Shown here: in pieces, positions 1 to 64,000 of the stretch
How the letters are laid out: every line of letters begins with the position of its first letter
Position numbering within the stretch: position 1 is the stretch's first letter
Origin: Demequina zhanjiangensis
GTDB lineage: Bacteria > Actinomycetota > Actinomycetes > Actinomycetales > Demequinaceae
Direction of reading: 5' to 3'
Length of the DNA: 64,000 nt
Assembly (NCBI RefSeq): GCF_030418315.1
Contig: NZ_JAUHPV010000004.1
Coordinates: 186,001 to 250,000 of the forward strand
Made by a program: the position numbers and the translations under genes
The notes under the pieces: model-generated
Databases searched by the model: none
Told to the model about the DNA's origin: nothing
What the model saw: only the letters and a program-made list of their open reading frames with translations

Positions 1-1506
1 GTCGAGATGACCGGGATCACCATCCGATTCCCCGGCGTCCTCGCTCTCGACAAGGTCGACTTCACCCTCCGGCCAGGCGAGGTCCACGCCCTCATGGGCG
101 AGAACGGCGCCGGCAAGTCCACCCTCATCAAGGCCCTCACCGGCGTCTACACGATCGACGAGGGCACCATCGTCGTCGACGGACGCCAGCAGTCGTTCTC
201 GACCGCAGGCGACGCCCAGGCGGCGGGCATCTCCACCGTCTACCAGGAGGTGAACCTCTGCGAGAACCTCACGGTGGGGGAGAACGTGATGCTCGGGCAT
301 GAGCCCCGCCGCGGCTCCGTCATCGACTGGCGGCGCACCCATGCCGAGGCGAGGAAGCACCTCGTGAGCCTCGGCCTCGCGATCGACCCGCGATCCTCGC
401 TCGCGAGCCACTCGATCGCCATCCAGCAGCTCGTCGCGATCAGCCGTGCCATGGTCCTCGAGGCCAAGGTGCTCGTGCTCGACGAGCCGACGTCCAGCCT
501 CGACCGCGGAGAGGTGGAGCTCCTCTTCCGCGTCGTCCGCGACCTGCGCGACCGCGGCGTCGCCATCCTCTTCGTCTCCCACTTCCTCGACCAGGTGTAC
601 GAGATCGCCGACCGCATCACGGTCCTCAGGAACGGTGCCCTCGTCGGCGAGTACCCCATCGCAGAGCTGCCCCGTGACGCGCTCGTCACCAAGATGATCG
701 GCCGCGAGCTCGAGGACCTCGCGACGCTGTCCAGCTCGGCACATCGTGAGATCGACCGCAGCGGCGCGCCCGTCGTCAAGGCGACCGGGCTCGGCAAGCG
801 CGGCATCCTCGAACCCGCGGACCTCGAGGTCTATCCCGGCGAGGTCGTCGGCCTCGCGGGCCTGCTCGGCTCCGGACGCACCGAGCTCGTCCGCCTTCTG
901 TACGGCGCCGACCGCGCCGACGAGGGCGAGATCGAGCTGCACGGCGCGCCCGCCAAGATCCACTCCCCCCTCCACGCGATCGGACGCCGCATCTCCTTCT
1001 CCTCCGAGAACCGACGCGAGGAGGGGGTGGTGTCCGACCTCACCGTCGCCGAGAACATCGTCCTCGGCATGCAGGCCAGGCAAGGCTGGGCGCGGCGCCT
1101 GCGCAGGTCCGAGAAGGACGCGGTCGTCACCGGCTGGATCGAGGCGCTCGGTGTGCGCCCCGCCAACCCGAACGCGCTCGTCGGCAACCTCTCCGGCGGC
1201 AACCAGCAGAAGGTGCTGCTCGCACGATGGCTCGCCACCGCGCCCGAGCTGCTCGTGCTCGACGAGCCGACCCGCGGCATCGACGTGGGCGCCAAGGCTG
1301 ACATCCAGAAGAAGGTCTCCGAGCTGTCCGCTGACGGACTCTCCGTCATCTTCATCTCCTCCGAGCTCGAAGAGGTGCTTCGATTGGCGCAGAGGATCGT
1401 CGTGATGCGCGACCGGCGCAAGATCGGCGAGCTCGAGAGCGCGTCGACCGACCTCGACGGGCTCATCGATTACATCGCCAACGAGGGCGAAGGGAGCGCG
1501 GCATGA
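1..1506 (+). CDS. Sugar ABC transporter ATP-binding protein, RbsA/YtfR type (5' end outside window)
   Basis: Energises uptake of a monosaccharide at the inner face of the membrane. Two fused ATPase domains are visible. The first has Walker A GENGAGKST and Walker B VLVLDEPTSSLD. The second has the degenerate P-loop GLLGSGRTE, signature LSGGNQQKV and Walker B LLVLDEPTRGID; this asymmetry is usual in the RbsA/MglA/YtfR family. The reading frame is open to base 1. Relatives carry about 10-15 more residues before the FPGV motif, so the ATG at 7 is probably internal and the true start lies upstream. The stop overlaps the next permease by 4 nt (ATGA). The two different permeases that follow match the YtfQRT-YjfF galactofuranose transporter layout; the substrate-binding protein is expected upstream of the window. 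Substrate assignment is inference. Confidence 0.9.
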   Translation, partial: VEMTGITIRFPGVLALDKVDFTLRPGEVHALMGENGAGKSTLIKALTGVYTIDEGTIVVDGRQQSFSTAGDAQAAGISTVYQEVNLCENLTVGENVMLGHEPRRGSVIDWRRTHAEARKHLVSLGLAIDPRSSLASHSIAIQQLVAISRAMVLEAKVLVLDEPTSSLDRGEVELLFRVVRDLRDRGVAILFVSHFLDQVYEIADRITVLRNGALVGEYPIAELPRDALVTKMIGRELEDLATLSSSAHREIDRSGAPVVKATGLGKRGILEPADLEVYPGEVVGLAGLLGSGRTELVRLLYGADRADEGEIELHGAPAKIHSPLHAIGRRISFSSENRREEGVVSDLTVAENIVLGMQARQGWARRLRRSEKDAVVTGWIEALGVRPANPNALVGNLSGGNQQKVLLARWLATAPELLVLDEPTRGIDVGAKADIQKKVSELSADGLSVIFISSELEEVLRLAQRIVVMRDRRKIGELESASTDLDGLIDYIANEGEGSAA

Positions 1507-2555
1507 CCGGCATCTTCAAGAACCGGCTGTTCTGGCCGGTCGTCTCGCTGCTGACGCTCGTGGTGGTCAACACCATCGCGCGCCCCCAGTTCATCGAGAT
1601 CACGATGCGGGACGGGCGCCTCTACGGCGCTCTGATCGACATCCTCCGCAACAGCGCCCCGCTGATGCTCGTGGCGCTCGGCATGACGATCGTCATCGCG
1701 ACGCGAGGCATCGACCTTTCCGTCGGTGCCGTCATGGCGGTCTCCGGCGCGGTGGCGCTCACCATCATCGACGGATCGGGCAATCCGGGGAGCCTGGGGA
1801 CGGTCGCGGTCGCCGTGGTCGTCGCTGTGCTCGTCGCGCTCGTGCTGGGCGTGTGGAACGGCTTCCTGGTCGCCGTCCTCAAGATCCAACCGATCATCGC
1901 GACACTCGTGCTGATGCTCGCGGGCCGAGGCGTCGCCCTGCTGATCACCGGTGGGTTCATCACCACGGTGAACTCGGACCCGTTCTCCTTCATCGCGAGC
2001 GGCTACGTGCTGCTGCTGCCCGTCGCCTTCTTCATCTCGGTCGCCGCGATCGCTGTCATGTCGCTCGTCGAACGGCGGACGGCCCTCGGCGTGCTCACCG
2101 AGGCGGTCGGCATCAACCCCGAGGCGAGCCGCCTCGCGGGCGTCCGCTCGCGCGGCATCATCTGGAGCGCCTACATCGTGTCCGGCACGCTCGCGGGCGT
2201 CGCCGGCATCATCTACGCCTCCAACATCAAGGCAGCCGACGCCAACGCGGCGGGCCTGTTCATCGAGCTGTACGCGATCCTCGCGGTCGTGCTCGGCGGC
2301 ACGTCGCTCTCGGGCGGCAAGTTCTCGCTCGCAGGCACCGTCATCGGCGTGCTGATCATCCAGACGCTCGACTCGACCATCCTCTTCCTCGGCGTCCCCT
2401 CCGCGCAGAGCCCCGTGTTCTTCGCGATCGTCGTGGTGGTCGTCGTGGTCGTGCAGTCCTCGCGTGTGCGCGGGGCGCTCTCCCGCGCGTCCGCCTCCCT
2501 CACCCGAGCGAAGACAGACACGGACGACCGTGAGAAGGCGGAGGTGGCGCGATGA
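1503..2555 (+). CDS. Sugar ABC transporter permease, YtfT-like
   Basis: A 350-residue integral membrane permease of the BPD_transp_2 (RbsC/YtfT) family. It has about 8-10 hydrophobic segments and the family motif MTIVIATRGIDLSVGAVMA near residues 60-80, followed by GGTSLSGG near 260. It forms the channel with the next gene product and the ATPases. It starts at the ATG overlapping the stop of the first ATPase and ends with a 4-nt overlap into the second permease, so it is translationally coupled on both sides. A heterodimeric permease pair is characteristic of the galactofuranose system rather than of homodimeric ribose transporters. Confidence 0.88.
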   Translation: MTGIFKNRLFWPVVSLLTLVVVNTIARPQFIEITMRDGRLYGALIDILRNSAPLMLVALGMTIVIATRGIDLSVGAVMAVSGAVALTIIDGSGNPGSLGTVAVAVVVAVLVALVLGVWNGFLVAVLKIQPIIATLVLMLAGRGVALLITGGFITTVNSDPFSFIASGYVLLLPVAFFISVAAIAVMSLVERRTALGVLTEAVGINPEASRLAGVRSRGIIWSAYIVSGTLAGVAGIIYASNIKAADANAAGLFIELYAILAVVLGGTSLSGGKFSLAGTVIGVLIIQTLDSTILFLGVPSAQSPVFFAIVVVVVVVVQSSRVRGALSRASASLTRAKTDTDDREKAEVAR

Positions 2556-3577
2556 CCGCGACCGCAGTCAGGGACGAGACCACCAAGGAGAGCAGGACCA
2601 TGAAGGTCGAGTCCTTCCTGGGCCGTCACGCGGCCCTCATGCCCACTTTCGCGGCGCTCGCGATCCTGCTCCTGCTGTTCGCAGGCGCCGAGGCGTTCCT
2701 CCGCGGCGACTTCATCACCCCGCGCAACATCTCCGCGCTCCTGCTCGACAACGCCTACCTGCTGGTCCTGGCGGTCGGCATGACGTTCGTGATCCTCACC
2801 GGCGGCATCGACCTGTCCGTCGGATCGGTGATGGCGTTCACCGGCATCCTCGGCGCGAAGCTGCTCGCGGACGGGCTGCCCGTGGTCATCGCGGTGCCGG
2901 CGATCATCCTGGGCGGCGCGCTGATCGGGCTCGTCATCGGCGTGCTCGTCCAGTACTTCAACGTCCAACCGTTCATCGCCTCGCTCGCCGGCCTCTTCCT
3001 CGCACGAGGGCTCGCGTTCGTCGTGAGCCTGTCGTCCATCAAGGTGGAGGAGCCGGCGATCCTGTGGCTCCAGTCCACCCGCATCACGGTCGGATCCTGG
3101 TACATCACGCCCACAGGCATCATCGCGCTCCTCGCGGTCGCGGTGGCCGCGTTCGTCCTTCACCTCACCAGGTTCGGTCGCACGGTCTACGCGATCGGCG
3201 GCTCCGAGAGCTCCGCCAGGCTGATGGGTCTGAACGTGGCACGCACCAAGGTGGCCGTCTACGTCATCAGCGGCCTCTGCGCGGGCCTCGCCGGCCTGAT
3301 CCTCACCGCCTACTCGGGCGCCGGCTACCCGCGCAACGGCATCGGCACCGAGCTCGACGCGATCGCGGCCGTCGTCATCGGCGGCACGCTGCTCACAGGC
3401 GGCCGCGGCTACGTGGTGGGCTCCATGGTCGGTGTGTTCGTCTACGGCACCATCAAGACGATCATCTCCTTCATGGGCGCCGAGCAGTCGTGGATGCAGA
3501 TCATCGTCGGCGCGCTGCTGCTCCTCTTCATCGTGGTGCAGCGCGCGATCGTCGCCCGTTCCGAGGGCAGGCGCTGA
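2552..3577 (+). CDS. Sugar ABC transporter permease, YjfF-like
   Basis: A 341-residue permease of the same family as its upstream neighbour, with the motif MTFVILTGGIDLSVGSVMAF around residue 80 and GGTLLTGGRG near residue 280. The hydrophilic N-terminus is about 25 residues, and an in-frame ATG lies 17 codons downstream. The ATG at 2552 overlaps the preceding stop (ATGA), which supports this start. It probably pairs with the preceding permease. Transcription from upstream could continue into the second ATPase, but a separate promoter is visible after this gene. Confidence 0.88.
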   Translation: MTATAVRDETTKESRTMKVESFLGRHAALMPTFAALAILLLLFAGAEAFLRGDFITPRNISALLLDNAYLLVLAVGMTFVILTGGIDLSVGSVMAFTGILGAKLLADGLPVVIAVPAIILGGALIGLVIGVLVQYFNVQPFIASLAGLFLARGLAFVVSLSSIKVEEPAILWLQSTRITVGSWYITPTGIIALLAVAVAAFVLHLTRFGRTVYAIGGSESSARLMGLNVARTKVAVYVISGLCAGLAGLILTAYSGAGYPRNGIGTELDAIAAVVIGGTLLTGGRGYVVGSMVGVFVYGTIKTIISFMGAEQSWMQIIVGALLLLFIVVQRAIVARSEGRR

Positions 3578-3609
3578 GCGCGTCCCTCAGGAGGCCTGGT
3601 CCGCTCCCC

Positions 3610-3615
3610 GATAAT
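3610..3615 (+). promoter_or_regulatory. Leaderless -10 box of second sugar ATPase
   Basis: GATAAT lies six bases before the GTG at 3622, so transcription should start at or next to the start codon. This makes the second ATPase and the LacI gene a sub-operon with their own promoter. No clear -35 box or ribosome-binding site is seen. Confidence 0.6.
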
Positions 3616-3621
3616 GGGGGC

Positions 3622-5136
3622 GTGGACCAGGCTTCTCCGCTTCTCCAGGTGACCGGCGCAACGGTGCGCTTCGGCGCCGACGCCGTGCTGCGTCGGGTGG
3701 ACCTGAACCTGTACCCCGGCGAGGTGCACTCGCTCATGGGGGAGAACGGTGCGGGCAAGTCGACGCTCGTGAAGGCGATCACTGGAGCCGTCCCCTGGAC
3801 TGAGGGACGGATGACGCTCGCGGGGCGGGACGTCCAGATCGCGAGCACCGAGCATGCGATCGGGCTCGGCATCTCGACCGTCTACCAGGAGATCGACCTG
3901 CTGCCCAACCTCTCGATCGCGGAGAACGTCTGCCTGGGGCGCGAGCCACGACGGCTCGGCGTGATCGACCGTGCGGCGATGAGGCGGCGCGCCCGCGAGG
4001 TCCTCGAGGGCCTCGGGCTCGAGGTCGACACGTCCGCGCTGCTCGGCAGCCAGTCCGTCGCGGTGCAGCAGCTCGTCGCGATCGCTCGCGCCATCTCCAC
4101 CGACTGCCGCGTCCTGATCCTCGACGAGCCGACCTCGAGCCTCGACCTGGACGAGGTCGCCGAGCTGTTCCGCATCATCCGCGAGCTCAAGGCCCGCGGC
4201 GTCGCGATCCTCTTCATCTCCCACTTCCTGGACCAGGTGTACGAGATCTGCGACCGCATCACCGTGCTGAGGGACGGAGAGCTCGTGGGGGAGTACCTCA
4301 CCGACGAGCTCCTGCGCGTGGACCTCGTCCAGAAGATGCTCGGCCACGAAGGTGCGCCGCTGCGCGCTCGCGACCGGGAGACCCCCGAGCGGGCGTCGGG
4401 GGAGGCCCTGGTGAGCGGTCGAGGCATCTCCGCCGGCGGGGTGGTGGAGGCAGACGTCGACCTGGGCGCGGGCGAGGTGCTCGGCGTCGCCGGGCTGCTC
4501 GGCTCCGGCCGCACCTCGCTCGCCCGCGCGCTCACCGGCGTGACGAGGCTCGACTCCGGGATCATCAGGATCGAGGGCGAGACCACCGACCTCGAGTCGC
4601 CCCGCACCGCCATGTCGCTTGGCGTCGTCTACTCCTCGGAGAACCGCCGCCGCGACGGCATCGTCGCCGAGATGTCCGTCCTGGACAACATCACGCTCGG
4701 CCTACAGGCGGAGCGCGGCATCATCCGTCGCCTCCCACCCGCCCACAGGCGCGAGCTCGCGATGAGCTGGGTGGACGCGCTCGACATCCGACCCGCCGAC
4801 GTGGACAGGCCCGCAGGCACGCTCTCAGGCGGCAACCAGCAGAAGGTGCTGCTCGCCCGCCTGCTCGCACTCGCCCCGCGTGTGCTCGTGCTCGACGAGC
4901 CGACCCGCGGCATCGACGTGGGCACCAAGGTCGAGATCCAGAACCTCGTCGGCGAGATGGCGCTCAACGGAGTGTCCGTCGTGTTCATCTCCGCCGAGCT
5001 CGAGGAGGTGCTGAGCGTCGGCGACCGTGTGGTCGTCCTGCGGGATGGCAGGATCGTGGACACCGTCGACGCATCCTCCCTCACGACCGACGGCCTGCTC
5101 GCGCTCGTGGCGCGACCCGACGAGAGCGAGGTCTGA
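3622..5136 (+). CDS. Second RbsA/YtfR-type sugar ABC ATPase
   Basis: A 504-residue duplicated-domain ATPase, closely similar to the protein encoded at the start of the window: Walker A GENGAGKST, Walker B LILDEPTSSLD, second-half P-loop GLLGSGRTS, signature LSGGNQQKV, Walker B VLVLDEPTRGID. GTG 3622 is chosen because it directly follows a GATAAT -10 box and matches the family N-terminus; the frame is open much further upstream only by chance. It follows a complete transporter that already has an ATPase, so it is a paralogue. It could serve the same permeases under another regulatory state, or a substrate system whose permeases lie elsewhere. LacI follows 3 nt downstream. Confidence 0.85.
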   Translation: MDQASPLLQVTGATVRFGADAVLRRVDLNLYPGEVHSLMGENGAGKSTLVKAITGAVPWTEGRMTLAGRDVQIASTEHAIGLGISTVYQEIDLLPNLSIAENVCLGREPRRLGVIDRAAMRRRAREVLEGLGLEVDTSALLGSQSVAVQQLVAIARAISTDCRVLILDEPTSSLDLDEVAELFRIIRELKARGVAILFISHFLDQVYEICDRITVLRDGELVGEYLTDELLRVDLVQKMLGHEGAPLRARDRETPERASGEALVSGRGISAGGVVEADVDLGAGEVLGVAGLLGSGRTSLARALTGVTRLDSGIIRIEGETTDLESPRTAMSLGVVYSSENRRRDGIVAEMSVLDNITLGLQAERGIIRRLPPAHRRELAMSWVDALDIRPADVDRPAGTLSGGNQQKVLLARLLALAPRVLVLDEPTRGIDVGTKVEIQNLVGEMALNGVSVVFISAELEEVLSVGDRVVVLRDGRIVDTVDASSLTTDGLLALVARPDESEV

Positions 5137-5139
5137 CCG

Positions 5140-6210
5140 GTGGCTGAGGACGAGGGCACGCGCGCCGCGACGATCTTCGACGTCGCGCGCCTCGCCGGAG
5201 TGTCCCACCAGACGGTCTCCCGCGTCCTCAACGGGCTCCCGAACGTGCGGCCTGCGACCGAGCAGCGCGTGCGTGAGGCCATCGCCCAGCTCCACTACAG
5301 CCCGTCACCGGCGGCACGCGCGCTCGTGACCCGCCGCACTCGCACGATCGGGCTCATCACGCCCAACAACGTGGATCACGGGCCCGCGTCGATCGCGATG
5401 CACGTCAACATCGCCGCGCGCGAGGCCCGCTACAGCGTCGACGCGGTCAGCACGGCGGGTGCCGACGCGTCGGCCGTCCGCGCCAGCATCGAAGCCCTGC
5501 TGCGGCAGCGGGTCGACGCCGTGGTCGTGGTCGTCGCGGACGTCCCCGCGCTCGAGGTGGTCTCCGCGATCGATGTGTCCGTCCCCGTCGTCGCCTCCGC
5601 CTCGGTGCCCCGACCCGGCCCTCGGATCGTGTCCATCGACCAGTACCGGGGCGCCCGCGCCGCCGTCGCCCACCTTGCCGAGCAGGGCCACACGCGCATC
5701 CTCCACGTCGCAGGCCCTGCGGGCGCGCCCGACGCGAACGAGCGCGTGCGCGGATGGCGCGACGAGCTCGCAGCCCGACGCCTCGAGATCATCGAGCCCG
5801 AGCACGGCGACTGGACCGCTGCCAGCGGCTTCGGCATCGGCGGCACGCTCGACCTGCCTCACGGGAGCGCCGTCTTCGTGTCCAACGACCAGATGGCGAT
5901 CGGCCTCATGTCAGCCCTGCGTCAGCGCGGGCTCCACGTGCCCGAGGACGTCAGCATCGTCGGCTTCGACGACATCCCCGAGGCCGGCTACCTCTTCCCG
6001 CCGCTCACCACCGTCCGCCAGGATTTCGCCGCGCTCGGACGCGCGATCGTGCAGAAGGTGCTCGTCGCTCTCGACGCCGACGGTGAGGAGACCATCGACA
6101 CGCCCCTGCCCGCCCAGCTCGTCGTACGAGAGTCCACGCGGCCCGTCGGCCCCGCGGACGACGCGGCGACCCCCACGTCGGACGCCTCCACCGGGGCCCC
6201 ACGGGCCTGA
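5140..6210 (+). CDS. LacI-family transcriptional regulator
   Basis: A 356-residue sugar-responsive repressor. An N-terminal LacI helix-turn-helix is present (TIFDVARLAGVSHQTVSRVL, about residues 12-31), followed by the hinge region and a periplasmic-binding-protein-like sugar sensor with the typical GFDDIPEA motif near residue 280 and PPLTTVRQD after it. It starts at GTG 5140, 3 nt after the second ATPase, and is presumably cotranscribed with it. It likely controls this sugar-uptake operon. The main operator would be upstream of the window, and no convincing operator was found between 3578 and 3621. Confidence 0.9.
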   Translation: MAEDEGTRAATIFDVARLAGVSHQTVSRVLNGLPNVRPATEQRVREAIAQLHYSPSPAARALVTRRTRTIGLITPNNVDHGPASIAMHVNIAAREARYSVDAVSTAGADASAVRASIEALLRQRVDAVVVVVADVPALEVVSAIDVSVPVVASASVPRPGPRIVSIDQYRGARAAVAHLAEQGHTRILHVAGPAGAPDANERVRGWRDELAARRLEIIEPEHGDWTAASGFGIGGTLDLPHGSAVFVSNDQMAIGLMSALRQRGLHVPEDVSIVGFDDIPEAGYLFPPLTTVRQDFAALGRAIVQKVLVALDADGEETIDTPLPAQLVVRESTRPVGPADDAATPTSDASTGAPRA

Positions 6211-6238
6211 CGCCGCCCCGGCAGTGCGGCAGGGCGTC
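6209..6238 (+). terminator. Hairpin after lacI-type gene
   Basis: The stop codon region begins a hairpin with outer arms GACGCC (6209-6214) and GGCGTC (6233-6238) and further pairing inside. There is no T tract, as is common in high-GC actinobacteria. It probably ends the sugar operon before the GTPase promoter. Confidence 0.45.
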
Positions 6239-6253
6239 CGCCCTCTGGACGGG

Positions 6254-6259
6254 TAGCCT
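6254..6259 (+). promoter_or_regulatory. -10 box TAGCCT of the GTPase operon
   Basis: TAGCCT is separated by 7 nt from the ATG at 6267, the spacing of a leaderless actinobacterial promoter. The GTPase gene itself starts 26 nt further on and has no Shine-Dalgarno sequence. Confidence 0.5.
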
Positions 6260-6266
6260 GGGACCT

Positions 6267-6296
6267 ATGGCGTTTGTGCGGGGATACCAGGCATGA
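6267..6296 (+). CDS. Nine-codon leaderless ORF (MAFVRGYQA) overlapping the GTPase start
   Basis: An ATG lies 7 nt after a TAGCCT -10 box and opens a nine-codon ORF whose TGA stop (6294-6296) overlaps the ATG of the GTPase gene (6293-6295) in an ATGA arrangement. The GTPase ATG has no recognisable Shine-Dalgarno sequence, so it is probably translated by re-initiation or termination coupling. The peptide itself resembles nothing known to me. Function as a translational coupler is inference. Confidence 0.45.
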   Translation: MAFVRGYQA

Positions 6297-7882
6297 GCAT
6301 CCGGCCCATCAAGACATGGTCATACCCGGGTGCGCTGCTCGATGCGCTCGTCGACACCCGCAAGGTGGTGGCGACGACTCAGCTGCCCCTGCCCACAGGT
6401 CATCAGGACGAGTCCGCGGAGCTCATGGAGCACATGCTGGACCAGCTCGACCACCACCTGATCCCGCGTGTGCGCGAGGAGGCCTCGCCCGCGATCGTCG
6501 TCGTCGCAGGGTCCACAGGCGCAGGCAAGTCCACGGTCGTCAACGCGCTCATCGGCGAGGAGCTCACCCCCTCCGGCGTGCTGCGCCCCACCACCAAGCA
6601 GCCCCATCTCTTCCACCACCCGCTCGACACCCAGCTGCTGAGCGAGGTCGAGCAGAAGGCCAAGGTCATGGCCACCGAGGAGGTGCCGCGCGGGCTCGCG
6701 CTCGTGGACAGCCCCGACCTCGACTCCGTGTCCGGCGAGAACCGCGAGATCGCGCACGAGCTGCTCGAGACCGCCGACCTGTGGCTGTTCGTCACCACCG
6801 CCGCGCGCTACGGCGACGCCGTCCCGTGGGAGGCGCTCCGCGCCGGCGCCGAACGAGGTGCGTCGATCGCCATCGTCCTCAACCGCGTCACCGTCGACGT
6901 CGCCGCCCACGTGCGCCGCGACCTCGTCGAACGTCTCCAGGACGAGGGTCTTGAAGGCCTGCCCCTGTTTGTCATCCCCGAGGACCCCGAAGGCCGCGGC
7001 AACGTGCCGCGAGACATCGTCGGCGGCCTCGCCCGCTGGCTCGAATCCGTCGCCTCCGCGTCCGCCGAGGCGATCGTGGAACGCACCCTCCACGGCGCCG
7101 CCGAATCCCTCAAGGAATGGCTCGAGCGGCTCGCCGAGATCATGGACGACCAGGCCGCCGCCGCCAAGGAGGTCCGCTCCGAGGTCCGCCGCTGCGCCGC
7201 CCAGGCCGACAACAAGGGCGGCGAGACCTGGTACCTCGACATCCCCACGTCGTCCCTCGCCTCCCGCTGGGAGCAGGCCGCAAGCGAAGGCGGCGAGCTG
7301 TTCCGGCTCCGCCGCTCCATGTGGACCAAGCGACGGATCGCCCGCGAGAAGCGCGACGACGTCCTGCAGACCATGCGACGCGAGATCACCGAGGCCGTCG
7401 AGGCCTTCCTCGTGCTCGCCGCGTCCGACGCGTCCGACGCGATGATCACCGCCCTCACCGACGTGGGCGAGGGGCCCGGACCCTGGCTCGCCTCCCAGCG
7501 CGACCCACGCGAGGCCCGCGCCATCCGCGAACGGCACGCTGCCGACGCGACGCGCGCCTGGCTCGACCGTGTCGACGAGCTCGCAGACACCCTCCCCGGA
7601 GCCCAGCGCGCACGCGACCTCATCGGCGCGCAAGGGCTCTCCACCGCGCTCGCCTCCGCGGCGCTCGGCGTCGAGGCCGCCCGCACCTTCCTCACCGTCG
7701 CCACCTCCGGGTCCATCAACGAGCAGTCCGAGACGGCCCGCACCGAGCTCACTGCCGCACGGAAGTACGTCATCAACAAGGAGGCGCTCGACATGATGAA
7801 GCCCACCGACGTGACGTCCCTCCTGCCCGAGGCCTCCGCCCGCGTGCGCCTGCGCCGCGCCGAGCTCAGGGGACTCCTGTGA
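6293..7882 (+). CDS. Dynamin/Era-like P-loop GTPase
   Basis: A 529-residue GTPase. The G domain occupies roughly residues 60-250: G1 is GSTGAGKSTVVNAL (about 74-87), the G3-like segment is ALVDSPDLDS, and the G4 position reads VLNRVT, which is a departure from the usual NKxD. The C-terminal half is helical and rich in charged residues, as in dynamin-like proteins. It overlaps the next GTPase gene by 4 nt, so the two are produced together. Tandem GTPases of this kind are widespread in actinobacteria and are often labelled dynamin-family or YfjP-like. A membrane-remodelling role is possible but not shown by the sequence. Confidence 0.7.
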   Translation: MSIRPIKTWSYPGALLDALVDTRKVVATTQLPLPTGHQDESAELMEHMLDQLDHHLIPRVREEASPAIVVVAGSTGAGKSTVVNALIGEELTPSGVLRPTTKQPHLFHHPLDTQLLSEVEQKAKVMATEEVPRGLALVDSPDLDSVSGENREIAHELLETADLWLFVTTAARYGDAVPWEALRAGAERGASIAIVLNRVTVDVAAHVRRDLVERLQDEGLEGLPLFVIPEDPEGRGNVPRDIVGGLARWLESVASASAEAIVERTLHGAAESLKEWLERLAEIMDDQAAAAKEVRSEVRRCAAQADNKGGETWYLDIPTSSLASRWEQAASEGGELFRLRRSMWTKRRIAREKRDDVLQTMRREITEAVEAFLVLAASDASDAMITALTDVGEGPGPWLASQRDPREARAIRERHAADATRAWLDRVDELADTLPGAQRARDLIGAQGLSTALASAALGVEAARTFLTVATSGSINEQSETARTELTAARKYVINKEALDMMKPTDVTSLLPEASARVRLRRAELRGLL

Positions 7883-9192
7883 GCCCCACCTTCCAGGAGG
7901 TTCCGCCCCGGAACCAGACCACCGCGCTCCAGGAGCGGGTCGACCGCCTGCGCGCCTCCATGGAGTGGGCAGCCGACGCGATGCCCCGTGACGTGCGCGA
8001 CGAGGTCCGCGAGACCATCGGCCGCTGCGACGAGCGGCTCGAGCTCGGCGTCGACTGGACCATCGTGGCTCTCGCAGGCGGCACCGGCTCCGGCAAGTCC
8101 ACGCTGTTCAACGCGCTCACCGGGTCCGAGTTCGCCGTCCCCGGCGTCACCAGGCCCACCACCTCGCACGCGTCAGCCGCCGTCTACTCCGACGGCGCAG
8201 GCGCCCTGCTCGACTGGCTCGGAGTGCGCGAGGAGCACAGGTACCACGTGCCCAACCCGCCGCCCGAGCTCGCCGGGCTCGTGCTGCTCGACCTGCCCGA
8301 CCACGACTCCATCAACGGCGCCAACCGCGAGGTCGTGGACCGCGTCGTCCCCCTCGCCGACCTCCTCATCTGGGTGGTCGACCCGCAGAAGTACGCAGAC
8401 CACGCGCTCCACTCCGCCTACCTCCAGGTCGCGTCCGTCCACGGCCAGCCCTCGCTCGTCACGCTCAACCAGACCGACAGGCTCGCCGAGGGCGACGACT
8501 GGAAGATCGTCGAGGACCTCCAGCGGCTCATCGGCGAGGAGGGCCTGCTCGAGGTGCCCGTCATCCCGATCAGCGCCCGCACCGGCCGCGGCATCGACGG
8601 TCTCAAGGCCGAGCTCGAGGGCGCCGTCGAGTCGGGATCCATCGCCGCCGAGGCAGTGCGCGCCGACCTGGTCGCGTCCGGCAAGGCGCTTGCGCGTGCG
8701 CTCGCGAAGGACGCCGAGCCGACCCTGCCCGACAAGACCGAGATCATCGACGCGCTCGCACGGCTCGCCGGGGTCGACGCGCGCGCCCGCGCCGCAGGTG
8801 CCGTCGCCGCCGGACGCGCCAGCCAGGTGCCCGAGCTGACGCCGCTCGGACTCGCCTCCGTCGAGAGGGAGCGGCTCGACTGGATCGACGCCGCCACCGA
8901 CGGGCTCCCGCTCACCTGGAGGCATGTCCTCGCCGACACAGTCGCCAGCGGCGAGGAGCTCGCCGAGGCGCTCAACCGCGAGCTCGCCGCCGCCGAATGG
9001 CCCGACGTGGAACGCCCCTCAGGATGGAAGGCCCGCATGGCCAGGCCCGTGCGTGCCGCGGCCGCCTCCAAGGCCGTCACCGCCGTCGGGCACGACGCAG
9101 TGGGACGCGTGGTGCGGTCCGCGCTCGTCGAGCCGACCGTCCGGATCCACCTCGCCTACCGCAACCTCGACGAGCTGACGCAGCTCGACTGA
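7879..9192 (+). CDS. YfjP-like GTPase, partner of the preceding GTPase
   Basis: A 437-residue GTPase starting at GTG 7879, which overlaps the preceding TGA (GTGA). The G1 motif GGTGSGKSTLFNALTG is near residues 63-78, G3 is DLPDHDS, and G4 is a standard-looking LNQTD. The chain then continues as a helical region with a basic amphipathic stretch near residue 385. The frame is open well upstream of this GTG but has no supported start there. The coupling suggests a heteromeric pair, as with bacterial dynamin pairs; that is inference. An alternative ATG at 7960 would remove the N-terminal 27 residues. Confidence 0.7.
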   Translation: MSPTFQEVPPRNQTTALQERVDRLRASMEWAADAMPRDVRDEVRETIGRCDERLELGVDWTIVALAGGTGSGKSTLFNALTGSEFAVPGVTRPTTSHASAAVYSDGAGALLDWLGVREEHRYHVPNPPPELAGLVLLDLPDHDSINGANREVVDRVVPLADLLIWVVDPQKYADHALHSAYLQVASVHGQPSLVTLNQTDRLAEGDDWKIVEDLQRLIGEEGLLEVPVIPISARTGRGIDGLKAELEGAVESGSIAAEAVRADLVASGKALARALAKDAEPTLPDKTEIIDALARLAGVDARARAAGAVAAGRASQVPELTPLGLASVERERLDWIDAATDGLPLTWRHVLADTVASGEELAEALNRELAAAEWPDVERPSGWKARMARPVRAAAASKAVTAVGHDAVGRVVRSALVEPTVRIHLAYRNLDELTQLD

Positions 9193-9329
9193 GGCGCCTC
9201 ACCCGCGGCGTCCCCAGGCCGCGTGTCGCGCCGCGTCCTCCACCGGTCGCCAGGCGGCCGGGCACGCCACCCCTCCACCCGCCGACCCTGGTGCGCAGGC
9301 CGCACCGTGCGGCCCCGAAGGAGGACCGC

Positions 9330-9881
9330 ATGAACGACCTGACAGTCACCGTTACCGGATGGGTGGCCACCGAACCGAAGATCCACGTAGGCCCCAGCGG
9401 CGGCAGGATGTGCGCCTTCCGTGTCGCCTCGACCCCGCGCCGCTTCGACCGCAACGCAGGCGCATGGATCGACGGAGACACCGAGTGGTTCAGCGTGCGC
9501 GTGTTCCGCGGCGGAGCCATGACCGCCCACGAGTCCATCAAGAAGGGCCAGCCCGTCTTGGTCACCGGCCGTCTTCGCACCCACAGCTGGGAGGCCGCCG
9601 ACGGACCCCGAACCGACCTGCAGCTCGACGCCACCGCGCTCGGTCACGACCTGACGCGCGGTATGGCGTCGTTCACCCGAGCCATCGGTGACGCGACCCT
9701 GGGGTCAGAGGCGGACGGGAACGGTCCGTCGGCCGGCTCCCACTCCCGGGACGACGACGCCGCCGACGGCGCCGACGGTGCCGAGCCCGCGCAGGATGAC
9801 GACGCGGCGCTCGACGCCTCCGACCCGTGGGAGAGCGACCCCGCCGAACCCGTCGAGCCAGAGCTCGCCGACGCCCGCTGA
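9330..9881 (+). CDS. Single-stranded DNA-binding protein paralogue
   Basis: A 183-residue OB-fold protein. Residues 1-110 show the SSB core: TVTGWVATEPKI, MCAFRVASTPRRFDR, TEWFSVRVFRG, KKGQPVLVTGRL. The rest is a disordered Asp/Glu-rich tail. Classical SSB ends in an acidic tip with a terminal Pro-Phe that docks partner proteins; this one ends ELADAR, so the docking tip is missing. It starts at ATG 9330 behind a strong GAAGGAGG (9317-9324). Its position next to ettA, away from ribosomal genes, also suggests an accessory SSB rather than the replicative one. Confidence 0.82.
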   Translation: MNDLTVTVTGWVATEPKIHVGPSGGRMCAFRVASTPRRFDRNAGAWIDGDTEWFSVRVFRGGAMTAHESIKKGQPVLVTGRLRTHSWEAADGPRTDLQLDATALGHDLTRGMASFTRAIGDATLGSEADGNGPSAGSHSRDDDAADGADGAEPAQDDDAALDASDPWESDPAEPVEPELADAR

Positions 9882-9947
9882 GGCGCGATCCAGGGGCGAC
9901 CCGCTGGCGGCGGCCCTGCGCGGCTCGGACGAACCGCGCACCCCGCG

Positions 9948-9953
9948 TAGGCT
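9948..9953 (+). promoter_or_regulatory. -10 box TAGGCT upstream of ettA
   Basis: TAGGCT is placed to start a transcript near 9961, giving a leader of about 50 nt that contains the GGAG ribosome-binding site (10001-10004) of ettA. Confidence 0.45.
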
Positions 9954-10009
9954 AGGGGCGTCGACAGCGGGTCCCTCGCGGCCCGAAACCCACAAGTCTC
10001 GGAGCATCA

Positions 10010-11692
<1,683 letters not shown>

Positions 11693-11724
11693 GCGCCGGC
11701 GGCGACGCTGTCGCCGCCTTGTGA

Positions 11725-11760
11725 CGGGAGCCCCCGGCCGTGGACGGCCGGGGGCTCCCG
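11725..11760 (+). terminator. Terminator hairpin of ettA
   Basis: A perfect 16-bp stem, CGGGAGCCCCCGGCCG paired with its complement, encloses a TGGA loop. There is no T tract. It separates ettA from the repeat array that starts 31 bases later. Confidence 0.7.
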
Positions 11761-11790
11761 TGCGTTCCGGGTACATGCCAGTCGCGTTCC

Positions 11791-12077
11791 GGGTCGCTCA
11801 CCGCCGCTTTGCGGCGAGTTCGCACCGTTGCGGGTCGCTCACCGCCGCTTCCGCCCCCGCCAGCCGTGTCGCAGGTCGCTCACCGCCGCTTTGCGGCGAG
11901 TTCGCACCGTTCCGGGTCACTCACCGCCGCTTCCGCCCCCGCCAGTCGCGTCGCGGGTCACTCACCGCCGCTTCCGCCCCCGCCAGTCGCGTCGCGGGTC
12001 ACTCACCGCCGCTTCCGCCCCCGCCAGCCGTGTCGCGGGTCACTCACCGCCGCACGTGGGCGCGCAGGTGAGTGCTC
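11791..12077 (+). repeat. Left array: seven direct repeats of exactly 41 bp
   Basis: A core GGGTCRCTCACCGCCGCTT begins at 11791, 11832, 11873, 11914, 11955, 11996 and 12037, so the period is exactly 41 bp. The other 22 bp alternate between two conserved versions: TGCGGCGAGTTCGCACCGTT-CC type and CCGCCCCCGCCAGTCGCGTC-GC type. The last unit decays after the core and is closed by an inverted copy of part of the core (GGTGAGTG, 12067-12074). As 41 is not a multiple of 3, the open frames running through it are artefacts. The same core, inverted, forms a second array at 12.5 kb. Confidence 0.88.
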
Positions 12078-12106
12078 CCGGAGGCACTTCCTCGTCGCGC
12101 TCGCAG

Positions 12107-12112
12107 TACGGT
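12107..12112 (+). promoter_or_regulatory. Leaderless -10 box TACGGT
   Basis: TACGGT lies 6 nt before the ATG at 12119 and there is no Shine-Dalgarno sequence, so the small membrane-protein mRNA is likely leaderless. Confidence 0.6.
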
Positions 12113-12118
12113 GATCGG

Positions 12119-12418
12119 ATGAGCGGGAACGTAGCCTTCGCGTCGGTGCTTCACCACGTCGTCCCGTTGAGCGGCGGCACGATCGAGGACGCCTCCGACC
12201 CGGGGCTGCTCCCGGTCATCGCCGCGATCGCGATCGGTCTGCCGATGGTTGGCGTGCTCGTGTTCTTCTTCTGGGTCAAGATCCGCGATCGCGACGACCC
12301 CTCAGGTCCGGTGCTGCGTCCGAGCGTGAAGGACCTTGACGACGAGGAGTCTGACGGACTCGATGCCGGCGGTTCTGGGACGGATGAGCCGGGCGAGGGG
12401 AGCGGAGGCGCGCGCTGA
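12119..12418 (+). CDS. Small single-pass membrane protein of unknown function
   Basis: A 99-residue protein with a short extracytoplasmic N-terminus, one clear membrane helix (about residues 30-52, LLPVIAAIAIGLPMVGVLVFFFW), and an acidic, Gly/Ser-rich cytoplasmic tail after KIRDRDD. I do not recognise a family. The ATG at 12119 is chosen because of the TACGGT box 6 nt upstream; the longer open frame before it only runs through the repeat array. The gene sits alone between the two inverted 41-bp arrays. Confidence 0.6.
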   Translation: MSGNVAFASVLHHVVPLSGGTIEDASDPGLLPVIAAIAIGLPMVGVLVFFFWVKIRDRDDPSGPVLRPSVKDLDDEESDGLDAGGSGTDEPGEGSGGAR

Positions 12419-12516
12419 TCGGGGAGGCGGGCACTGAGCTACCCGCCAGATGCGCCCACGGTTCACGAGGGGCAGTCTTCCACCCCAAACTGAGGGTCCC
12501 GCGCGCATTGTTGCTT

Positions 12517-12762
12517 CAGGAGTGGCGGTGAGTGACCCGGAAGCGCGCGAACAGGCCGGAAAGCGACGGTGAGTGACCCCGAAGCGCGCGAAGCGGCCGG
12601 AAAGCGACGGTGAGCGACCCGCAACCGCGCCAACGGGCCCAGGAGTGGCGGTGGGTGACCCGGATCCGCGCCAACGGGCCCAGAAGCGACGGTGAGTGAC
12701 CCGGATCCGCGCGAACAGGCCGAGAAGCGACGGTGAGTGACCCGGAACCGTGCGGCAGCCAG
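12517..12762 (-). repeat. Right array: six repeats of exactly 41 bp, inverted relative to the left array
   Basis: On the + strand the core CGGTGAGTGACCC (one copy each with GTGAGCGACCC and GTGGGTGACCC) begins at 12526, 12567, 12608, 12649, 12690 and 12731, again a strict 41-bp period. It is preceded by AAGCGA or GAGTGG, which mirrors the CCGCTT of the left array. The spacer part is a different sequence (GGATCCGCGCCAACGGGCC type). The core is the reverse complement of the left-array core, so the two arrays face each other around the 12119-12418 gene. Confidence 0.88.
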
Positions 12763-12775
12763 GTACCCGGACGCA

Positions 12776-12809
12776 ACGAGGCCCCGGGGCGGATGCCCCG
12801 GGGCCTCGT
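12776..12809 (-). terminator. Terminator hairpin after the betaine-binding protein gene
   Basis: A perfect 15-bp stem, ACGAGGCCCCGGGGC and its complement, encloses the loop GGAT. It lies 32 bases beyond the stop of the minus-strand binding-protein gene. Confidence 0.7.
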
Positions 12810-12841
12810 GAGGTTCGACGCGTCAGCGTCGAGAGTGAGAC

Positions 12842-13753
12842 TTACGCGGTGAGCGAGTCGACCCACTCCTGGTTGTCAGCGATGAACTCGGCGACGATCT
12901 CCGGGTACTCCGACTCGCCCGAGGCCGCGTTGAGGCGGTTCTCAAGGTCGTACAGGAGGTCCGACTCCATGGTGAAGCCGGCCATCCACTCGTTCACGTC
13001 CGCGAACTCGTCCGCGAAGCCGTTGCGCGAGTAGGTGTAGATCGACTCGGCGTCACCGAGGATGCCCTCGGGGTCCTCAAGGTTCTTGATGTCGTAGGCG
13101 CCGTAGGCCCAGTGCGGCTCCCACAGCGTCACGACGATGTTCTCGCCGTCCGCCATCGCGGAGTCGAGCTCGGCGAGCATGGCCGGGGTGGACGAGGTGA
13201 TGAAGTCCATGCCCTCGAGGCCGTAGGTCGGGATGCCGTTCTCGACGGCCGCGGTGAGGCCCGCGCCCGGCTCGATGCCGACGATGCGGTTTTCGAACTC
13301 GTCCGCGTTGGCGGCGAGGTCGGCGAGCGAGTCGATCGGGGCGTCGGCGTTGACCGCGACGGTCAGGGCGGCGCTGTCGAACCAGGCGCCGACCTCGGTG
13401 ATGTCGTCACCGAACTCCTCGAGGTACGAGGCGTGGGTGCCGGGCAGCCAGACGTCGGTCACCAGGTCGTAGTCGCCGTCGGCGAGCGCCTGGAAGGTGA
13501 CGGCCGGGTCCGCGTACTCGAGGGTGACGTCGTAGCCCTTGTCCTCAAGGATGGCCTCCCACAGCAGCGACGAGGCAACCGACTCGTCCCAGCCGTTGAA
13601 GACGCCGAAGGTGATCTCACCGCCGGCCATGGCCTCGTCGGAGCCCGACGTGGCGGCAGCGGTGGTGTCCGTGTCCTCCGAGGAGGAGCAGCCGGCGAGC
13701 ACGAGGCCCGCAGCAGCGGTGACGGCGAGAGGCGCGAACTTGCGCATCTTCAT
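12842..13753 (-). CDS. Glycine betaine/proline ABC transporter substrate-binding lipoprotein
   Basis: A 303-residue OpuAC/ProX-type protein that captures quaternary ammonium osmolytes outside the cell. The N-terminus is a lipoprotein signal, with the LAGC lipobox around residue 22. The mature part carries family segments ITFGVFNGWDES, YDLVTDVWLPGTH and the Trp-rich LWEPHWAY expected to build the aromatic cage for the trimethylammonium group. The start at 13753 (MKMRKF) follows AAAGGAC; a second ATG two codons on is also possible. It is the last gene of a proV-proW-binding protein operon, 151 nt after the permease with a hairpin between. Confidence 0.9.
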   Translation of the reverse strand: MKMRKFAPLAVTAAAGLVLAGCSSSEDTDTTAAATSGSDEAMAGGEITFGVFNGWDESVASSLLWEAILEDKGYDVTLEYADPAVTFQALADGDYDLVTDVWLPGTHASYLEEFGDDITEVGAWFDSAALTVAVNADAPIDSLADLAANADEFENRIVGIEPGAGLTAAVENGIPTYGLEGMDFITSSTPAMLAELDSAMADGENIVVTLWEPHWAYGAYDIKNLEDPEGILGDAESIYTYSRNGFADEFADVNEWMAGFTMESDLLYDLENRLNAASGESEYPEIVAEFIADNQEWVDSLTA

Positions 13754-13832
13754 GATGAGTGTCCTTTCCCAACGAGGGGTGTCTCCCCACGTCGTGAGCA
13801 CCGGTTCCGCCCATCGGTCGGGGCGGGGTGCG

Positions 13833-13854
13833 CGCGGCTCCCTCAGAAGCCGCG
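13833..13854 (-). promoter_or_regulatory. Intercistronic hairpin between permease and binding-protein genes
   Basis: Arms CGCGGCT (13833-13839) and AGCCGCG (13848-13854) form a 7-bp stem in the 151-nt gap. Such hairpins can stabilise or partially separate mRNA so that the binding protein is made in excess. That role here is inference. Confidence 0.35.
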
Positions 13855-13904
13855 AGGTCTGTGTGGTGTTGTGTGTCAGATGGCGCACAGGGTGCGCCGG
13901 GGGA

Positions 13905-14858
13905 TCAGCGTCCGGGCTGCCGGCGGTTGCCGGAGTTCTCGGCGAGGATCTGCTCGGTGGTCTTGCCCGAGTGGTCCTCGACCGGGTTGCCCTTCGGCGC
14001 GTAGCGCTCCTTGATCTTGCGGATCAGGTGCGTGCCGCGCTTCATGCCGAACGCGCCGGTGAAGCGGTCCAGGATGATCGCGAGGATCACGACGGAGATA
14101 CCGGCCTCGGCACCGATCGCGATGTCGAGCGCGCTGACCGCACGGGCCACCTGGCCACCGAGTCCGCCCGCGCCGACCATTCCGGCGATGACGACCATCG
14201 ACAGCGAGAGCATGATGACCTGGTTGACGCCGGCCATGATCGACGGCATCGCCAGCGGAACCTGGATCTGACGGAGGATGCGTCGCGGCGAGGCGCCGAA
14301 CGCCTGGCCGGCCTCGACGACCTCCTTGTCCACGCCCTTGATGCCGAGCTCGGTGAGGCGGACGCCGGGCGCGATCGAGAACAGCACGGTCGCGAAGATG
14401 CCGGGGGCCACGCCGACGCCGAAGAAGGCGATCGCGGGGATCAGGTAGACGAATGCGGGCATCGTCTGCAGGAAGTCCATGATGGGCTTCACGATGTTGG
14501 AGACGTGCTTGTTGCGCGCGGCCCAGATGCCCAGCGGGATGCCGAGCAGGAGGGCGAGGAACGCGGCGACGATCACCAGGGACAGGGAGTCCATGGCGTT
14601 CTCCCACTGGTCCACGCCGATGATGAAGGTGAGGCCGAGTGCGGTGCCGACGGCGAACCTCCATCCGCGTGCGAGAAGTGCGAGCAGGGCGAGCACGACG
14701 ATGACGGCGATCGCCGGCGGGGTGCTGAAGACGTAGCCGACGGCGTCGTAGAGCATGGTCCACAGGTCGCCGAGGAAGGTGAGGAGCCAGTCGAGGTTCG
14801 CCTCGACCCAGTCCACTGCAGTCTCAACCCATGCACCGAAGGGGATGCGGAAATCCAT
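13905..14858 (-). CDS. Glycine betaine/proline ABC transporter permease
   Basis: A 317-residue ProW/OpuAB-type permease. A long N-terminal segment with membrane helices is followed by the BPD_transp_1 core. The EAA-type loop that contacts the ATPase reads EVVEAGQAFGASPRRILRQI (about residues 199-218). The upstream ATPase stop overlaps here as GTGATG. The ATG at 14858 has AAGGAGG at optimal distance and is preferred; GTG 14861 would add one residue. The C-terminus after residue 290 is hydrophilic. Confidence 0.9.
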   Translation of the reverse strand: MDFRIPFGAWVETAVDWVEANLDWLLTFLGDLWTMLYDAVGYVFSTPPAIAVIVVLALLALLARGWRFAVGTALGLTFIIGVDQWENAMDSLSLVIVAAFLALLLGIPLGIWAARNKHVSNIVKPIMDFLQTMPAFVYLIPAIAFFGVGVAPGIFATVLFSIAPGVRLTELGIKGVDKEVVEAGQAFGASPRRILRQIQVPLAMPSIMAGVNQVIMLSLSMVVIAGMVGAGGLGGQVARAVSALDIAIGAEAGISVVILAIILDRFTGAFGMKRGTHLIRKIKERYAPKGNPVEDHSGKTTEQILAENSGNRRQPGR

Positions 14859-16153
14859 CACTGCACCTCCTTCGCGTCGATGGAACCTGAGTCGACGGCG
14901 GCCTCCAGGGCCTGGTCGACCACGTCGGTGGGCAGCGGGTCAGGCCGTGCGCCGGCCTGGATCGCGCCGTCGGCCTCGCCGCCGAGGGCGGAGAGGAGGG
15001 TCACGCGGGGGATGACGCCGACGAGGCGTCCGCGGTCGTCGGTGACGGCGAGCGGCAGCTGCGACTCGACGACGGGGATGAAGAGGTCGGCGAGCGAGGT
15101 GTCCTTGGACACGGCGCCGTGGTCCTCGCTGATGATGCTCTCGAGGCTCGTGACACCCTTGCGGACCAGGTCCAGCGCGGCGCGGTCGGTGATCCAGCCG
15201 ACGAGCGTGCGGTCGCGCTTGGTCACGTAGATGGCGCTGAGCTGCTCGTCGCGCATGATCTTGAGCGCGGTGTGGGGGCCGGACGTCGGGTAGACCGACG
15301 CGCGCGGCTTGCGCATGACGGACTCGGCCGTGAGGACGCGGGTGCGGTCCACGTCGGCGACGAACTGCTCGACGTAGTCGTTCGCCGGGTCCGTGAGGAT
15401 GTCCTCAGGGGTGCCGATCTGCACGATGCGGCCGTCGCGCATGACTGCGATGCGGTCGCCGAGGAACATGGCCTCGTTCAGGTCGTGCGTGATGAAGATG
15501 ATGGTCTTGCCGAGCGAGGACTGGAGCTCGAGGAGCTGCTCCTGCATCTCGCGGCGGATCAGCGGGTCGAGCGCGGAGAACGCCTCGTCCATGAGGAGCA
15601 CATCGGTGTCCGCGGCGAGCGCGCGGGCGAGGCCGACACGCTGCTGCATTCCGCCGGAGAGCTCGCTGGGAAGCTTCTCCTCCCAGCCGCCGAGGCCGAC
15701 GATCTCGGTGACCTCGCGGGCCTTGGCCTCGCGGTCGGCCTTCGTCATGCCCTGGATCTCAAGACCGTAGGCGACGTTGTCGAGCACGGTGCGGTGGGGG
15801 AGCAGCGCGAAGTGCTGGAAGACCATCGACACGCGCTTGCGGCGGATGTCGCGGAGCTTCTTCGCCGGGATGTCGGTGATGGTGTCATCGCCGATCTCGA
15901 CGGTGCCCGAGGTCACGTCGTGCAGGCCGTTGAGCATGCGGATCAGCGTCGACTTGCCAGAGCCGGACAGGCCCATGACGACGAAGATCTCGCCGCGCTT
16001 GACCTCGAAGGAGGCGTCGATCACGGCTGCGGTCGTGCCCGAGCCGAGCTCGGTGCGGTCGGTGCCGTTGCGCAGTCGCGACACGGCTTGGTCAGCATGC
16101 TTGCCGAAGACCTTGAACAGTCCCTCAGCTCGCAGGGCGATGCTGTCGTTCAC
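14858..16153 (-). CDS. Glycine betaine/proline ABC transporter ATPase with CBS domains
   Basis: A 431-residue ProV/OpuAA-type ATPase. Walker A is GLSGSGKST, the Q-loop is FQHFALLPHRTV, the signature is LSGGMQQRVGLARAL, and Walker B is VLLMDEAFSALDP. Two CBS modules follow from about residue 290, ending in a short acidic tail. In OpuA, CBS domains sense ionic strength or cyclic-di-AMP and gate transport. The GTG at 16153 is chosen because of the GAGGA just upstream and because the family N-terminus begins there. It is the first gene of the operon and has a leader of about 240 nt full of hairpins. Confidence 0.9.
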   Translation of the reverse strand: MNDSIALRAEGLFKVFGKHADQAVSRLRNGTDRTELGSGTTAAVIDASFEVKRGEIFVVMGLSGSGKSTLIRMLNGLHDVTSGTVEIGDDTITDIPAKKLRDIRRKRVSMVFQHFALLPHRTVLDNVAYGLEIQGMTKADREAKAREVTEIVGLGGWEEKLPSELSGGMQQRVGLARALAADTDVLLMDEAFSALDPLIRREMQEQLLELQSSLGKTIIFITHDLNEAMFLGDRIAVMRDGRIVQIGTPEDILTDPANDYVEQFVADVDRTRVLTAESVMRKPRASVYPTSGPHTALKIMRDEQLSAIYVTKRDRTLVGWITDRAALDLVRKGVTSLESIISEDHGAVSKDTSLADLFIPVVESQLPLAVTDDRGRLVGVIPRVTLLSALGGEADGAIQAGARPDPLPTDVVDQALEAAVDSGSIDAKEVQ

Positions 16154-16440
16154 AGATTCGTCCTCATATGTCCGCGCACGAAGACGCGGAGGAGTCTCCT
16201 CGCGGTCCGGGCACTCGCGTCTGGATCGGGACGCTGATGCGCCCGCACGATCCCGTGCGGCACTCGCCGGGTGGCGGCGCCGGACACGCAGTGCCATACG
16301 TCCCGAGACAGGGGAGTCTCGGCCCGCGGACCTGGGTTTCATTGACCCGTGGGAGCCCATCTCAGAGACAGGCCCACGCCACGGATCCTTAACGACCGTA
16401 GCAACCGAGAAGAAGGCGAATCAATTCCGTTACCAAGTTG
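16154..16440 (-). promoter_or_regulatory. Long structured leader and putative promoter of the betaine operon
   Basis: Reading on the minus strand, TTGATT, 18 nt, TACGGT near 16422-16393 is a possible promoter, leaving a 5' leader of roughly 230 nt. It contains hairpins at 16348-16378 (CGTGGG/CCCACG), 16334-16348 (GGGT/ACCC, sharing bases with the first, so mutually exclusive), 16303-16322 (CCGAGAC/GTCTCGG) and 16243-16260 (CCGCACG/CGTGCGG with ATCC loop). I could not match it to a known riboswitch. The rest of the gap up to 16519 shows nothing further. Confidence 0.4.
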
Positions 16441-16519
16441 TGACTGTTCCGAGGGGAGCGTGTGACCCGGGATATCGCCTGGTATATCGGGAGCAAAACC
16501 GGGTGTCACCCCTGGCAGG

Positions 16520-17392
16520 TCACATGCGGACCATGCCCTCCTGGGCGACGGTAGCGACGAGTCTTCCGTCCTCGGCGAAGACCCACGCGCCGGCGAGCCC
16601 GCGGCCTCCCTGGGCCGTCGGAGCGTCCTGGACGTAGAGCAGCCACTCGTCGGCACGGGCCGGACGGTGCCACCACATCGCGTGGTCGAGGCTCGCGAAC
16701 GAGATGTCTCGGGTGGCCCACGACGCACCATGGCGGCGCAGGATCGGTTCGAGGATGATCTGGTCCGAGGCGAAGGCGAGCAGCGCGCGGTGGGTGAGGT
16801 CGGAGACGTCGACGGCGGTGCGGGCGCGCACCCAGGTGGACTGGTAGGCGCGGGGCTGCGAGTCGGGCTTGAGGAAGATCGGGCCCTCGACCTGGCGCAC
16901 GTCGAAGGGTGCGCGCTCGAGCCAGAAGTCGGCTGTGGGGTGGCCGGCGAGGGGCCGGAAGAAGTCGACGCCGGACGGAAGGTCGCCGGGCGCGGGGACC
17001 TCGGGCATCGTGACCTGGTGCTCGGGGCCGTCCTGGTCCAGCTGGAACGACGCGATCATCGACAGGATCGGCACGCCCTCCTGGATCGCGTGGGTGCGTC
17101 GCGCGGAGAACGAGCGTCCGTCGCGCAGCACCTCCACCTCGAAGTCGATCGGCTTGGAGGCGTCGCCGGGGCGCAGGAAGTACCCGTGCATGGAGTGGAC
17201 CGGGCGGTCCTCGTCGACGGTGAGGCCGGCGGCCATGATGGCCTGGCCGAGCACCTGGCCGCCGAAGACGCGGCCCCCAGGCATGGGCAGGGACTGTCCG
17301 GTGAAGCTGGTGTCGCCGTCGCGGTGCAGGTCCAGTGCGGCGAGACCGGAGGCGACCGCCGCCTCGGCCCACGTGTCGGTGGAGTGAGTCAT
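16520..17392 (-). CDS. tesB: Acyl-CoA thioesterase II, TesB family
   Basis: A 290-residue double hot-dog thioesterase that hydrolyses acyl-CoA to fatty acid and CoA. The first half contains the family segments RVFGGQVLGQAIMAA and VHSMHGYFLRPGD, and the second half contains ISFASLDHAMWWHRP and a C-terminal AQEGMVR motif. The length matches E. coli TesB (286). A GATAGT box lies 9 nt upstream of the ATG, so the mRNA leader is at most a few bases. The globin and MscS genes precede it on the same strand, 63 nt away. Confidence 0.9.
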   Translation of the reverse strand: MTHSTDTWAEAAVASGLAALDLHRDGDTSFTGQSLPMPGGRVFGGQVLGQAIMAAGLTVDEDRPVHSMHGYFLRPGDASKPIDFEVEVLRDGRSFSARRTHAIQEGVPILSMIASFQLDQDGPEHQVTMPEVPAPGDLPSGVDFFRPLAGHPTADFWLERAPFDVRQVEGPIFLKPDSQPRAYQSTWVRARTAVDVSDLTHRALLAFASDQIILEPILRRHGASWATRDISFASLDHAMWWHRPARADEWLLYVQDAPTAQGGRGLAGAWVFAEDGRLVATVAQEGMVRM

Positions 17393-17455
17393 GGGTCCGA
17401 GACTATCCGCAGGTGCCGAAGGTTTCCGGTCCGGCGAGCTTCAGCGCGGGGCGTC

Positions 17456-17908
17456 TCAGCCGCGCGGGGTCTCCTCGAACGTGTTCACCATCGAGTGGGC
17501 GGCGCGCTCGAGGTAGTCGAGCAGCGTCGCCGAGTGCAGGGGAGCGAGGTTCGCTTCCGAGACTGCGGCGCGCATGTGGAGCAGCCACCGGTCCCTCGCC
17601 TCGGGGTTCACGTGGAAGGGCTGGTGCCGCATGCGCAGCCGGGGGTGCCCGCGCTGCTCCGAGTAGGTGGTGGGTCCGCCCCAGTACTGCTCGAGGAACG
17701 CGGTGAGGCGCCAGACGGCGCCGTCCATGTCGTGCTCGGGGTACATGGGCGCGAGGATGTCGTCGTCCTTCACGCCCTCGTAGAACCTGCGGACGATCGC
17801 CTCGAACGTCTCATGGCCCCCGATGGCGTCGAAGAAGCTCTGACCCTCGGCCTGCGTCGGACCTGCGCCGACGGACATGCCGGGCGTCGGCGCGCCGCTC
17901 TCGCTCAC
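17456..17908 (-). CDS. glbO: Group II truncated haemoglobin (GlbO type)
   Basis: A 150-residue globin with an extra N-terminal stretch of about 20 residues. The trHbO signature is visible: FFDAIGG near the A helix, F-Y at the B helix (RRFYEGV), LRMRHQPF with the proximal His region, and the WG-rich EQYWGG segment. It binds O2 haem and is linked to oxidative or nitrosative stress and oxygen delivery in relatives. It starts at GTG 17908, which overlaps the stop of the MscS gene (GTGA), so it is translated from the mscS transcript. Confidence 0.88.
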
Positions 17909-19059
17909 TCGTCGCCCTCCGCGCCCTGGTCGCCGCGGACCACGGATCCGCCGCGCGTCGTCTCACCCTTGCCGGGGTGCGACGCGGGGTCGGCGTGCGT
18001 CTCGGCGGTGTGCTCGCGCAGCGTGTCGGGGGAGGGGCGGTCGAGCTTGAATCCCTGGTGCGGGAGCGCCATCTGGATGCCGCGGTCCGCGAACTCGCGA
18101 CGGATCTCGCGGCGGAGCGCACGCATCACGTCCCACTGGGTGGCGGGCTGGACCTGGATCAGCAGGCGCAGCGTGACGGAGTCGTAGTCGAAGGATTCGA
18201 TTCCGGGGACGTCCGGCTCGGAGAGGATCGACCCGTCGACCTGCTCGTCCTGGCTGCGGGCGGCCTCGACGGCGTCGAGCATGGCCTGGCGGGCCTCCTC
18301 GACGTCGCTGTCGTAGCCGATCTTGACCTCGAGCATCGCGCGGGACCAGAGGCGGGTCATGTTGCCGACGCGGGTGATGTTGCCGTTGGGGACGTACCAC
18401 ATGGTGCCGTCGATCGAGCGGAGTCGGACGGAGCGCAGCCCGATCTCCTCGACCACTCCGGAGGCCTCGCCCACGTCGATGATGTCGCCGACGCCGTACT
18501 GGTCCTCGACCAGCATGAAGACTCCCGCGATGAGGTCCTTCACGAGCGACTGCGCGCCGAAACCGAGCGCCACGCCGACGATTCCGGCGGAGGCGAGCAG
18601 GGGCGCGATGGAGATGCCGACCTCGCCGAGCACGATCAGCACCGTGGTCGTGATGATGAGGACCGCCCACGTGGAGTTCAGCACGAGTCGGATCGTCTTG
18701 GCCCGCTGCCTGCGCCGTTCGCGCTCGAGCCGGGAGTCGAGAGTGTCCTCGGCGACCGAGATGCGCGCCTTCTTGAGGGCGGCTCGTGCACGACGCTCGG
18801 TGACGGGGAGCCCGTCCTCGATCGACTGGGTCACGACCTTGATGACCCAGCGACCGATCGACCACAGGATGATCGCCACGAGGATGATCACGCCGATGAA
18901 GGCGAGCGGACCGAACCCGGACCCGAAGATGTCGTCGAAGTACTCGGACAGGCGATTCACCTGTCCGGAGCCGGGAAGGCTGGGGGAAGGGTTGGGAGTC
19001 GGGTCGACCGACGCTGCGGTCGCCGTCGAGGCAAGCGAGGACATTCCGGAGATCAGCAC
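17905..19059 (-). CDS. Small-conductance mechanosensitive channel, MscS family
   Basis: A 384-residue channel that releases solutes on hypo-osmotic shock. After a Pro/Ser-rich N-terminus there are membrane segments at about residues 44-66 and 130-175. The pore-lining motif [21 protein letters not shown] follows, then the beta domain ([24 protein letters not shown]) and a cytoplasmic part. The charged C-terminal tail of about 60 residues is longer than in E. coli MscS. GTG 19059 is preferred because TACTGT lies 6 nt upstream (leaderless). An internal ATG six codons on is an alternative. It makes functional sense near the betaine uptake genes. Confidence 0.88.
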
Positions 19060-19065
19060 GGTTCT

Positions 19066-19071
19066 ACAGTA
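19066..19071 (-). promoter_or_regulatory. Leaderless -10 box TACTGT of the mscS operon
   Basis: TACTGT is separated by AGAACC from the GTG at 19059. It should drive mscS, the globin and possibly tesB. Confidence 0.6.
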
Positions 19072-19180
19072 GCGACGCCTCAGCGCGCGGCCGACTCGTG
19101 GGCCCCGACCAGGCATTCTGTGCGGCGCGTCGGGTGCGGCGACCTCCCCAGCGGGGACGTGCGGTGGCAGTATGGACGAT

Positions 19181-21319
19181 GTGAGCGATTCCGGCGCCCC
19201 AGACCACGAGAGCCCTTCGCCGGCACTCCAGGACCTCGCGCGCGCCTGTGGCGTGGCACTCGAGTACACGGCGGCGTCGGGTGAGCACAAGACGTCGTCG
19301 GCGGCGGCGATCCGCAAGGTGCTTGCGGCCATGGGGGTGGACGGCTCCGACGACCATCGGTGCGCGGACGCGCTCAACCGGCTTGAGGATCTGCGCTGGG
19401 AGCGGCTGGTGCCGGCGATCACGGTGGTGCGTCAGGGCCAGGAGGCCGTGGTGCCGGTGCACGTCCCGCACGGCGAGCCGGCGTCGTCCTTCCTCACGCT
19501 CGAGTCGGGCGAGGTGCGAGAGCTCGAGCAGTTGGACATCTACCTTCCTCCGCGCTCGGTCGGCGAGCGGGAGATCGGTCGGGCGTCGTTCCGCGTGCCC
19601 GGCGACCTGCCGCTCGGCTGGCACCGTCTCGAGGGCAGGACCACGGGCATGAAGGGCAAGGGCTGGGTGGTCGTGACCCCTCAGCGCGTGGAGATCCCGC
19701 AGGAGGTGCGGGAGGCGCGGCCCTACGGCCTGCATACGCAGCTCTACTCGGTGCGGTCGTCGCGCTCGTGGGGACTGGGCGACTTCGCGGACCTGGGCGA
19801 CCTGTGCGCCCTCGCGAAGGTGCGCGCTGGCGCGGACTTCGTGCTCGTGAACCCTCTGCACGCTGCCGAGCCCGTGCCGCCGATCTCGAACTCCCCGTAC
19901 AGCCCGTCGTCCCGGCGCTATCTGAACCCCATGTACATCCGTGTGGAGGACATCCCGGAGGTCGCGTACCTGCCGAGTCAGCAGCGCGCGGTGCTCGAGT
20001 GGGAGTCGGAGCGGCCGCGTCGCGTCAACGGCACCGATGCGCTGCTCGACAGGGACAGCGCGTGGCGCGCGAAGAAGGCCGCCCTGGAGCACGTGTTCAA
20101 GGCGTCCCGCTCGGTGGGCCGCGATGCGCAGTTCGAGGCCTACTGCCTGCGTGAGGGGCGTGCGCTGGAGGACTTCGCCACGTGGTGCGCGCTCGCGGAG
20201 GCGCACAGGGGCGTGCCGTGGCCGGACGAGATGGCCAAGCCGCACTCGGCCGAGGTCTCGCAGTGGCGCGAGCAGCACCCGGATCGGGTGATGTTCTACG
20301 CGTGGCTCCAGTGGATCGCACAGGAGCAGCTCGCGAACGCCCAGGTCCGTGCGCGCGAGGCGGGCATGATGATCGGCGTCATGACGGATCTCGCCGTCGG
20401 CGTGCACCCTGAGGGCGCCGACTCGTGGGCGCTGCAGTCGGTGCTCGCGCGGGGCGTCGCGATCGGTGCCCCTCCGGACGCGTTCAACCAGATGGGCCAG
20501 AACTGGGCGTTGCCTCCGTGGAATCCGCGGGCGCTCGAGGCGTCTGCGTACATGCCGTTCCGCGACCTCGTGCGTGCGGCCGTGTCGAGCGCGGGTGCGC
20601 TGAGGATCGATCACGTGCTGGGCCTGTTCCGGCAGTGGTGGGTCCCGGATGGTCACCGTGCTGATGACGGCGCGTACGTGAACGTGGATCATGAGGCGCT
20701 GATCGGGATCGTCGCGCTCGAGGCGCAGCGTGCAGGTGCGATCGTCATCGGCGAGGACCTCGGCACTGTCGAGCCGTGGGTGATGGCGTATCTGAACGAG
20801 CGGGGCCTCCTGGGCACCGTGGTCCAGCGCTTCGAGTGGCGCGACGGTCACCCTCTGGCGCCGGAGGACTACAGGTCCGACGTGCTGGTCGCGGTGACGA
20901 CCCATGACCACCCGCCCACCGCGTCGTACCTGGCGGGCACCGATCTGGACGTGCCGGAATCGCTGGGACTGATCGTCGGCGACGTCGAGGAGCAGCGCGA
21001 GCGGGGCCGTCGGGAGGTCGCCGACCTGACCCGCTATCTGGACGAGCGAGGGTGGCTGCCGATCGAGCACAGCGACGAGGACATCCTGGCGGGCATGCAC
21101 ACGCTCGTGCTGAACACGCCGGCGCTGCTCAGTGCGATCGCGGTGACGGACCTGGTGGGGGACATGCGTACGCAGAACCAGCCGGGCACGTTCACGGAGT
21201 ACCCGAACTGGCAGATCCCGCTCACCGACTCGAACGGTGTGCCGGTGCTGCTGGACGACCTGTTCGAGCACCCGCGGGTGAGGCGGCTCGTGACGAAGCT
21301 GAAGACCGCGCGGGGCTGA
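19181..21319 (+). CDS. malQ: 4-alpha-glucanotransferase (amylomaltase)
   Basis: A 712-residue GH77 enzyme that transfers maltooligosaccharide units and releases glucose, in maltose/glycogen metabolism. The catalytic region shows NSPYSPSSRRYLNPMY, GVMTDLAVGVHP, the nucleophile Asp in ALRIDHVLGLFRQWWVP, the acid/base Glu in IGEDLGTVEPWV and the stabilising Asp in THDHPP. The N-terminal 150 residues form the extra domains typical of actinobacterial MalQ. GTG 19181 is preferred because CAGTAT lies 7 nt upstream; the ATG at 19172 would overlap that box and add three residues. Confidence 0.92.
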   Translation: MSDSGAPDHESPSPALQDLARACGVALEYTAASGEHKTSSAAAIRKVLAAMGVDGSDDHRCADALNRLEDLRWERLVPAITVVRQGQEAVVPVHVPHGEPASSFLTLESGEVRELEQLDIYLPPRSVGEREIGRASFRVPGDLPLGWHRLEGRTTGMKGKGWVVVTPQRVEIPQEVREARPYGLHTQLYSVRSSRSWGLGDFADLGDLCALAKVRAGADFVLVNPLHAAEPVPPISNSPYSPSSRRYLNPMYIRVEDIPEVAYLPSQQRAVLEWESERPRRVNGTDALLDRDSAWRAKKAALEHVFKASRSVGRDAQFEAYCLREGRALEDFATWCALAEAHRGVPWPDEMAKPHSAEVSQWREQHPDRVMFYAWLQWIAQEQLANAQVRAREAGMMIGVMTDLAVGVHPEGADSWALQSVLARGVAIGAPPDAFNQMGQNWALPPWNPRALEASAYMPFRDLVRAAVSSAGALRIDHVLGLFRQWWVPDGHRADDGAYVNVDHEALIGIVALEAQRAGAIVIGEDLGTVEPWVMAYLNERGLLGTVVQRFEWRDGHPLAPEDYRSDVLVAVTTHDHPPTASYLAGTDLDVPESLGLIVGDVEEQRERGRREVADLTRYLDERGWLPIEHSDEDILAGMHTLVLNTPALLSAIAVTDLVGDMRTQNQPGTFTEYPNWQIPLTDSNGVPVLLDDLFEHPRVRRLVTKLKTARG

Positions 21320-21365
21320 ACCGTCGGGCAGGGCCTCGCGAGCCTGCACGCACGGCCGCACGCGG

Positions 21366-21381
21366 TGTGACGCAGGTCACA
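21366..21381 (+). promoter_or_regulatory. Perfect CRP/GlxR-type operator
   Basis: TGTGACGCAGGTCACA is a perfect TGTGA-N6-TCACA palindrome. Its centre (21373.5) lies 41.5-42.5 bases upstream of the start predicted from the TAGATT -10 box at 21404-21409, the class II activator position. It sits between the 3' ends of two convergent genes, so no neighbouring coding gene starts here. Confidence 0.7.
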
Positions 21382-21414
21382 GCGCACTGGCACCGCGTGC
21401 CGCTAGATTTCCCC

Positions 21415-21523
21415 TTGGGCAGCAAGCCGAGGTGCTTGGTGCGTCGGACGGAGCAACGGGGGTCGGCCGACGCACCTGGCCCTTGCGCTCAAGACCGGAC
21501 CGGGCGGCCCCGTGGGGCCGCCC
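21415..21523 (+). ncRNA. Candidate small RNA under CRP-type control
   Basis: From the promoter (operator 21366-21381, -10 TAGATT 21404-21409) a transcript of about 110 nt is predicted. It contains three hairpins: CAAGC/GCTTG (21423-21438), GGTGCGTCGG/CCGACGCACC (21438-21447 with 21467-21476) and a terminator, GGGCGGCCCC-GT-GGGGCCGCCC (21502-21523). It lies between malQ and pepN, which converge. I do not recognise an Rfam family. A 39-codon ORF from GTG 21433 also exists, so a small mRNA is an alternative. Confidence 0.5.
21502..21523 (+). terminator. GC-rich terminator hairpin between convergent malQ and pepN
   Basis: A perfect 10-bp stem, GGGCGGCCCC with its complement, encloses a GT loop. 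It can act on both strands and would also end the predicted small RNA. Confidence 0.6.
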
Positions 21524-21547
21524 TTCGCCGTCTGTGCCAGCGGGCGC

Positions 21548-24130
<2,583 letters not shown>

Positions 24131-24302
24131 GAGCGCAGTCTTCCACGCCGGGAGACGCGGGGGGACGGACTTTTGGACGGGTGGAGAAGAGGCGCCGGGT
24201 GTCGCGATCCAGGGAAGGCGCGTATGCCCCCCTGGGTGTGCGTGCTCACGGTCGCCTTGCAGGCTTCGTGGCACCGCGCGACACTGGAGGCGTCGCAGCA
24301 AG

Positions 24303-24318
24303 TGTGAGATATGTCACA
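24303..24318 (+). promoter_or_regulatory. Second perfect CRP/GlxR-type operator, upstream of the secreted-protein gene
   Basis: TGTGAGATATGTCACA matches TGTGA-N6-TCACA. It lies in the divergent region between pepN (ATG 24130) and the secreted protein (ATG 24447). A GACGAT box at 24341-24346 would place the operator near -42 for the + strand gene, so activation of that gene is the more likely role. Confidence 0.65.
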
Positions 24319-24446
24319 TAGACGTGGCGTACATCGGCGCGACGATTCGACACACCGTGAGGGCGGGTCGTCGAAGGGGAGAAGAGCGCCGGCAACCCCG
24401 CCGGGTGGGTCGATCGACAGCAGCGGCCCAGCTGAGGGGAACAACA

Positions 24447-26633
24447 ATGAATACGACGATCCCGGCGAAGGGAAGGCTCGCGCTGCTCGCGGTCACCTCC
24501 CTCGTCGTCGCCACGCTCGTGGCACTGCCCGCGCATGCCGCGCTCCCGGGGAGCCTCCCGTGGAACGCCACCGATGGGCTCCCGAACATGACCGGCACGA
24601 TGCTGGTCGTCTCCGACTCGTCAGGCAACTCGAAGGAGCTCGGCCCGATCAACGGCAACGCGTACAAGGTTGAGGCGATCCACAGGACCGCCGTGCCCGT
24701 GCTCGGCAAGACGAACCCCAACCCTGGCACCGACATGACCGAGGTGCGCATCGACACCGCCACCGTCGGTACCGACGTCTGGGGCTACTTCGCCTTCACC
24801 ATCGAGAGCTTCAGCACCGGCCAGTCCGCATGGGAGTTCATGGAGAAGGCGGCCCCGCCCGAGTGCGACTACGACTCCATGACCGAGGCGGACCTGATCG
24901 CGGCCTGCAATCCCTGGCTCTATCGCCAGGCAGGCGACTTCTTCATCGTCGCCGACTACCAGGGCAACAGCGTCACGCTCGGCTACCGAGTCTGGATGGA
25001 CAACGTGACCGGTGCCGCATCGGGAGGGGACGCCGACTACCTCGGCGACTTCACCCTGATTCCGGACACCGTCGGCGGCGGCAGGGCGAACGCCGAGACG
25101 GGCTACGTCGAGATGGCCGTGAACATCACTCAGGCGGTCTTCGGCGGCGCTCTGCGTTGCACGAGCATCGGCAACATCATCCCGAGCACGCTGACGGGCA
25201 ACTCCGACAGCGCCGACTACAAGGATGTGGTGCTCGCCGATCTCACCGAGCAGACCACGATCGCGAACTGCGGCTCCGTCACGGTCTCCAAGGTGCTGGA
25301 GCCCTCCAGCGCCACCGGCTACGACGACAGCTTCGACTGGACCCTCGCCCGCACCGGGGGAGACGCCATCCGCTACCAGGCCGATGGCGGCGCGCTCAGC
25401 GCGACCGACACGCTCTACGGCGGAGACTCCTCGCCCACTGAGACGAAGCTCATCGCTGCGGCCAACTACACGCTAGGCGAGGTCATCGACCCTGGTGACG
25501 ACGGCATCACGGCCTTCGAGCTGAAGAGCATCGTCTGCACCACCGAGGACGGCACCGATCACACGGTGACGGCCGGAGGCACCTTCCCTGTGAAGGTCGG
25601 GGAGACCACCAGCTGCGTCATCACGAACAAGGAGCGCAAGGGCACGCTGACGGTCTACAAGACGGTGACGAACGACAACGGCGGAACCAAGACCTACGCT
25701 GATTTCACCTTCTCGCTGACGGGCCCCAACGGCTTCGTGAAGCTCACCAACCAGGGGTTCAGCGAGGACACCGACACCGAGGCCGACGGAGTGTGGAGCC
25801 TGGCCGTGATGCCGGGCACCTACACGGCGACCGAGGATGACGTGGCCGGCTACACCGAGGACGACTCCGACTGCGCGTCTGTGGACGTGCCGGCAGGCGG
25901 GTCTGCGTCCTGCACGATCGCCAACGATGACGACCCGTCCACGATCGTCGTCACCAAGACGGTCGACAACGGCGCCGGTGGCGTGCTTGAGGCGGATGAC
26001 TTCTCGGTGACGCTGACCGGTCCGACGACCGGGCTGCCGTCGAGCAAGTCCTTCGTCAACGACGAGGGCAAGACCTTGGAAGGGCGCACCTCGTTCGGTG
26101 GCCTCTCGGCAGGGTCGGGATACTCGATCACGGAGGACGCCTACGGAGGCGATGTCACGTACACGGTGACGTACGGCGGCGACTGCAACGCGGACGGCAC
26201 GCTCAAGGCGGATCTGGGGCTCGGACAGACCAGGACATGCACCGTGCTCAACGTGGCGCAGAAGGCCAGCCCTGACTTCACGACGGTCCAGGACTGGGTG
26301 CTGCATGACACGGCGACGTTCACCGGCATCCGCGCGGGCGCACCGAGCGCTGGCGACGTGGAGGTCACCTTCGGCCTCTACACCGATGCGCAGTGCAGCG
26401 TCCCCGTCACGGGCGGCGAGGGCTTCTCCCACGAGGAGTCGGTCGCTCTCTCCGGCGGCATCGCCTCCACCGTCGACGGCATCGCGGTCGACGAGCCGGG
26501 CACGTACTACTGGAAGGTCCAGTACCCGGGCGACGAGTTCAACAACCCGCAGTCGTACTGCGGCGACGAGGTCACGGAGATCCTCGCGCTGGATGAGGAC
26601 CACGACACGTGGCCCGCTGCGGGAACGGAGTGA
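24447..26633 (+). CDS. Secreted multi-domain protein with DUF5979-like repeats
   Basis: A 728-residue exported protein. The signal peptide covers residues 1-31 (cleavage after LPAHA). An N-terminal domain of about 220 residues of unknown type follows. Next come three beta-sandwich modules resembling DUF5979/SpaA prealbumin-like domains, beginning with VTVSKVLEP, LTVYKTVTNDNGG and IVVTKTVDNGAGG, each ending near a conserved Cys-Thr/Val-Ile/Leu-x-Asn segment. A final domain begins at SPDFTTVQDW. There is no LPXTG motif or terminal membrane helix, so it should be released or held non-covalently. It starts at ATG 24447 behind GAGGGGA. Even Cys spacing suggests disulfides. Surface or adhesive roles are inference. 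Confidence 0.75.
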   Translation: MNTTIPAKGRLALLAVTSLVVATLVALPAHAALPGSLPWNATDGLPNMTGTMLVVSDSSGNSKELGPINGNAYKVEAIHRTAVPVLGKTNPNPGTDMTEVRIDTATVGTDVWGYFAFTIESFSTGQSAWEFMEKAAPPECDYDSMTEADLIAACNPWLYRQAGDFFIVADYQGNSVTLGYRVWMDNVTGAASGGDADYLGDFTLIPDTVGGGRANAETGYVEMAVNITQAVFGGALRCTSIGNIIPSTLTGNSDSADYKDVVLADLTEQTTIANCGSVTVSKVLEPSSATGYDDSFDWTLARTGGDAIRYQADGGALSATDTLYGGDSSPTETKLIAAANYTLGEVIDPGDDGITAFELKSIVCTTEDGTDHTVTAGGTFPVKVGETTSCVITNKERKGTLTVYKTVTNDNGGTKTYADFTFSLTGPNGFVKLTNQGFSEDTDTEADGVWSLAVMPGTYTATEDDVAGYTEDDSDCASVDVPAGGSASCTIANDDDPSTIVVTKTVDNGAGGVLEADDFSVTLTGPTTGLPSSKSFVNDEGKTLEGRTSFGGLSAGSGYSITEDAYGGDVTYTVTYGGDCNADGTLKADLGLGQTRTCTVLNVAQKASPDFTTVQDWVLHDTATFTGIRAGAPSAGDVEVTFGLYTDAQCSVPVTGGEGFSHEESVALSGGIASTVDGIAVDEPGTYYWKVQYPGDEFNNPQSYCGDEVTEILALDEDHDTWPAAGTE

Positions 26634-26669
26634 GGAGAGGAGCCTCCTGACGCGCGGCGCCCGCCGAGA

Positions 26670-26697
26670 GGATGATCATGCGGACTCATGATCATCC
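26670..26697. repeat. AT-rich 11-bp inverted repeat
   Basis: GGATGATCATG and CATGATCATCC are perfect complements around the loop CGGACT, 37 bases after the secreted-protein stop. It is unusually AT-rich for this sequence. It may be an extra transcript end or a protein-binding site. Confidence 0.5.
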
Positions 26698-26717
26698 CCG
26701 GTGGGAGCCGTGAGCAG

Positions 26718-26753
26718 ACGAGGGGCCGGGATCGTGCGATCCCGGCCCCTCGT
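26718..26753. terminator. Bidirectional terminator between secreted-protein gene and second pepN
   Basis: A perfect 17-bp stem starting ACGAGGGGCCGGGATCG closes on a TG loop. The two flanking genes converge on it. Confidence 0.7.
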
Positions 26754-26787
26754 GGCGCGTCCGCGGACGCGGGTGATGCGCTGAGCG

Positions 26788-29394
26788 TCAGCCCTCGTAG
26801 GCGGCGTCTGCGGCCTGGTTGACGAGCGCGCGGCGCACGCCGTCGCTGCCTTCGCGGACCAGGCGCTTCAGCGCGTCGTGCGCATCGGCGTTCGCCTCGA
26901 GCCACGCGAAGGCCCTGTCCTGCAGGTCGGGCACGCGGCCCGCGAGCTCGACGGGGTAGAGGCCCTCGATCAGGTTCGTGGCCATCTCGTTGGTCTTGTC
27001 CTTGTAGACCCTGCGGAGCATCCCGAAGTACTGGTCGACGAACGGCTCAAGCAGCGCGGTGTCGTGCACGATCGAGAAGCCCTGCGTCGCAGCGAACTGG
27101 AGCGCGTTCGGCATGTCCTCGCCCTCGGCCGCGTTCACGAGCGCGTCCCAGGTGGCCTGCTTGGCCTCAGGGGTCGCGATCGCGGCGCGAGCGGTGGCGG
27201 CACGACGCTGGCCCGAGGCGGTGGCGTCCTTGGTGAGCTGGAGCTCGATCGCCACCTCGCCCACGCGACCGCCCGCGGCGAGCGCCGTGAGGAGGTCCCA
27301 CGTGAGGTCTGCGTCGAGCGGCAGGCCCTCGAGCTGGATCTTGCCGTCGATGATCGCCTGCAGCGTGTCGAGCTGAGCGTCCGACGAGGCCAGTGACGCG
27401 TAGGCGCGCACGAACTGCAGCTGGTTGTCCGAGCCGGGCTCTGCGCCCAGCGCGAGCGACCACAGGGACGCGGCGGCGGCACGGGTCGCCTCCTCCGAGG
27501 CGGACGGTGCCGCGTACAGCGTCAGCGCGGTGTCGAGCTGGCGCAGGAGCGTGAGCACGACGGTCGACTGGTCCTCGGTGGCGATGCAGCCGAGCACGAG
27601 GTCCGCGAACTGGCGTGCGGGCATCTCGCCGTCGCGGGTCATGTCCCACGCCGCCGAGAGCACCATGGAGCGCGGCATCGCGTCGGTGAAGGAGCCGACG
27701 TGCTCGACCGCGGTCGCGAGCGACACCTCGTCCAGGCGGACCTTCGCGTAGGCGAGGTCGCCGTCGTTCACCAGGATCAGGGCGGGGCGGCGGATGCCGA
27801 CCATCTCAGCGATCTCGGTGCGGGCGCCGTCCAGGTCGACCTCGACGTACGAGGTGCGCTTCACGGTCGCGTCGCCGGCCTCATCGGTGACGACGTCGTA
27901 GGCGCCGATGCCGATGCGGTGCGGGCGCTGGGTGGGCCACTCCTCCGGGACCTCCTGGAGCACCGAGAACGCCGCGATGTCGCCGTTGCTGTCCTCCTCG
28001 ATCACCGGGCGGAGAGTGGTGACCCCCGCCTTCTGCAGCCACACGTCGGACCACGCCGCGAGGTCGCGGCCCGAGGCCGCCTCGAGCTCGACGAGCAGGT
28101 CGGTGAGGACCGCGTTCGAGTGGTGGTGCTTGCGGAAGTACTCCTGCACGCCGGCGAAGAACTCGTCCTGGCCCACGTACGCGACGAGCTGACGGAGGAC
28201 CGACGCGCCCTTCGCATAGGTGATGCCGTCGAAGTTGACCTCGACGTCTTCGAGGTCCCTGATCTCGGCCATGATCGGGTGGGTCGAGGGCAGCTGATCC
28301 TGTCGGTAGGCCCACGACTTCTCGAGCGAGTTGAACGTGACCCAGGCATCCGAGTACTTGGTGACCTCGGCCGCGCACAGGGTGGACATGAACTCGGCGA
28401 ACGACTCGTTGAGCCACAGGTCGTTCCACCACTTCATGGTGACCAGGTCGCCGAACCACATGTGCGCGAGCTCGTGGAGCACGGTGATCGTGCGACGCTC
28501 GACGCGCGCCTGCGCGGTCTTGGAGCGGAACACGTAGTCCTCGAGGAACGTGACGCAGCCCGCGTTCTCCATGGCGCCGGCGTTGAACTCGGGCACGAAG
28601 ATCTGGTCGTACTTCTCGAACGGGTAGTCCATCTGGAACTTCTCCTCGTAGAACGAGAAGCCCTTCTGGGTGTCGTCGAGGATCACATCGGCGTCGAGGA
28701 ACTCGGCAAGCGCCTTGCGGCAGTACACGTTCGCGCTGAGCGTGCCCTTGTTCGACTCCACCGAGCCCTGCACCTCGTGGTACGGGCCCGCGACGATCGC
28801 CGTCACGTAGCAGGGGATGCGGGTGGTGGGGGAGAAGGTCCAGCGGGCGACGCCGCGGTCGATGCCCGCGTTGCTCACCGTGCCCTCGAGCGCAGTCTTC
28901 TCCGACGGCGAGTTGGACAGCACGTGCCAGTGGTCAGGCGCCGTCACGGTGAAGGCGAACGAGGCCTTCAGGTCGGGCTGCTCGAACACCGCGTAGACGC
29001 GGCGCGTGTCCGCCACCTCGAACTGCGAGTACAGGTAGACCTCGCCGTCCTCGGGGTCGACGAACCGGTGCAGGCCCTCGCCCGTGTTCATGTAGGCGCA
29101 GTCGGCCACGACCGTGAGCTCGTTCTCCGCGGCGAGCGCCGGCAGCGAGATGCGGCTGTCCACGAAATGGGTCGCGGGATCGAGCGCCTCGCCGTTGAGG
29201 GTGATGCTCAGCACCGACGGTGCGATGAGGTCGATGAAGGTCGACTCCCCGGGGGTGGCGGAGAAGCGGACCGTGGACGTGGATCGGAACGTCGTCTCAG
29301 AGGTGGTGAGATCGAGCTCGATGTCGTAGCTGTCTGTGGTGACGGCAGCGGCGCGGGCCTCGGCCTCTGCGCGCGTGAGGTTGGTACCTGGCAT
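26788..29394 (-). CDS. pepN: Aminopeptidase N, M1 family (copy 2)
   Basis: An 868-residue M1 zinc aminopeptidase, a paralogue of the 21548-24130 product. It carries GAMENAGCVT, HELAHMWFGDLV and WLNESFAEF, and a complete C-terminal helical domain. The start at 29394 is supported by CAGAAT 6 nt before the ATG (29401-29406), a leaderless arrangement. The divergent carboxylesterase promoter lies about 50 nt away. No signal peptide is present in either paralogue, so both act in the cytoplasm, probably with different peptide preferences. Confidence 0.93.
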   Translation of the reverse strand: MPGTNLTRAEAEARAAAVTTDSYDIELDLTTSETTFRSTSTVRFSATPGESTFIDLIAPSVLSITLNGEALDPATHFVDSRISLPALAAENELTVVADCAYMNTGEGLHRFVDPEDGEVYLYSQFEVADTRRVYAVFEQPDLKASFAFTVTAPDHWHVLSNSPSEKTALEGTVSNAGIDRGVARWTFSPTTRIPCYVTAIVAGPYHEVQGSVESNKGTLSANVYCRKALAEFLDADVILDDTQKGFSFYEEKFQMDYPFEKYDQIFVPEFNAGAMENAGCVTFLEDYVFRSKTAQARVERRTITVLHELAHMWFGDLVTMKWWNDLWLNESFAEFMSTLCAAEVTKYSDAWVTFNSLEKSWAYRQDQLPSTHPIMAEIRDLEDVEVNFDGITYAKGASVLRQLVAYVGQDEFFAGVQEYFRKHHHSNAVLTDLLVELEAASGRDLAAWSDVWLQKAGVTTLRPVIEEDSNGDIAAFSVLQEVPEEWPTQRPHRIGIGAYDVVTDEAGDATVKRTSYVEVDLDGARTEIAEMVGIRRPALILVNDGDLAYAKVRLDEVSLATAVEHVGSFTDAMPRSMVLSAAWDMTRDGEMPARQFADLVLGCIATEDQSTVVLTLLRQLDTALTLYAAPSASEEATRAAAASLWSLALGAEPGSDNQLQFVRAYASLASSDAQLDTLQAIIDGKIQLEGLPLDADLTWDLLTALAAGGRVGEVAIELQLTKDATASGQRRAATARAAIATPEAKQATWDALVNAAEGEDMPNALQFAATQGFSIVHDTALLEPFVDQYFGMLRRVYKDKTNEMATNLIEGLYPVELAGRVPDLQDRAFAWLEANADAHDALKRLVREGSDGVRRALVNQAADAAYEG

Positions 29395-29450
29395 ACGCGG
29401 ATTCTGTCATGTCCAGGTGACAGTCAGGTGATGGCCTCGGCATACGGGCG

Positions 29451-29456
29451 TAAAGT
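29451..29456 (+). promoter_or_regulatory. -10 box TAAAGT of the carboxylesterase gene
   Basis: TAAAGT predicts a start near 29463. This gives a leader of about 38 nt containing GGGAGG (29489-29494), which decides the GTG at 29501 as start; the earlier GTG at 29459 would precede the transcript. Confidence 0.45.
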
Positions 29457-29500
29457 GCGTGACAGGGGTCATCATCGCTGAGAAGCCGGGAGGTTCCGTC

Positions 29501-30826
29501 GTGCCCGATTCCGCTGTGCGCCGTGTGGACACGGCGCTGGGTCCTGTCCTCGCGCACCGCGACGGGGATCTGTGGCGCGCGAGAGGCATCCCCTACGCGG
29601 TCGCGGAGCGATTCCAGCGGCCCTCGCCGGTGAGCCCCTGGCGAAAGCCGTTCGACGCGTCGGCCCCTGCGCCGGTCAGCCCTCAGCATGCCGACGGCCT
29701 GATGGGCTCCGTCAGCCCCGACTACCTGGAACGGCTCGGCACCGACGAGCAGTGCCAGCGAGTCTCAGTGACCTGGCCTTCGGGAACGGGAGACGCACCG
29801 CTGCCCGTCGTCGTCTGGATCCATGGGGGCAGCTACCTCACCGGCGGCGGCGACCTGGACGGCTTCGACCCGGCCCTGCTGGTCCGGGAGCAGCGCGTGA
29901 TCGTCGTATCCGTGACCTACAGGCTGGGCCTGCTCGGATGGCTCGGCGACGGTGACTTCGCTCCCGCCAACCTTGGCCTGATGGACATGATCGAGGCGCT
30001 GCGCTGGGTGCGCACGTGCATCGAGGGCTTCGGAGGCGACACCTCGAAGGTGACCGTCATGGGGCAGTCGGCGGGCGGCGACGCGATCGCGGCGCTCATG
30101 GCGGTGCCCGAGGCACGCGGGCTCTTCAGGCGCGCGATCGTGCAGTCGGCCCCGCTCGGCATCGGCGACCGTCGCGGCGCCATGCAGCGCACCATGCTCC
30201 GCACCGTGCGTCCCGTCGACCCCACGATGAGCCTCGACCAGGTGCTCGACGCGAACGAGGAGATCTACCGCGCGACCCGCAAGCACGGGCTCAAGGGGCT
30301 CATGCCGTACGGGCCCCAATGGGGCAGGTACCCGCTTCCGCCCGAGTCCAAGCGCGCCGACGCCACCGCGCTCGCGCACGACGTCGACCTGCTGCTCGGC
30401 CACATGTCAGACGAGGGCGTGCTCGTGGGCGCGGCTCTCCCACCGCTCGGGAAGGCGTTCAGAGCGCCGGTCGTCGGCGGGGCCGTCCAGCACGCTGTCG
30501 CGGGGTCGCTCCAAGCGGCGGTCTACGAGAAGGCGGCGGCGCACTTCGTCGAGGAGCATCGGGCCGCCGGTGGCAACGCCATCCACTACGTGCTCGGGTG
30601 GAAGGCCACCGGCTCGCCGATCGCCGACGGGCATGGCATGGACATCCCGGTGCTGCTCGGGGACCCGGACGCCTGGGTGGAGGCCGATGGCCTGAAGCAT
30701 GAGAGCCCCGACCGCATACGTCGGGTCGGCGTCGCGGTGCGGCAGGCGTGGGGCGACTTCGTCAGGGACGGTCGCATCTCCCGCGAGTCGGCGGACGCGG
30801 CCTCGGAGTGGCTCACTCTCAGCTGA
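29501..30826 (+). CDS. Type-B carboxylesterase family protein
   Basis: A 441-residue alpha/beta hydrolase. It shows the oxyanion-hole motif VVWIHGGSYLTGGGD (about residues 97-111), the nucleophile elbow VTVMGQSAGGDA (Ser near 192) and the AIVQSAPLG segment following it. It is somewhat short for the family (about 500), because the C-terminal portion is reduced. It hydrolyses carboxylic esters; the substrate is unknown. GTG 29501 has GGGAGG 7 nt upstream. It converges with the GGDEF gene, leaving only 16 nt between stops. Confidence 0.82.
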   Translation: MPDSAVRRVDTALGPVLAHRDGDLWRARGIPYAVAERFQRPSPVSPWRKPFDASAPAPVSPQHADGLMGSVSPDYLERLGTDEQCQRVSVTWPSGTGDAPLPVVVWIHGGSYLTGGGDLDGFDPALLVREQRVIVVSVTYRLGLLGWLGDGDFAPANLGLMDMIEALRWVRTCIEGFGGDTSKVTVMGQSAGGDAIAALMAVPEARGLFRRAIVQSAPLGIGDRRGAMQRTMLRTVRPVDPTMSLDQVLDANEEIYRATRKHGLKGLMPYGPQWGRYPLPPESKRADATALAHDVDLLLGHMSDEGVLVGAALPPLGKAFRAPVVGGAVQHAVAGSLQAAVYEKAAAHFVEEHRAAGGNAIHYVLGWKATGSPIADGHGMDIPVLLGDPDAWVEADGLKHESPDRIRRVGVAVRQAWGDFVRDGRISRESADAASEWLTLS

Positions 30827-30842
30827 CCCGGCGTGCCCGGCG

Positions 30843-32312
30843 TCACGGTGCCGAAGCGTCCCGCTTCTCCTGCTTGTCCGCGTACATCGCGTGGTCGGCG
30901 CGCGTGAGCATCTCGTCCACCGTCGGCAGCTCGCCAGGCGTGCCCGTCGCGAGGCCGATGCTTGCAGACGCCCGCGCAGGCCCGTCGCTCAGGGAGAAGT
31001 CGTGGCCGAGCGAGGTGCGCACCCTGGTGGCCAGCGCGTCGGCCGCGTGCGCGGGCCCCTCGACGACCATGACGAACTCGTCGCCGCCCAGCCGGCCGAC
31101 GAGATCGGAGCCGTCGTGCCGCATGAGCCGGTCGAGCCTCACCGCGATCGCGACCAGCAGCTCGTCGCCGATCGCGTGGCCGCGGGTGTCGTTGATCTCC
31201 TTGAAGCCGTTGAGATCGATGAAGCACACGACGATCCCCTCCGCCTTGCCCGAGGCGACCCGCGCCGCCGCGTCTGCCAGGTGCCTGTCCACGGCCCGCC
31301 TGTTCGGAAGCCCGGTGAGCACGTCCCTCTCGGCGAGGAGGCGCAGCCTTGCCTCAGCCTCGCGGTGGGCCTGGGCGAGCTGGTTCACTCGAGTCAGCAC
31401 CATGACCACGAGGGTGATCGTCGCGCCTGCGCTCGCGAGCCAGCCCACGTACCCTCCGGTGAGCGACCTCGCGACGGAGACGACGGGGGTCAGCACCACC
31501 GCGACGCCGAGCATCACGATGCGCGTCGAGGTGAGACGGCTCGGATGGGGTTCGCCCAGCTCGAGCGAGGACGGCGCGACGGGATGCGCGATCGCGCCCC
31601 ACGCGCACGCGAAGGCGAGCGGCCAGAACGCACCCACCCACCAGGGGGCGATCCCCGTCACGGGGTCCGCATACATCGCGCCCAGCGCGTTGCCTGCGAC
31701 AGTCACGACGAGCGCGGCCCCGTAGTAGCGCATGACGGGAAGCGCCTCGCGCGGCACGACGCGGTTCGCCCGGAGTCCGACGACGACGCCGATCGAGCCC
31801 GCGAGGATGATCACGATCGCGAAGATGTAGGCGCGTTCGGCGAGCGTGGCCTCGCCGGCCTCGAGTGCGGGCGCGAGAAGCACCTGCCACAGCGCAGAGG
31901 CGCCTGCGACGGCGAGCGTGGCGGCATCGAGCACCCCGCCGGTGTCGCGGCTCGCCGATCTGCGCACGACGAGAGCGGCGGCGGCCAGGAGGAACAGATA
32001 CGAGACGCCCATGAGCAGCTGCACGAGCGTGTGGGTGGCCGCCATGTCTCCGTGGAGGAGCACGGTGACGAACCACACGAGCGTGACGAAGTCCAGGAGC
32101 ACGAACCCCGCGAACAGGGTGGCGTAGAACAGGCGCACGAACCCTGCGGAGCGCACCATCCTGACGCCGCCGGCCCACGTGACGAGCAGGCTCATGGCCG
32201 CGACTGCCAGCGCGCTCGCGGTCGCACCGCCGAACAGGGCGGCGCCCACGGAGACGAGGGCCATCGCGGCGACACCCCAGTGCACGCGCGCGGCTGCCGA
32301 CATCTGTCTCAC
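30843..32312 (-). CDS. Membrane-anchored diguanylate cyclase (GGDEF), copy 1
   Basis: A 489-residue protein with about eight to nine hydrophobic helices in residues 10-310, a short linker, and a C-terminal GGDEF domain that makes cyclic di-GMP from two GTP. The active-site motif reads GRLGGDEFVMV, with the substrate-binding segments LTGLPNRRAVDRHL and FIDLNGFKEINDT. The inhibitory RxxD site is absent (DGSD occupies that position), so product inhibition is unlikely through it. GTG 32312 is taken; the ATG at 32303 is equally plausible. Very similar in layout to the second GGDEF protein. Confidence 0.88.
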   Translation of the reverse strand: MRQMSAAARVHWGVAAMALVSVGAALFGGATASALAVAAMSLLVTWAGGVRMVRSAGFVRLFYATLFAGFVLLDFVTLVWFVTVLLHGDMAATHTLVQLLMGVSYLFLLAAAALVVRRSASRDTGGVLDAATLAVAGASALWQVLLAPALEAGEATLAERAYIFAIVIILAGSIGVVVGLRANRVVPREALPVMRYYGAALVVTVAGNALGAMYADPVTGIAPWWVGAFWPLAFACAWGAIAHPVAPSSLELGEPHPSRLTSTRIVMLGVAVVLTPVVSVARSLTGGYVGWLASAGATITLVVMVLTRVNQLAQAHREAEARLRLLAERDVLTGLPNRRAVDRHLADAAARVASGKAEGIVVCFIDLNGFKEINDTRGHAIGDELLVAIAVRLDRLMRHDGSDLVGRLGGDEFVMVVEGPAHAADALATRVRTSLGHDFSLSDGPARASASIGLATGTPGELPTVDEMLTRADHAMYADKQEKRDASAP

Positions 32313-32397
32313 TCGTCGCTCATCGGTCGCAGTGCGCGTCGTTCAAGGTGCGTGCGCGGGCGATACGGCCCTGCGTGGGCAACATCACAGGGATGCA

Positions 32398-32414
32398 CCG
32401 GAGTCAGGCTCCGG
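32398..32414 (-). terminator. Hairpin after MFS gene
   Basis: CCGGAG and CTCCGG pair around TCAGG directly downstream of the minus-strand MFS stop (32422). It is a weak terminator candidate and the only notable element in the 109-nt gap. Confidence 0.35.
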
Positions 32415-32421
32415 CGGGCGG

Positions 32422-33657
32422 TCAGCGCTCGACCGGCACCTCACGCATGCCTCGCAGCGGCGACAGCAGCACGAGGGGCACGGAGGCCAGGATCAGCAGC
32501 GCGCCCGCCCAGAACGCGGCAGGCGTGCCAGCGGCCGACGCCAGGGCGCCTCCGAGGACGGCGCCGACAGGCCCGGTTCCCTGCACCGCGAAGCTCATGG
32601 AGGCGTTCATCCGCCCCTGCATGTCAGGCGGGCACAGCTGCTGACGCAGCGTTCTCCCCGTGACCGAGTAGACCGTCACCGCGGCGAGTGAGACGGTCTC
32701 GGCGAGCAGCAGCACGCCGATGTTCCATCCTCGCGGAAGCGCCAGGGAGACCGGGTACAGCAGAGCGGCGGCGCCTCCGACGACGGACGCGGCGACGACG
32801 ACCCCGCCCTCGCCGAATCGGCGCGTGAGGGCCGGGCTTGCAGCGGCTCCAGCGATGCCTCCGACGCCAGAGACGCCGAGCAGCACGCCCAGCGCGAGCG
32901 CATCGAACCCCATCGTGCGGATCACTGCGACGGGCATCATCGCCACGATCGCCATCATCCCGAGGTTCGCCACAGCGCTACGTGCCAGGATGCGTCGTTG
33001 CAGAGGGTGGGAGACCACGTATGCGAGGCCGTCCCGGATGCGCGGGGGTGCGGCGTGGACGTGTCGGCGCGGTTCGGGGAGCTTCAGGGCGGCGAAGCCG
33101 GTGACGACGGTCGACGCGGCGGCCGCCAGGGGCAGCAGGGGCGCCGCGGCGAAGCGGCCGAGCACGCCGCCCAACGTCGGGGCGACGGTTGACGACACGT
33201 GCGCTCCGGTCTCGATCCTCGCGTTGGCGGCTCCGAGCGCCCCCTGGGGCATCATCGCAGGCACCGCTGCCTGCGCCACGACGACGTAGGTGGTGGCAGC
33301 AAGGCCTGCCGCCACGGCCAGCGCGAGCAGCCACCGCTCCGTGAGCCAGCCGAGCGCCCACACCCCTGCGATCGCGGCCAGCGCAAGGCCGCGCACGAGC
33401 GCGGCGGTGGCCATGATCCGACGTGGCGAGAAGCGGTCCGCCCACAGCCCGGCGGGGAGCGAGATCAGCAGAGGTGCGAGGAACAGCCCGGCCTTGATGG
33501 TTCCGATCCACAGCGGACTCGCCGCGAGCGTGACCGTCGCCACGAGCGGGATGCCGAGCACTGCGAGCTCGTCGGCGAATCGCTCCGCCACGCGCGCCGT
33601 CACGAGTGCGCGCAACGGGCCGCGCGCCTGCGGCTGCGGGGGCGGCTGCGCGGTCAC
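32422..33657 (-). CDS. MFS transporter (DHA3/EntS-like)
   Basis: A 411-residue major-facilitator protein with about 12 hydrophobic segments, probably a drug or metabolite exporter. The motif-A-like loop GLWADRFSPRRIM is near residue 70. The C-terminal half carries LRQQLCPPDMQGRMNASMSF, a segment shared with two other transporters in this window. GTG 33657 is supported by GATACT 6 nt upstream. It sits between the two GGDEF genes on the same strand. Confidence 0.85.
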   Translation of the reverse strand: MTAQPPPQPQARGPLRALVTARVAERFADELAVLGIPLVATVTLAASPLWIGTIKAGLFLAPLLISLPAGLWADRFSPRRIMATAALVRGLALAAIAGVWALGWLTERWLLALAVAAGLAATTYVVVAQAAVPAMMPQGALGAANARIETGAHVSSTVAPTLGGVLGRFAAAPLLPLAAAASTVVTGFAALKLPEPRRHVHAAPPRIRDGLAYVVSHPLQRRILARSAVANLGMMAIVAMMPVAVIRTMGFDALALGVLLGVSGVGGIAGAAASPALTRRFGEGGVVVAASVVGGAAALLYPVSLALPRGWNIGVLLLAETVSLAAVTVYSVTGRTLRQQLCPPDMQGRMNASMSFAVQGTGPVGAVLGGALASAAGTPAAFWAGALLILASVPLVLLSPLRGMREVPVER

Positions 33658-33663
33658 CGAGTG

Positions 33664-33669
33664 AGTATC
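33664..33669 (-). promoter_or_regulatory. Leaderless -10 box GATACT of the MFS gene
   Basis: GATACT, then CACTCG, then the GTG start at 33657. Confidence 0.55.
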
Positions 33670-33712
33670 TCACCGGCGCGTCGGGCCCGTGCGATGCGAT
33701 CCGCGAGGGAGG

Positions 33713-35185
33713 TCAGGCGTTCCGGGTGGCGCGACGACGACGCTTGTCCTCGTACATGGCGTGATCGGCGAGCGTGAGCAGCGCATCCTCGGTGCAGGGC
33801 TCGCCCCGTGTCGCGGATGCCGAGCCGATGCTCGCGCTGATCGTCGCGAGGCCGTCCGTCAGCAGCACGGGCTCGTCGAAGGCTCCGCGCAGGCGCGCCT
33901 CGATCGACTGGAGGGCGTGCGCCGGATCGCATTCGGCGATCAGGATGAACTCGTCGCCGCCGAGCCTTCCCAGCACATCTCCCTGGTCGATCCTTGCGGC
34001 GGCTGCGAGGCGCCGAGTCACCCGCTGCAGCAGCTGATCGCCGGTGGCATGGCCACGGGTGTCGTTGATCTCCTTGAACCCGTCCAGGTCGATGAACGCG
34101 ACCACGACGCCCGGGGACCTGCCAGCGTCCACCTTGGAGACGAGCTGGGAGAGATGCCGGTCCACCGAGCGTCGGTTGGGCAGCCCCGTGAGGACGTCGT
34201 GATCGGCGAGGACCTGGAGCCGTGCCTCTGCTGCTCGGTGCGCCCGCGCCAGCTGGCCCACGCGCAGCAGGACCATGATGAGGATCGCCAGATGCGCGAG
34301 CGCGCCCGAGAGCCATTCGGTGTACCAGCCCGCGAGCTCCCGGGTCACGGCGATCGCGGGCGTCGCGACGAGGGCGGCGCCGAGGAGCGCGAGCCGCTTC
34401 GAGCTGAGGCGGCTGGGGCGCGGCTTGCCGACAGCGAAGGCCTCAGGGCCGGCCGGGTGGGCGACTGCAGCCCATGCTGCGGCGTAGGAGACGGTCCACA
34501 GCGAGTCGATCCAGTCGGGGGACATGCCGGTGGTGGCGTCCACGAGCACGGAGTCGAGGACGTTCGCGGCGACTGCGATGAGGATCGCGGTGGCGAAGTA
34601 GCCGAGGACCGGCAGGGCCGCGCGCGGCACGGAACCGTTGACGCCGACACCGGTGACGATGCCGGCTGCGGCGCTCAGGATGATCGTGATGGTGAACGCG
34701 TAGACGCGCTGTGACGCCGGAGCGTCAGCGTCGTGGAGGGCAGGGGACAGGAACGCCTGCCAGGTCGCTGAGGCGAGCGCGACACCCATCGTGGCGGCGT
34801 CGAGGACGCCGCCAGGGTCCCGCCGCACGGACGGCGCCATCGCGATGAACGCCGCGGCGAGCAGGAACAGGTACGAGAGCCCGAGAAGCAGCCTGTAAGG
34901 GCCATCCGGCGGCAGGTCGGCACCTCCCCACGGCACCGTGATCATCCACATGAGGTTCACGGCGATGAGCAGGGTGAAGCCGGTGAGAAGGAGCGCGTAG
35001 GGCACCCGGGTCGGGCCGATGGCGCGGATCATCCTTGCGAGCACGGTGCCCGCCACGAGCATGCTCAGCAGCGTGACGACGGCGCCCTTCACCACGGGCC
35101 CCCCGGTGCAGTACACGCCGAGCGACACAGCCGCGAGCGCGACGGCGGCGGCGAGCACCTTCGCGGCGGGGCTGAGTCGGGTCAT
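33713..35185 (-). CDS. Membrane-anchored diguanylate cyclase (GGDEF), copy 2
   Basis: A 490-residue paralogue of the 30843-32312 product with the same layout: a multi-helix membrane sensor over residues 8-310 and a C-terminal GGDEF domain (LTGLPNRRSVDRHL, FIDLDGFKEINDT, GRLGGDEFILI). The residue expected as Arg in the inhibitory RxxD site is again replaced (DQGD). The start at 35185 has TAGGAGC just before it. A good -35 TTGACT (35214-35219) with a GATAGG box (35192-35197) gives a promoter almost at the start codon. Confidence 0.88.
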   Translation of the reverse strand: MTRLSPAAKVLAAAVALAAVSLGVYCTGGPVVKGAVVTLLSMLVAGTVLARMIRAIGPTRVPYALLLTGFTLLIAVNLMWMITVPWGGADLPPDGPYRLLLGLSYLFLLAAAFIAMAPSVRRDPGGVLDAATMGVALASATWQAFLSPALHDADAPASQRVYAFTITIILSAAAGIVTGVGVNGSVPRAALPVLGYFATAILIAVAANVLDSVLVDATTGMSPDWIDSLWTVSYAAAWAAVAHPAGPEAFAVGKPRPSRLSSKRLALLGAALVATPAIAVTRELAGWYTEWLSGALAHLAILIMVLLRVGQLARAHRAAEARLQVLADHDVLTGLPNRRSVDRHLSQLVSKVDAGRSPGVVVAFIDLDGFKEINDTRGHATGDQLLQRVTRRLAAAARIDQGDVLGRLGGDEFILIAECDPAHALQSIEARLRGAFDEPVLLTDGLATISASIGSASATRGEPCTEDALLTLADHAMYEDKRRRRATRNA

Positions 35186-35191
35186 GGCGCT

Positions 35192-35219
35192 CCTATCGGC
35201 GGTCTTGGCGAGGAGTCAA
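35192..35219 (-). promoter_or_regulatory. Promoter of the second GGDEF gene
   Basis: TTGACT and GATAGG are separated by 16 nt. The rest of the 283-nt gap to the SPFH gene holds the promoter described next. Confidence 0.5.
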
Positions 35220-35334
35220 CAGGACACCCGTCGAAAAAGGGGTGGACAGTGGTGAACGTCACGTCGGCACGCGGGGAGATGTCGGGATCGCCCTTTCTCG
35301 GGAACTGGAACGCCCCCGCCTTTCCGGGTCACCA

Positions 35335-35379
35335 GGTGCCTGCATCGGGTTGCGGCCACTTGCGGCACCTGGATAGGTT
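35335..35379 (+). promoter_or_regulatory. Promoter with inverted repeat upstream of the SPFH operon
   Basis: TTGCGG (35350-35355), 18 nt, TAGGTT (35374-35379) predicts a start near 35386 and a leader of about 83 nt. The box region is framed by CAGGTGCC (from about 35333) and GGCACCTG (about 35364-35371), an inverted repeat that covers the -35 and could be an operator. Confidence 0.45.
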
Positions 35380-35468
35380 TCCTGTGCGGACTGTCCTGTC
35401 CGCGCTAGGGGGAGGGCCTCGCGGGGTCCGCCGCGCGGCATGCGCCGCGCCTGAGTCGAGGAGTTGCT

Positions 35469-36659
35469 GTGGGGTTCATCCAGATCGCGCTGGGAGCAGG
35501 CTGGGACGCGCTGAAATCGTCATTCGGGGATCAGTTCCTCGACTTCCTGGTCCCGCCCACCGGCTTGAGCGACACCGCAGTCCTCTTCCCTGCGGTGACC
35601 CAGGGCACGAACGCTGGACGTGGCCAGAACACGCGCGGCTCCGAGAACATCATCACGAACGGCTCGGTCATCGTCGTGCCGGAGGGCTACGGCCTCCTGA
35701 CGTTCCAGGACGGCGCGGTCTCCGCCGTCGTCGCCGAGGCGGGCGCGTACCGGTGGGACAGCGAGTCGCAGGACTCCAAGTCGGTGTTCTCCGGCGGCGG
35801 CCTGCTCAACTCGACCTTCACCACCTCGTGGGAGCGCTTCAAGTTCGGCGGCCGGCCCATGGGTCAGCAGCTCGCCTTCTACGTGAACCTCAAGGAGATC
35901 CCGAACAACAAGTTCGGCACGCAGAGCCCCATCTACTGGGACGACCGCTACCTCAACACGCAGGCGGGCGCGATCACGCGAGGCACCTACGTGCTCGAGA
36001 TCGCGGACCCGGTGCTGTTCGTGAAGACCCTCGTGCCCGCGTCGTACCTGTCGGCGGGCGCACGACCCTTCGACATCACCGAGGCCACCAACCCGGTCTC
36101 CGAGCAGCTCTTCAGCGAGGTCGTCGGATCGCTCGCGGGCGCGTTCTCGCGCTACGTGAACGACCCCGACAAGGACCACCGCATCACCCGCATCCAGGGT
36201 GACTCCGTGGGCTTCGCGAAGTCGCTGTCGGAGGAGGTGGAGAAGAACTACCAGTGGACCACCGAGCGCGGCCTCGAGATCTCCTCCGCGACGCTCGTCG
36301 CCATCGAGTACGACGCCGACACGCAGGCGCTCCTCTCCGACGTCCGCAAGGCGGACGCGCTGTCCGGCGGCCGCGCCGACACGTTCCTCAAGCAGTCCGT
36401 CGCGCGCGGCGTCGAGAACGCGGGCGAGACCGGCGGAGGCACGGGCCTCGCCATGATGGGCATGGGCATGGGTGCGATCGGCGGCATGGTCCCGCAGACC
36501 CCCGGCGCCCCTGCAGGCATGGCTGCGGGCGCCGCCGCACAGCAGCCCGCCGCACCCGACCCCCACGCGCAGCTCGCCTCTGCGAAGAAGATGCTCGACG
36601 ACGGGCTCATCACGCAGGAGGACTACGACGCCCTCAAGAAGAAGGCCCTCGGGCTCTAG
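35469..36659 (+). CDS. SPFH-domain protein with C-terminal SHOCT motif, YdjI-like
   Basis: A 396-residue protein. Residues about 40-300 form an SPFH/band-7 domain of the kind in Bacillus YdjI (NIITNGSVIVVPEGYGLLTFQDG, then GGGLLNSTFTTSWERFKFGG). A Gly/Met/Ala-rich linker follows, and the last 30 residues are a SHOCT helix pair (AKKMLDDGLITQEDYDALKK). The B. subtilis ydjFGHI operon answers membrane stress; a similar membrane-associated scaffold role is inferred here. GTG 35469 follows GAGGAG. Nine bases separate it from the zinc-ribbon gene. Confidence 0.82.
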   Translation: MGFIQIALGAGWDALKSSFGDQFLDFLVPPTGLSDTAVLFPAVTQGTNAGRGQNTRGSENIITNGSVIVVPEGYGLLTFQDGAVSAVVAEAGAYRWDSESQDSKSVFSGGGLLNSTFTTSWERFKFGGRPMGQQLAFYVNLKEIPNNKFGTQSPIYWDDRYLNTQAGAITRGTYVLEIADPVLFVKTLVPASYLSAGARPFDITEATNPVSEQLFSEVVGSLAGAFSRYVNDPDKDHRITRIQGDSVGFAKSLSEEVEKNYQWTTERGLEISSATLVAIEYDADTQALLSDVRKADALSGGRADTFLKQSVARGVENAGETGGGTGLAMMGMGMGAIGGMVPQTPGAPAGMAAGAAAQQPAAPDPHAQLASAKKMLDDGLITQEDYDALKKKALGL

Positions 36660-36667
36660 GGGCAGGC

Positions 36668-37921
36668 ATGGCTGACATCAACCCCGAGTCCCCGGGGTCG
36701 CAGGACGGCGCGCCCGACGGCGCCGACGGCCTGGACGCCCCTGACACCTCCGGCCCCCAGCACCTGGCGACCCCGGCCGGCCGCGCCGACGGCGTGGTGC
36801 GCTGCCCCAAGTGCGGCGCCTCGGACGTGGTCGAGCTCAAGGACCAGCACATGTTCATGTGCGAGTTCTGCCGTCACCGGTGGGGCTTCGAGCGCCTCGA
36901 CGAGGCGATGGGCCTGTCCGAGGGCATCGCCGACCTTCGTGGCACGACCTACTCGACCGCCGCATCGGACATCGTCTCCGACGACGCGCTCGTCACCATG
37001 AAGTGCGACGGCTGCGGCTCGGAGGTGGTCGTCGACACCGACCGCACGCTCCAGGCGCGCTGCCACTGGTGCAAGCACGTGCTGTCGCTCAACAACCGCA
37101 TCCCGAACGGTGCGGTGCCCGACGGCATCCTGCCCTTCTCCATCACGCGCGAGCAGGCGATGCAGCACATCGCGAGGTTCGTGGAGGAGCGGAAATCGTT
37201 CGCGCTGCCCGAGTTCTCGTCCACGTTCACGCCCGAAAACATCATGGGCGTCTACCTGCCGTACATGACGGTGGACGGCAACATCTCGGTGCGGCTGGAC
37301 GGCGTGGGCGAGATCACGAGGCGCACCACGCACAGCAAGGAGCACGGCACCACCTACTACGGTGACCGCTACTCCGTGACGCGCTTCCTGGACATCGAGA
37401 TCGACGACCTCATCGTGGAGTCGAACTTCGACAAGGCCGACATCCACTCGGCGACGAGCACGAACAACGTGATCAACGCGATCCTCCCGTTCGACGTGAA
37501 GAACATCGTGCGGTTCGACGCCCACTTCCTGGGAGACGAGCACACCTCGCAGCGCCGCGACATGGACATCGACGAGGCGGAGAGCATCGCGGCCGGGCAC
37601 TTCATGACGGTCGCGCGCGGAGCCTCGACGCAGTCGGTCGCGCAGTACAAGCGCGGCGTCCGCTGGGAGTCCGAGCAGGTGCGCATCGACGGCGCCCGCT
37701 GGACCTCGGTGCTGCTGCCGGTGTGGCTCTACGGATTCACCGAGACACGCAAGGGACGTCCCGTGACGCACTACATCGCGGTCAACGGCCGCACAGGCGC
37801 GACGATGGGCTCGGTCCCGATCAACACGCGCAAGGCCGCGCTGCTGGCCTGGGGCATCGCCGTCGGCGTGTCCGTCGTCACGTGGCCCCTGGGCTTCCTG
37901 ACCCTGGCGGTGGGCGGATGA
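36668..37921 (+). CDS. Double zinc-ribbon membrane-associated protein, YdjG-like
   Basis: A 417-residue protein. After a disordered acidic N-terminus there are two zinc ribbons: Cys46-x2-Cys49 with Cys65-x2-Cys68, and Cys113-x2-Cys116 with Cys132-x2-Cys135. The region NGAVPDGILPFSITREQAM then opens a large domain like that of YdjG/primosomal-protein-like TFIIB-ribbon proteins, and a hydrophobic helix lies at the C-terminus (about residues 392-415). ATG 36668 is used. The stop overlaps the next small gene by 4 nt. It very likely works with the SPFH protein. Confidence 0.75.
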   Translation: MADINPESPGSQDGAPDGADGLDAPDTSGPQHLATPAGRADGVVRCPKCGASDVVELKDQHMFMCEFCRHRWGFERLDEAMGLSEGIADLRGTTYSTAASDIVSDDALVTMKCDGCGSEVVVDTDRTLQARCHWCKHVLSLNNRIPNGAVPDGILPFSITREQAMQHIARFVEERKSFALPEFSSTFTPENIMGVYLPYMTVDGNISVRLDGVGEITRRTTHSKEHGTTYYGDRYSVTRFLDIEIDDLIVESNFDKADIHSATSTNNVINAILPFDVKNIVRFDAHFLGDEHTSQRRDMDIDEAESIAAGHFMTVARGASTQSVAQYKRGVRWESEQVRIDGARWTSVLLPVWLYGFTETRKGRPVTHYIAVNGRTGATMGSVPINTRKAALLAWGIAVGVSVVTWPLGFLTLAVGG

Positions 37922-38283
37922 ACGGCGACGGCGGAGGCGGCGTCGCATTCGTCGCGCTGCTCCTGTTCGCGGCGGGTCCCGCGGCGGGTTGGGGCACCTG
38001 GTGGTGGATCCAGCGCAAGTACCGCAACCGCGACGCCCGCTACCGTCCCGACCGGACGGTGGATCATCACGTCTCGGGCCTGACCGGAGACGACCACCCC
38101 AAGGGAAGCTTCCGCAGCCGCTCGGGGTCCACCGAGGGACGCAACGAGAACGAGCCCGACCGTCGTGCGCGCAACGCGCAGTTCTTCCATGGGGAGCTGC
38201 ACTCACCGCCCACGCCGGACGAGCCCGATGACGACCTGACGGGGGAGGACCCGGAGCCACCCCCGCCGCCACCGGCACCCTGA
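37918..38283 (+). CDS. Small single-pass membrane protein of the SPFH module
   Basis: A 121-residue protein with one N-terminal membrane helix (about residues 8-30), then the aromatic/basic segment WGTWWWIQRKYRNRDARYRPDR and a charged, Pro-rich disordered tail ending in PPPPPPAP. It starts at ATG 37918 overlapping the preceding stop (ATGA), so it is coupled to the zinc-ribbon protein. I recognise no family. B. subtilis has a membrane protein (YdjH) in the equivalent operon position, but no similarity is claimed. Confidence 0.6.
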   Translation: MNGDGGGGVAFVALLLFAAGPAAGWGTWWWIQRKYRNRDARYRPDRTVDHHVSGLTGDDHPKGSFRSRSGSTEGRNENEPDRRARNAQFFHGELHSPPTPDEPDDDLTGEDPEPPPPPPAP

Positions 38284-38329
38284 CGTCGGGGAGGCGCCCG
38301 GACGGGGACTGTCCTCGGCTCCGGGCGCC

Positions 38330-38335
38330 TACACT
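38330..38335 (+). promoter_or_regulatory. Leaderless -10 box TACACT of the MFS gene
   Basis: TACACT, six bases, GTG 38342. No Shine-Dalgarno sequence is present. Confidence 0.6.
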
Positions 38336-38341
38336 CGTCCG

Positions 38342-39733
38342 GTGACCGAACCCGTCGACCGCGCCCCGACCGCTGACGACGCGCCTCAGACGGCCCCCGC
38401 GAAGGGTCGCAGGCTCGTCGACCTCGCCCCGCTGAAGGCCTCTCCTGCCTTCGCGCGCCTGTGGGCGGGCGGCACGATCGCCAACATCGGCGCGCAGATG
38501 TCGATCGTGGCGGTGGGCCTGCAGATCTACGACATCACCGAGTCGACCTTCATGGTCGGGCTCGTCGGTGGTGCGTCCCTGATCCCGATGATCATCGCGG
38601 GGCTCTGGGGAGGCATGCTCGCGGACGTCTTCGACCGGCGCCGCCTGCTGATCGTGTCGTCGCTCGTCTCGTGGGCGTCCACTCTGGGGCTCGTCGCGCT
38701 CGCCCTGTGGGACCTCGCCGAGATCAGGTCCGGCGGCCGCGCCGAGGCATGGCCCTTCCTCGTGGTCACCACCGTCAATGCCGTCGCGGCGACGATCTCG
38801 GGCGCGACTCGAAGCGCCCTCGTCGGGCGGATCCTGCCGCCCGAGCTGGTCTCCCGCGCGAGCGCCCTCAACGGCATCGCCATCGGTGTCGCGCTGACGG
38901 TCGGCCCCGCGCTCGCGGGCGTGCTCGTGGCGAGCGTCGGATTCGCGTGGACGTTCGCGGTGGACGCCGTGCTGTTCAGCTTCGGGTTCCTCGGCGTCTG
39001 GATGCTGCCCGCGCTACCGCGCCTGGGTGAGAAGGCGGAGGCGGGCTGGGGCATGCTCCTCGAAGGCCTGCGGTTCCTGAGGCACGCGCCGAACCTGCGC
39101 ATGAACTTCCTGGTCGACATCATCGCGATGACCTTCTTCCGCCCCTACGTCCTCTTCCCCGCGCTCGGTGCGACGCTCGTCGGCGGAGGAGCGCTGACCG
39201 TGGGCGCCCTCACGGCGGCCGGCGCGGTCGGGACGATGCTCGCGTCGCTCTTCTCCGGACCCGTCGCCCGCGTGCACAGGCATGGAGTCGCGATCCTGCG
39301 CGCGAACCTGACGTTCGGCGGCTTCGCTCTCGCGTTCGGCGCGATCACGCTGATCGCCTCCCGCGTGGAGCACGAGCCGGCCGAGGGGTGGGGCGGCATC
39401 CATGCCGGCACGCTCGTGGCGCTCTCGGTCGCGATGATGGGCATGGGCGCCTCGGACGAGGTGTCCGCGATCTTCCGTCAGACGATGATGATCCAGGCGG
39501 CGCCCGACCAGATGCGCGGCCGCATGCAGGGCGTCTTCGTCGTCGTCGTGACAGGCGGACCGCGACTGGGCGACATGTATGCGGGAGTGCTCGCGACTGC
39601 GGTCGCGCTGTGGTTCCCGCCACTGCTCGGAGGGTTCGTCATCGTCGCCGCCACGGCGGTGCTCGTGAGGCTCCGCTGGAAGCCGGGCGGGCTCAGATTC
39701 CTGGACTACGACGCGCGCGACCCGCGTCCCTGA
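38342..39733 (+). CDS. MFS transporter, EntS-like
   Basis: A 463-residue major-facilitator protein of the enterobactin-exporter (EntS/DHA3) type with about 12 helices after a hydrophilic N-terminus of 40 residues. It shows GLWGGMLADVFDRRRLL (motif A), VGRILPPELVSRASALNGI and QAAPDQMRGRMQGVFVVVV. Siderophore or small-molecule export is the known role of close relatives; no siderophore genes are nearby. The GTG start is set by the TACACT box 6 nt upstream. It converges with the lipoprotein gene, 27 nt away. Confidence 0.87.
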   Translation: MTEPVDRAPTADDAPQTAPAKGRRLVDLAPLKASPAFARLWAGGTIANIGAQMSIVAVGLQIYDITESTFMVGLVGGASLIPMIIAGLWGGMLADVFDRRRLLIVSSLVSWASTLGLVALALWDLAEIRSGGRAEAWPFLVVTTVNAVAATISGATRSALVGRILPPELVSRASALNGIAIGVALTVGPALAGVLVASVGFAWTFAVDAVLFSFGFLGVWMLPALPRLGEKAEAGWGMLLEGLRFLRHAPNLRMNFLVDIIAMTFFRPYVLFPALGATLVGGGALTVGALTAAGAVGTMLASLFSGPVARVHRHGVAILRANLTFGGFALAFGAITLIASRVEHEPAEGWGGIHAGTLVALSVAMMGMGASDEVSAIFRQTMMIQAAPDQMRGRMQGVFVVVVTGGPRLGDMYAGVLATAVALWFPPLLGGFVIVAATAVLVRLRWKPGGLRFLDYDARDPRP

Positions 39734-39760
39734 GCGAGACGACAGACGAGCGGAAGGGCG

Positions 39761-40321
39761 CTACAGCGCGGAGACGACGAGCGCGGCGACCGCCGCCGTG
39801 CTCTCGGTGAGGTCCGTCCATGCCTCCGTGTAGTGGAGCACGTAGACGGCGATGCCGTCAGCGGTGAGCGCGCCGACGATCGTGCCGTCTGGCGCTGCGT
39901 ACCCCGACTCGATCCCCTCCAGCTCGGCCTGGGACAGGTCCCCGTAGACGGTCACCGCGCGCGCGATCTCCTCGTCCTCGGAGCCGGAGAAGATCCTGAC
40001 CGCGACCTGCACGGACGCGTAGCTCTCGCCCGTGCCGTTCCACTCGCAGATCGACTCCTCCTCGTTGGACAGGTAGCCGTTGAACGCACCCTCGCCGAAG
40101 GAGACGCCGAGCGTCGACTCGAGTGCGGCGGCGTCGATCAGCTCGCACGGGTTCGGCAGGTCGGGCGAGACCTCGTCTGCGCCGCGCGTGGCCTCGGCCG
40201 CGGCATCCTCCACCGTGTACTCCGGCTCGGCGCTCGGATCCTCCGTCGACGAGCACGCCGTCAGCAGAAGCGCGGAGGTGCCGATCAGCGCGGCGGCGCC
40301 AAGGGTCAGGCGGGAGGGCAT
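39761..40321 (-). CDS. DUF3558-like lipoprotein
   Basis: A 186-residue exported lipoprotein: signal peptide with lipobox LTAC (Cys 22-23 region), an acidic linker, then a domain starting NPCELIDAAALESTLGV, with SICEWNG about 50 residues on. The pair of Cys and the CELID opening are typical of DUF3558 proteins of actinobacterial cell envelopes. Function is unknown. The ATG at 40321 follows AAGGA. The 166 nt upstream contain only a likely promoter (TATCCT near 40400 on the minus strand). Confidence 0.72.
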   Translation of the reverse strand: MPSRLTLGAAALIGTSALLLTACSSTEDPSAEPEYTVEDAAAEATRGADEVSPDLPNPCELIDAAALESTLGVSFGEGAFNGYLSNEEESICEWNGTGESYASVQVAVRIFSGSEDEEIARAVTVYGDLSQAELEGIESGYAAPDGTIVGALTADGIAVYVLHYTEAWTDLTESTAAVAALVVSAL

Positions 40322-40487
40322 CGGGTGATCCTTCGGAGGGCTGCCGCGTCGGCGCGGCCTGGATGGGACGGTATCCGGGTCGTTCGGCGGTGTCAGGATA
40401 GTCCGTTTTCGGCTGCTCCTGAACCTCTCTCCACGGGTGTCGCGTCGGCCCTGGAAAGTGGCATTCGATGCCTGTCACACGGCGCGC

Positions 40488-41897
40488 TCAGGGCCAGCGC
40501 GAGCCCGACGGGACGACCGGGACCTCGCCCATCCTCCACAGCGGCGACCTGACGAGCAGCAGCAGGCCGAGCGCGTTCCCGAGGCCCCCGATCCAGAAGG
40601 CGGGTGCGAGTCCCCAGTGCTCTGCGACGACTCCTGAGATCAGTGCGCCGAGAGGAGCGATCCCCCAGATCATCACGCGGATGGAGGCCGTCATCCTCCC
40701 GATCATGCGGGGCGGGCACTGCTTCTGTCGCATGGTCACCTGCACCACGTTGAAGGAGACGATCGCGAACAGGCCTCCGATCATGCTCACTGCGAGGACG
40801 CCGAGGGCGACCGGCCGCGGCACGAGGAAGGTGACCACGGGCAGCATGAAGGCGACGGCGTTCACGGCGTACGTGACGGCGATCGAGTGTCCGTCGCCGA
40901 ACGTGCGGGCGAACCATGGGGCGGCGAGCGCGCCGAGGATGCCTCCGATCGAGCCTGCCGTGAGGAGCAGGCCCCACCCGAGGGGTCCCACCTCGAGGTA
41001 GCGCAGGACGAGCACGGGGAACATCGTGAAGGCGATGCTGGAGAAGAAGTTCGACACCGTGGTGGACACGACCACGGGGCGGATGAACGGGTGCTGGAAG
41101 ACGAACCTGAGGCCGTCGGCGATCTCCTTGCGCATCGTGGTGTCGTGCTCGCGGGGCGGTGGCTCATCGGCGGGGATCCGCCAGATGGCGAGGGCCGAGA
41201 CGAGATATCCGACGGTCGCGAAGATCGGCAGGAGCGGTGCCGAGATGACTCGGGCCAGCACGCCGCCGAGGCCCGGCCCTGCGGCGCGCGCCACCTCGTT
41301 GGTCATCTGAAGGCGGGAGTTCGCCTCGCTCAGCTGCTTCTCGGGCACGAGCGACGGCACGATCGACATGTAGGCCATGTCGAAGAAGACCTGCGCGGCG
41401 GACATGGTGAGCGCGATGACCATGAGCCAGTGGACCTCGAGCAGGCCCATCAGCCACAGGGTCGGGATGGCCGCCATGGTCAGGGCGCGCACGACGTTCG
41501 CGACGGCCATCACCTTGCGGCGGGAGACGCGATCCACCCAGGCCCCGACGGGCAGGCTGAGGATCAGGAAGGCGATGCCCTCCGCCATGCCCAGGATGCC
41601 GATCTCGAGCTCGGTCGCGGCCAGGTAGGTGATCGCGATGATCGGCCACGCGACCTGCGCGATCTCGACGGCGACGTTCCCGACCGTCTCGCCGGTGAGC
41701 AGGGCCATGTACGGGCCGTTGCGCCACAGCGAAGGCGGTTCCTCCGCGTCGTCCTCGTGCGCGGCCGACGGGGCCGCTCCGACCTCGGTCATGACGGGCT
41801 CGGCGCCGATCGGCGTCGGCGAGACGGTCTCGGTCGCGTCGACCTCGTCGAGCGGTGCGTGCTCTGGGGGCGTCTCGGGTCGCTCGTCGGCTGTCAC
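40488..41897 (-). CDS. MFS transporter coupled to AraC regulator
   Basis: A 469-residue major-facilitator exporter with an acidic N-terminal extension of about 55 residues before WRNGPYMALLTGE. Motif A is VGAWVDRVSRRKVM, and the shared segment MRQKQCPPRMIGRMTASIRV lies in the second half. GTG 41897 overlaps the AraC stop (GTGA) and has GAGAGGA upstream. Cotranscription with AraC suggests that the regulator controls this pump in response to its substrate. Confidence 0.87.
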   Translation of the reverse strand: MTADERPETPPEHAPLDEVDATETVSPTPIGAEPVMTEVGAAPSAAHEDDAEEPPSLWRNGPYMALLTGETVGNVAVEIAQVAWPIIAITYLAATELEIGILGMAEGIAFLILSLPVGAWVDRVSRRKVMAVANVVRALTMAAIPTLWLMGLLEVHWLMVIALTMSAAQVFFDMAYMSIVPSLVPEKQLSEANSRLQMTNEVARAAGPGLGGVLARVISAPLLPIFATVGYLVSALAIWRIPADEPPPREHDTTMRKEIADGLRFVFQHPFIRPVVVSTTVSNFFSSIAFTMFPVLVLRYLEVGPLGWGLLLTAGSIGGILGALAAPWFARTFGDGHSIAVTYAVNAVAFMLPVVTFLVPRPVALGVLAVSMIGGLFAIVSFNVVQVTMRQKQCPPRMIGRMTASIRVMIWGIAPLGALISGVVAEHWGLAPAFWIGGLGNALGLLLLVRSPLWRMGEVPVVPSGSRWP

Positions 41898-42853
41898 GAC
41901 GGGATCCTCTCGTGGTGGGCGGCGCGTCGCGCGGCAGCAGGGGTGGTGGCGTGGGCGCGCATGAAGGCACGGCCGAAACCCGCCTCGGACGCGTAGCCGC
42001 ACCGGGCGGCGATGGCTGCGACGGTGTCGTCGCTGGTCTGGAGCATGTGCAGGGCGAGGGCCATGCGCCGGTCGGTCACCATGCGCAGGGGAGTGGTGCC
42101 GGTGACCTCGGTGAATCTGGCGGCGAAGGCGGACCGTGACATGCCGGCGGAGTGCGCCATGTCGGCCACCGTCCAGTCGTCGGCGGGACGGGCGTGGATG
42201 CGGGCGACGACGGCGCCGATCCGCTCGTCGGTCCAGGCGGCGGGAGCGCCTCCGTCGTAGTCGGCCTGCTCGAGCCAGGTGCGGGTCATGAAGAGCACGA
42301 GCAGGTCGGCAAGCCTGGTCATGACCTCGTCGGCGGCGGTGCGTCGGTCGACCGCTTCGCGCCGGAGCATGCGGACGGTGGCGGGCACCCAGAGGGCGCT
42401 GAGGTCGTCCTTGGGGAACACCTTGATGACGGGTGGGAGCTGGCGGAGTATCCGGAGTGCGGGGCCCGGCTCGAGTTCGAGCGTTCCCATCAGGACGCGG
42501 CAGCGGGGTCCGTCTCCCCGCGACGTGATGGTGGCGAAGGTCTCGGTGACGGGGTGCCGGAGCGGTTCGCTCGTGCTCGGCGGGACGTCCAGGGATGACG
42601 CGACGTCGTGCGTCATGCCGCCGGGCACGAGGGCGAGCTCGCCCGGGCCGAGCGTCTCCGACTTGCCCTCGTGGGGTGCGACGGTGCACTCGCCGTCGGT
42701 GACGACGTAGAGGCGGAAGGCGTCTGCGGAGGGACCGCGGGTGTAGCGCCACGGTGCCTCGAGCGCGCCGTCGAGAAAGTGCGAGGACCTCAGACGCAGG
42801 GTCCGCAAAGGGGCGCGCAGGGCGGGGCGGTCTCCCTCGGGTGAGCTGGACAT
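41894..42853 (-). CDS. AraC-family transcriptional regulator
   Basis: A 319-residue activator. The N-terminal half is a cupin-type sensor (FRLYVVTDGECTVAP, LGPGELALVPGGMTHDV), and the C-terminal 100 residues are the double helix-turn-helix (DWTVADMAHSAGMSRSAFAARF and TVAAIAARCGYASEAGFGRAF). It is the first gene of a two-gene operon with the MFS exporter. A perfect 12-bp inverted repeat lies 25 nt upstream of its start. Confidence 0.9.
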   Translation of the reverse strand: MSSSPEGDRPALRAPLRTLRLRSSHFLDGALEAPWRYTRGPSADAFRLYVVTDGECTVAPHEGKSETLGPGELALVPGGMTHDVASSLDVPPSTSEPLRHPVTETFATITSRGDGPRCRVLMGTLELEPGPALRILRQLPPVIKVFPKDDLSALWVPATVRMLRREAVDRRTAADEVMTRLADLLVLFMTRTWLEQADYDGGAPAAWTDERIGAVVARIHARPADDWTVADMAHSAGMSRSAFAARFTEVTGTTPLRMVTDRRMALALHMLQTSDDTVAAIAARCGYASEAGFGRAFMRAHATTPAAARRAAHHERIPS

Positions 42854-42877
42854 GCTCCGATGGTGGCCGAATACTGT

Positions 42878-42907
42878 GCTGATCGTCCACCGTGATGGAC
42901 GATCAGC
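42878..42907. promoter_or_regulatory. Perfect 12-bp inverted repeat upstream of the AraC gene
   Basis: GCTGATCGTCCA, six bases, TGGACGATCAGC. It is 36 bases past the stop of the next upstream MFS gene and 25 bases before the AraC start. It could be the terminator of the former or the operator of the latter; no T tract follows. Confidence 0.6.
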
Positions 42908-42943
42908 AGGGATTACCGGAGCGTCGGGCAGGGCGCCGGTCGG

Positions 42944-44326
42944 CTATCGCGGCACCTGACCGTCCACGTCGACGCTCGTCGCCTCGAGGCTCTGCTCGCC
43001 AGGCTTGACCTCCTTGATGCGGGAGGACTCCACGCGCTCGCGCGCCCAGGTGGACGGGTGGTCCTGGCGCGCGAGCCATTCGTCGGCCGAGCGGACGCGG
43101 CGCACAGGGGAGAGCGCCACGATCAGCCAGCCCAGGATCGACCCCACCAGCGCGATGAGGAACGCAGGGCCCAGCCCCAGGCGGCTGCCGAGCTCGCCGC
43201 CGAGCAGCGACCCGATCGGCATGACGCCCCACATGGCGAAGCGCATCGTGGCGGTCATGCGTCCGAGCATCCGCGGGGGGCACAGCTGCTGACGCATCGT
43301 CACGTGCGCGATGTTGAAGACCGTGATGCCGCCGAAGCCGAGGAGCATCGACGCGAGGAGCGTGAGGTAGCCGGCGGTGGGCGGCAGGATCAGCGCGAGC
43401 GGATAGGCGGCGGTGGTGAGGGCGGCGACCCCGAAGCCCCAGACGATGACCTTGCCGGAGCCGAAGCGGCTCTGGAGCCACGGCGCGAGCCTTGCTCCGC
43501 CGAGGGAAGCGAGCGCCGCGAGCGTGAAGAGCATGCCGTACGCGGTCTCCGAGACGCCCATCTCGCGCAGGATCAGGATCGCCATGAGTGCGCGTGCGAG
43601 GTTGTCGAACAGGCCGACCGCGGCGGCGGAGAGCGTGGTGCGGGACAGCAGCGGGTGGCGGAAGACGAAGGACGTGCCCTCGCGGACCTCGCTCCAGAGC
43701 CCACCCGCGGACTTCTCGCCGCGCTGCTCCTCCGCCTTGATCCGTGAGACGGCGAACGCGCTGGCCAGGTAGCCGATGGCGCCGGCGCCGAGCAGGTTCG
43801 GCGCCTCGAGGATGCGGGTGAGCAGGCCGGCGGCGCCAGGTCCGGCGACGCGGGCGACGATGCCGACGGTCTCCAGGTTCGCGTTCGCCTGTCCCAGATG
43901 CTCCTTGCGCACCAGGGACGGCACGACGGAGAGGTAGGCCACGTCGAAGAACACGGTGGCGAATCCGAGCGCGAAGGCGATCCCGATCAGCCAGGCGATG
44001 GTCAGGTGCCCGGTCATGTAGAGCGCGGGGATCATCGCCATGAGGGCTGCGCGGACCAGGTTGGCGGTCATCATGACGGGGCGCTTGCGCATGCGGTCCA
44101 CCCACGCACCCGCGGGAAGGCCGATCAGGAGGAACGCTGAGGTCGCGGCGGCAAGGACCAGGCCCGACTCACGCTCGTCGGCGCCAAGGTAGTTGACGGC
44201 GGTGATGGGGAGCGCGAGCGTCGCGATCTGGACGCCCGCATGCGAGATGGCCTCACCGGTGAGCAGTGTGGTGAAGCTGCGGTTGCGCCACAGCGAGGGG
44301 GTCTCGTTCTCGGCCTTCGTCGTCAC
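42944..44326 (-). CDS. MFS transporter
   Basis: A 460-residue major-facilitator exporter, paralogous to the 40488-41897 product: WRNRSFTTLLTGEAIS at the N-terminus, motif A AGAWVDRMRKRPVM, and MRQQLCPPRMLGRMTATMRF in the second half. It has a hydrophilic tail of about 45 residues after the last helix. GTG 44326 is chosen because CAGAAT lies 6 nt upstream (44333-44338), a leaderless start; the frame extends 13 codons further without support. Confidence 0.87.
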   Translation of the reverse strand: MTTKAENETPSLWRNRSFTTLLTGEAISHAGVQIATLALPITAVNYLGADERESGLVLAAATSAFLLIGLPAGAWVDRMRKRPVMMTANLVRAALMAMIPALYMTGHLTIAWLIGIAFALGFATVFFDVAYLSVVPSLVRKEHLGQANANLETVGIVARVAGPGAAGLLTRILEAPNLLGAGAIGYLASAFAVSRIKAEEQRGEKSAGGLWSEVREGTSFVFRHPLLSRTTLSAAAVGLFDNLARALMAILILREMGVSETAYGMLFTLAALASLGGARLAPWLQSRFGSGKVIVWGFGVAALTTAAYPLALILPPTAGYLTLLASMLLGFGGITVFNIAHVTMRQQLCPPRMLGRMTATMRFAMWGVMPIGSLLGGELGSRLGLGPAFLIALVGSILGWLIVALSPVRRVRSADEWLARQDHPSTWARERVESSRIKEVKPGEQSLEATSVDVDGQVPR

Positions 44327-44476
44327 GCGAAGATTCTGCCACCGAACTCGAGTATCGCTGACCAAGGTCAGAGGAATCCCAAGTGCGCGTGCACGAGGCT
44401 CCGCACAGCGGCGTCGGGCATGGCTCCTGCGGCGCCCTGAACCATGTCCGCAATAAGCCGTTCACACTCTTTCCGT

Positions 44477-44482
44477 TACGGT
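44477..44482 (+). promoter_or_regulatory. Leaderless -10 box TACGGT of the reductase gene
   Basis: TACGGT lies 7 nt before ATG 44490 but only 1 nt before ATG 44484, which decides for the second ATG. Confidence 0.55.
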
Positions 44483-44489
44483 AATGAAC

Positions 44490-45065
44490 ATGTCGACCAC
44501 CCCGGGCCGCGTTCGCGGCTACCTCGCGACCTCGGCCGACGGCTTCATCGCAGGCCCTGACGATGAGATCGGGTGGCTCCAGGAGCCACGCAACTCCGGC
44601 GTGCCGATGGCGGTGGGCCCCTGGGCGGAGGTCGTGCCGGACGGGACGACGTACGAGGACTTCGCCGCCAACGTCGGTTGCCTCCTCATGGGGCGCAAGA
44701 CGTTCGACGTCGCGTGCGGGTTCGGCACCTGGCCCTACGGCGAGATTCCCGTGCTGGTCGCGACCACGCGTGACCTGTCGCAGTCCGAGGGCTCGGTCAC
44801 GGCGGTCTCAGGGGACATCGAGGACCTGATCGATGCCGCGCAGGATGTGGCCGGCGGCAAGGACATCTATGTGGACGGCGGTTCGCTGATCCGCCAGGCG
44901 CTCGTCGCGGACCTGCTGGACGAGCTCATCATCACCGTGATCCCCACGGTGCTGGGCGACGGGCTGCGCCTGTTCGAGGCGCCGATGCCGCGCATCGACC
45001 TGGCCGTCGCAGACGTGCGCAAGTACGGTCCCGGCTACGTGCAGACCACCTACCGCGTGGAGTGA
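44490..45065 (+). CDS. Dihydrofolate reductase/RibD-fold family reductase
   Basis: A 191-residue NAD(P)H-dependent reductase-fold protein. It shows the N-terminal strand RVRGYLATSADGFIAGPDDEIGW, the mid-region LLMGRKTFD, and the C-terminal DIYVDGGSLIRQ with IPTVLGDGLRLF, which identify the RibD C-terminal/YyaP-like family. The true substrate is not deducible; these are often misnamed DHFR. It converges with trmL, 19 nt away. Confidence 0.82.
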   Translation: MSTTPGRVRGYLATSADGFIAGPDDEIGWLQEPRNSGVPMAVGPWAEVVPDGTTYEDFAANVGCLLMGRKTFDVACGFGTWPYGEIPVLVATTRDLSQSEGSVTAVSGDIEDLIDAAQDVAGGKDIYVDGGSLIRQALVADLLDELIITVIPTVLGDGLRLFEAPMPRIDLAVADVRKYGPGYVQTTYRVE

Positions 45066-45084
45066 GGCGGCGCGTCGCGCGCTG

Positions 45085-45558
45085 TCAGACGTGGCCGTCG
45101 AAGTCGGCCTGCCGCGCGGCCTCGTAGGCGGCGATGGCCGCGGAGTTCGACAGGTTGAGCGAGCGTCGGCCAGGCAGCATGGGGATGCGCAGCCATGAGG
45201 TGATGCGCGGGTGGTCGAGCACCCAGTCGGGAAGACCGGTGGGCTCGGGCCCGAACAGCAGCAGGTCGGTGGGCTCGTAGGTGACGTCGGTGAAGCGTGT
45301 CTCGCCGCGACCGGTGAACGCGAAGACGCGAGAGTCGGGGAACTCGTCCAGCAGCGCGTCGAGGCTCGGGTGGATCGTCATCGATGCGAGGTCGTGATAG
45401 TCGAGGCCCGCACGCTTGAGCTTCGGCTCGGACAGGTCGAATCCCAGCGGCTCCACGAGGCGCAGCGTGCAGCCGGTCACTGCGGACAGGCGGATCGCGT
45501 TGCCGGTGTTGTTGGGGATCCGCGGTTCGAAGAAGACGATCGAGGGCAGCGCGGTCAT
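45085..45558 (-). CDS. trmL: tRNA (cytidine/uridine 34-2'-O)-methyltransferase
   Basis: A 157-residue SPOUT methyltransferase, exactly the length of E. coli TrmL. It methylates the wobble ribose of tRNA-Leu isoacceptors using S-adenosylmethionine. Family motifs are EPRIPNNTGNAIRLSAVTG at the N-terminus, LLFGPEPTGLP for the trefoil knot and IPMLPGRRSLNLSNSAAIAAYEA near the C-terminus. The frame is open far upstream through the ClC gene, but ATG 45558 fits the family start. A GAGACT box 7 nt before it may be a leaderless promoter. Confidence 0.9.
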   Translation of the reverse strand: MTALPSIVFFEPRIPNNTGNAIRLSAVTGCTLRLVEPLGFDLSEPKLKRAGLDYHDLASMTIHPSLDALLDEFPDSRVFAFTGRGETRFTDVTYEPTDLLLFGPEPTGLPDWVLDHPRITSWLRIPMLPGRRSLNLSNSAAIAAYEAARQADFDGHV

Positions 45559-45587
45559 GGGTGCCAGTCTCCCATGGTTGATGCGCG

Positions 45588-47342
45588 TCACACGGCGGAG
45601 GACATCCTCCTGAGCACCGCCTCGGTGCGCAGCCAGCCCACGAGGTTGCCGTCGTCGTCGAGCACGGGGAGTCCGTCGTTCGACTCGCCTTCGAGCATGC
45701 GGTCGAGCACATCGGCGACCGGGGCGTCGGGGGAGACGTAGTCGCGCCACTCGATGAGCTGCGAGACGGTGACCTCCGACGCGTCCTCGTCCTGGGTGAT
45801 CGCTCCTGCGGCCGACGAGAGGGTCACGACTCCGACGTACTCGCCGTGCTCGGTGATGACGGGCAGTGACTTGCGGCCCGAGGTGAGGAGGAACTCGACT
45901 GCGTCCGCGGCGGGCAGCGTGGTGCTGACGGTGCGGGGCGCCTTGCGCATCAGCGTGTCCACCGACACTCCCGTGAGGGCGGCGGTGCCGGGACGCACGG
46001 TGAGGTCCACGCCGCGGCGACGCAGCTTGGCCGTGTAGATCGACTCCTTGGACAGGTGCGAGGACAGCATCGTCGAGACCACGACGGCCAGCAGCAGCGG
46101 CAGGATGATCGTGTACTCGCCGGTGAGCTCGAACAGGATGATGACGGCCGTGATCGGCGCACGCGAGGCGCCCGCGAAGACGGCGGCCATGCCCACGAGC
46201 GCGTAGGCGCCGGGGGTGATCCCCGCGTCGGGAAGCATCCAGGCGAGGGCCTGCCCGAAGGCGGCGCCGAGCATCGCTCCCAGGAACAGGGAGGGGGCGA
46301 ACACCCCGCCCGAGCCTCCGATCGCGATGGTCAGCGACGTCGCGACGACCTTGGCGAGCAGGAGCACCACCAGGAAGCCGATGACGTACTCGCCCATGAC
46401 GGCGTTCTCGAGCACCGGATAGCCGACGCCGTACATCTGCGGGATGACGAGCAGCAGCAGGCCGAGCAGGAGGCCGCCGACTCCCGGGCGCAGCCACTCG
46501 GGGCCCTTCCAGATCTTGTCCGCGACATCTTCGAACCAGTACAGCGCCTTGGTGAACCCGATCGCGACGAGCGCGGCGAGCAGGCCCAGCACGGCGTAGA
46601 GCCCGTACTCCCCGACGTGCGAGACGTGGAACTCCGGGAGGGTGAGGAACGCCTCGTCTCCCAGGATCGACCGGGCGATGACGGAGGCTGTGACGGACGA
46701 CAGGACGACGGCGGCGAAGGTGCGCGCGGCGAAGCTCACCAGCAGCAGCTCCATCGCGAAGAACACTCCGGCGATCGGCGCGTTGAAGGTAGCGGCGATG
46801 CCGCCCGCGGCACCGCAGGCGACGAGCAGGCGCACCTGGGACTCGTTGAGCTTCACGGCGCGGGCGAGCGCGGAGCCCAGCGCGGAGCCGATCTGCACGA
46901 TCGGGCCTTCGCGGCCGACCGAGCCTCCGGAGCCGATCGTGATGGCGGAGGCGAGCGCCTTGACGAAGGCGACCTTCACCGGGATGCGGCCGCCTCGCTT
47001 GGAGATGGCGTACATGACCTCGGGCACGCCGTGCCCGCGTGCCTCGCGTGCCCAGCGATGGATGATCGGACCGTAGATGAGTCCGCCGACGGCGGGCGCC
47101 AGCACCACGAAGAAACCCCCGAGCCAAGGGACCCAGGGGTGAGGTGCGTGATCGGTCACGGCGGAGTAGTCGGCGTGACCGGAGAAGAAGAGCGTCGCGG
47201 TCTCGATCAGCCAACGGAAGGCGATCGCGCCGAATCCGGCCGCGGCGCCGATGACCAGCGCGAGCGCGATGAGCGCGGAGTTCTCGGAGCGGCGCAGCCA
47301 CGTCAGCGCGCGGCGGTGGAGCGGTGCTGGAGCGGGGGGCAC
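45588..47342 (-). CDS. ClC-family chloride channel/antiporter with CBS domains
   Basis: A 584-residue membrane protein. The selectivity-filter segments are GSGGSVGREGPIVQIG (with the gating Glu in GREGP) and GGVFAPSLFLGAMLG. About 18 helices fill residues 20-440, followed by a CBS pair (VDTLMRKAPRTVS and the final domain ending LVGWLRTEAVLRRM). The gating Glu is retained; whether it is a channel or exchanger depends on a further internal Glu that I cannot assign. GTG 47342 follows GAGGA. It diverges from the MarR gene across a 67-nt gap. Confidence 0.88.
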   Translation of the reverse strand: MPPAPAPLHRRALTWLRRSENSALIALALVIGAAAGFGAIAFRWLIETATLFFSGHADYSAVTDHAPHPWVPWLGGFFVVLAPAVGGLIYGPIIHRWAREARGHGVPEVMYAISKRGGRIPVKVAFVKALASAITIGSGGSVGREGPIVQIGSALGSALARAVKLNESQVRLLVACGAAGGIAATFNAPIAGVFFAMELLLVSFAARTFAAVVLSSVTASVIARSILGDEAFLTLPEFHVSHVGEYGLYAVLGLLAALVAIGFTKALYWFEDVADKIWKGPEWLRPGVGGLLLGLLLLVIPQMYGVGYPVLENAVMGEYVIGFLVVLLLAKVVATSLTIAIGGSGGVFAPSLFLGAMLGAAFGQALAWMLPDAGITPGAYALVGMAAVFAGASRAPITAVIILFELTGEYTIILPLLLAVVVSTMLSSHLSKESIYTAKLRRRGVDLTVRPGTAALTGVSVDTLMRKAPRTVSTTLPAADAVEFLLTSGRKSLPVITEHGEYVGVVTLSSAAGAITQDEDASEVTVSQLIEWRDYVSPDAPVADVLDRMLEGESNDGLPVLDDDGNLVGWLRTEAVLRRMSSAV

Positions 47343-47367
47343 GGGTCAGTCCTCACGTGTATTCATG

Positions 47368-47403
47368 CAACTGTTGTACGGTAGCACGCATATCCATTAC
47401 GGT
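47368..47403 (+). promoter_or_regulatory. marR promoter with overlapping inverted repeat
   Basis: TTGTAC (47374-47379), 18 nt, TACGGT (47398-47403), then 6 nt to ATG 47410 (leaderless). CAAC-T-GTTG (47368-47376) overlaps the -35 and is a candidate MarR operator. TACGGT is also repeated at 47377-47382. The gap is shared with the divergent ClC gene. Confidence 0.55.
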
Positions 47404-47409
47404 GAACGC

Positions 47410-47934
47410 ATGAACAAGGCGCCCGACACCGGCGACAGCACGTCGTCAGCGACCGCCCCGCCGCCCTCCGGCGATCCCCTCGCCGACCCCACGATCGGCG
47501 CCGCGATCCTCGCCTCCCGCTCGCTTCTCGGCTTCGTCGCCCGTTCGCTCGCACCTGTGCTCGAGGAGCTCACGCTCGTCCAGTTCCGCATCCTGGTCGT
47601 GCTCGAGACGGCGGAACCCGCACGCATGGCTGACCTCGCCGAGAGCGTCGGCGTGCACCCGTCCACGCTCAGCCGCACCGTCGACCGCCTCGCCGCAGGG
47701 GGCTGGGTCGAGCGGGTGCCCGTGGAAGGCAATCGGCGCGAGGTACATGTGGAGCGGACCGAGAAGGCCCGGGAGCTCGTCGCCGAGGTCACCCGCCGTC
47801 GCCGTGCCGAGATCGCCGCGGCGCTCACCTCGCTTCCGCCCGAGGACCGCGAGAAGGTCCGCGAGGGCATGGAGCTGTTCGCCGCCGCCGCCGGAGAGGC
47901 CGCACCCGGCGAGCTCCTCGAGCTCGGCCTGTAG
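47410..47934 (+). CDS. MarR-family transcriptional regulator
   Basis: A 174-residue winged-helix repressor. After a disordered Pro/Ser-rich N-terminus of 30 residues come the dimerisation helix and the HTH-wing: MADLAESVGVHPSTLSRTVDRLAAGGWVERVPVEGNRREVHVERT. The start at 47410 is set by the TACGGT box 6 nt upstream. It lies between the divergent ClC gene and a codirectional ABC exporter 88 nt downstream, a common arrangement for regulators of efflux. It may repress both and itself. Confidence 0.88.
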   Translation: MNKAPDTGDSTSSATAPPPSGDPLADPTIGAAILASRSLLGFVARSLAPVLEELTLVQFRILVVLETAEPARMADLAESVGVHPSTLSRTVDRLAAGGWVERVPVEGNRREVHVERTEKARELVAEVTRRRRAEIAAALTSLPPEDREKVREGMELFAAAAGEAAPGELLELGL

Positions 47935-47990
47935 CCGCGTCCGCCCGCCCAGGCGACGGGAATGGTTCCTGACGCCGTCCCGTTGCGCCG

Positions 47991-47996
47991 TACGCT
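47991..47996 (+). promoter_or_regulatory. -10 box TACGCT of the ABC exporter gene
   Basis: It predicts a start near 48003 and a short leader that holds GAAGAGG (48012-48018) before ATG 48023. Confidence 0.45.
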
Positions 47997-48022
47997 GACT
48001 CCCTGAGCAGAGAAGAGGTCGC

Positions 48023-49897
48023 ATGGGTCCCGGTGGTGGCGGTCGCAGACTCGTGCGCAACGAGGACGAGGCGCGACGCGAGATCGCGGAGGCGCCCCGA
48101 ATCCCCGACCTGTGGAAGCGGATCGGCGCGCTCTTCGTCCCGTACCGCGGGCACCTGATCCTGACGGCGGTGCTCGTCATCGCCGCCTCCGGCGCGGCCG
48201 TGATCCCGCCGCTGATCGTGCAGCGGGTCTTCGACGAGGCGCTGTTCCCCACCGACGCCTCCGGCACCGTGGGCAGCCCCGACATGGGGCTGCTCGTCGA
48301 GCTCGTGGCCGTCATGATCGGCATCTTCATCGCTGCCGCAGCGCTCGGTGTGTGGCAGACCTACGTGACCTCGACCGTCGGCAACCGCGTCACGGGTGAC
48401 CTGCGCGTCCGCCTGTTCACCCGCCTGCAGTCGATGGAGCTCGGGTTCTTCACCCGCACCAAGACGGGCATCATCCAGTCGCGGCTCCAGAACGACGTGG
48501 GCGGCGTCTCCAACGTGCTCACCACATTCGTCCAGACCATCGTCGGCAACGTCGTCACCGTCGCGGCGAGCCTGGTGGCGATGATCGTGCTCGACTGGCG
48601 CCTCACCCTGCTCGCCGTGATCCTCATGCCCGCGCTCGTCGTGGTGCAGCGGCGCGTCGGCCTGATCCGGCAGCGCATCGCGGCGCGCACGCAGGAGAGC
48701 CTGTCCGAGATGACGGCCATCACGCAGGAGACGCTCTCGGTCAGCGGCATCCTGCTGTCGAAGACCTACAACCGACAGCGCTTCGAGACCGCCCGCTACT
48801 CAGATGAGAACAGCAACCAGGTGCGGCTCCAGGTTCAGCAGGCGATGTCGGGGCAGTGGTTCTTCGGACTCGTGAGCATCGTCATGTCGTCGGTGCCCGC
48901 CGTCGTCTACCTGGCCGCCGGATGGCTGATCTGGTCGGGCTCTCCCGACGCGGCCGGCGGCGCCCTGTCCGCGGGAACCATCGTCGCGTTCACCACGTTG
49001 CAGGCGCGGCTGCTGTTCCCGCTCATGGCGCTCATGCGCGTCGCGCTCGAGGTGCAGACCTCCAAGGCGTTGTTCGCGCGCATCTTCGAGTACCTGGACC
49101 TCGCGCCCGCGATCTCGGACCGACCCGGGGCGATCGACGTCGCCGACGCTCCGGGCCCGATGGGCCGGATCGAGTTCCGTGACGTCGGCTTCCGCTACCC
49201 GGGTTCCAGGGCCGACGCCGCGCCGACGCTGTCGGGCGTCACCTTCACGGCGGAGCCGGGGACGACGCATGCGTTCGTCGGTCCGTCGGGCGCGGGCAAG
49301 ACCACGGTGGTCTATCTCGCGGCCCGCCTCCACGAGGCGACCGAGGGGTCCGTCGTGTTCGCGGGAGCGGACGTGCGCGACCTGACCCAGGAGTCCGTGG
49401 TGGATCGGATCGGGGTCGTCACGCAGGAGACGTACCTGTTCCACGACACCATCGCCGCCAATCTCCGCTACGCCAGGCCGGACGCGACGGACGCCGAGCT
49501 CGAGCGGGCGTGCCGCGCGGCGAACATCCATGACACGATCCTCGGCTTCGAGGACGGCTACGCCACGATCGTGGGGGAGCGCGGGTATCGGCTCTCCGGT
49601 GGCGAGAAGCAGCGCATCGCGATCGCGCGCGTGCTGCTGAAGGACCCGCCCGTGCTGCTGCTCGACGAGGCGACCAGCGCGCTCGACACCGTCAGTGAGC
49701 GCGTGGTTCAGGAGGCGCTCGACAACGCCGCCCAGGGCCGCACCACCCTCGTCGTCGCGCACCGGCTCTCCACCGTCGCCGATGCCGACGTCATCCACGT
49801 GGTCCAGGGAGGACGCATCGTCGAGTCCGGCTCCCACGACGACCTCGTCGCGCGCGCCGGCGTCTACGCGGAGCTCGCCGCGGCGCAGCGTCGTTAG
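48023..49897 (+). CDS. ABC exporter, fused membrane and ATPase domains
   Basis: A 624-residue half-transporter of the multidrug/lipid exporter type. Six membrane helices lie in residues about 40-345. The ATPase domain from about 390 has Walker A GPSGAGKTT, Q-loop VTQETYLFHDTIAANLRYA, signature LSGGEKQRIAIARVL, Walker B VLLLDEATSALD and the H-loop His in VVAHRLSTVADAD. A complete set of catalytic residues suggests a working homodimer. The MarR gene just upstream suggests drug- or stress-linked export. Confidence 0.9.
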   Translation: MGPGGGGRRLVRNEDEARREIAEAPRIPDLWKRIGALFVPYRGHLILTAVLVIAASGAAVIPPLIVQRVFDEALFPTDASGTVGSPDMGLLVELVAVMIGIFIAAAALGVWQTYVTSTVGNRVTGDLRVRLFTRLQSMELGFFTRTKTGIIQSRLQNDVGGVSNVLTTFVQTIVGNVVTVAASLVAMIVLDWRLTLLAVILMPALVVVQRRVGLIRQRIAARTQESLSEMTAITQETLSVSGILLSKTYNRQRFETARYSDENSNQVRLQVQQAMSGQWFFGLVSIVMSSVPAVVYLAAGWLIWSGSPDAAGGALSAGTIVAFTTLQARLLFPLMALMRVALEVQTSKALFARIFEYLDLAPAISDRPGAIDVADAPGPMGRIEFRDVGFRYPGSRADAAPTLSGVTFTAEPGTTHAFVGPSGAGKTTVVYLAARLHEATEGSVVFAGADVRDLTQESVVDRIGVVTQETYLFHDTIAANLRYARPDATDAELERACRAANIHDTILGFEDGYATIVGERGYRLSGGEKQRIAIARVLLKDPPVLLLDEATSALDTVSERVVQEALDNAAQGRTTLVVAHRLSTVADADVIHVVQGGRIVESGSHDDLVARAGVYAELAAAQRR

Positions 49898-49960
49898 TGT
49901 CACCGAGCGCCACCCCGCGGGCCTAGGGTGAGAGGGACGACGCCGTCGAAAGGGGCAGAG

Positions 49961-51640
49961 GTGAGCAGCGACTGGTGGAAGTCCGCCGTGGTGTACCAGA
50001 TCTATCCGCGGAGCTTCCAGGACTCCAACGGTGACGGCATCGGCGACCTCAACGGGATCCGTCAGCGGCTCGACTACCTCCACGACCTGGGAGTCGACGT
50101 CCTGTGGCTGTCGCCCATCTACGAGTCGCCGCACGCCGACAACGGCTACGACATCTCCGACTACCAGGCGATCGACCCCTCGTTCGGCAGCATGGCCGAC
50201 TTCGACGCCCTGCTCGCCGAGGTCCATGAGCGCGACATGCGGCTTGTCATGGACCTGGTGGTCAACCACACCTCCGACGAGCACCCTTGGTTCCTCGAGT
50301 CGCAGGCGTCCAAGCGCAGCGCCAAGCGGGACTGGTACTGGTGGAGCCCGCCGCGGCCCGAGTACAGCCTCGGCCAGGAGGGCGGCGAGCCCACCAATTG
50401 GCGCAGCTTCTTCTCCGGTCCCGTCTGGGAGCCGCACGAGGACTCCGGCGAGTACTACCTGCACCTGTTCCACAAGAAGCAGCCCGACCTCAACTGGGAG
50501 AACCCGGAGGTCCGCCAGGCCGTCTACACGATGATGAGCTGGTGGCTCGACAAGGGCGTCGACGGCTTCCGCATGGACGTCATCAACCTCATCTCCAAGG
50601 TGCTTCCGCTCCAGGACGGCGCGCCGGGCGCGGGCGGGCTCGGCAACGGCTTCCCCCTGTACGCCTGCGGCCCACGCATGCATGAGTTCCTGCAGGAGAT
50701 GCACCGCGAGGTGTTCGACGGCCGCGACGCGGAGCTCCTCACCGTCGGCGAGATGCCCGGCGTGACGCCCGAGGACGCGCTGCTCGTCACCGATCCCGAC
50801 AGGCGTGAGCTGGACATGGTGTTCCAGTTCGACCACGTGGACGTGGACCACGGGCCCGGGGGCAAGTTCGACGTGCAGCCGCTCGACCTGGTGCGGCTCA
50901 AGTCGATCCTGGGCCGTTGGCAGTCCGAGCTCGGCGAGCGCGGCTGGAACAGCCTCTACTGGGACAACCACGATCAGCCGCGCGTCGTCTCCCGCTTCGG
51001 CGACGACGGCGAGCACCGCGCCCGGTCCGCCAAGGCGCTCGCGGCCGTGCTCCACCTCATGCGCGGCACCCCGTACATCTACCAGGGCGAGGAGCTCGGC
51101 ATGACGAACGCCGGGCTCGCGACCATCGACGACTACCGCGACGTCGAGAGCCTCAACGCGTACGACGAGCTGCGCGCCCAGGGGTGGACGGACGCGAAGG
51201 TCATCGAGGGCCTGCAGGCGATGAGTCGCGACAACGCGCGCACGCCGGTCCAGTGGGACGCGTCGCCTCATGCGGGTTTCACGACGGGCACGCCGTGGCT
51301 CAAGGTGACCGGCAACCACACATGGCTCAACGCCGCCGCGCAGGTGGACGACTCGGACTCGGTGTGGGCGTTCTATCGTGAGCTGATCGCGTTCCGGCAT
51401 GCCGAGCCGGTCGTCGCCCATGGCGACTTCCAGATGCTGATGCCCGAGGACCCGCAGGTCTTCGCCTACCGTCGTGCGCTCGACGGCGTGGTCCTTACGG
51501 TTGTCGCCAACCTGTCCGGCCAGACGGCTGAGGTCGACGGCTCGGTCGGTGGGGGAGAGCTCGTGCTCGGCAACATCGACGGCGCCTCGTCAGAGGGGCC
51601 GCTCGCGCCCTGGGAGGTGCGGGTCCTCCGCTCCGCCTAG
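49961..51640 (+). CDS. GH13 alpha-glucosidase / oligo-1,6-glucosidase
   Basis: A 559-residue glycoside hydrolase with no signal peptide, so it acts on imported malto- or isomalto-oligosaccharides. GH13 conserved regions are visible: DLVVNHTSDEHPWF, DGFRMDVINLISK (nucleophile Asp), TVGEMPG (acid/base Glu) and WDNHDQPR. The calcium-type loop DSNGDGIGDLNGI is near residue 21. GTG 49961 has AAAGGGG upstream. A TAGGGT box at 49924-49929 rules out the GTG at 49928, which overlaps it. It could share metabolism with malQ. Confidence 0.9.
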   Translation: MSSDWWKSAVVYQIYPRSFQDSNGDGIGDLNGIRQRLDYLHDLGVDVLWLSPIYESPHADNGYDISDYQAIDPSFGSMADFDALLAEVHERDMRLVMDLVVNHTSDEHPWFLESQASKRSAKRDWYWWSPPRPEYSLGQEGGEPTNWRSFFSGPVWEPHEDSGEYYLHLFHKKQPDLNWENPEVRQAVYTMMSWWLDKGVDGFRMDVINLISKVLPLQDGAPGAGGLGNGFPLYACGPRMHEFLQEMHREVFDGRDAELLTVGEMPGVTPEDALLVTDPDRRELDMVFQFDHVDVDHGPGGKFDVQPLDLVRLKSILGRWQSELGERGWNSLYWDNHDQPRVVSRFGDDGEHRARSAKALAAVLHLMRGTPYIYQGEELGMTNAGLATIDDYRDVESLNAYDELRAQGWTDAKVIEGLQAMSRDNARTPVQWDASPHAGFTTGTPWLKVTGNHTWLNAAAQVDDSDSVWAFYRELIAFRHAEPVVAHGDFQMLMPEDPQVFAYRRALDGVVLTVVANLSGQTAEVDGSVGGGELVLGNIDGASSEGPLAPWEVRVLRSA

Positions 51641-51664
51641 CCGCCCGGGTGCCCGGAAAGCAGA

Positions 51665-51700
51665 AAGGCGGGAACGGACCATGGGGTCCGCTCCCGCCTT
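51665..51700. terminator. Strong hairpin between GH13 gene and the Cys-rich peptide gene
   Basis: AAGGCGGGA-A-CGGACC pairs with GGTCCG-C-TCCCGCCTT around ATGG, 15 pairs with one mismatch. It serves the + strand glucosidase and the minus-strand peptide gene. Confidence 0.7.
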
Positions 51701-51726
51701 CCGGCTAGAAAGTCTTCAGGGTCGAG

Positions 51727-51834
51727 CTACTCGCCGCAGCCGCAGCCTCCGCAGGCGCAACCGCCCGACGTGTCTTCAGCAGCAGCCTTGTCAGCGGTGA
51801 GCTCGATCAGGTCGATGCTCGTCTTCTCTGCCAT
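51727..51834 (-). CDS. 35-residue Cys-rich micro-protein
   Basis: A short ORF starting at ATG 51834 with AGAGGAG six bases upstream. The first 22 residues are a charged helical stretch (MAEKTSIDLIELTADKAAAE), then DTSGG, then the end CACGGCGCGE with four cysteines in a C-x-C-x2-C-x-C pattern. It is followed 27 nt later by the terminator. The good ribosome-binding site, its own palindromic leader and the terminator argue that it is real. Metal binding (metallothionein-like) or a ribosomally made, modified peptide precursor with a GG cleavage site are the two readings; no modification enzymes are nearby. Confidence 0.7.
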   Translation of the reverse strand: MAEKTSIDLIELTADKAAAEDTSGGCACGGCGCGE

Positions 51835-51861
51835 AGAGTGCTCCTCTCGTCCGGGTAGGGG

Positions 51862-51873
51862 CCCCGATCGGGG
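51862..51873. promoter_or_regulatory. Palindrome in the leader of the Cys-rich peptide gene
   Basis: CCCCGATCGGGG is a perfect palindrome between a TATCGT -10-like box (near 51897-51892, minus strand) and the ribosome-binding site. It could bind a regulator or form an RNA hairpin. The rest of the gap 51874-51977 shows nothing else. Confidence 0.4.
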
Positions 51874-51977
51874 TCCGTCCTGACACGATACGCCTCGGTC
51901 GCCGAAAAGTGGAACACCGAGTGCAGTTCACCACGCCGGGGTGGCGCGAAAGCGTGCCAGCCACCCCGGTCGTGACG

Positions 51978-53915
51978 TCACCAGATGCTGACGCGCTCCG
52001 CGGGATCGAGCCACAGCGCGTCGTCGGCGCCCACCTCGAAGGCCTCGTACCAGGCGTTCATGTTGCGCACGATGCCGTTGACGCGGAACTCGCTGGGCGA
52101 GTGCGGGTCGGTGTTGAGCCGCGTGATGAGGGCCTCGTCGCGGACCTTCATGCGCTCGGTGAGCGCGTAGCCCACGAAGAAGCGCTGCAGCGCGGTGAGG
52201 CCGCCCAGCTCGGGAGCCTCCTCGATCGGGTGACCCAGCGCGATCGCGTACGCCTTCAGAGCGATCTCCACGCCCGCCAGGTCGCCGATGTTCTCGCCGA
52301 TGGTCAGCGCACCGATGACGCGGTGGTCGTCGGACAGCTGGGCGGGTGAGTAGCCGTCGTACTGGGAGATGAGGACGCTCGTGCGCTCGGTGAACGCCGT
52401 GCGGTCGGCCTCGGTCCACCAGTCGTCCAGCTTGCCCGTGCCGTCGTACTTGGAGCCCTGGTCGTCGAAGCCGTGGCCGATCTCGTGTCCGATCACGGAG
52501 CCGATGCCGCCGTAGTTGACCGCGTCGTCGGCGCTGGGGTGGAAGAACGGGGGCTGCAGGATGGCCGCAGGGAACACGATCTCGTTGGCGACCGGCAGGT
52601 AGTACGCGTTGACGGTCTGCGGGGTCATGAGCCACTCGGAGCGGTCGACCGGCTTGCCGATCTTGTTCCACTCCCAGTCCTCCTCGAAGGCCGACGCGGC
52701 GCGCACGTTGCCCACCAGGTCGTCGGCGGCCAGCTCGAGGCCCGTGTAGTCGCGCCACTTGTCGGGGTAGCCGATCTTGGGCGTGAACTTGCCGAGCTTG
52801 TCCAGCGCGCGCTCGCGGGTCTCCTCCGTCATCCACTCGAGCGACGTGATCGACTGGCGGTACGCCTCGATGAGGTTGGCCACGAGCGCGTCCATGTGGC
52901 GCTTGTGGTCCGGCGGGAAGTGACGTGCGACGTACTCCTGGCCCACGAGCTCGCCGAGCACGGCCTCCACGAGGCCGACGCCGCGCTTCCACCGCTCGCG
53001 CTGGACCGGAGCCCCGGACAGCACGGTGCCGTAGAAGTCGAAGTTCGCCTTGGAGATCTCCTCCGTCAGGTACGGCGCGCGGGAGTTCACGACGCGCCAG
53101 CGCAGGTACGCCTTCCACGCGCCGACGTCGGTGGCCTCCCAGGCCGCCGCGATGCCGGTGAAGCAGTCGGGCTCGCTGACGACGAGCAGCTCGTGCGCGG
53201 CCTCGGGGACCTGCGCGGCGTCGGCCCAGCCGGCCCAGTCGAAGCCGGGGGCATCCGCCGCGAGCGAGGTGAGGGTTGCAGGGTTGTAGGTGAGCTCGGC
53301 CTCACGCGTCTTCACCACGTCCCAGTGGTGCGACGCGATCGTGGTCTCGAGCGCCATCACCTGCTCCGCAGAGAACGCGACGCCGGTGAGCGAGGCCATG
53401 CGGTCGATGTGTGCCACGTACTTCTCACGGGTCGCGGCGTGCGCGTCCTCGCGGTAGTACGCCTCGTCGGGAAGCCCGAGCCCGCTCTGCGACATGTAGA
53501 CCACGTTGCGGTCAGGGTCGGCCTTGTCTGCGAACACGTAGTAGCCGACGAGCCCGGTCACGCCGCTGCGCTGCAGCGCACCGACGACGCGTGCGAGCGA
53601 CGCGTGGTCCGTCGCGGAGTCGATGAGCGCGAGGTCCTCGTCGAGCGGGCTCGTGCCGAGCTCGGCCGCGCGGTCGACGTCCATGAAGCTGGCGTACAGC
53701 GCACCGATCTGCGAGTCGGTGTCCGCCTCCTCGATGATGACCCTGACCTGCTTCTCCGCCTCGTCGCGCAGCGTGTAGAACGAGCCGTCGGCCGACCTGT
53801 CGTCGGGGATGACATGCTCCTCCTCCCACACTCCGTTCACGTAGCGGAAGAAGTCGTCCTGCGGACGGACCTTCGTGGAGAACTCGTCGACATCGATCCC
53901 TGAGCGCTTCGTCAT
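51978..53915 (-). CDS. pepO: M13-family zinc endopeptidase (PepO/neprilysin-like)
   Basis: A 645-residue metallopeptidase that cleaves short peptides. The zinc motif is GHEIGHGFDD (about residue 475), with the downstream ligand motif ENIGDLAG, the substrate motif NAYY and a C-terminal tryptophan (VSIW). There is no signal peptide, unlike neprilysin, so it is cytoplasmic like lactococcal PepO. ATG 53915 is decided by TAGGGT (53923-53928) 7 nt upstream. The Cys-rich peptide gene follows 143 nt downstream on the same strand. Confidence 0.93.
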   Translation of the reverse strand: MTKRSGIDVDEFSTKVRPQDDFFRYVNGVWEEEHVIPDDRSADGSFYTLRDEAEKQVRVIIEEADTDSQIGALYASFMDVDRAAELGTSPLDEDLALIDSATDHASLARVVGALQRSGVTGLVGYYVFADKADPDRNVVYMSQSGLGLPDEAYYREDAHAATREKYVAHIDRMASLTGVAFSAEQVMALETTIASHHWDVVKTREAELTYNPATLTSLAADAPGFDWAGWADAAQVPEAAHELLVVSEPDCFTGIAAAWEATDVGAWKAYLRWRVVNSRAPYLTEEISKANFDFYGTVLSGAPVQRERWKRGVGLVEAVLGELVGQEYVARHFPPDHKRHMDALVANLIEAYRQSITSLEWMTEETRERALDKLGKFTPKIGYPDKWRDYTGLELAADDLVGNVRAASAFEEDWEWNKIGKPVDRSEWLMTPQTVNAYYLPVANEIVFPAAILQPPFFHPSADDAVNYGGIGSVIGHEIGHGFDDQGSKYDGTGKLDDWWTEADRTAFTERTSVLISQYDGYSPAQLSDDHRVIGALTIGENIGDLAGVEIALKAYAIALGHPIEEAPELGGLTALQRFFVGYALTERMKVRDEALITRLNTDPHSPSEFRVNGIVRNMNAWYEAFEVGADDALWLDPAERVSIW

Positions 53916-53922
53916 GACTCTC

Positions 53923-53928
53923 ACCCTA
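53923..53928 (-). promoter_or_regulatory. Leaderless -10 box TAGGGT of pepO
   Basis: TAGGGT, seven bases, ATG 53915. Confidence 0.6.
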
Positions 53929-53969
53929 GGGGGAGGGTCCGACGGGGTCGGCCAGGTTTCGCTGTCGGC

Positions 53970-55223
53970 CTAGAAATGGAAGTTGCCTGCGGGCAGGACG
54001 TCTCCTTGGAGTGCGCGCGACAGCTCGGTGACCGCCCCGGGACGACGTTCACGCACCTGCCCCGCGTCGTACAGCGAGGCGAGGGTGACACCGCCGAGGT
54101 ACAGCGACGAGAGCTGCTGGATGGTGAGGTCCAGGTCCGCCTCGTCGGGCGCCACGTCGCTGCGCTCGAGAGCGCCGTCGCCGTCGGCCGCGGTGGTGAG
54201 CCGCCACACTCCTGCGTTCTCAGGGAGCACGGTGTCGGTGAGCGCGAAGGTGACGGACGCGTCGGCCCCGTACGAGCGGGCCTCGAGGCACGCCTTGACG
54301 TCCAGCAGTCGTGCCCAGATGCCGTCGTAGACGTGCTTCACGACGCCGCGATGTGGGCCGATCAGCCGCAGCAGCGGGTGGTCCAGCGTGAAGTTCTCCG
54401 CCTCCACCTTGGCCGACAGGTCGATCGATGTGAGCACGGACCACAGGCGCCGCTCCGCCGCGGGGGAGAGGGCACCGTGGAAGCCCACGTGGACCACGTC
54501 TCCCGGCACGCCGCCCTCCCACTTGCTCTGGCGTCGGAACGCCGCGGCAGCGACAGGAGTGTCGCCATCGCGCACGATCACCACGCGGCGGGGCTCCTTC
54601 TCGCCGCGGCCGTGCACCGCGTCCGACGTGTGCCAGCGCAGCACCTCCTCGTCCATGAGCGCGCTGCCCGGCCGCGTCATCCCCGCGACGACCGCGGCCA
54701 TGAGCGGGCCGTGCTCCCCGGGGATGAGCGTCTCGATCTCGACCGACAGCTCCTCCGAGCCCTCGACCTCGGCGAGCTCGACGCCGCGTCCGACCGACAG
54801 CTCCGCCACCTCGCTCACCATGCCGTAGCCGAAACGTCCGTAGATGCCCTGCTCGGCCGCCCATAGCGTCGACATGATCGCGCCCTGCTCCTTCGCCACC
54901 GCGAAGTGGTCGGCGATCATGCGGGTCAGCAGTCCGCGACGCCGGTGCGCCGCGTGGACGCCCACGATGGTGAGCCCCAGGTTCGGGATCCGTGCCCCGC
55001 CGGGCACGACGGTCGGATTGTCGAAGGCGGAGTAGGTGCCGCGATACCGGCCCGTCGCGATCTCCTCGACGACGCGGGTGCGGCGCCACGGCAGCCAGCT
55101 GTCAGACGCCGCCTCGTCGCCCGCGGCCACGCCCTCCGCGAAGGCGAAGCCCAGCAGGTCGTTCACCTCGCGCTTGCGGTCCTCGGTGGGCGTGACGAGG
55201 CGATAGGTCGAATCGAAGTCCAT
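53970..55223 (-). CDS. Eis-like GNAT N-acetyltransferase
   Basis: A 417-residue protein with two GNAT modules and a C-terminal sterol-carrier-like domain. The acetyl-CoA loop VHAAHRRRGLLTRM is near residue 94, followed by WAAEQGIYGRFGYGMVSEV, the Eis hallmark with the general-acid Tyr. The protein ends GNFHF, with the terminal carboxylate acting as base in Eis. Mycobacterial Eis acetylates aminoglycosides and host or nucleoid proteins; the substrate here is unknown. ATG 55223 fits the family N-terminus. Confidence 0.88.
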   Translation of the reverse strand: MDFDSTYRLVTPTEDRKREVNDLLGFAFAEGVAAGDEAASDSWLPWRRTRVVEEIATGRYRGTYSAFDNPTVVPGGARIPNLGLTIVGVHAAHRRRGLLTRMIADHFAVAKEQGAIMSTLWAAEQGIYGRFGYGMVSEVAELSVGRGVELAEVEGSEELSVEIETLIPGEHGPLMAAVVAGMTRPGSALMDEEVLRWHTSDAVHGRGEKEPRRVVIVRDGDTPVAAAAFRRQSKWEGGVPGDVVHVGFHGALSPAAERRLWSVLTSIDLSAKVEAENFTLDHPLLRLIGPHRGVVKHVYDGIWARLLDVKACLEARSYGADASVTFALTDTVLPENAGVWRLTTAADGDGALERSDVAPDEADLDLTIQQLSSLYLGGVTLASLYDAGQVRERRPGAVTELSRALQGDVLPAGNFHF

Positions 55224-55269
55224 GGCGCCAGTGAACCACTGAGAGTCGAGGATCGCCCGCCGACGCTGG

Positions 55270-55275
55270 CATGAT
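55270..55275 (+). promoter_or_regulatory. Leaderless -10 box CATGAT of rpiB
   Basis: CATGAT, six bases, ATG 55282. No Shine-Dalgarno sequence is seen. Confidence 0.5.
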
Positions 55276-55281
55276 GGGGAT

Positions 55282-55731
55282 ATGCGTCTCCACATCGCCG
55301 CGGACCACGCCGGGTTCGAGCTCAAGCAGCACCTCATCCAGCACTTCAGCGACCAGGGCCACGACGTCGTGGACCACGGCGCGTTCGAGTACGACGCGCA
55401 GGACGACTACCCGCCGTTCTGCATCTCCGCAGCGGAGGCCGTCCTCGAGGCGCCGGGCGACCTGGGCATCGTGATCGGTGGCTCGGGCAACGGCGAGCAG
55501 CTCGCCGCCAACCGGGTCTCCGGGATTCGGGCCGCTCTCATCTGGTCGGAGGAGACCGCACGGCTGGCCCGGCAGCACAACGACGCGCAGATCGGATCGA
55601 TCGGGGCGCGCATGCACTCGCTCGAGGAGGCGACAGCGATCGCCGACGCGTTCGTCGGCGAGCCGTTCAGCGGCGACGCGCGGCACCAGCGCCGCATCGA
55701 CCTGATGCTCGACTACGAGGCGAAGGCCTGA
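55282..55731 (+). CDS. rpiB: Ribose-5-phosphate isomerase B family protein
   Basis: A 149-residue RpiB/LacAB sugar-phosphate isomerase that interconverts ribose 5-phosphate and ribulose 5-phosphate in the pentose phosphate pathway. It shows HIAADHAGFELK at the N-terminus and the anion hole GGSGNGEQLAANR. At the position of the usual catalytic Cys of many RpiB proteins the sequence GIVIGGSGNGEQ has none, as in the actinobacterial/mycobacterial subgroup that uses Glu. It is monocistronic. Confidence 0.9.
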   Translation: MRLHIAADHAGFELKQHLIQHFSDQGHDVVDHGAFEYDAQDDYPPFCISAAEAVLEAPGDLGIVIGGSGNGEQLAANRVSGIRAALIWSEETARLARQHNDAQIGSIGARMHSLEEATAIADAFVGEPFSGDARHQRRIDLMLDYEAKA

Positions 55732-55747
55732 GCCGTCCCGCCTGCCA

Positions 55748-55769
55748 GTGGGCGCGTGCACGCGCCCAC
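55748..55769. terminator. Palindromic terminator between rpiB and REC-EAL gene
   Basis: A 22-nt perfect palindrome with arms GTGGGCGCGTG and CACGCGCCCAC lies between the convergent stops. Confidence 0.5.
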
Positions 55770-55794
55770 CCTGTGAAGGGCCGCTGAGGCCCGG

Positions 55795-57027
55795 TCAGCG
55801 AAGACGGGGCGGGAGTGCGCGCTCGGGCGGCGCCCAGCGCGCGATGTCCTCCGGCCACATGGGGCGGCCCAGGTAGAAGCCCTGCATGTTGTCGCAGCCC
55901 ATCTCCACCAGGAGGTCCAGGTCGGCGGGGCGCTCCACGCCTTCCGCGGTGCAGCTCATGCCGAGCGCATGCCCCAGGTCGATGATCGACCTGACCACCG
56001 TGCGCGACTCCTCGGACGTCGTGGCCGTGGCGACGAAGCTGCGGTCCACCTTGAGCTCTGAGAACGGCAGGCGCGCGAGCTCGAGCATCGACGAGTAGCC
56101 GGTGCCGAAGTCGTCCAGCGACACCTGGAAGCCTTCCAGCCGAAGTCGTGTGAGGCGCTTCAGCGACGTCACAGGGTCGGACATCGCCGCAGTCTCCGTG
56201 AGCTCGACGATGATCCGGGAGGGATCCACCCCGCACTCGCGGGTGAGGGACACCAGGCGCTGGTCCAGGCTGCTCTCGCCCACCTCCGAAGCCGAGATGT
56301 TGATCGAGATGGTCTGCGAGGCAGGCAGGCGCGCCGACGTGAACCACGTCAGAGCGCTCCGCATCACCGAGTTGGTCAGCTCCGACGCGAGGCCGTTCGC
56401 CTCCGCCACCGGCACGAACACGCCCGGCGGGATGTTGCGGCCGTCCACCGTCTGGCACCGGGCGAGGGCCTCATAGCCGACGACCTCGCCCGTCGTGCAC
56501 GACACCTTGGGCTGCAGTGCGACGGTGATGCGATCCTCTTCGAGCAGGCGATGAAGCCCCTCCGGGGTCATGAGGGGGTCGTCAGTGAGCAGCGCAGGGC
56601 TCTGCGCATGCCCCGCTGGACCCTGGCCGACCACCGGCGCACCGGTGGGTGCCTGCAGGATCTCCGCCAGTCGCATCCGCGAGTACGGCTTCGCGAGCGA
56701 GCCTGCCACCGTGAGGCCGTGCGCCGTCGCGAAGCGCAGCGCTGACTCGAGCACGCGCGCGTCCTGCCCGCTCGAGACGATCACCGCCGCGGAGCTGCGT
56801 CGCCGCGCCAGCTCCTCGAGCACCATGAGGCCATCCTCGGCGCCGAGCACGAGGTCGATCATGACGTGCGTGGGGTTCCACAGGTCATGCGCCGCCAGGA
56901 ACGAGTCCACCGTCGTCTCGAGCCGTGCCTCAGCGCCGGCGGCCGTCACCATGGCGCGCGCCATGCGGCCCACGAGGTCGTCGTCGTCGACGATCAGGAC
57001 CCGCGGTGCGATCGCGTCGTCGCTCAT
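55795..57027 (-). CDS. Response regulator with EAL cyclic-di-GMP phosphodiesterase domain, copy 1
   Basis: A 410-residue protein with a REC domain (residues 8-125; acidic pocket VDDDD, phospho-acceptor Asp in VMIDLVLG, Lys in SLAKPY) and a C-terminal EAL domain. All usual catalytic motifs are present: YEALAR, INISASE, ELTET, DDFGTGYSS, ELKVDRSF, AEGVE, QGFYLGRP, so it should hydrolyse cyclic di-GMP. The start overlaps the stop of the hybrid kinase (ATGA). Phosphorylation by that kinase probably sets its activity. Confidence 0.9.
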   Translation of the reverse strand: MSDDAIAPRVLIVDDDDLVGRMARAMVTAAGAEARLETTVDSFLAAHDLWNPTHVMIDLVLGAEDGLMVLEELARRRSSAAVIVSSGQDARVLESALRFATAHGLTVAGSLAKPYSRMRLAEILQAPTGAPVVGQGPAGHAQSPALLTDDPLMTPEGLHRLLEEDRITVALQPKVSCTTGEVVGYEALARCQTVDGRNIPPGVFVPVAEANGLASELTNSVMRSALTWFTSARLPASQTISINISASEVGESSLDQRLVSLTRECGVDPSRIIVELTETAAMSDPVTSLKRLTRLRLEGFQVSLDDFGTGYSSMLELARLPFSELKVDRSFVATATTSEESRTVVRSIIDLGHALGMSCTAEGVERPADLDLLVEMGCDNMQGFYLGRPMWPEDIARWAPPERALPPRLR

Positions 57028-59300
57028 CCGTCGGCACTCCTTCCTTCCGAGACCAGTCTCGAGACCCGTTCGGCCAGTTCGTGAAGCGTGTAAGGCTTCG
57101 TCAGAAGTTCTGCTCCTGGGTCCAGCCTGCCATCTGCCGCAAGAACCTGTTCGGTGTAGCCGGAGACGCAGAGGACCGGAAGGCCAGGTCGGAGCTCCGC
57201 GGCAGCTCGAGCGAGCTCTCTTCCTGACATCCCCCCAGGCATCACCACGTCCGTGAGGAGCAGCGCCGTCTCCGGATGGCTCTCGAGCATGGCGAGTCCG
57301 GCCCTGCCCCCGTCGGCCTCGAGCACGTCGTACCCGAGCCCCCGCAGGCGGGTGGCCGTGTAGGACCTCACCAGGGCGTCGTCCTCCACCAGGACGACGG
57401 TGCCGGTGCCGTGCTCGGGCACCGACCCGGACTCCGGGGTGGCGGCGCCCGGCGCGTCCGAGGCGACTGGCAGGTACAGCGAGAACGCGGCTCCCGCGCC
57501 CGGCTCCGACTCGACCGTGAGCGTCCCGCCGGACTGGCTCGCGAAGCCCCACACCATCGCCAGGCCCAGCCCAGAGCCGCTCCCGAGCGGCTTCGTCGTG
57601 TAGAAGGGCTCGAAGAGTCGGGGGAGCGCGTCGGCGGCGATCCCGCTTCCGGTGTCGGCGACGGTGAGCCGCACGTAGTCGCCTGCCTCAAGGTCCATCG
57701 CGAGGGAGGTCGGCACGTCGTCGTGCGTGCACGGCTGGACGGTGAGGGTGACGGTGCCTCCCTCCGGCATCGCGTCTCGTGCGTTGATCGCCAGGTTCAG
57801 CAGCGCGTTGTCGAGCTTGCCGCGGTCGACCATGATCGCCGGCAGTCCTGTGGAGATGTCGGTCTTCACCTCGATCGCACCGCCCAAGGTGCGCTGAAGC
57901 AGCGGCTGCATGGTGGCGAGCACCTCGGTCAGCGAGGTCGGCTCCGGGCGGAGCGTCTGCCGTCGCGCGAACGCGAGCAGCGCGCGGATCAGCTCCGAGC
58001 CGCGATCGGCCGCCTCCGCGATCATGTCGCGCATCGCCTCGTCCTCCGGCGTGAGGTCGGCATCCGCGAGCGCCTCCGCGCCGCCGATGATCACCGTCAG
58101 GAGGTTGTTGAAGTCGTGCGCGATCCCGCCCGTCAGGCTTCCGACGGACTCGAGCCGGTTGGTGCGCTCCAGCTGCTGTCCCAGCTCACGGAGCTCCGTG
58201 ATGTCCTTCACGTACAACGTGAGTCCGGTCGGGGATTTCGTGACCGTCGTCTCGAACCACTTGTCCAGGACTTCGGCGTACTCGACGACATGGCCGGGCT
58301 GGCCGGTGCGCTGCACCTCGGCGAAGGCGCGTTCGAGCTCCGACCCCTTCACGTCGCTGTACACGTCAGTGACGAGCCTGCCGAGCAGATGCTTCGGGTC
58401 AGCGCCGATCATGCGGGCCGCGGCCGGATTGAGGTACGCATAGCGCGCGTCGCGGGTCAGCGTGATGACCCCGTCATCGATCGACTCCAGAGTCTCCTGG
58501 TGCTCGCGCGCCAGGCGGTCGGCCTCGCGCTGGCTCGCCCGCAGCTCCTCGACGTCGATCGCGCTCGCCCACCAGCGGGTCTCCTCGCCGGTCGGGATCG
58601 GCGCGACCTGCACCATGTGGGCCCGATACGCACCGTCGTGACGCTTGATGCGGAGCTCGACGGCGTAGCCACGGGGCCGAGCCACGGCGTTCTCGAACAG
58701 CGAGTTGGCGCGCGCCAGGTCGTCAGGATGGATGGCCTGATCCCAGCTCAGGCCATCCCGTGGGTCGTAGCCGAGGTAGTCACCCATCGCAGCGCTCGAA
58801 TAGAGAACCTCTCGATCGGAGGTCTGCATCCAGACCGGGACCGGCATGGCCTCCGCCACCGCCTTCAGGCTCTCCTGCTCGACCCGGAGCCGCGCCGCCG
58901 TCCCCTCCAGGGCCTGCACCGAGCTCGTCAGCTCCTGTTCGGCACGTGCGAGCCGCTCGCGACGACGGACCCCCATCACCGCGAGCGCTGTGACGAGCAG
59001 GATGCCGCCGATCTGCGCGCCTCTGCTGAAGAGGAACTGGGACTCGGAGACGCGGAACAGCGCGTCCGCCGGATCGCGCAGCGATGCCAAGGCGATCCCC
59101 AGGATCGAGGCTCCCGCTGCCGCAAGGATGAGACGAGTGCGCTCGGCGAGCATCGCGATGAGCACGAAGAGCGAGTACCCCGCTGCGACTCCGACCGGCA
59201 CCTCGACCATCAGGTCGACGATGAAGACCACCAGCACGCCGACCGAGACCACAGCGGCGTCGACCGCAAACCGCCTCCGTGGCGGCATCTCTTCGCGCAT
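57024..59300 (-). CDS. Hybrid sensor histidine kinase (4 TM, PAS-PAS, HisKA, HATPase, REC)
   Basis: A 758-residue kinase. Four membrane helices lie in residues about 10-125, a coiled segment follows, and two PAS domains precede the H-box GGIAHDFNNLLTVI. The ATPase motifs are NLAINARDAM, VADTGSGIA and GSGSGLGLAM. The C-terminal receiver has VEDDALVR, the acceptor Asp in LLTDVVMPGG and Lys in LLTKPYT. The FNNLL kinase type is like FixL. ATG 59300 follows GAGGGG; TAGGCT upstream (near 59350) is a possible -10. It forms an operon with the REC-EAL gene. Confidence 0.9.
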   Translation of the reverse strand: MREEMPPRRRFAVDAAVVSVGVLVVFIVDLMVEVPVGVAAGYSLFVLIAMLAERTRLILAAAGASILGIALASLRDPADALFRVSESQFLFSRGAQIGGILLVTALAVMGVRRRERLARAEQELTSSVQALEGTAARLRVEQESLKAVAEAMPVPVWMQTSDREVLYSSAAMGDYLGYDPRDGLSWDQAIHPDDLARANSLFENAVARPRGYAVELRIKRHDGAYRAHMVQVAPIPTGEETRWWASAIDVEELRASQREADRLAREHQETLESIDDGVITLTRDARYAYLNPAAARMIGADPKHLLGRLVTDVYSDVKGSELERAFAEVQRTGQPGHVVEYAEVLDKWFETTVTKSPTGLTLYVKDITELRELGQQLERTNRLESVGSLTGGIAHDFNNLLTVIIGGAEALADADLTPEDEAMRDMIAEAADRGSELIRALLAFARRQTLRPEPTSLTEVLATMQPLLQRTLGGAIEVKTDISTGLPAIMVDRGKLDNALLNLAINARDAMPEGGTVTLTVQPCTHDDVPTSLAMDLEAGDYVRLTVADTGSGIAADALPRLFEPFYTTKPLGSGSGLGLAMVWGFASQSGGTLTVESEPGAGAAFSLYLPVASDAPGAATPESGSVPEHGTGTVVLVEDDALVRSYTATRLRGLGYDVLEADGGRAGLAMLESHPETALLLTDVVMPGGMSGRELARAAAELRPGLPVLCVSGYTEQVLAADGRLDPGAELLTKPYTLHELAERVSRLVSEGRSADG

Positions 59301-59450
59301 CCGGAACCCCTCAGTGCCTTCGCTCGACACACTGTTGCCGTGTGCACGTGAGCCTATCCGCAAGAATGAGAAGCGGGGGTGTGGAATGCCTCACTCGGGA
59401 CCGCACCGAGCCGCCTCGCAGCTCGACGGCTCGGCTGGCGCACCGTGTGC

Positions 59451-59456
59451 CATACT
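59451..59456 (+). promoter_or_regulatory. -10 box CATACT of the cimA leader
   Basis: CATACT lies 7 nt before the ATG of the Ile-rich leader ORF (59464), a leaderless layout. No good -35 box is seen. Confidence 0.5.
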
Positions 59457-59463
59457 GATCCCG

Positions 59464-59490
59464 ATGCACACCGCGATCATCATTCCGTAG
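59464..59490 (+). CDS. Isoleucine leader peptide (MHTAIIIP) of cimA
   Basis: An eight-codon ORF, ATG-CAC-ACC-GCG-ATC-ATC-ATT-CCG-TAG, contains three consecutive Ile codons (59476-59484). It is immediately followed by a hairpin and an intrinsic terminator, and the next gene makes an isoleucine precursor. This is the classic design of an attenuation leader peptide. It has no ribosome-binding site; the -10 box 7 nt upstream implies leaderless translation. Confidence 0.7.
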   Translation: MHTAIIIP

Positions 59491-59545
59491 CGCGTCGGCG
59501 ACCCCCTCCCGACGCGCAGCCTCCCGCACCCAGGGAGGCTTTTTT
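59490..59545 (+). terminator. Attenuator: hairpin plus intrinsic terminator upstream of cimA
   Basis: Stem 1 pairs GCGCGTCGG (59490-59498) with CCGACGCGC (59509-59517). Directly after it AGCCTCCC (59518-59525) pairs with GGGAGGCT (59533-59540), closing a 7-nt loop and running into six T (59540-59545), a textbook intrinsic terminator. CCTCCC also occurs at 59505-59510 and could pair with the same GGGAGG, giving an alternative fold. No gene upstream on this strand needs a terminator here, as the kinase gene diverges. Confidence 0.72.
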
Positions 59546-59587
59546 GTTGGGAAGGGTCGACGGCGGCACGAGCCGAGGAGCGACACG

Positions 59588-61189
59588 ATGACGGATCTCA
59601 CTGTCGAGGTCTACGACACGACCCTGCGCGATGGTGCCCAGCAGGAGGGCATGAACCTGTCCGTGGCCGACAAGATGGCCATCGCGCCTCTGCTCGACCA
59701 GCTCGGCGTCGGGGTCATCGAGGGCGGATGGCCGGGCGCCGTGCCCAAGGACACCGAGTTCTTCCAGCTTGTCGCGAAGGAGCTGAGCTTCCGCAACGCC
59801 ACGTTCGCCGCCTTCGGCATGACGCGCCGCGCAGGATCGACCGCCGCCGCCGACCCCCAGGTCAGGGCCCTGCTCGACTCTGAGGCGCCCATCATCACCC
59901 TGGTCGCCAAGTCCGACATCCGGCACGCCGAGCGTGCGCTCCGGGTCAGTCCCGACGAGAACCTGCGGATGATCGAGGAGACCGTCGCCTTCCTCGTAGG
60001 CGAGGGTCGCCGCGTCGTGCTCGATGCCGAGCACTTCTTCGACGGCTACCGCTTCGACCCCGCCTACTCGCTCCGGTGCCTCCAGGCGGGGGAGCAGGCA
60101 GGCGCCTCCACGCTCGTGCTCTGCGACACCAACGGCGGCATGCTGCCGGACGACGTGACGGGCATCGTGACCGAGGTGCGCCAGGCCACCCAGGCGCAGC
60201 TGGGAATGCACGCGCACAACGATTCCGGCTGCGCAGTCGCTAACTCCATGGCCTCGGTCGCCGCGGGCGTCACCCACGTGCAGGGCTGCGTCAACGGCTA
60301 CGGTGAGCGCACCGGCAACGCCGACCTGGTGGCGGTCGCCGCGAACCTCGAGATCAAGAAGGGCATCCATGCCCTCGCGAATGACGGCCTCGTCGAGTCG
60401 ACCCGCATCGCTCACGCGATCGCCGAGGTCACCAACATCGCGCCGTTCGCTCGGCAGCCGTACGTGGGTGCGTCCGCCTTCGCGCACAAGGCAGGGCTGC
60501 ACGCCTCGGCCATCAAGGTGGATCCGGACCTGTACCAGCACACCGATCCCGCGCTGGTCGGAAACGACATGCGCATGCTCGTGTCCGAGATGGCGGGCCG
60601 CGCGTCGATCGAGCTGAAGGGCAAGGAGCTCGGCTACGACCTGTCCGGTCAGAGCGAGCTGCTGACCAGGATCACCGAGCGGGTCAAGCACGCCGAGGCC
60701 GCCGGGTACACCTATGACGCGGCCGACGCCTCGTTCGACCTCCTGCTGCGCGCAGAGCTCGGGCAGCTCCACAGGTACTGGGCCGTCGAGGAGTGGCGGG
60801 TCCGCGTGTCCTCGAAGCCGGGAGACCCGACCGACGCGGGCGCGGAGGCGGTGCTGAAGCTCCGCGCGGGAGGGTCCGTGCGGCACCTCGTGGTCGGCGA
60901 GGGCAACGGCCCCGTGAACGCGCTCGACCACGCGCTGCGGAGCGCGCTCGCCAAGGTCTACCCGGAGATCGAGCGCTTCGAGCTCACCGACTTCAAGGTC
61001 CGCATCATGGAGGCGAGCCACGGCACGGACGCGATCACGCGCGTCCTCGTGACCACGGCCGACACCGAGACCGGGCGCTCCTGGGTCACCGTCGGCGTCG
61101 GGCCGAACGTCATCGAGGCCTCGTGGGAGGCTCTGACCGACGCCTTCTACTACGGGCTCGTCACCCACGACGTCGCACCGAACCCCTGA
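59588..61189 (+). CDS. cimA: (R)-Citramalate synthase
   Basis: A 533-residue enzyme of the isopropylmalate/citramalate synthase family that condenses pyruvate and acetyl-CoA to citramalate, the threonine-independent entry to isoleucine. The catalytic barrel shows YDTTLRDGAQQEGMNLS, the metal-site GMHAHNDSGCAVANS and NGYGERTGNADL. The C-terminal 150 residues (from about 390) form the regulatory LeuA-dimer domain that binds isoleucine in homologues. The length fits CimA (about 520-540). ATG 59588 follows GAGGAG. Preceded by an Ile-codon leader and terminator. A homocitrate or isopropylmalate synthase is less likely from the motifs. Confidence 0.9.
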   Translation: MTDLTVEVYDTTLRDGAQQEGMNLSVADKMAIAPLLDQLGVGVIEGGWPGAVPKDTEFFQLVAKELSFRNATFAAFGMTRRAGSTAAADPQVRALLDSEAPIITLVAKSDIRHAERALRVSPDENLRMIEETVAFLVGEGRRVVLDAEHFFDGYRFDPAYSLRCLQAGEQAGASTLVLCDTNGGMLPDDVTGIVTEVRQATQAQLGMHAHNDSGCAVANSMASVAAGVTHVQGCVNGYGERTGNADLVAVAANLEIKKGIHALANDGLVESTRIAHAIAEVTNIAPFARQPYVGASAFAHKAGLHASAIKVDPDLYQHTDPALVGNDMRMLVSEMAGRASIELKGKELGYDLSGQSELLTRITERVKHAEAAGYTYDAADASFDLLLRAELGQLHRYWAVEEWRVRVSSKPGDPTDAGAEAVLKLRAGGSVRHLVVGEGNGPVNALDHALRSALAKVYPEIERFELTDFKVRIMEASHGTDAITRVLVTTADTETGRSWVTVGVGPNVIEASWEALTDAFYYGLVTHDVAPNP

Positions 61190-61197
61190 TCTCGCGG

Positions 61198-61213
61198 CCG
61201 AGCGGGGGCTCGG
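61198..61213. terminator. Hairpin between convergent cimA and REC-EAL gene
   Basis: CCGAGC and GCTCGG pair around GGGG in the 24-nt gap between the stops. Confidence 0.45.
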
Positions 61214-62467
61214 TCACGGTTCGATGCGCGCACCATCCTCCTGCGCGCGCAGGAACGTGTGCGGCAGCTCCGACTCCCAGTCGTGCATCCACGCCGCGAA
61301 GCGCGAGGCGGGCATCGGGCGTGCCAGGTGGAATCCCTGCGCGGAGCTGCAGCCCATCTCGGTGACCGCACGAAGCTGGTCCGCGGTCTCGACTCCCTCC
61401 GCGATCGATGTGAGGCCGAGGCCCTCCGCCATCGCGATGATGGAGCGCACCACGGTCGCGGAACGCGGCGAGGTGGACATGGCGCCGACGAACGAACGGT
61501 CCACCTTGAGCTCCGAGAATGGCAGTCGCGCGAGCTGCGACACCGACGAGTAGCCGGTGCCGAAGTCGTCGATCGAGAGCCCGAACCCCTCAAGGCCGAG
61601 CCGCGTGAGCACCTCAAGCGAACCGATCGAGTCCTTGACGGTGCTCGTCTCCGTCAGCTCGAGCATCAGGCGGCGCGGCGGGACCCCATGCTCCACGCAC
61701 TTGTCCACGAGCCGCCGCGCAAGGCCCGGCTCGCTCAACTCGGCGGCAGAGAGGTTGATCGACAACGTGAAGTGCTCCGGCACGGACGTCGACGCGAGCC
61801 AGGCCACCGCCTGCGCGCTGATGAGGTCCGTCAGCTGGGCCACGAGCCCGATCTGCTCCGCGTACGGCACGAACGTCGCAGGCGGCACAGAGCCCAGCAC
61901 CGGATGGTTCCAGCGCGCGAGCACCTCCGCGCCCGTCACCCTGCCGTCCAGGCACGAGACCTTCGGCTGGAGGTGGATCTCCAGCTCGGAGTCCTGGATC
62001 GCCTTGCGCAGCGCCACCGAGAAGCCCCAGTAGCTCTTCTCCGCGAACTCCGTTGCGATGGTCCTCTCAGGTCGCGCGTCGTCGATCGGTGAGTCGAGCA
62101 GCGCGGCGACCTCCCCGCGCCTGAACGGCTTCGGAAGCGTGCCCGCGTACTGGAGCCCGCACTCGATCGCGTAGGTGCGGGCGGCCTCCACGAGGTGCGG
62201 AGCCGCGCCGGAGGTGATGATCACGGCGCCGCGATAGCCCGTCTGTGAGAGCTGTTTGAGCACCCCGATGCCGTCGAGCGTCCCCATCATCAGGTCGACG
62301 ATGACGCAGCACGGCTTCCACTCGCGCACCAGTACCAGGAACTGCTCCGGATCGGACGCTGCGCGCGCCTCGTAGCCCGTGCTGCGCGCGTGGGCGACAG
62401 CCATCGCCGCGACAAGAGCGTCATCGTCGATCACCAGGACGCGAGGGCATCGGTCTGTGCCCATCAT
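61214..62467 (-). CDS. Response regulator with EAL domain, copy 2
   Basis: A 417-residue paralogue of the 55795-57027 product: REC domain (VIDDDALVA, acceptor Asp in VIVDLMMG, Lys in TLPKPF) then EAL domain. The first catalytic motif reads AEVLAR, and the remaining ones are intact (SINLSAAE, ELTET, DDFGTGYSS, ELKVDRSF, AEGVE, QGFHLARP). It should be an active cyclic-di-GMP phosphodiesterase. The ATG at 62467 overlaps the kinase stop (ATGA); ATG 62464 is an alternative. Confidence 0.9.
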   Translation of the reverse strand: MMGTDRCPRVLVIDDDALVAAMAVAHARSTGYEARAASDPEQFLVLVREWKPCCVIVDLMMGTLDGIGVLKQLSQTGYRGAVIITSGAAPHLVEAARTYAIECGLQYAGTLPKPFRRGEVAALLDSPIDDARPERTIATEFAEKSYWGFSVALRKAIQDSELEIHLQPKVSCLDGRVTGAEVLARWNHPVLGSVPPATFVPYAEQIGLVAQLTDLISAQAVAWLASTSVPEHFTLSINLSAAELSEPGLARRLVDKCVEHGVPPRRLMLELTETSTVKDSIGSLEVLTRLGLEGFGLSIDDFGTGYSSVSQLARLPFSELKVDRSFVGAMSTSPRSATVVRSIIAMAEGLGLTSIAEGVETADQLRAVTEMGCSSAQGFHLARPMPASRFAAWMHDWESELPHTFLRAQEDGARIEP

Positions 62468-64000
62468 CCGACCTCAGCGCGATCGAGGGCCTCCGTGATC
62501 TGCTCGGTCAGCTGCTCCGCGGTGTACGGCTTGCTGAGCAGCGTCACCTCGGGATCGGCGCCTCCGTTGTGGAGCACCACGTCCTCCGTGTAGCCGGAGG
62601 TGAAGAGTACCGGCGTGCCGGGACGACGCTCGAGCACCGCGTCCGCGAGGTCGCGTCCGGACATGCCGCCCGGCATGACCACGTCCGTGAAGAGCAGGTC
62701 GATCGGCCCGAGCGTCTCGAGGAGCGCGAGCGCTTCCGGACCTGAGGGCGCGGCGTGCACGGTGTGTCCCAGGCTTCTCAGCCTCTCCGTCGCGAACGTG
62801 CGCACCAGGTCGTCGTCCTCCGCCAGGAGGATCACGCCGGGCTGGATCGGCCTGAGCGGCGGCAGCTCACCCGGTCGTCTCGCCTCTGCGTCCACGCTCG
62901 ACAGCGGCAGGTAGAGCCGGAAGGTGCTGCCGACTCCCGGCTCCGAGTAGACGGACACGTGGCCGCCGGTCTGCTTCGCGAAGCCCCACACCATCGCGAG
63001 GCCGAGTCCCGACCCCTTGCCGCTCGCCTTCGTGGTGAAGAAGGGCTCGAAGAGCCGCTCAACGATGTCAGGGTCAACGCCCGTGCCCGTGTCGGAGACG
63101 GTGATCGCGACGTAGCGGCCCGGATGCACGTCCGTGTGCGCCCTCGCATAGGCGGCGTCGAGCTCGGTCTCCTCAGCACCGATCGACAGCCGACCTCCGT
63201 CGGGCATCGCGTCCCGAGCGTTGATCACCAGGTTGAGCAGCGCGTTCTCCAGCTGGACGGGGTCGACCATCACGGCTGGAAGCCCCGGGTCCGGGGCCAC
63301 GTGGAGCTCGATCGTCTCGCCGAGCGCGCGATGAAGCATGGGCTCCAGGTCTCCCAGCCTCAGCTCGAGGTCCACGGCCTGAGGCTCCAGTGCCTGCCTG
63401 CGGGAGAACGCGAGCATGCGGGAGGTGAGGTCGGCACCTCGCTTCGCCGACTCCACGACGAGCTCTGCCATCTCGCGTGCCTCGCGGCCGACTGACGGGT
63501 CGTGCGCGACCGCCTCGGCGCCGCCGAGCACCACGGTGAGCACGTTGTTGAAGTCGTGGGCGATGCCTCCCGTGAGGCGTCCGAGGGAGTCGAGCCGCTG
63601 CGCCTGCACGAGCTGCTCGGTGAGCCGCTTGGTCTCGGAGACGTCCCGGTTGAAGACGGAGAGTCCACGTGGCGTCGGCGTCGCCATGACTGCGAACCAG
63701 CGGCCGAAGCCTTTGCTGAAGTAGGTGAAGGACTGCGGGTTGCCCGTCGCCATCGCCAACGTGAGGCCTTCCCTCGCCTCGTCGTCCGGCTCGAAGGGGA
63801 ACACGTCCCACAGCAGCTCTCCGACGAGGTCCTGCGACAGCTTGCCCACGAGCGAGCGCGCGGCGGAGTTGGCGTAGACGAGCCGCCAGTCGTGATCGAC
63901 GGCGTAGATGCTGTCGGTGGTGGATTCGAGGATCGTGGCGCGTTCCGCGGCGAGCGCCTCGGCGCGTTCACGGAGCTTCCTTGTGGCGTCGACGTTGATC
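62464..64000 (-). CDS. Hybrid sensor histidine kinase, copy 2 (5' end outside window)
   Basis: The visible part is about 512 codons, open to the window edge. It holds a coiled segment and PAS domain (ILESTTDSIYAVDHDWRLVYA onward in two parts), the H-box GGIAHDFNNVLTVV, ATPase motifs NLVINARDAM, VSDTGTGVD and GKGSGLGLAM, and a C-terminal receiver (AEDDDLVR, acceptor Asp in LFTDVVMPGG, Lys in LLSKPYT). It is a close paralogue of the kinase at 57024-59300 and likewise ends in a REC-EAL gene with an ATGA overlap. An internal GTG at 63849 is not the real start, as the PAS sequence continues upstream. Confidence 0.88.
   Translation of the reverse strand, partial: INVDATRKLRERAEALAAERATILESTTDSIYAVDHDWRLVYANSAARSLVGKLSQDLVGELLWDVFPFEPDDEAREGLTLAMATGNPQSFTYFSKGFGRWFAVMATPTPRGLSVFNRDVSETKRLTEQLVQAQRLDSLGRLTGGIAHDFNNVLTVVLGGAEAVAHDPSVGREAREMAELVVESAKRGADLTSRMLAFSRRQALEPQAVDLELRLGDLEPMLHRALGETIELHVAPDPGLPAVMVDPVQLENALLNLVINARDAMPDGGRLSIGAEETELDAAYARAHTDVHPGRYVAITVSDTGTGVDPDIVERLFEPFFTTKASGKGSGLGLAMVWGFAKQTGGHVSVYSEPGVGSTFRLYLPLSSVDAEARRPGELPPLRPIQPGVILLAEDDDLVRTFATERLRSLGHTVHAAPSGPEALALLETLGPIDLLFTDVVMPGGMSGRDLADAVLERRPGTPVLFTSGYTEDVVLHNGGADPEVTLLSKPYTAEQLTEQITEALDRAEVG

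Follow-up and report, generated by a model that had tools for sequence, protein, structure and literature searches.

A candidate small RNA gene with a CRP-type operator between the convergent genes malQ and pepN of Demequina zhanjiangensis

The window studied here is a stretch of 64,000 nt from Demequina zhanjiangensis, bases 186001–250000 of contig 13, in a genome of 3.13 Mb. We will describe the region between two of its genes, malQ and pepN. The features of the region are given below, with positions counted along the window. G001 is the related genome with which most comparisons were made.

19172–21319, + strand: malQ (4-alpha-glucanotransferase; Pfam Glyco_hydro_77 and MalQ_N), the upstream neighbour, which stops 5' of the operator
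21366–21381, no strand assigned: CRP/GlxR-type operator TGTGACGCAGGTCACA, recognised by direct reading, by the count of such sites in the genome and by its conservation in G001
21404–21409, + strand: putative -10 element TAGATT, 22 nt 3' of the operator (class II spacing); a TAnnnT hexamer is equally spaced in G001
21415–21523, + strand: putative small RNA, predicted from promoter-like elements and fold, with a start at about 21415–21417 and an uncertain 3' end
21433–21481, + strand: conserved hairpin with a 10-bp core stem (21438–21447 paired with 21467–21476) and a G-rich loop
21502–21523, no strand assigned: GC hairpin, a possible terminator which may serve the small RNA, malQ or pepN
21548–24130, - strand: pepN-type M1 aminopeptidase (Pfam Peptidase_M1 and ERAP1_C; ORF lists), downstream and convergent
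24303–24318, no strand assigned: TGTGAGATATGTCACA, the second CRP-type site, also perfect, with pepN on one side and a divergent SpaA-fold gene on the other

The two genes are separated by a gap of 228 nt. The ORFs and the Pfam matches agree with the first-pass annotation of this DNA in that both genes end there: the stop of malQ is found at 21319 and the end of the reverse pepN gene at 21548. The start of pepN was set by comparison with the ORF of Demequina salsinemoris, a species whose malQ has 84% identity with that of the window. Five ORFs which cross the gap were compared with Pfam. Four of them have no match; the fifth, antisense to malQ, reaches 23.7 bits with DUF1619_N for a cut-off of 22 bits, which we take as spurious. 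Judged by these comparisons, the gap appears to contain no convincing protein gene. The 3' end of malQ, upstream of the operator, has no strong hairpin either in the window (fold z -1.18) or in G001 (0.66), so that transcription of malQ may possibly read through into the gap.

The operator is a palindrome with perfect half-sites (6 + 6 nt), as previously described, around a non-palindromic centre, GCAG. The perfect pattern TGTGA-N6-TCACA is found at 8 places of its own genome, compared with 2 for the reversed control. When the counts of each genome are added over 44 genomes of the genus, the values are 219 and 10. The operator is very likely to be real, because such sites are enriched over the control and the genome encodes a CRP-family protein with both of its domains. 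Identity of the 16-mer alone means little. Exact copies are found also in at least three genomes (G002, G020 and G037); they were discarded as instances of the same element, since by eye no related hairpin lies nearby, and the copy in G002 appears to be located within a coding region.

The hexamer TAGATT at 21404–21409 is the sole copy in the window, counting both strands. If the start is set 7 nt past it, the centre of the operator (21373.5) lies at about -42, the distance that had been claimed. Taken alone, this -10 element is weak. A scan for consensus promoters gave no promoter-like pair in the window or in G001, and over the 44 genomes of the genus there is no enrichment of TAnnnT at class II spacing: an operator followed by TAnnnT after 20–23 nt is found 6 times, with about 4.4 expected from the local rate. 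This expectation corresponds to 6 TAnnnT per 2400 positions × 219 sites × 2 orientations × 4 spacings, a rate taken near the 8 sites of the own genome, present locus included. The general background rate, mostly from coding DNA, gives 0.75. Two of the six matches are the present locus and its counterpart in G001. The other four were considered as relatives and rejected, as the sequence downstream of them is unrelated by eye.

Among the genomes compared, G001 is the nearest relative by malQ identity (89%). Its malQ–pepN gap has a CRP-type site, a TAnnnT at the same 22-nt spacing and the hairpin, all of them at the corresponding place; its hexamer, TACGGT, has 3 of 6 matches to TATAAT. The regions differ in their identity with G001, calculated with gap columns scored as differences: 8/29 upstream, 14/16 in the operator, 14/22 in the spacer, 15/34 from the -10 to the hairpin, 32/39 in the hairpin and 12/21 after it. 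The fourfold sites of malQ agree at 207 of 387 positions (53.5%). Two exact blocks are common to both species, 21438–21451 (14 nt) and 21458–21473 (16 nt), and they include GGGGGT on the 3' side of the loop. In 20,000 simulated intergenic pairs a shared run of at least 16 nt appeared once and a run of at least 14 nt in 22 pairs. When the 64-kb window is compared with the syntenic region of G001, the blocks of the hairpin are also listed with the collinear matches that fall outside the called genes; in this comparison gene calling was approximate, and many of the matches listed are in genes missed by the caller.

Elsewhere in the window there is an exact match of 43 nt with G001 at 47350–47392, outside called genes, perhaps a promoter or an operator. 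Long exact matches with G001 are also present in the region 59464–59547, a possible attenuator formed by a short ORF with three codons for Ile, ATGCACACCGCGATCATCATTCCGTAG, and a GC hairpin that carries a run of T. It precedes an HMGL-like/LeuA-dimer gene (59588–61186), perhaps a citramalate or isopropylmalate synthase.

The conserved hairpin at 21433–21481 has a fold z of -3.89 in the window, with 1 of 200 shuffles as good, and the 49-nt hairpin of G001 has a z of -4.45. For the whole of 21415–21530 the value is -2.48 (3/200 shuffles as good), and for the GC hairpin (21493–21530) it is -2.51. The longer RNA of G001 is weakly better than its shuffles (z -1.53; 20/200). In place of the three hairpins of the first-pass annotation, the minimum-energy fold has one long interrupted hairpin (about 21415–21492) and the GC hairpin at 21502–21523. 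The latter had been called a strong terminator, which is correct as far as the strength of the hairpin is concerned; the T tract is missing, and no such hairpin is found before pepN in G001. A scan for intrinsic terminators with a T tract was empty for 21000–21900 of the window and for the G001 stretch L075:1-900.

Two stem pairs differ between the window and G001: on the + strand both become G-U, on the - strand both become mismatches. At a third position a mismatch in one species corresponds to a C-G pair in the other. With two sequences there is very little covariation: two changes to wobble pairs and one pair gained. The z value is better on the + strand in both species: for the long element it is -3.07 on the + and -1.93 on the - strand of the window, -1.53 and -0.79 in G001. 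The comparison points to an RNA of the + strand; it comes from three changes, and the structure was taken from the + fold, which leans to that strand.

The loop has an indel of 1 nt between the two species. A reading frame is open through the hairpin in both of them and G001 has a GTG near the predicted start, as it might be if the transcript were a short coding or dual-function RNA with a leaderless or short ORF near its start. The frame, however, shifts at the indel, which disfavours a conserved peptide, and few residues are shared before it. The window ORF through the hairpin (182 aa) has no Pfam match, and in high-GC DNA the strand opposite to a coding sequence often has open frames. We consider a coding RNA very improbable.

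The nature of the 3' end has to be weighed together with pepN. A transcript started with the help of the CRP-type site could enter the 3' end of pepN and lower its mRNA, either by pairing or by collision of polymerases. An antisense action on pepN had previously been taken as not indicated, a judgement which is too strict, since the supposed terminator of the window has no T tract and the core stem of G001 lies only 12 nt away from the stop codon of pepN, in a stretch where the terminator scan is also empty. Such a convergent antisense RNA is nevertheless quite unlikely in our opinion: the stable GC hairpin of the window stops 24 nt short of the stop codon of pepN, and conservation falls on the hairpin and not on a stretch within pepN. 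The second CRP-type site flanks pepN on its 5' side, but in the genomes looked at it accompanies the SpaA-fold gene and not pepN.

This second site is a 16-mer identical in G001 and G012. It adjoins a SpaA-fold surface-type gene at 24447–26630, which is also present in these two genomes. In G004 and in D. salsinemoris stretches between two M1 aminopeptidase genes were read, and the gene was not seen in them.

We have studied the distribution of the element in related species. Of the 42 other genomes of the genus which have malQ, 29 were taken around this gene; pepN lies beside it in 28 of them, the exception being L043, which has no match to pepN. The locus of D. salsinemoris, L039, is represented twice, with L032 as its second copy. 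G001 is the only one of the 28 genomes with a CRP-type site between malQ and pepN, with the gaps of L042 and L045, where the computed value is negative, left out of the scan. The covariance search suggested in the first-pass annotation was run over 298 genomes with a model of the hairpin, R1, built from two sequences and used with stricter filters, so that some weak matches are lost. The genome of the window (G000) scores 72.7 bits and G001 67.2, both well above the next best, 33.0. In all, 26 of the 298 genomes have matches at E ≤ 0.01; those in other genomes were discarded as background hairpins, judged on score alone. G004 and G038 are almost as close to the window as G001 by the fourfold sites of malQ (192/368 and 187/360 in agreement); in both the element is not found in the gap and there is no R1 match among those listed. 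The comparison supports an element restricted to one lineage, apparently present in G000 and G001 alone among the genomes searched.

By plain DNA similarity 26 of 99 relatives have matches at E ≤ 0.01, G000 included. One of the two matches in G001 is the homologous place; a match in G024 (E 4e-5) is coding sequence by eye, and the remaining ones are short pieces taken as background, with G024 and G002 examined individually. Nothing indicates a dispersed repeat, as the element matches its own genome only once at E ≤ 0.001. Viral contigs have no exact match to the hairpin pattern. No Rfam family matches the window on either strand at gathering score, and the six sub-threshold matches in 21200–21700 at E up to 10 look like chance.

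The malQ–pepN gaps of other Demequina genomes are not devoid of structure. In 11 of 28 (L046, L047, L052–L055, L057, L059 and L061–L063) there is a different hairpin, conserved in sequence, about GGACGATGCGGC..GCCGCATCGTCC, which is probably a two-way terminator. Since terminator-like conserved hairpins occupy these gaps, the presence of a conserved hairpin in the window is by itself no proof of a regulatory RNA. It may be that no separate RNA gene exists: the hairpins would belong to the 3'-UTR or the terminator of malQ (and of pepN), and the CRP-type site would be a place of binding with no promoter function. Besides the 11 genomes, the end of malQ without a strong hairpin before the operator is in favour of this possibility. 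The CRP of Mycobacterium tuberculosis is also described as behaving like a classical transcription factor at some of its sites only, and as binding between some convergent genes, such as the pairs Rv2866/Rv2867c and Rv2451/Rv2452c (PMC4117774). We find it unlikely all the same, as part of the loop is conserved and not the arms alone, and the operator with its 22-nt spacing to TAnnnT is conserved along with the hairpin. A terminator shared by both genes fits poorly because the wobble changes suit the + strand only.

The CRP-family protein of G000 is represented by one PF00027 match, on contig 18 (L066:1174-1923, - strand); it has a cNMP-binding domain and a Crp-type HTH. The best solved chains for this homologue include 3r6s, 4byy and 4cyd, as well as 3i54/3d0s, which we take to be the CRP of M. 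tuberculosis. The first three are described as GlxR of Corynebacterium glutamicum (PMC4254451). The cAMP pocket of the Demequina protein keeps Glu, Leu, Arg and one Thr, with two changes: a Thr/Ser has become Leu and an Asn has become Thr, at places where by our mapping the CRP of M. tuberculosis and GlxR contact cAMP with Thr and Asn. The first one is apparent in the alignment, which includes only the G000 protein from the genus, as PGPRL where relatives have PGPRT; we have mapped this Leu to Ser83 of Escherichia coli, reported as a contact of cAMP (PMC11253593). The second one is RRTTNT, where relatives have RRTNNN or RRTNAS; the first Asn of these is taken to be Asn138 of GlxR, which is reported to bind cAMP (PMC4254451).

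The class III adenylate/guanylate cyclase domain (PF00211) has no match in any of the 44 genomes of the genus, with a C. glutamicum control that does match, and G000 lacks a match to CYTH (PF01928). Across the genus we have a CRP/GlxR-type regulon with no class III cyclase match, possibly a case of cAMP-free CRP. The response to cAMP and carbon source attributed to the RNA in the first-pass annotation is doubtful, because neither domain was found in these searches and two of the cAMP contacts have changed. As far as class III and CYTH domains and one homologue can tell, the CRP regulator of the genus probably does not answer to cAMP.

A reading as a small RNA made from the CRP-type site is still the best one: the same site, spacing and hairpin are present in G001, while the parts of the earlier proposal that concern cAMP and antisense action have become weaker. 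We give a probability of about 0.58 to a lineage-restricted candidate gene between malQ and pepN, started by CRP and acting in trans through its loop. A dimer of the CRP/GlxR type would bind 21366–21381 and help RNA polymerase to start near 21415, from a class II-like position. The product would be a short RNA of the + strand with a predicted 3' end, and its core would be the hairpin with the G-rich loop GGGGGU. Most likely the RNA would act in trans, its loop pairing with other transcripts in stretches rich in C. Pairing with the start regions of five genes was computed, and the duplexes were no better than shuffles; these were the starts of malQ, of pepN, of the second M1 peptidase of the window and of the SpaA-fold genes of the window and of G001. 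No report on small RNAs of Demequina was found among the best-ranked results of a literature search, which has little weight either way.

Small RNAs linked to CRP are a known kind, of which the present locus is a further candidate. MTS0997 of M. tuberculosis, also called Mcr11, is one parallel. Its level is reported to fall in a crp knockout, and a putative CRP site lies upstream (PMC3207917). Both cases are actinobacterial with a putative CRP site upstream, but that of MTS0997 is given as 107 bp before the start (PMC3207917), compared with about 42 in Demequina. MTS0997 has Rv1265 as a neighbour, and the Demequina locus has no Rfam match at gathering score. In E. coli the transcription of CyaR is described as activated by Crp (PMC9002310); the tie to CRP is similar, although in Demequina it is predicted. 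Control of CyaR is by Crp-cAMP, whereas cAMP is doubtful in Demequina, whose locus, again, has no match in Rfam.

6C RNA (RF01066) has C-rich loops, unlike the G-rich loop found here. It is an actinobacterial small RNA reported in the GlxR network (PMC4046766; PMC6582537). An identity of the Demequina element with 6C RNA is not supported: this family has no match in the window, and in the 44 genomes of the genus there is one match below the cut-off (G029) and none above it. CRP-Mt sites are also reported upstream of ncRv13843, ncRv11373 and ncRv13660c (PMC4117774). Their placement before small RNAs, and that of others between convergent genes, is similar to that of the Demequina operator; binding was demonstrated there by ChIP, whereas the Demequina site is known from its sequence.

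With regard to the regulator, DdrI of Deinococcus radiodurans is described as a member of the CRP family in which cAMP contacts are substituted and which binds CRP-type DNA without cAMP (PMC11253593). Contacts appear to be substituted in the Demequina homologue too. The latter differs in its closeness to GlxR and to the related mycobacterial proteins, in keeping more of the pocket according to our mapping (the Glu, Leu, Arg and one Thr mentioned above), and in that its binding is predicted.

As a tentative and rather doubtful extension, the CRP/GlxR regulon of Demequina might be uncoupled from cAMP, with this locus as its RNA output, a hairpin with a G-rich loop and no Rfam family. If our reading is true, a lineage-restricted member would be added to the actinobacterial small RNAs tied to a regulator of the CRP family. 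Such an RNA would sit in a CRP regulon which seems to work without cAMP, and what CRP senses in the absence of a cyclase would become a question that can be tested.
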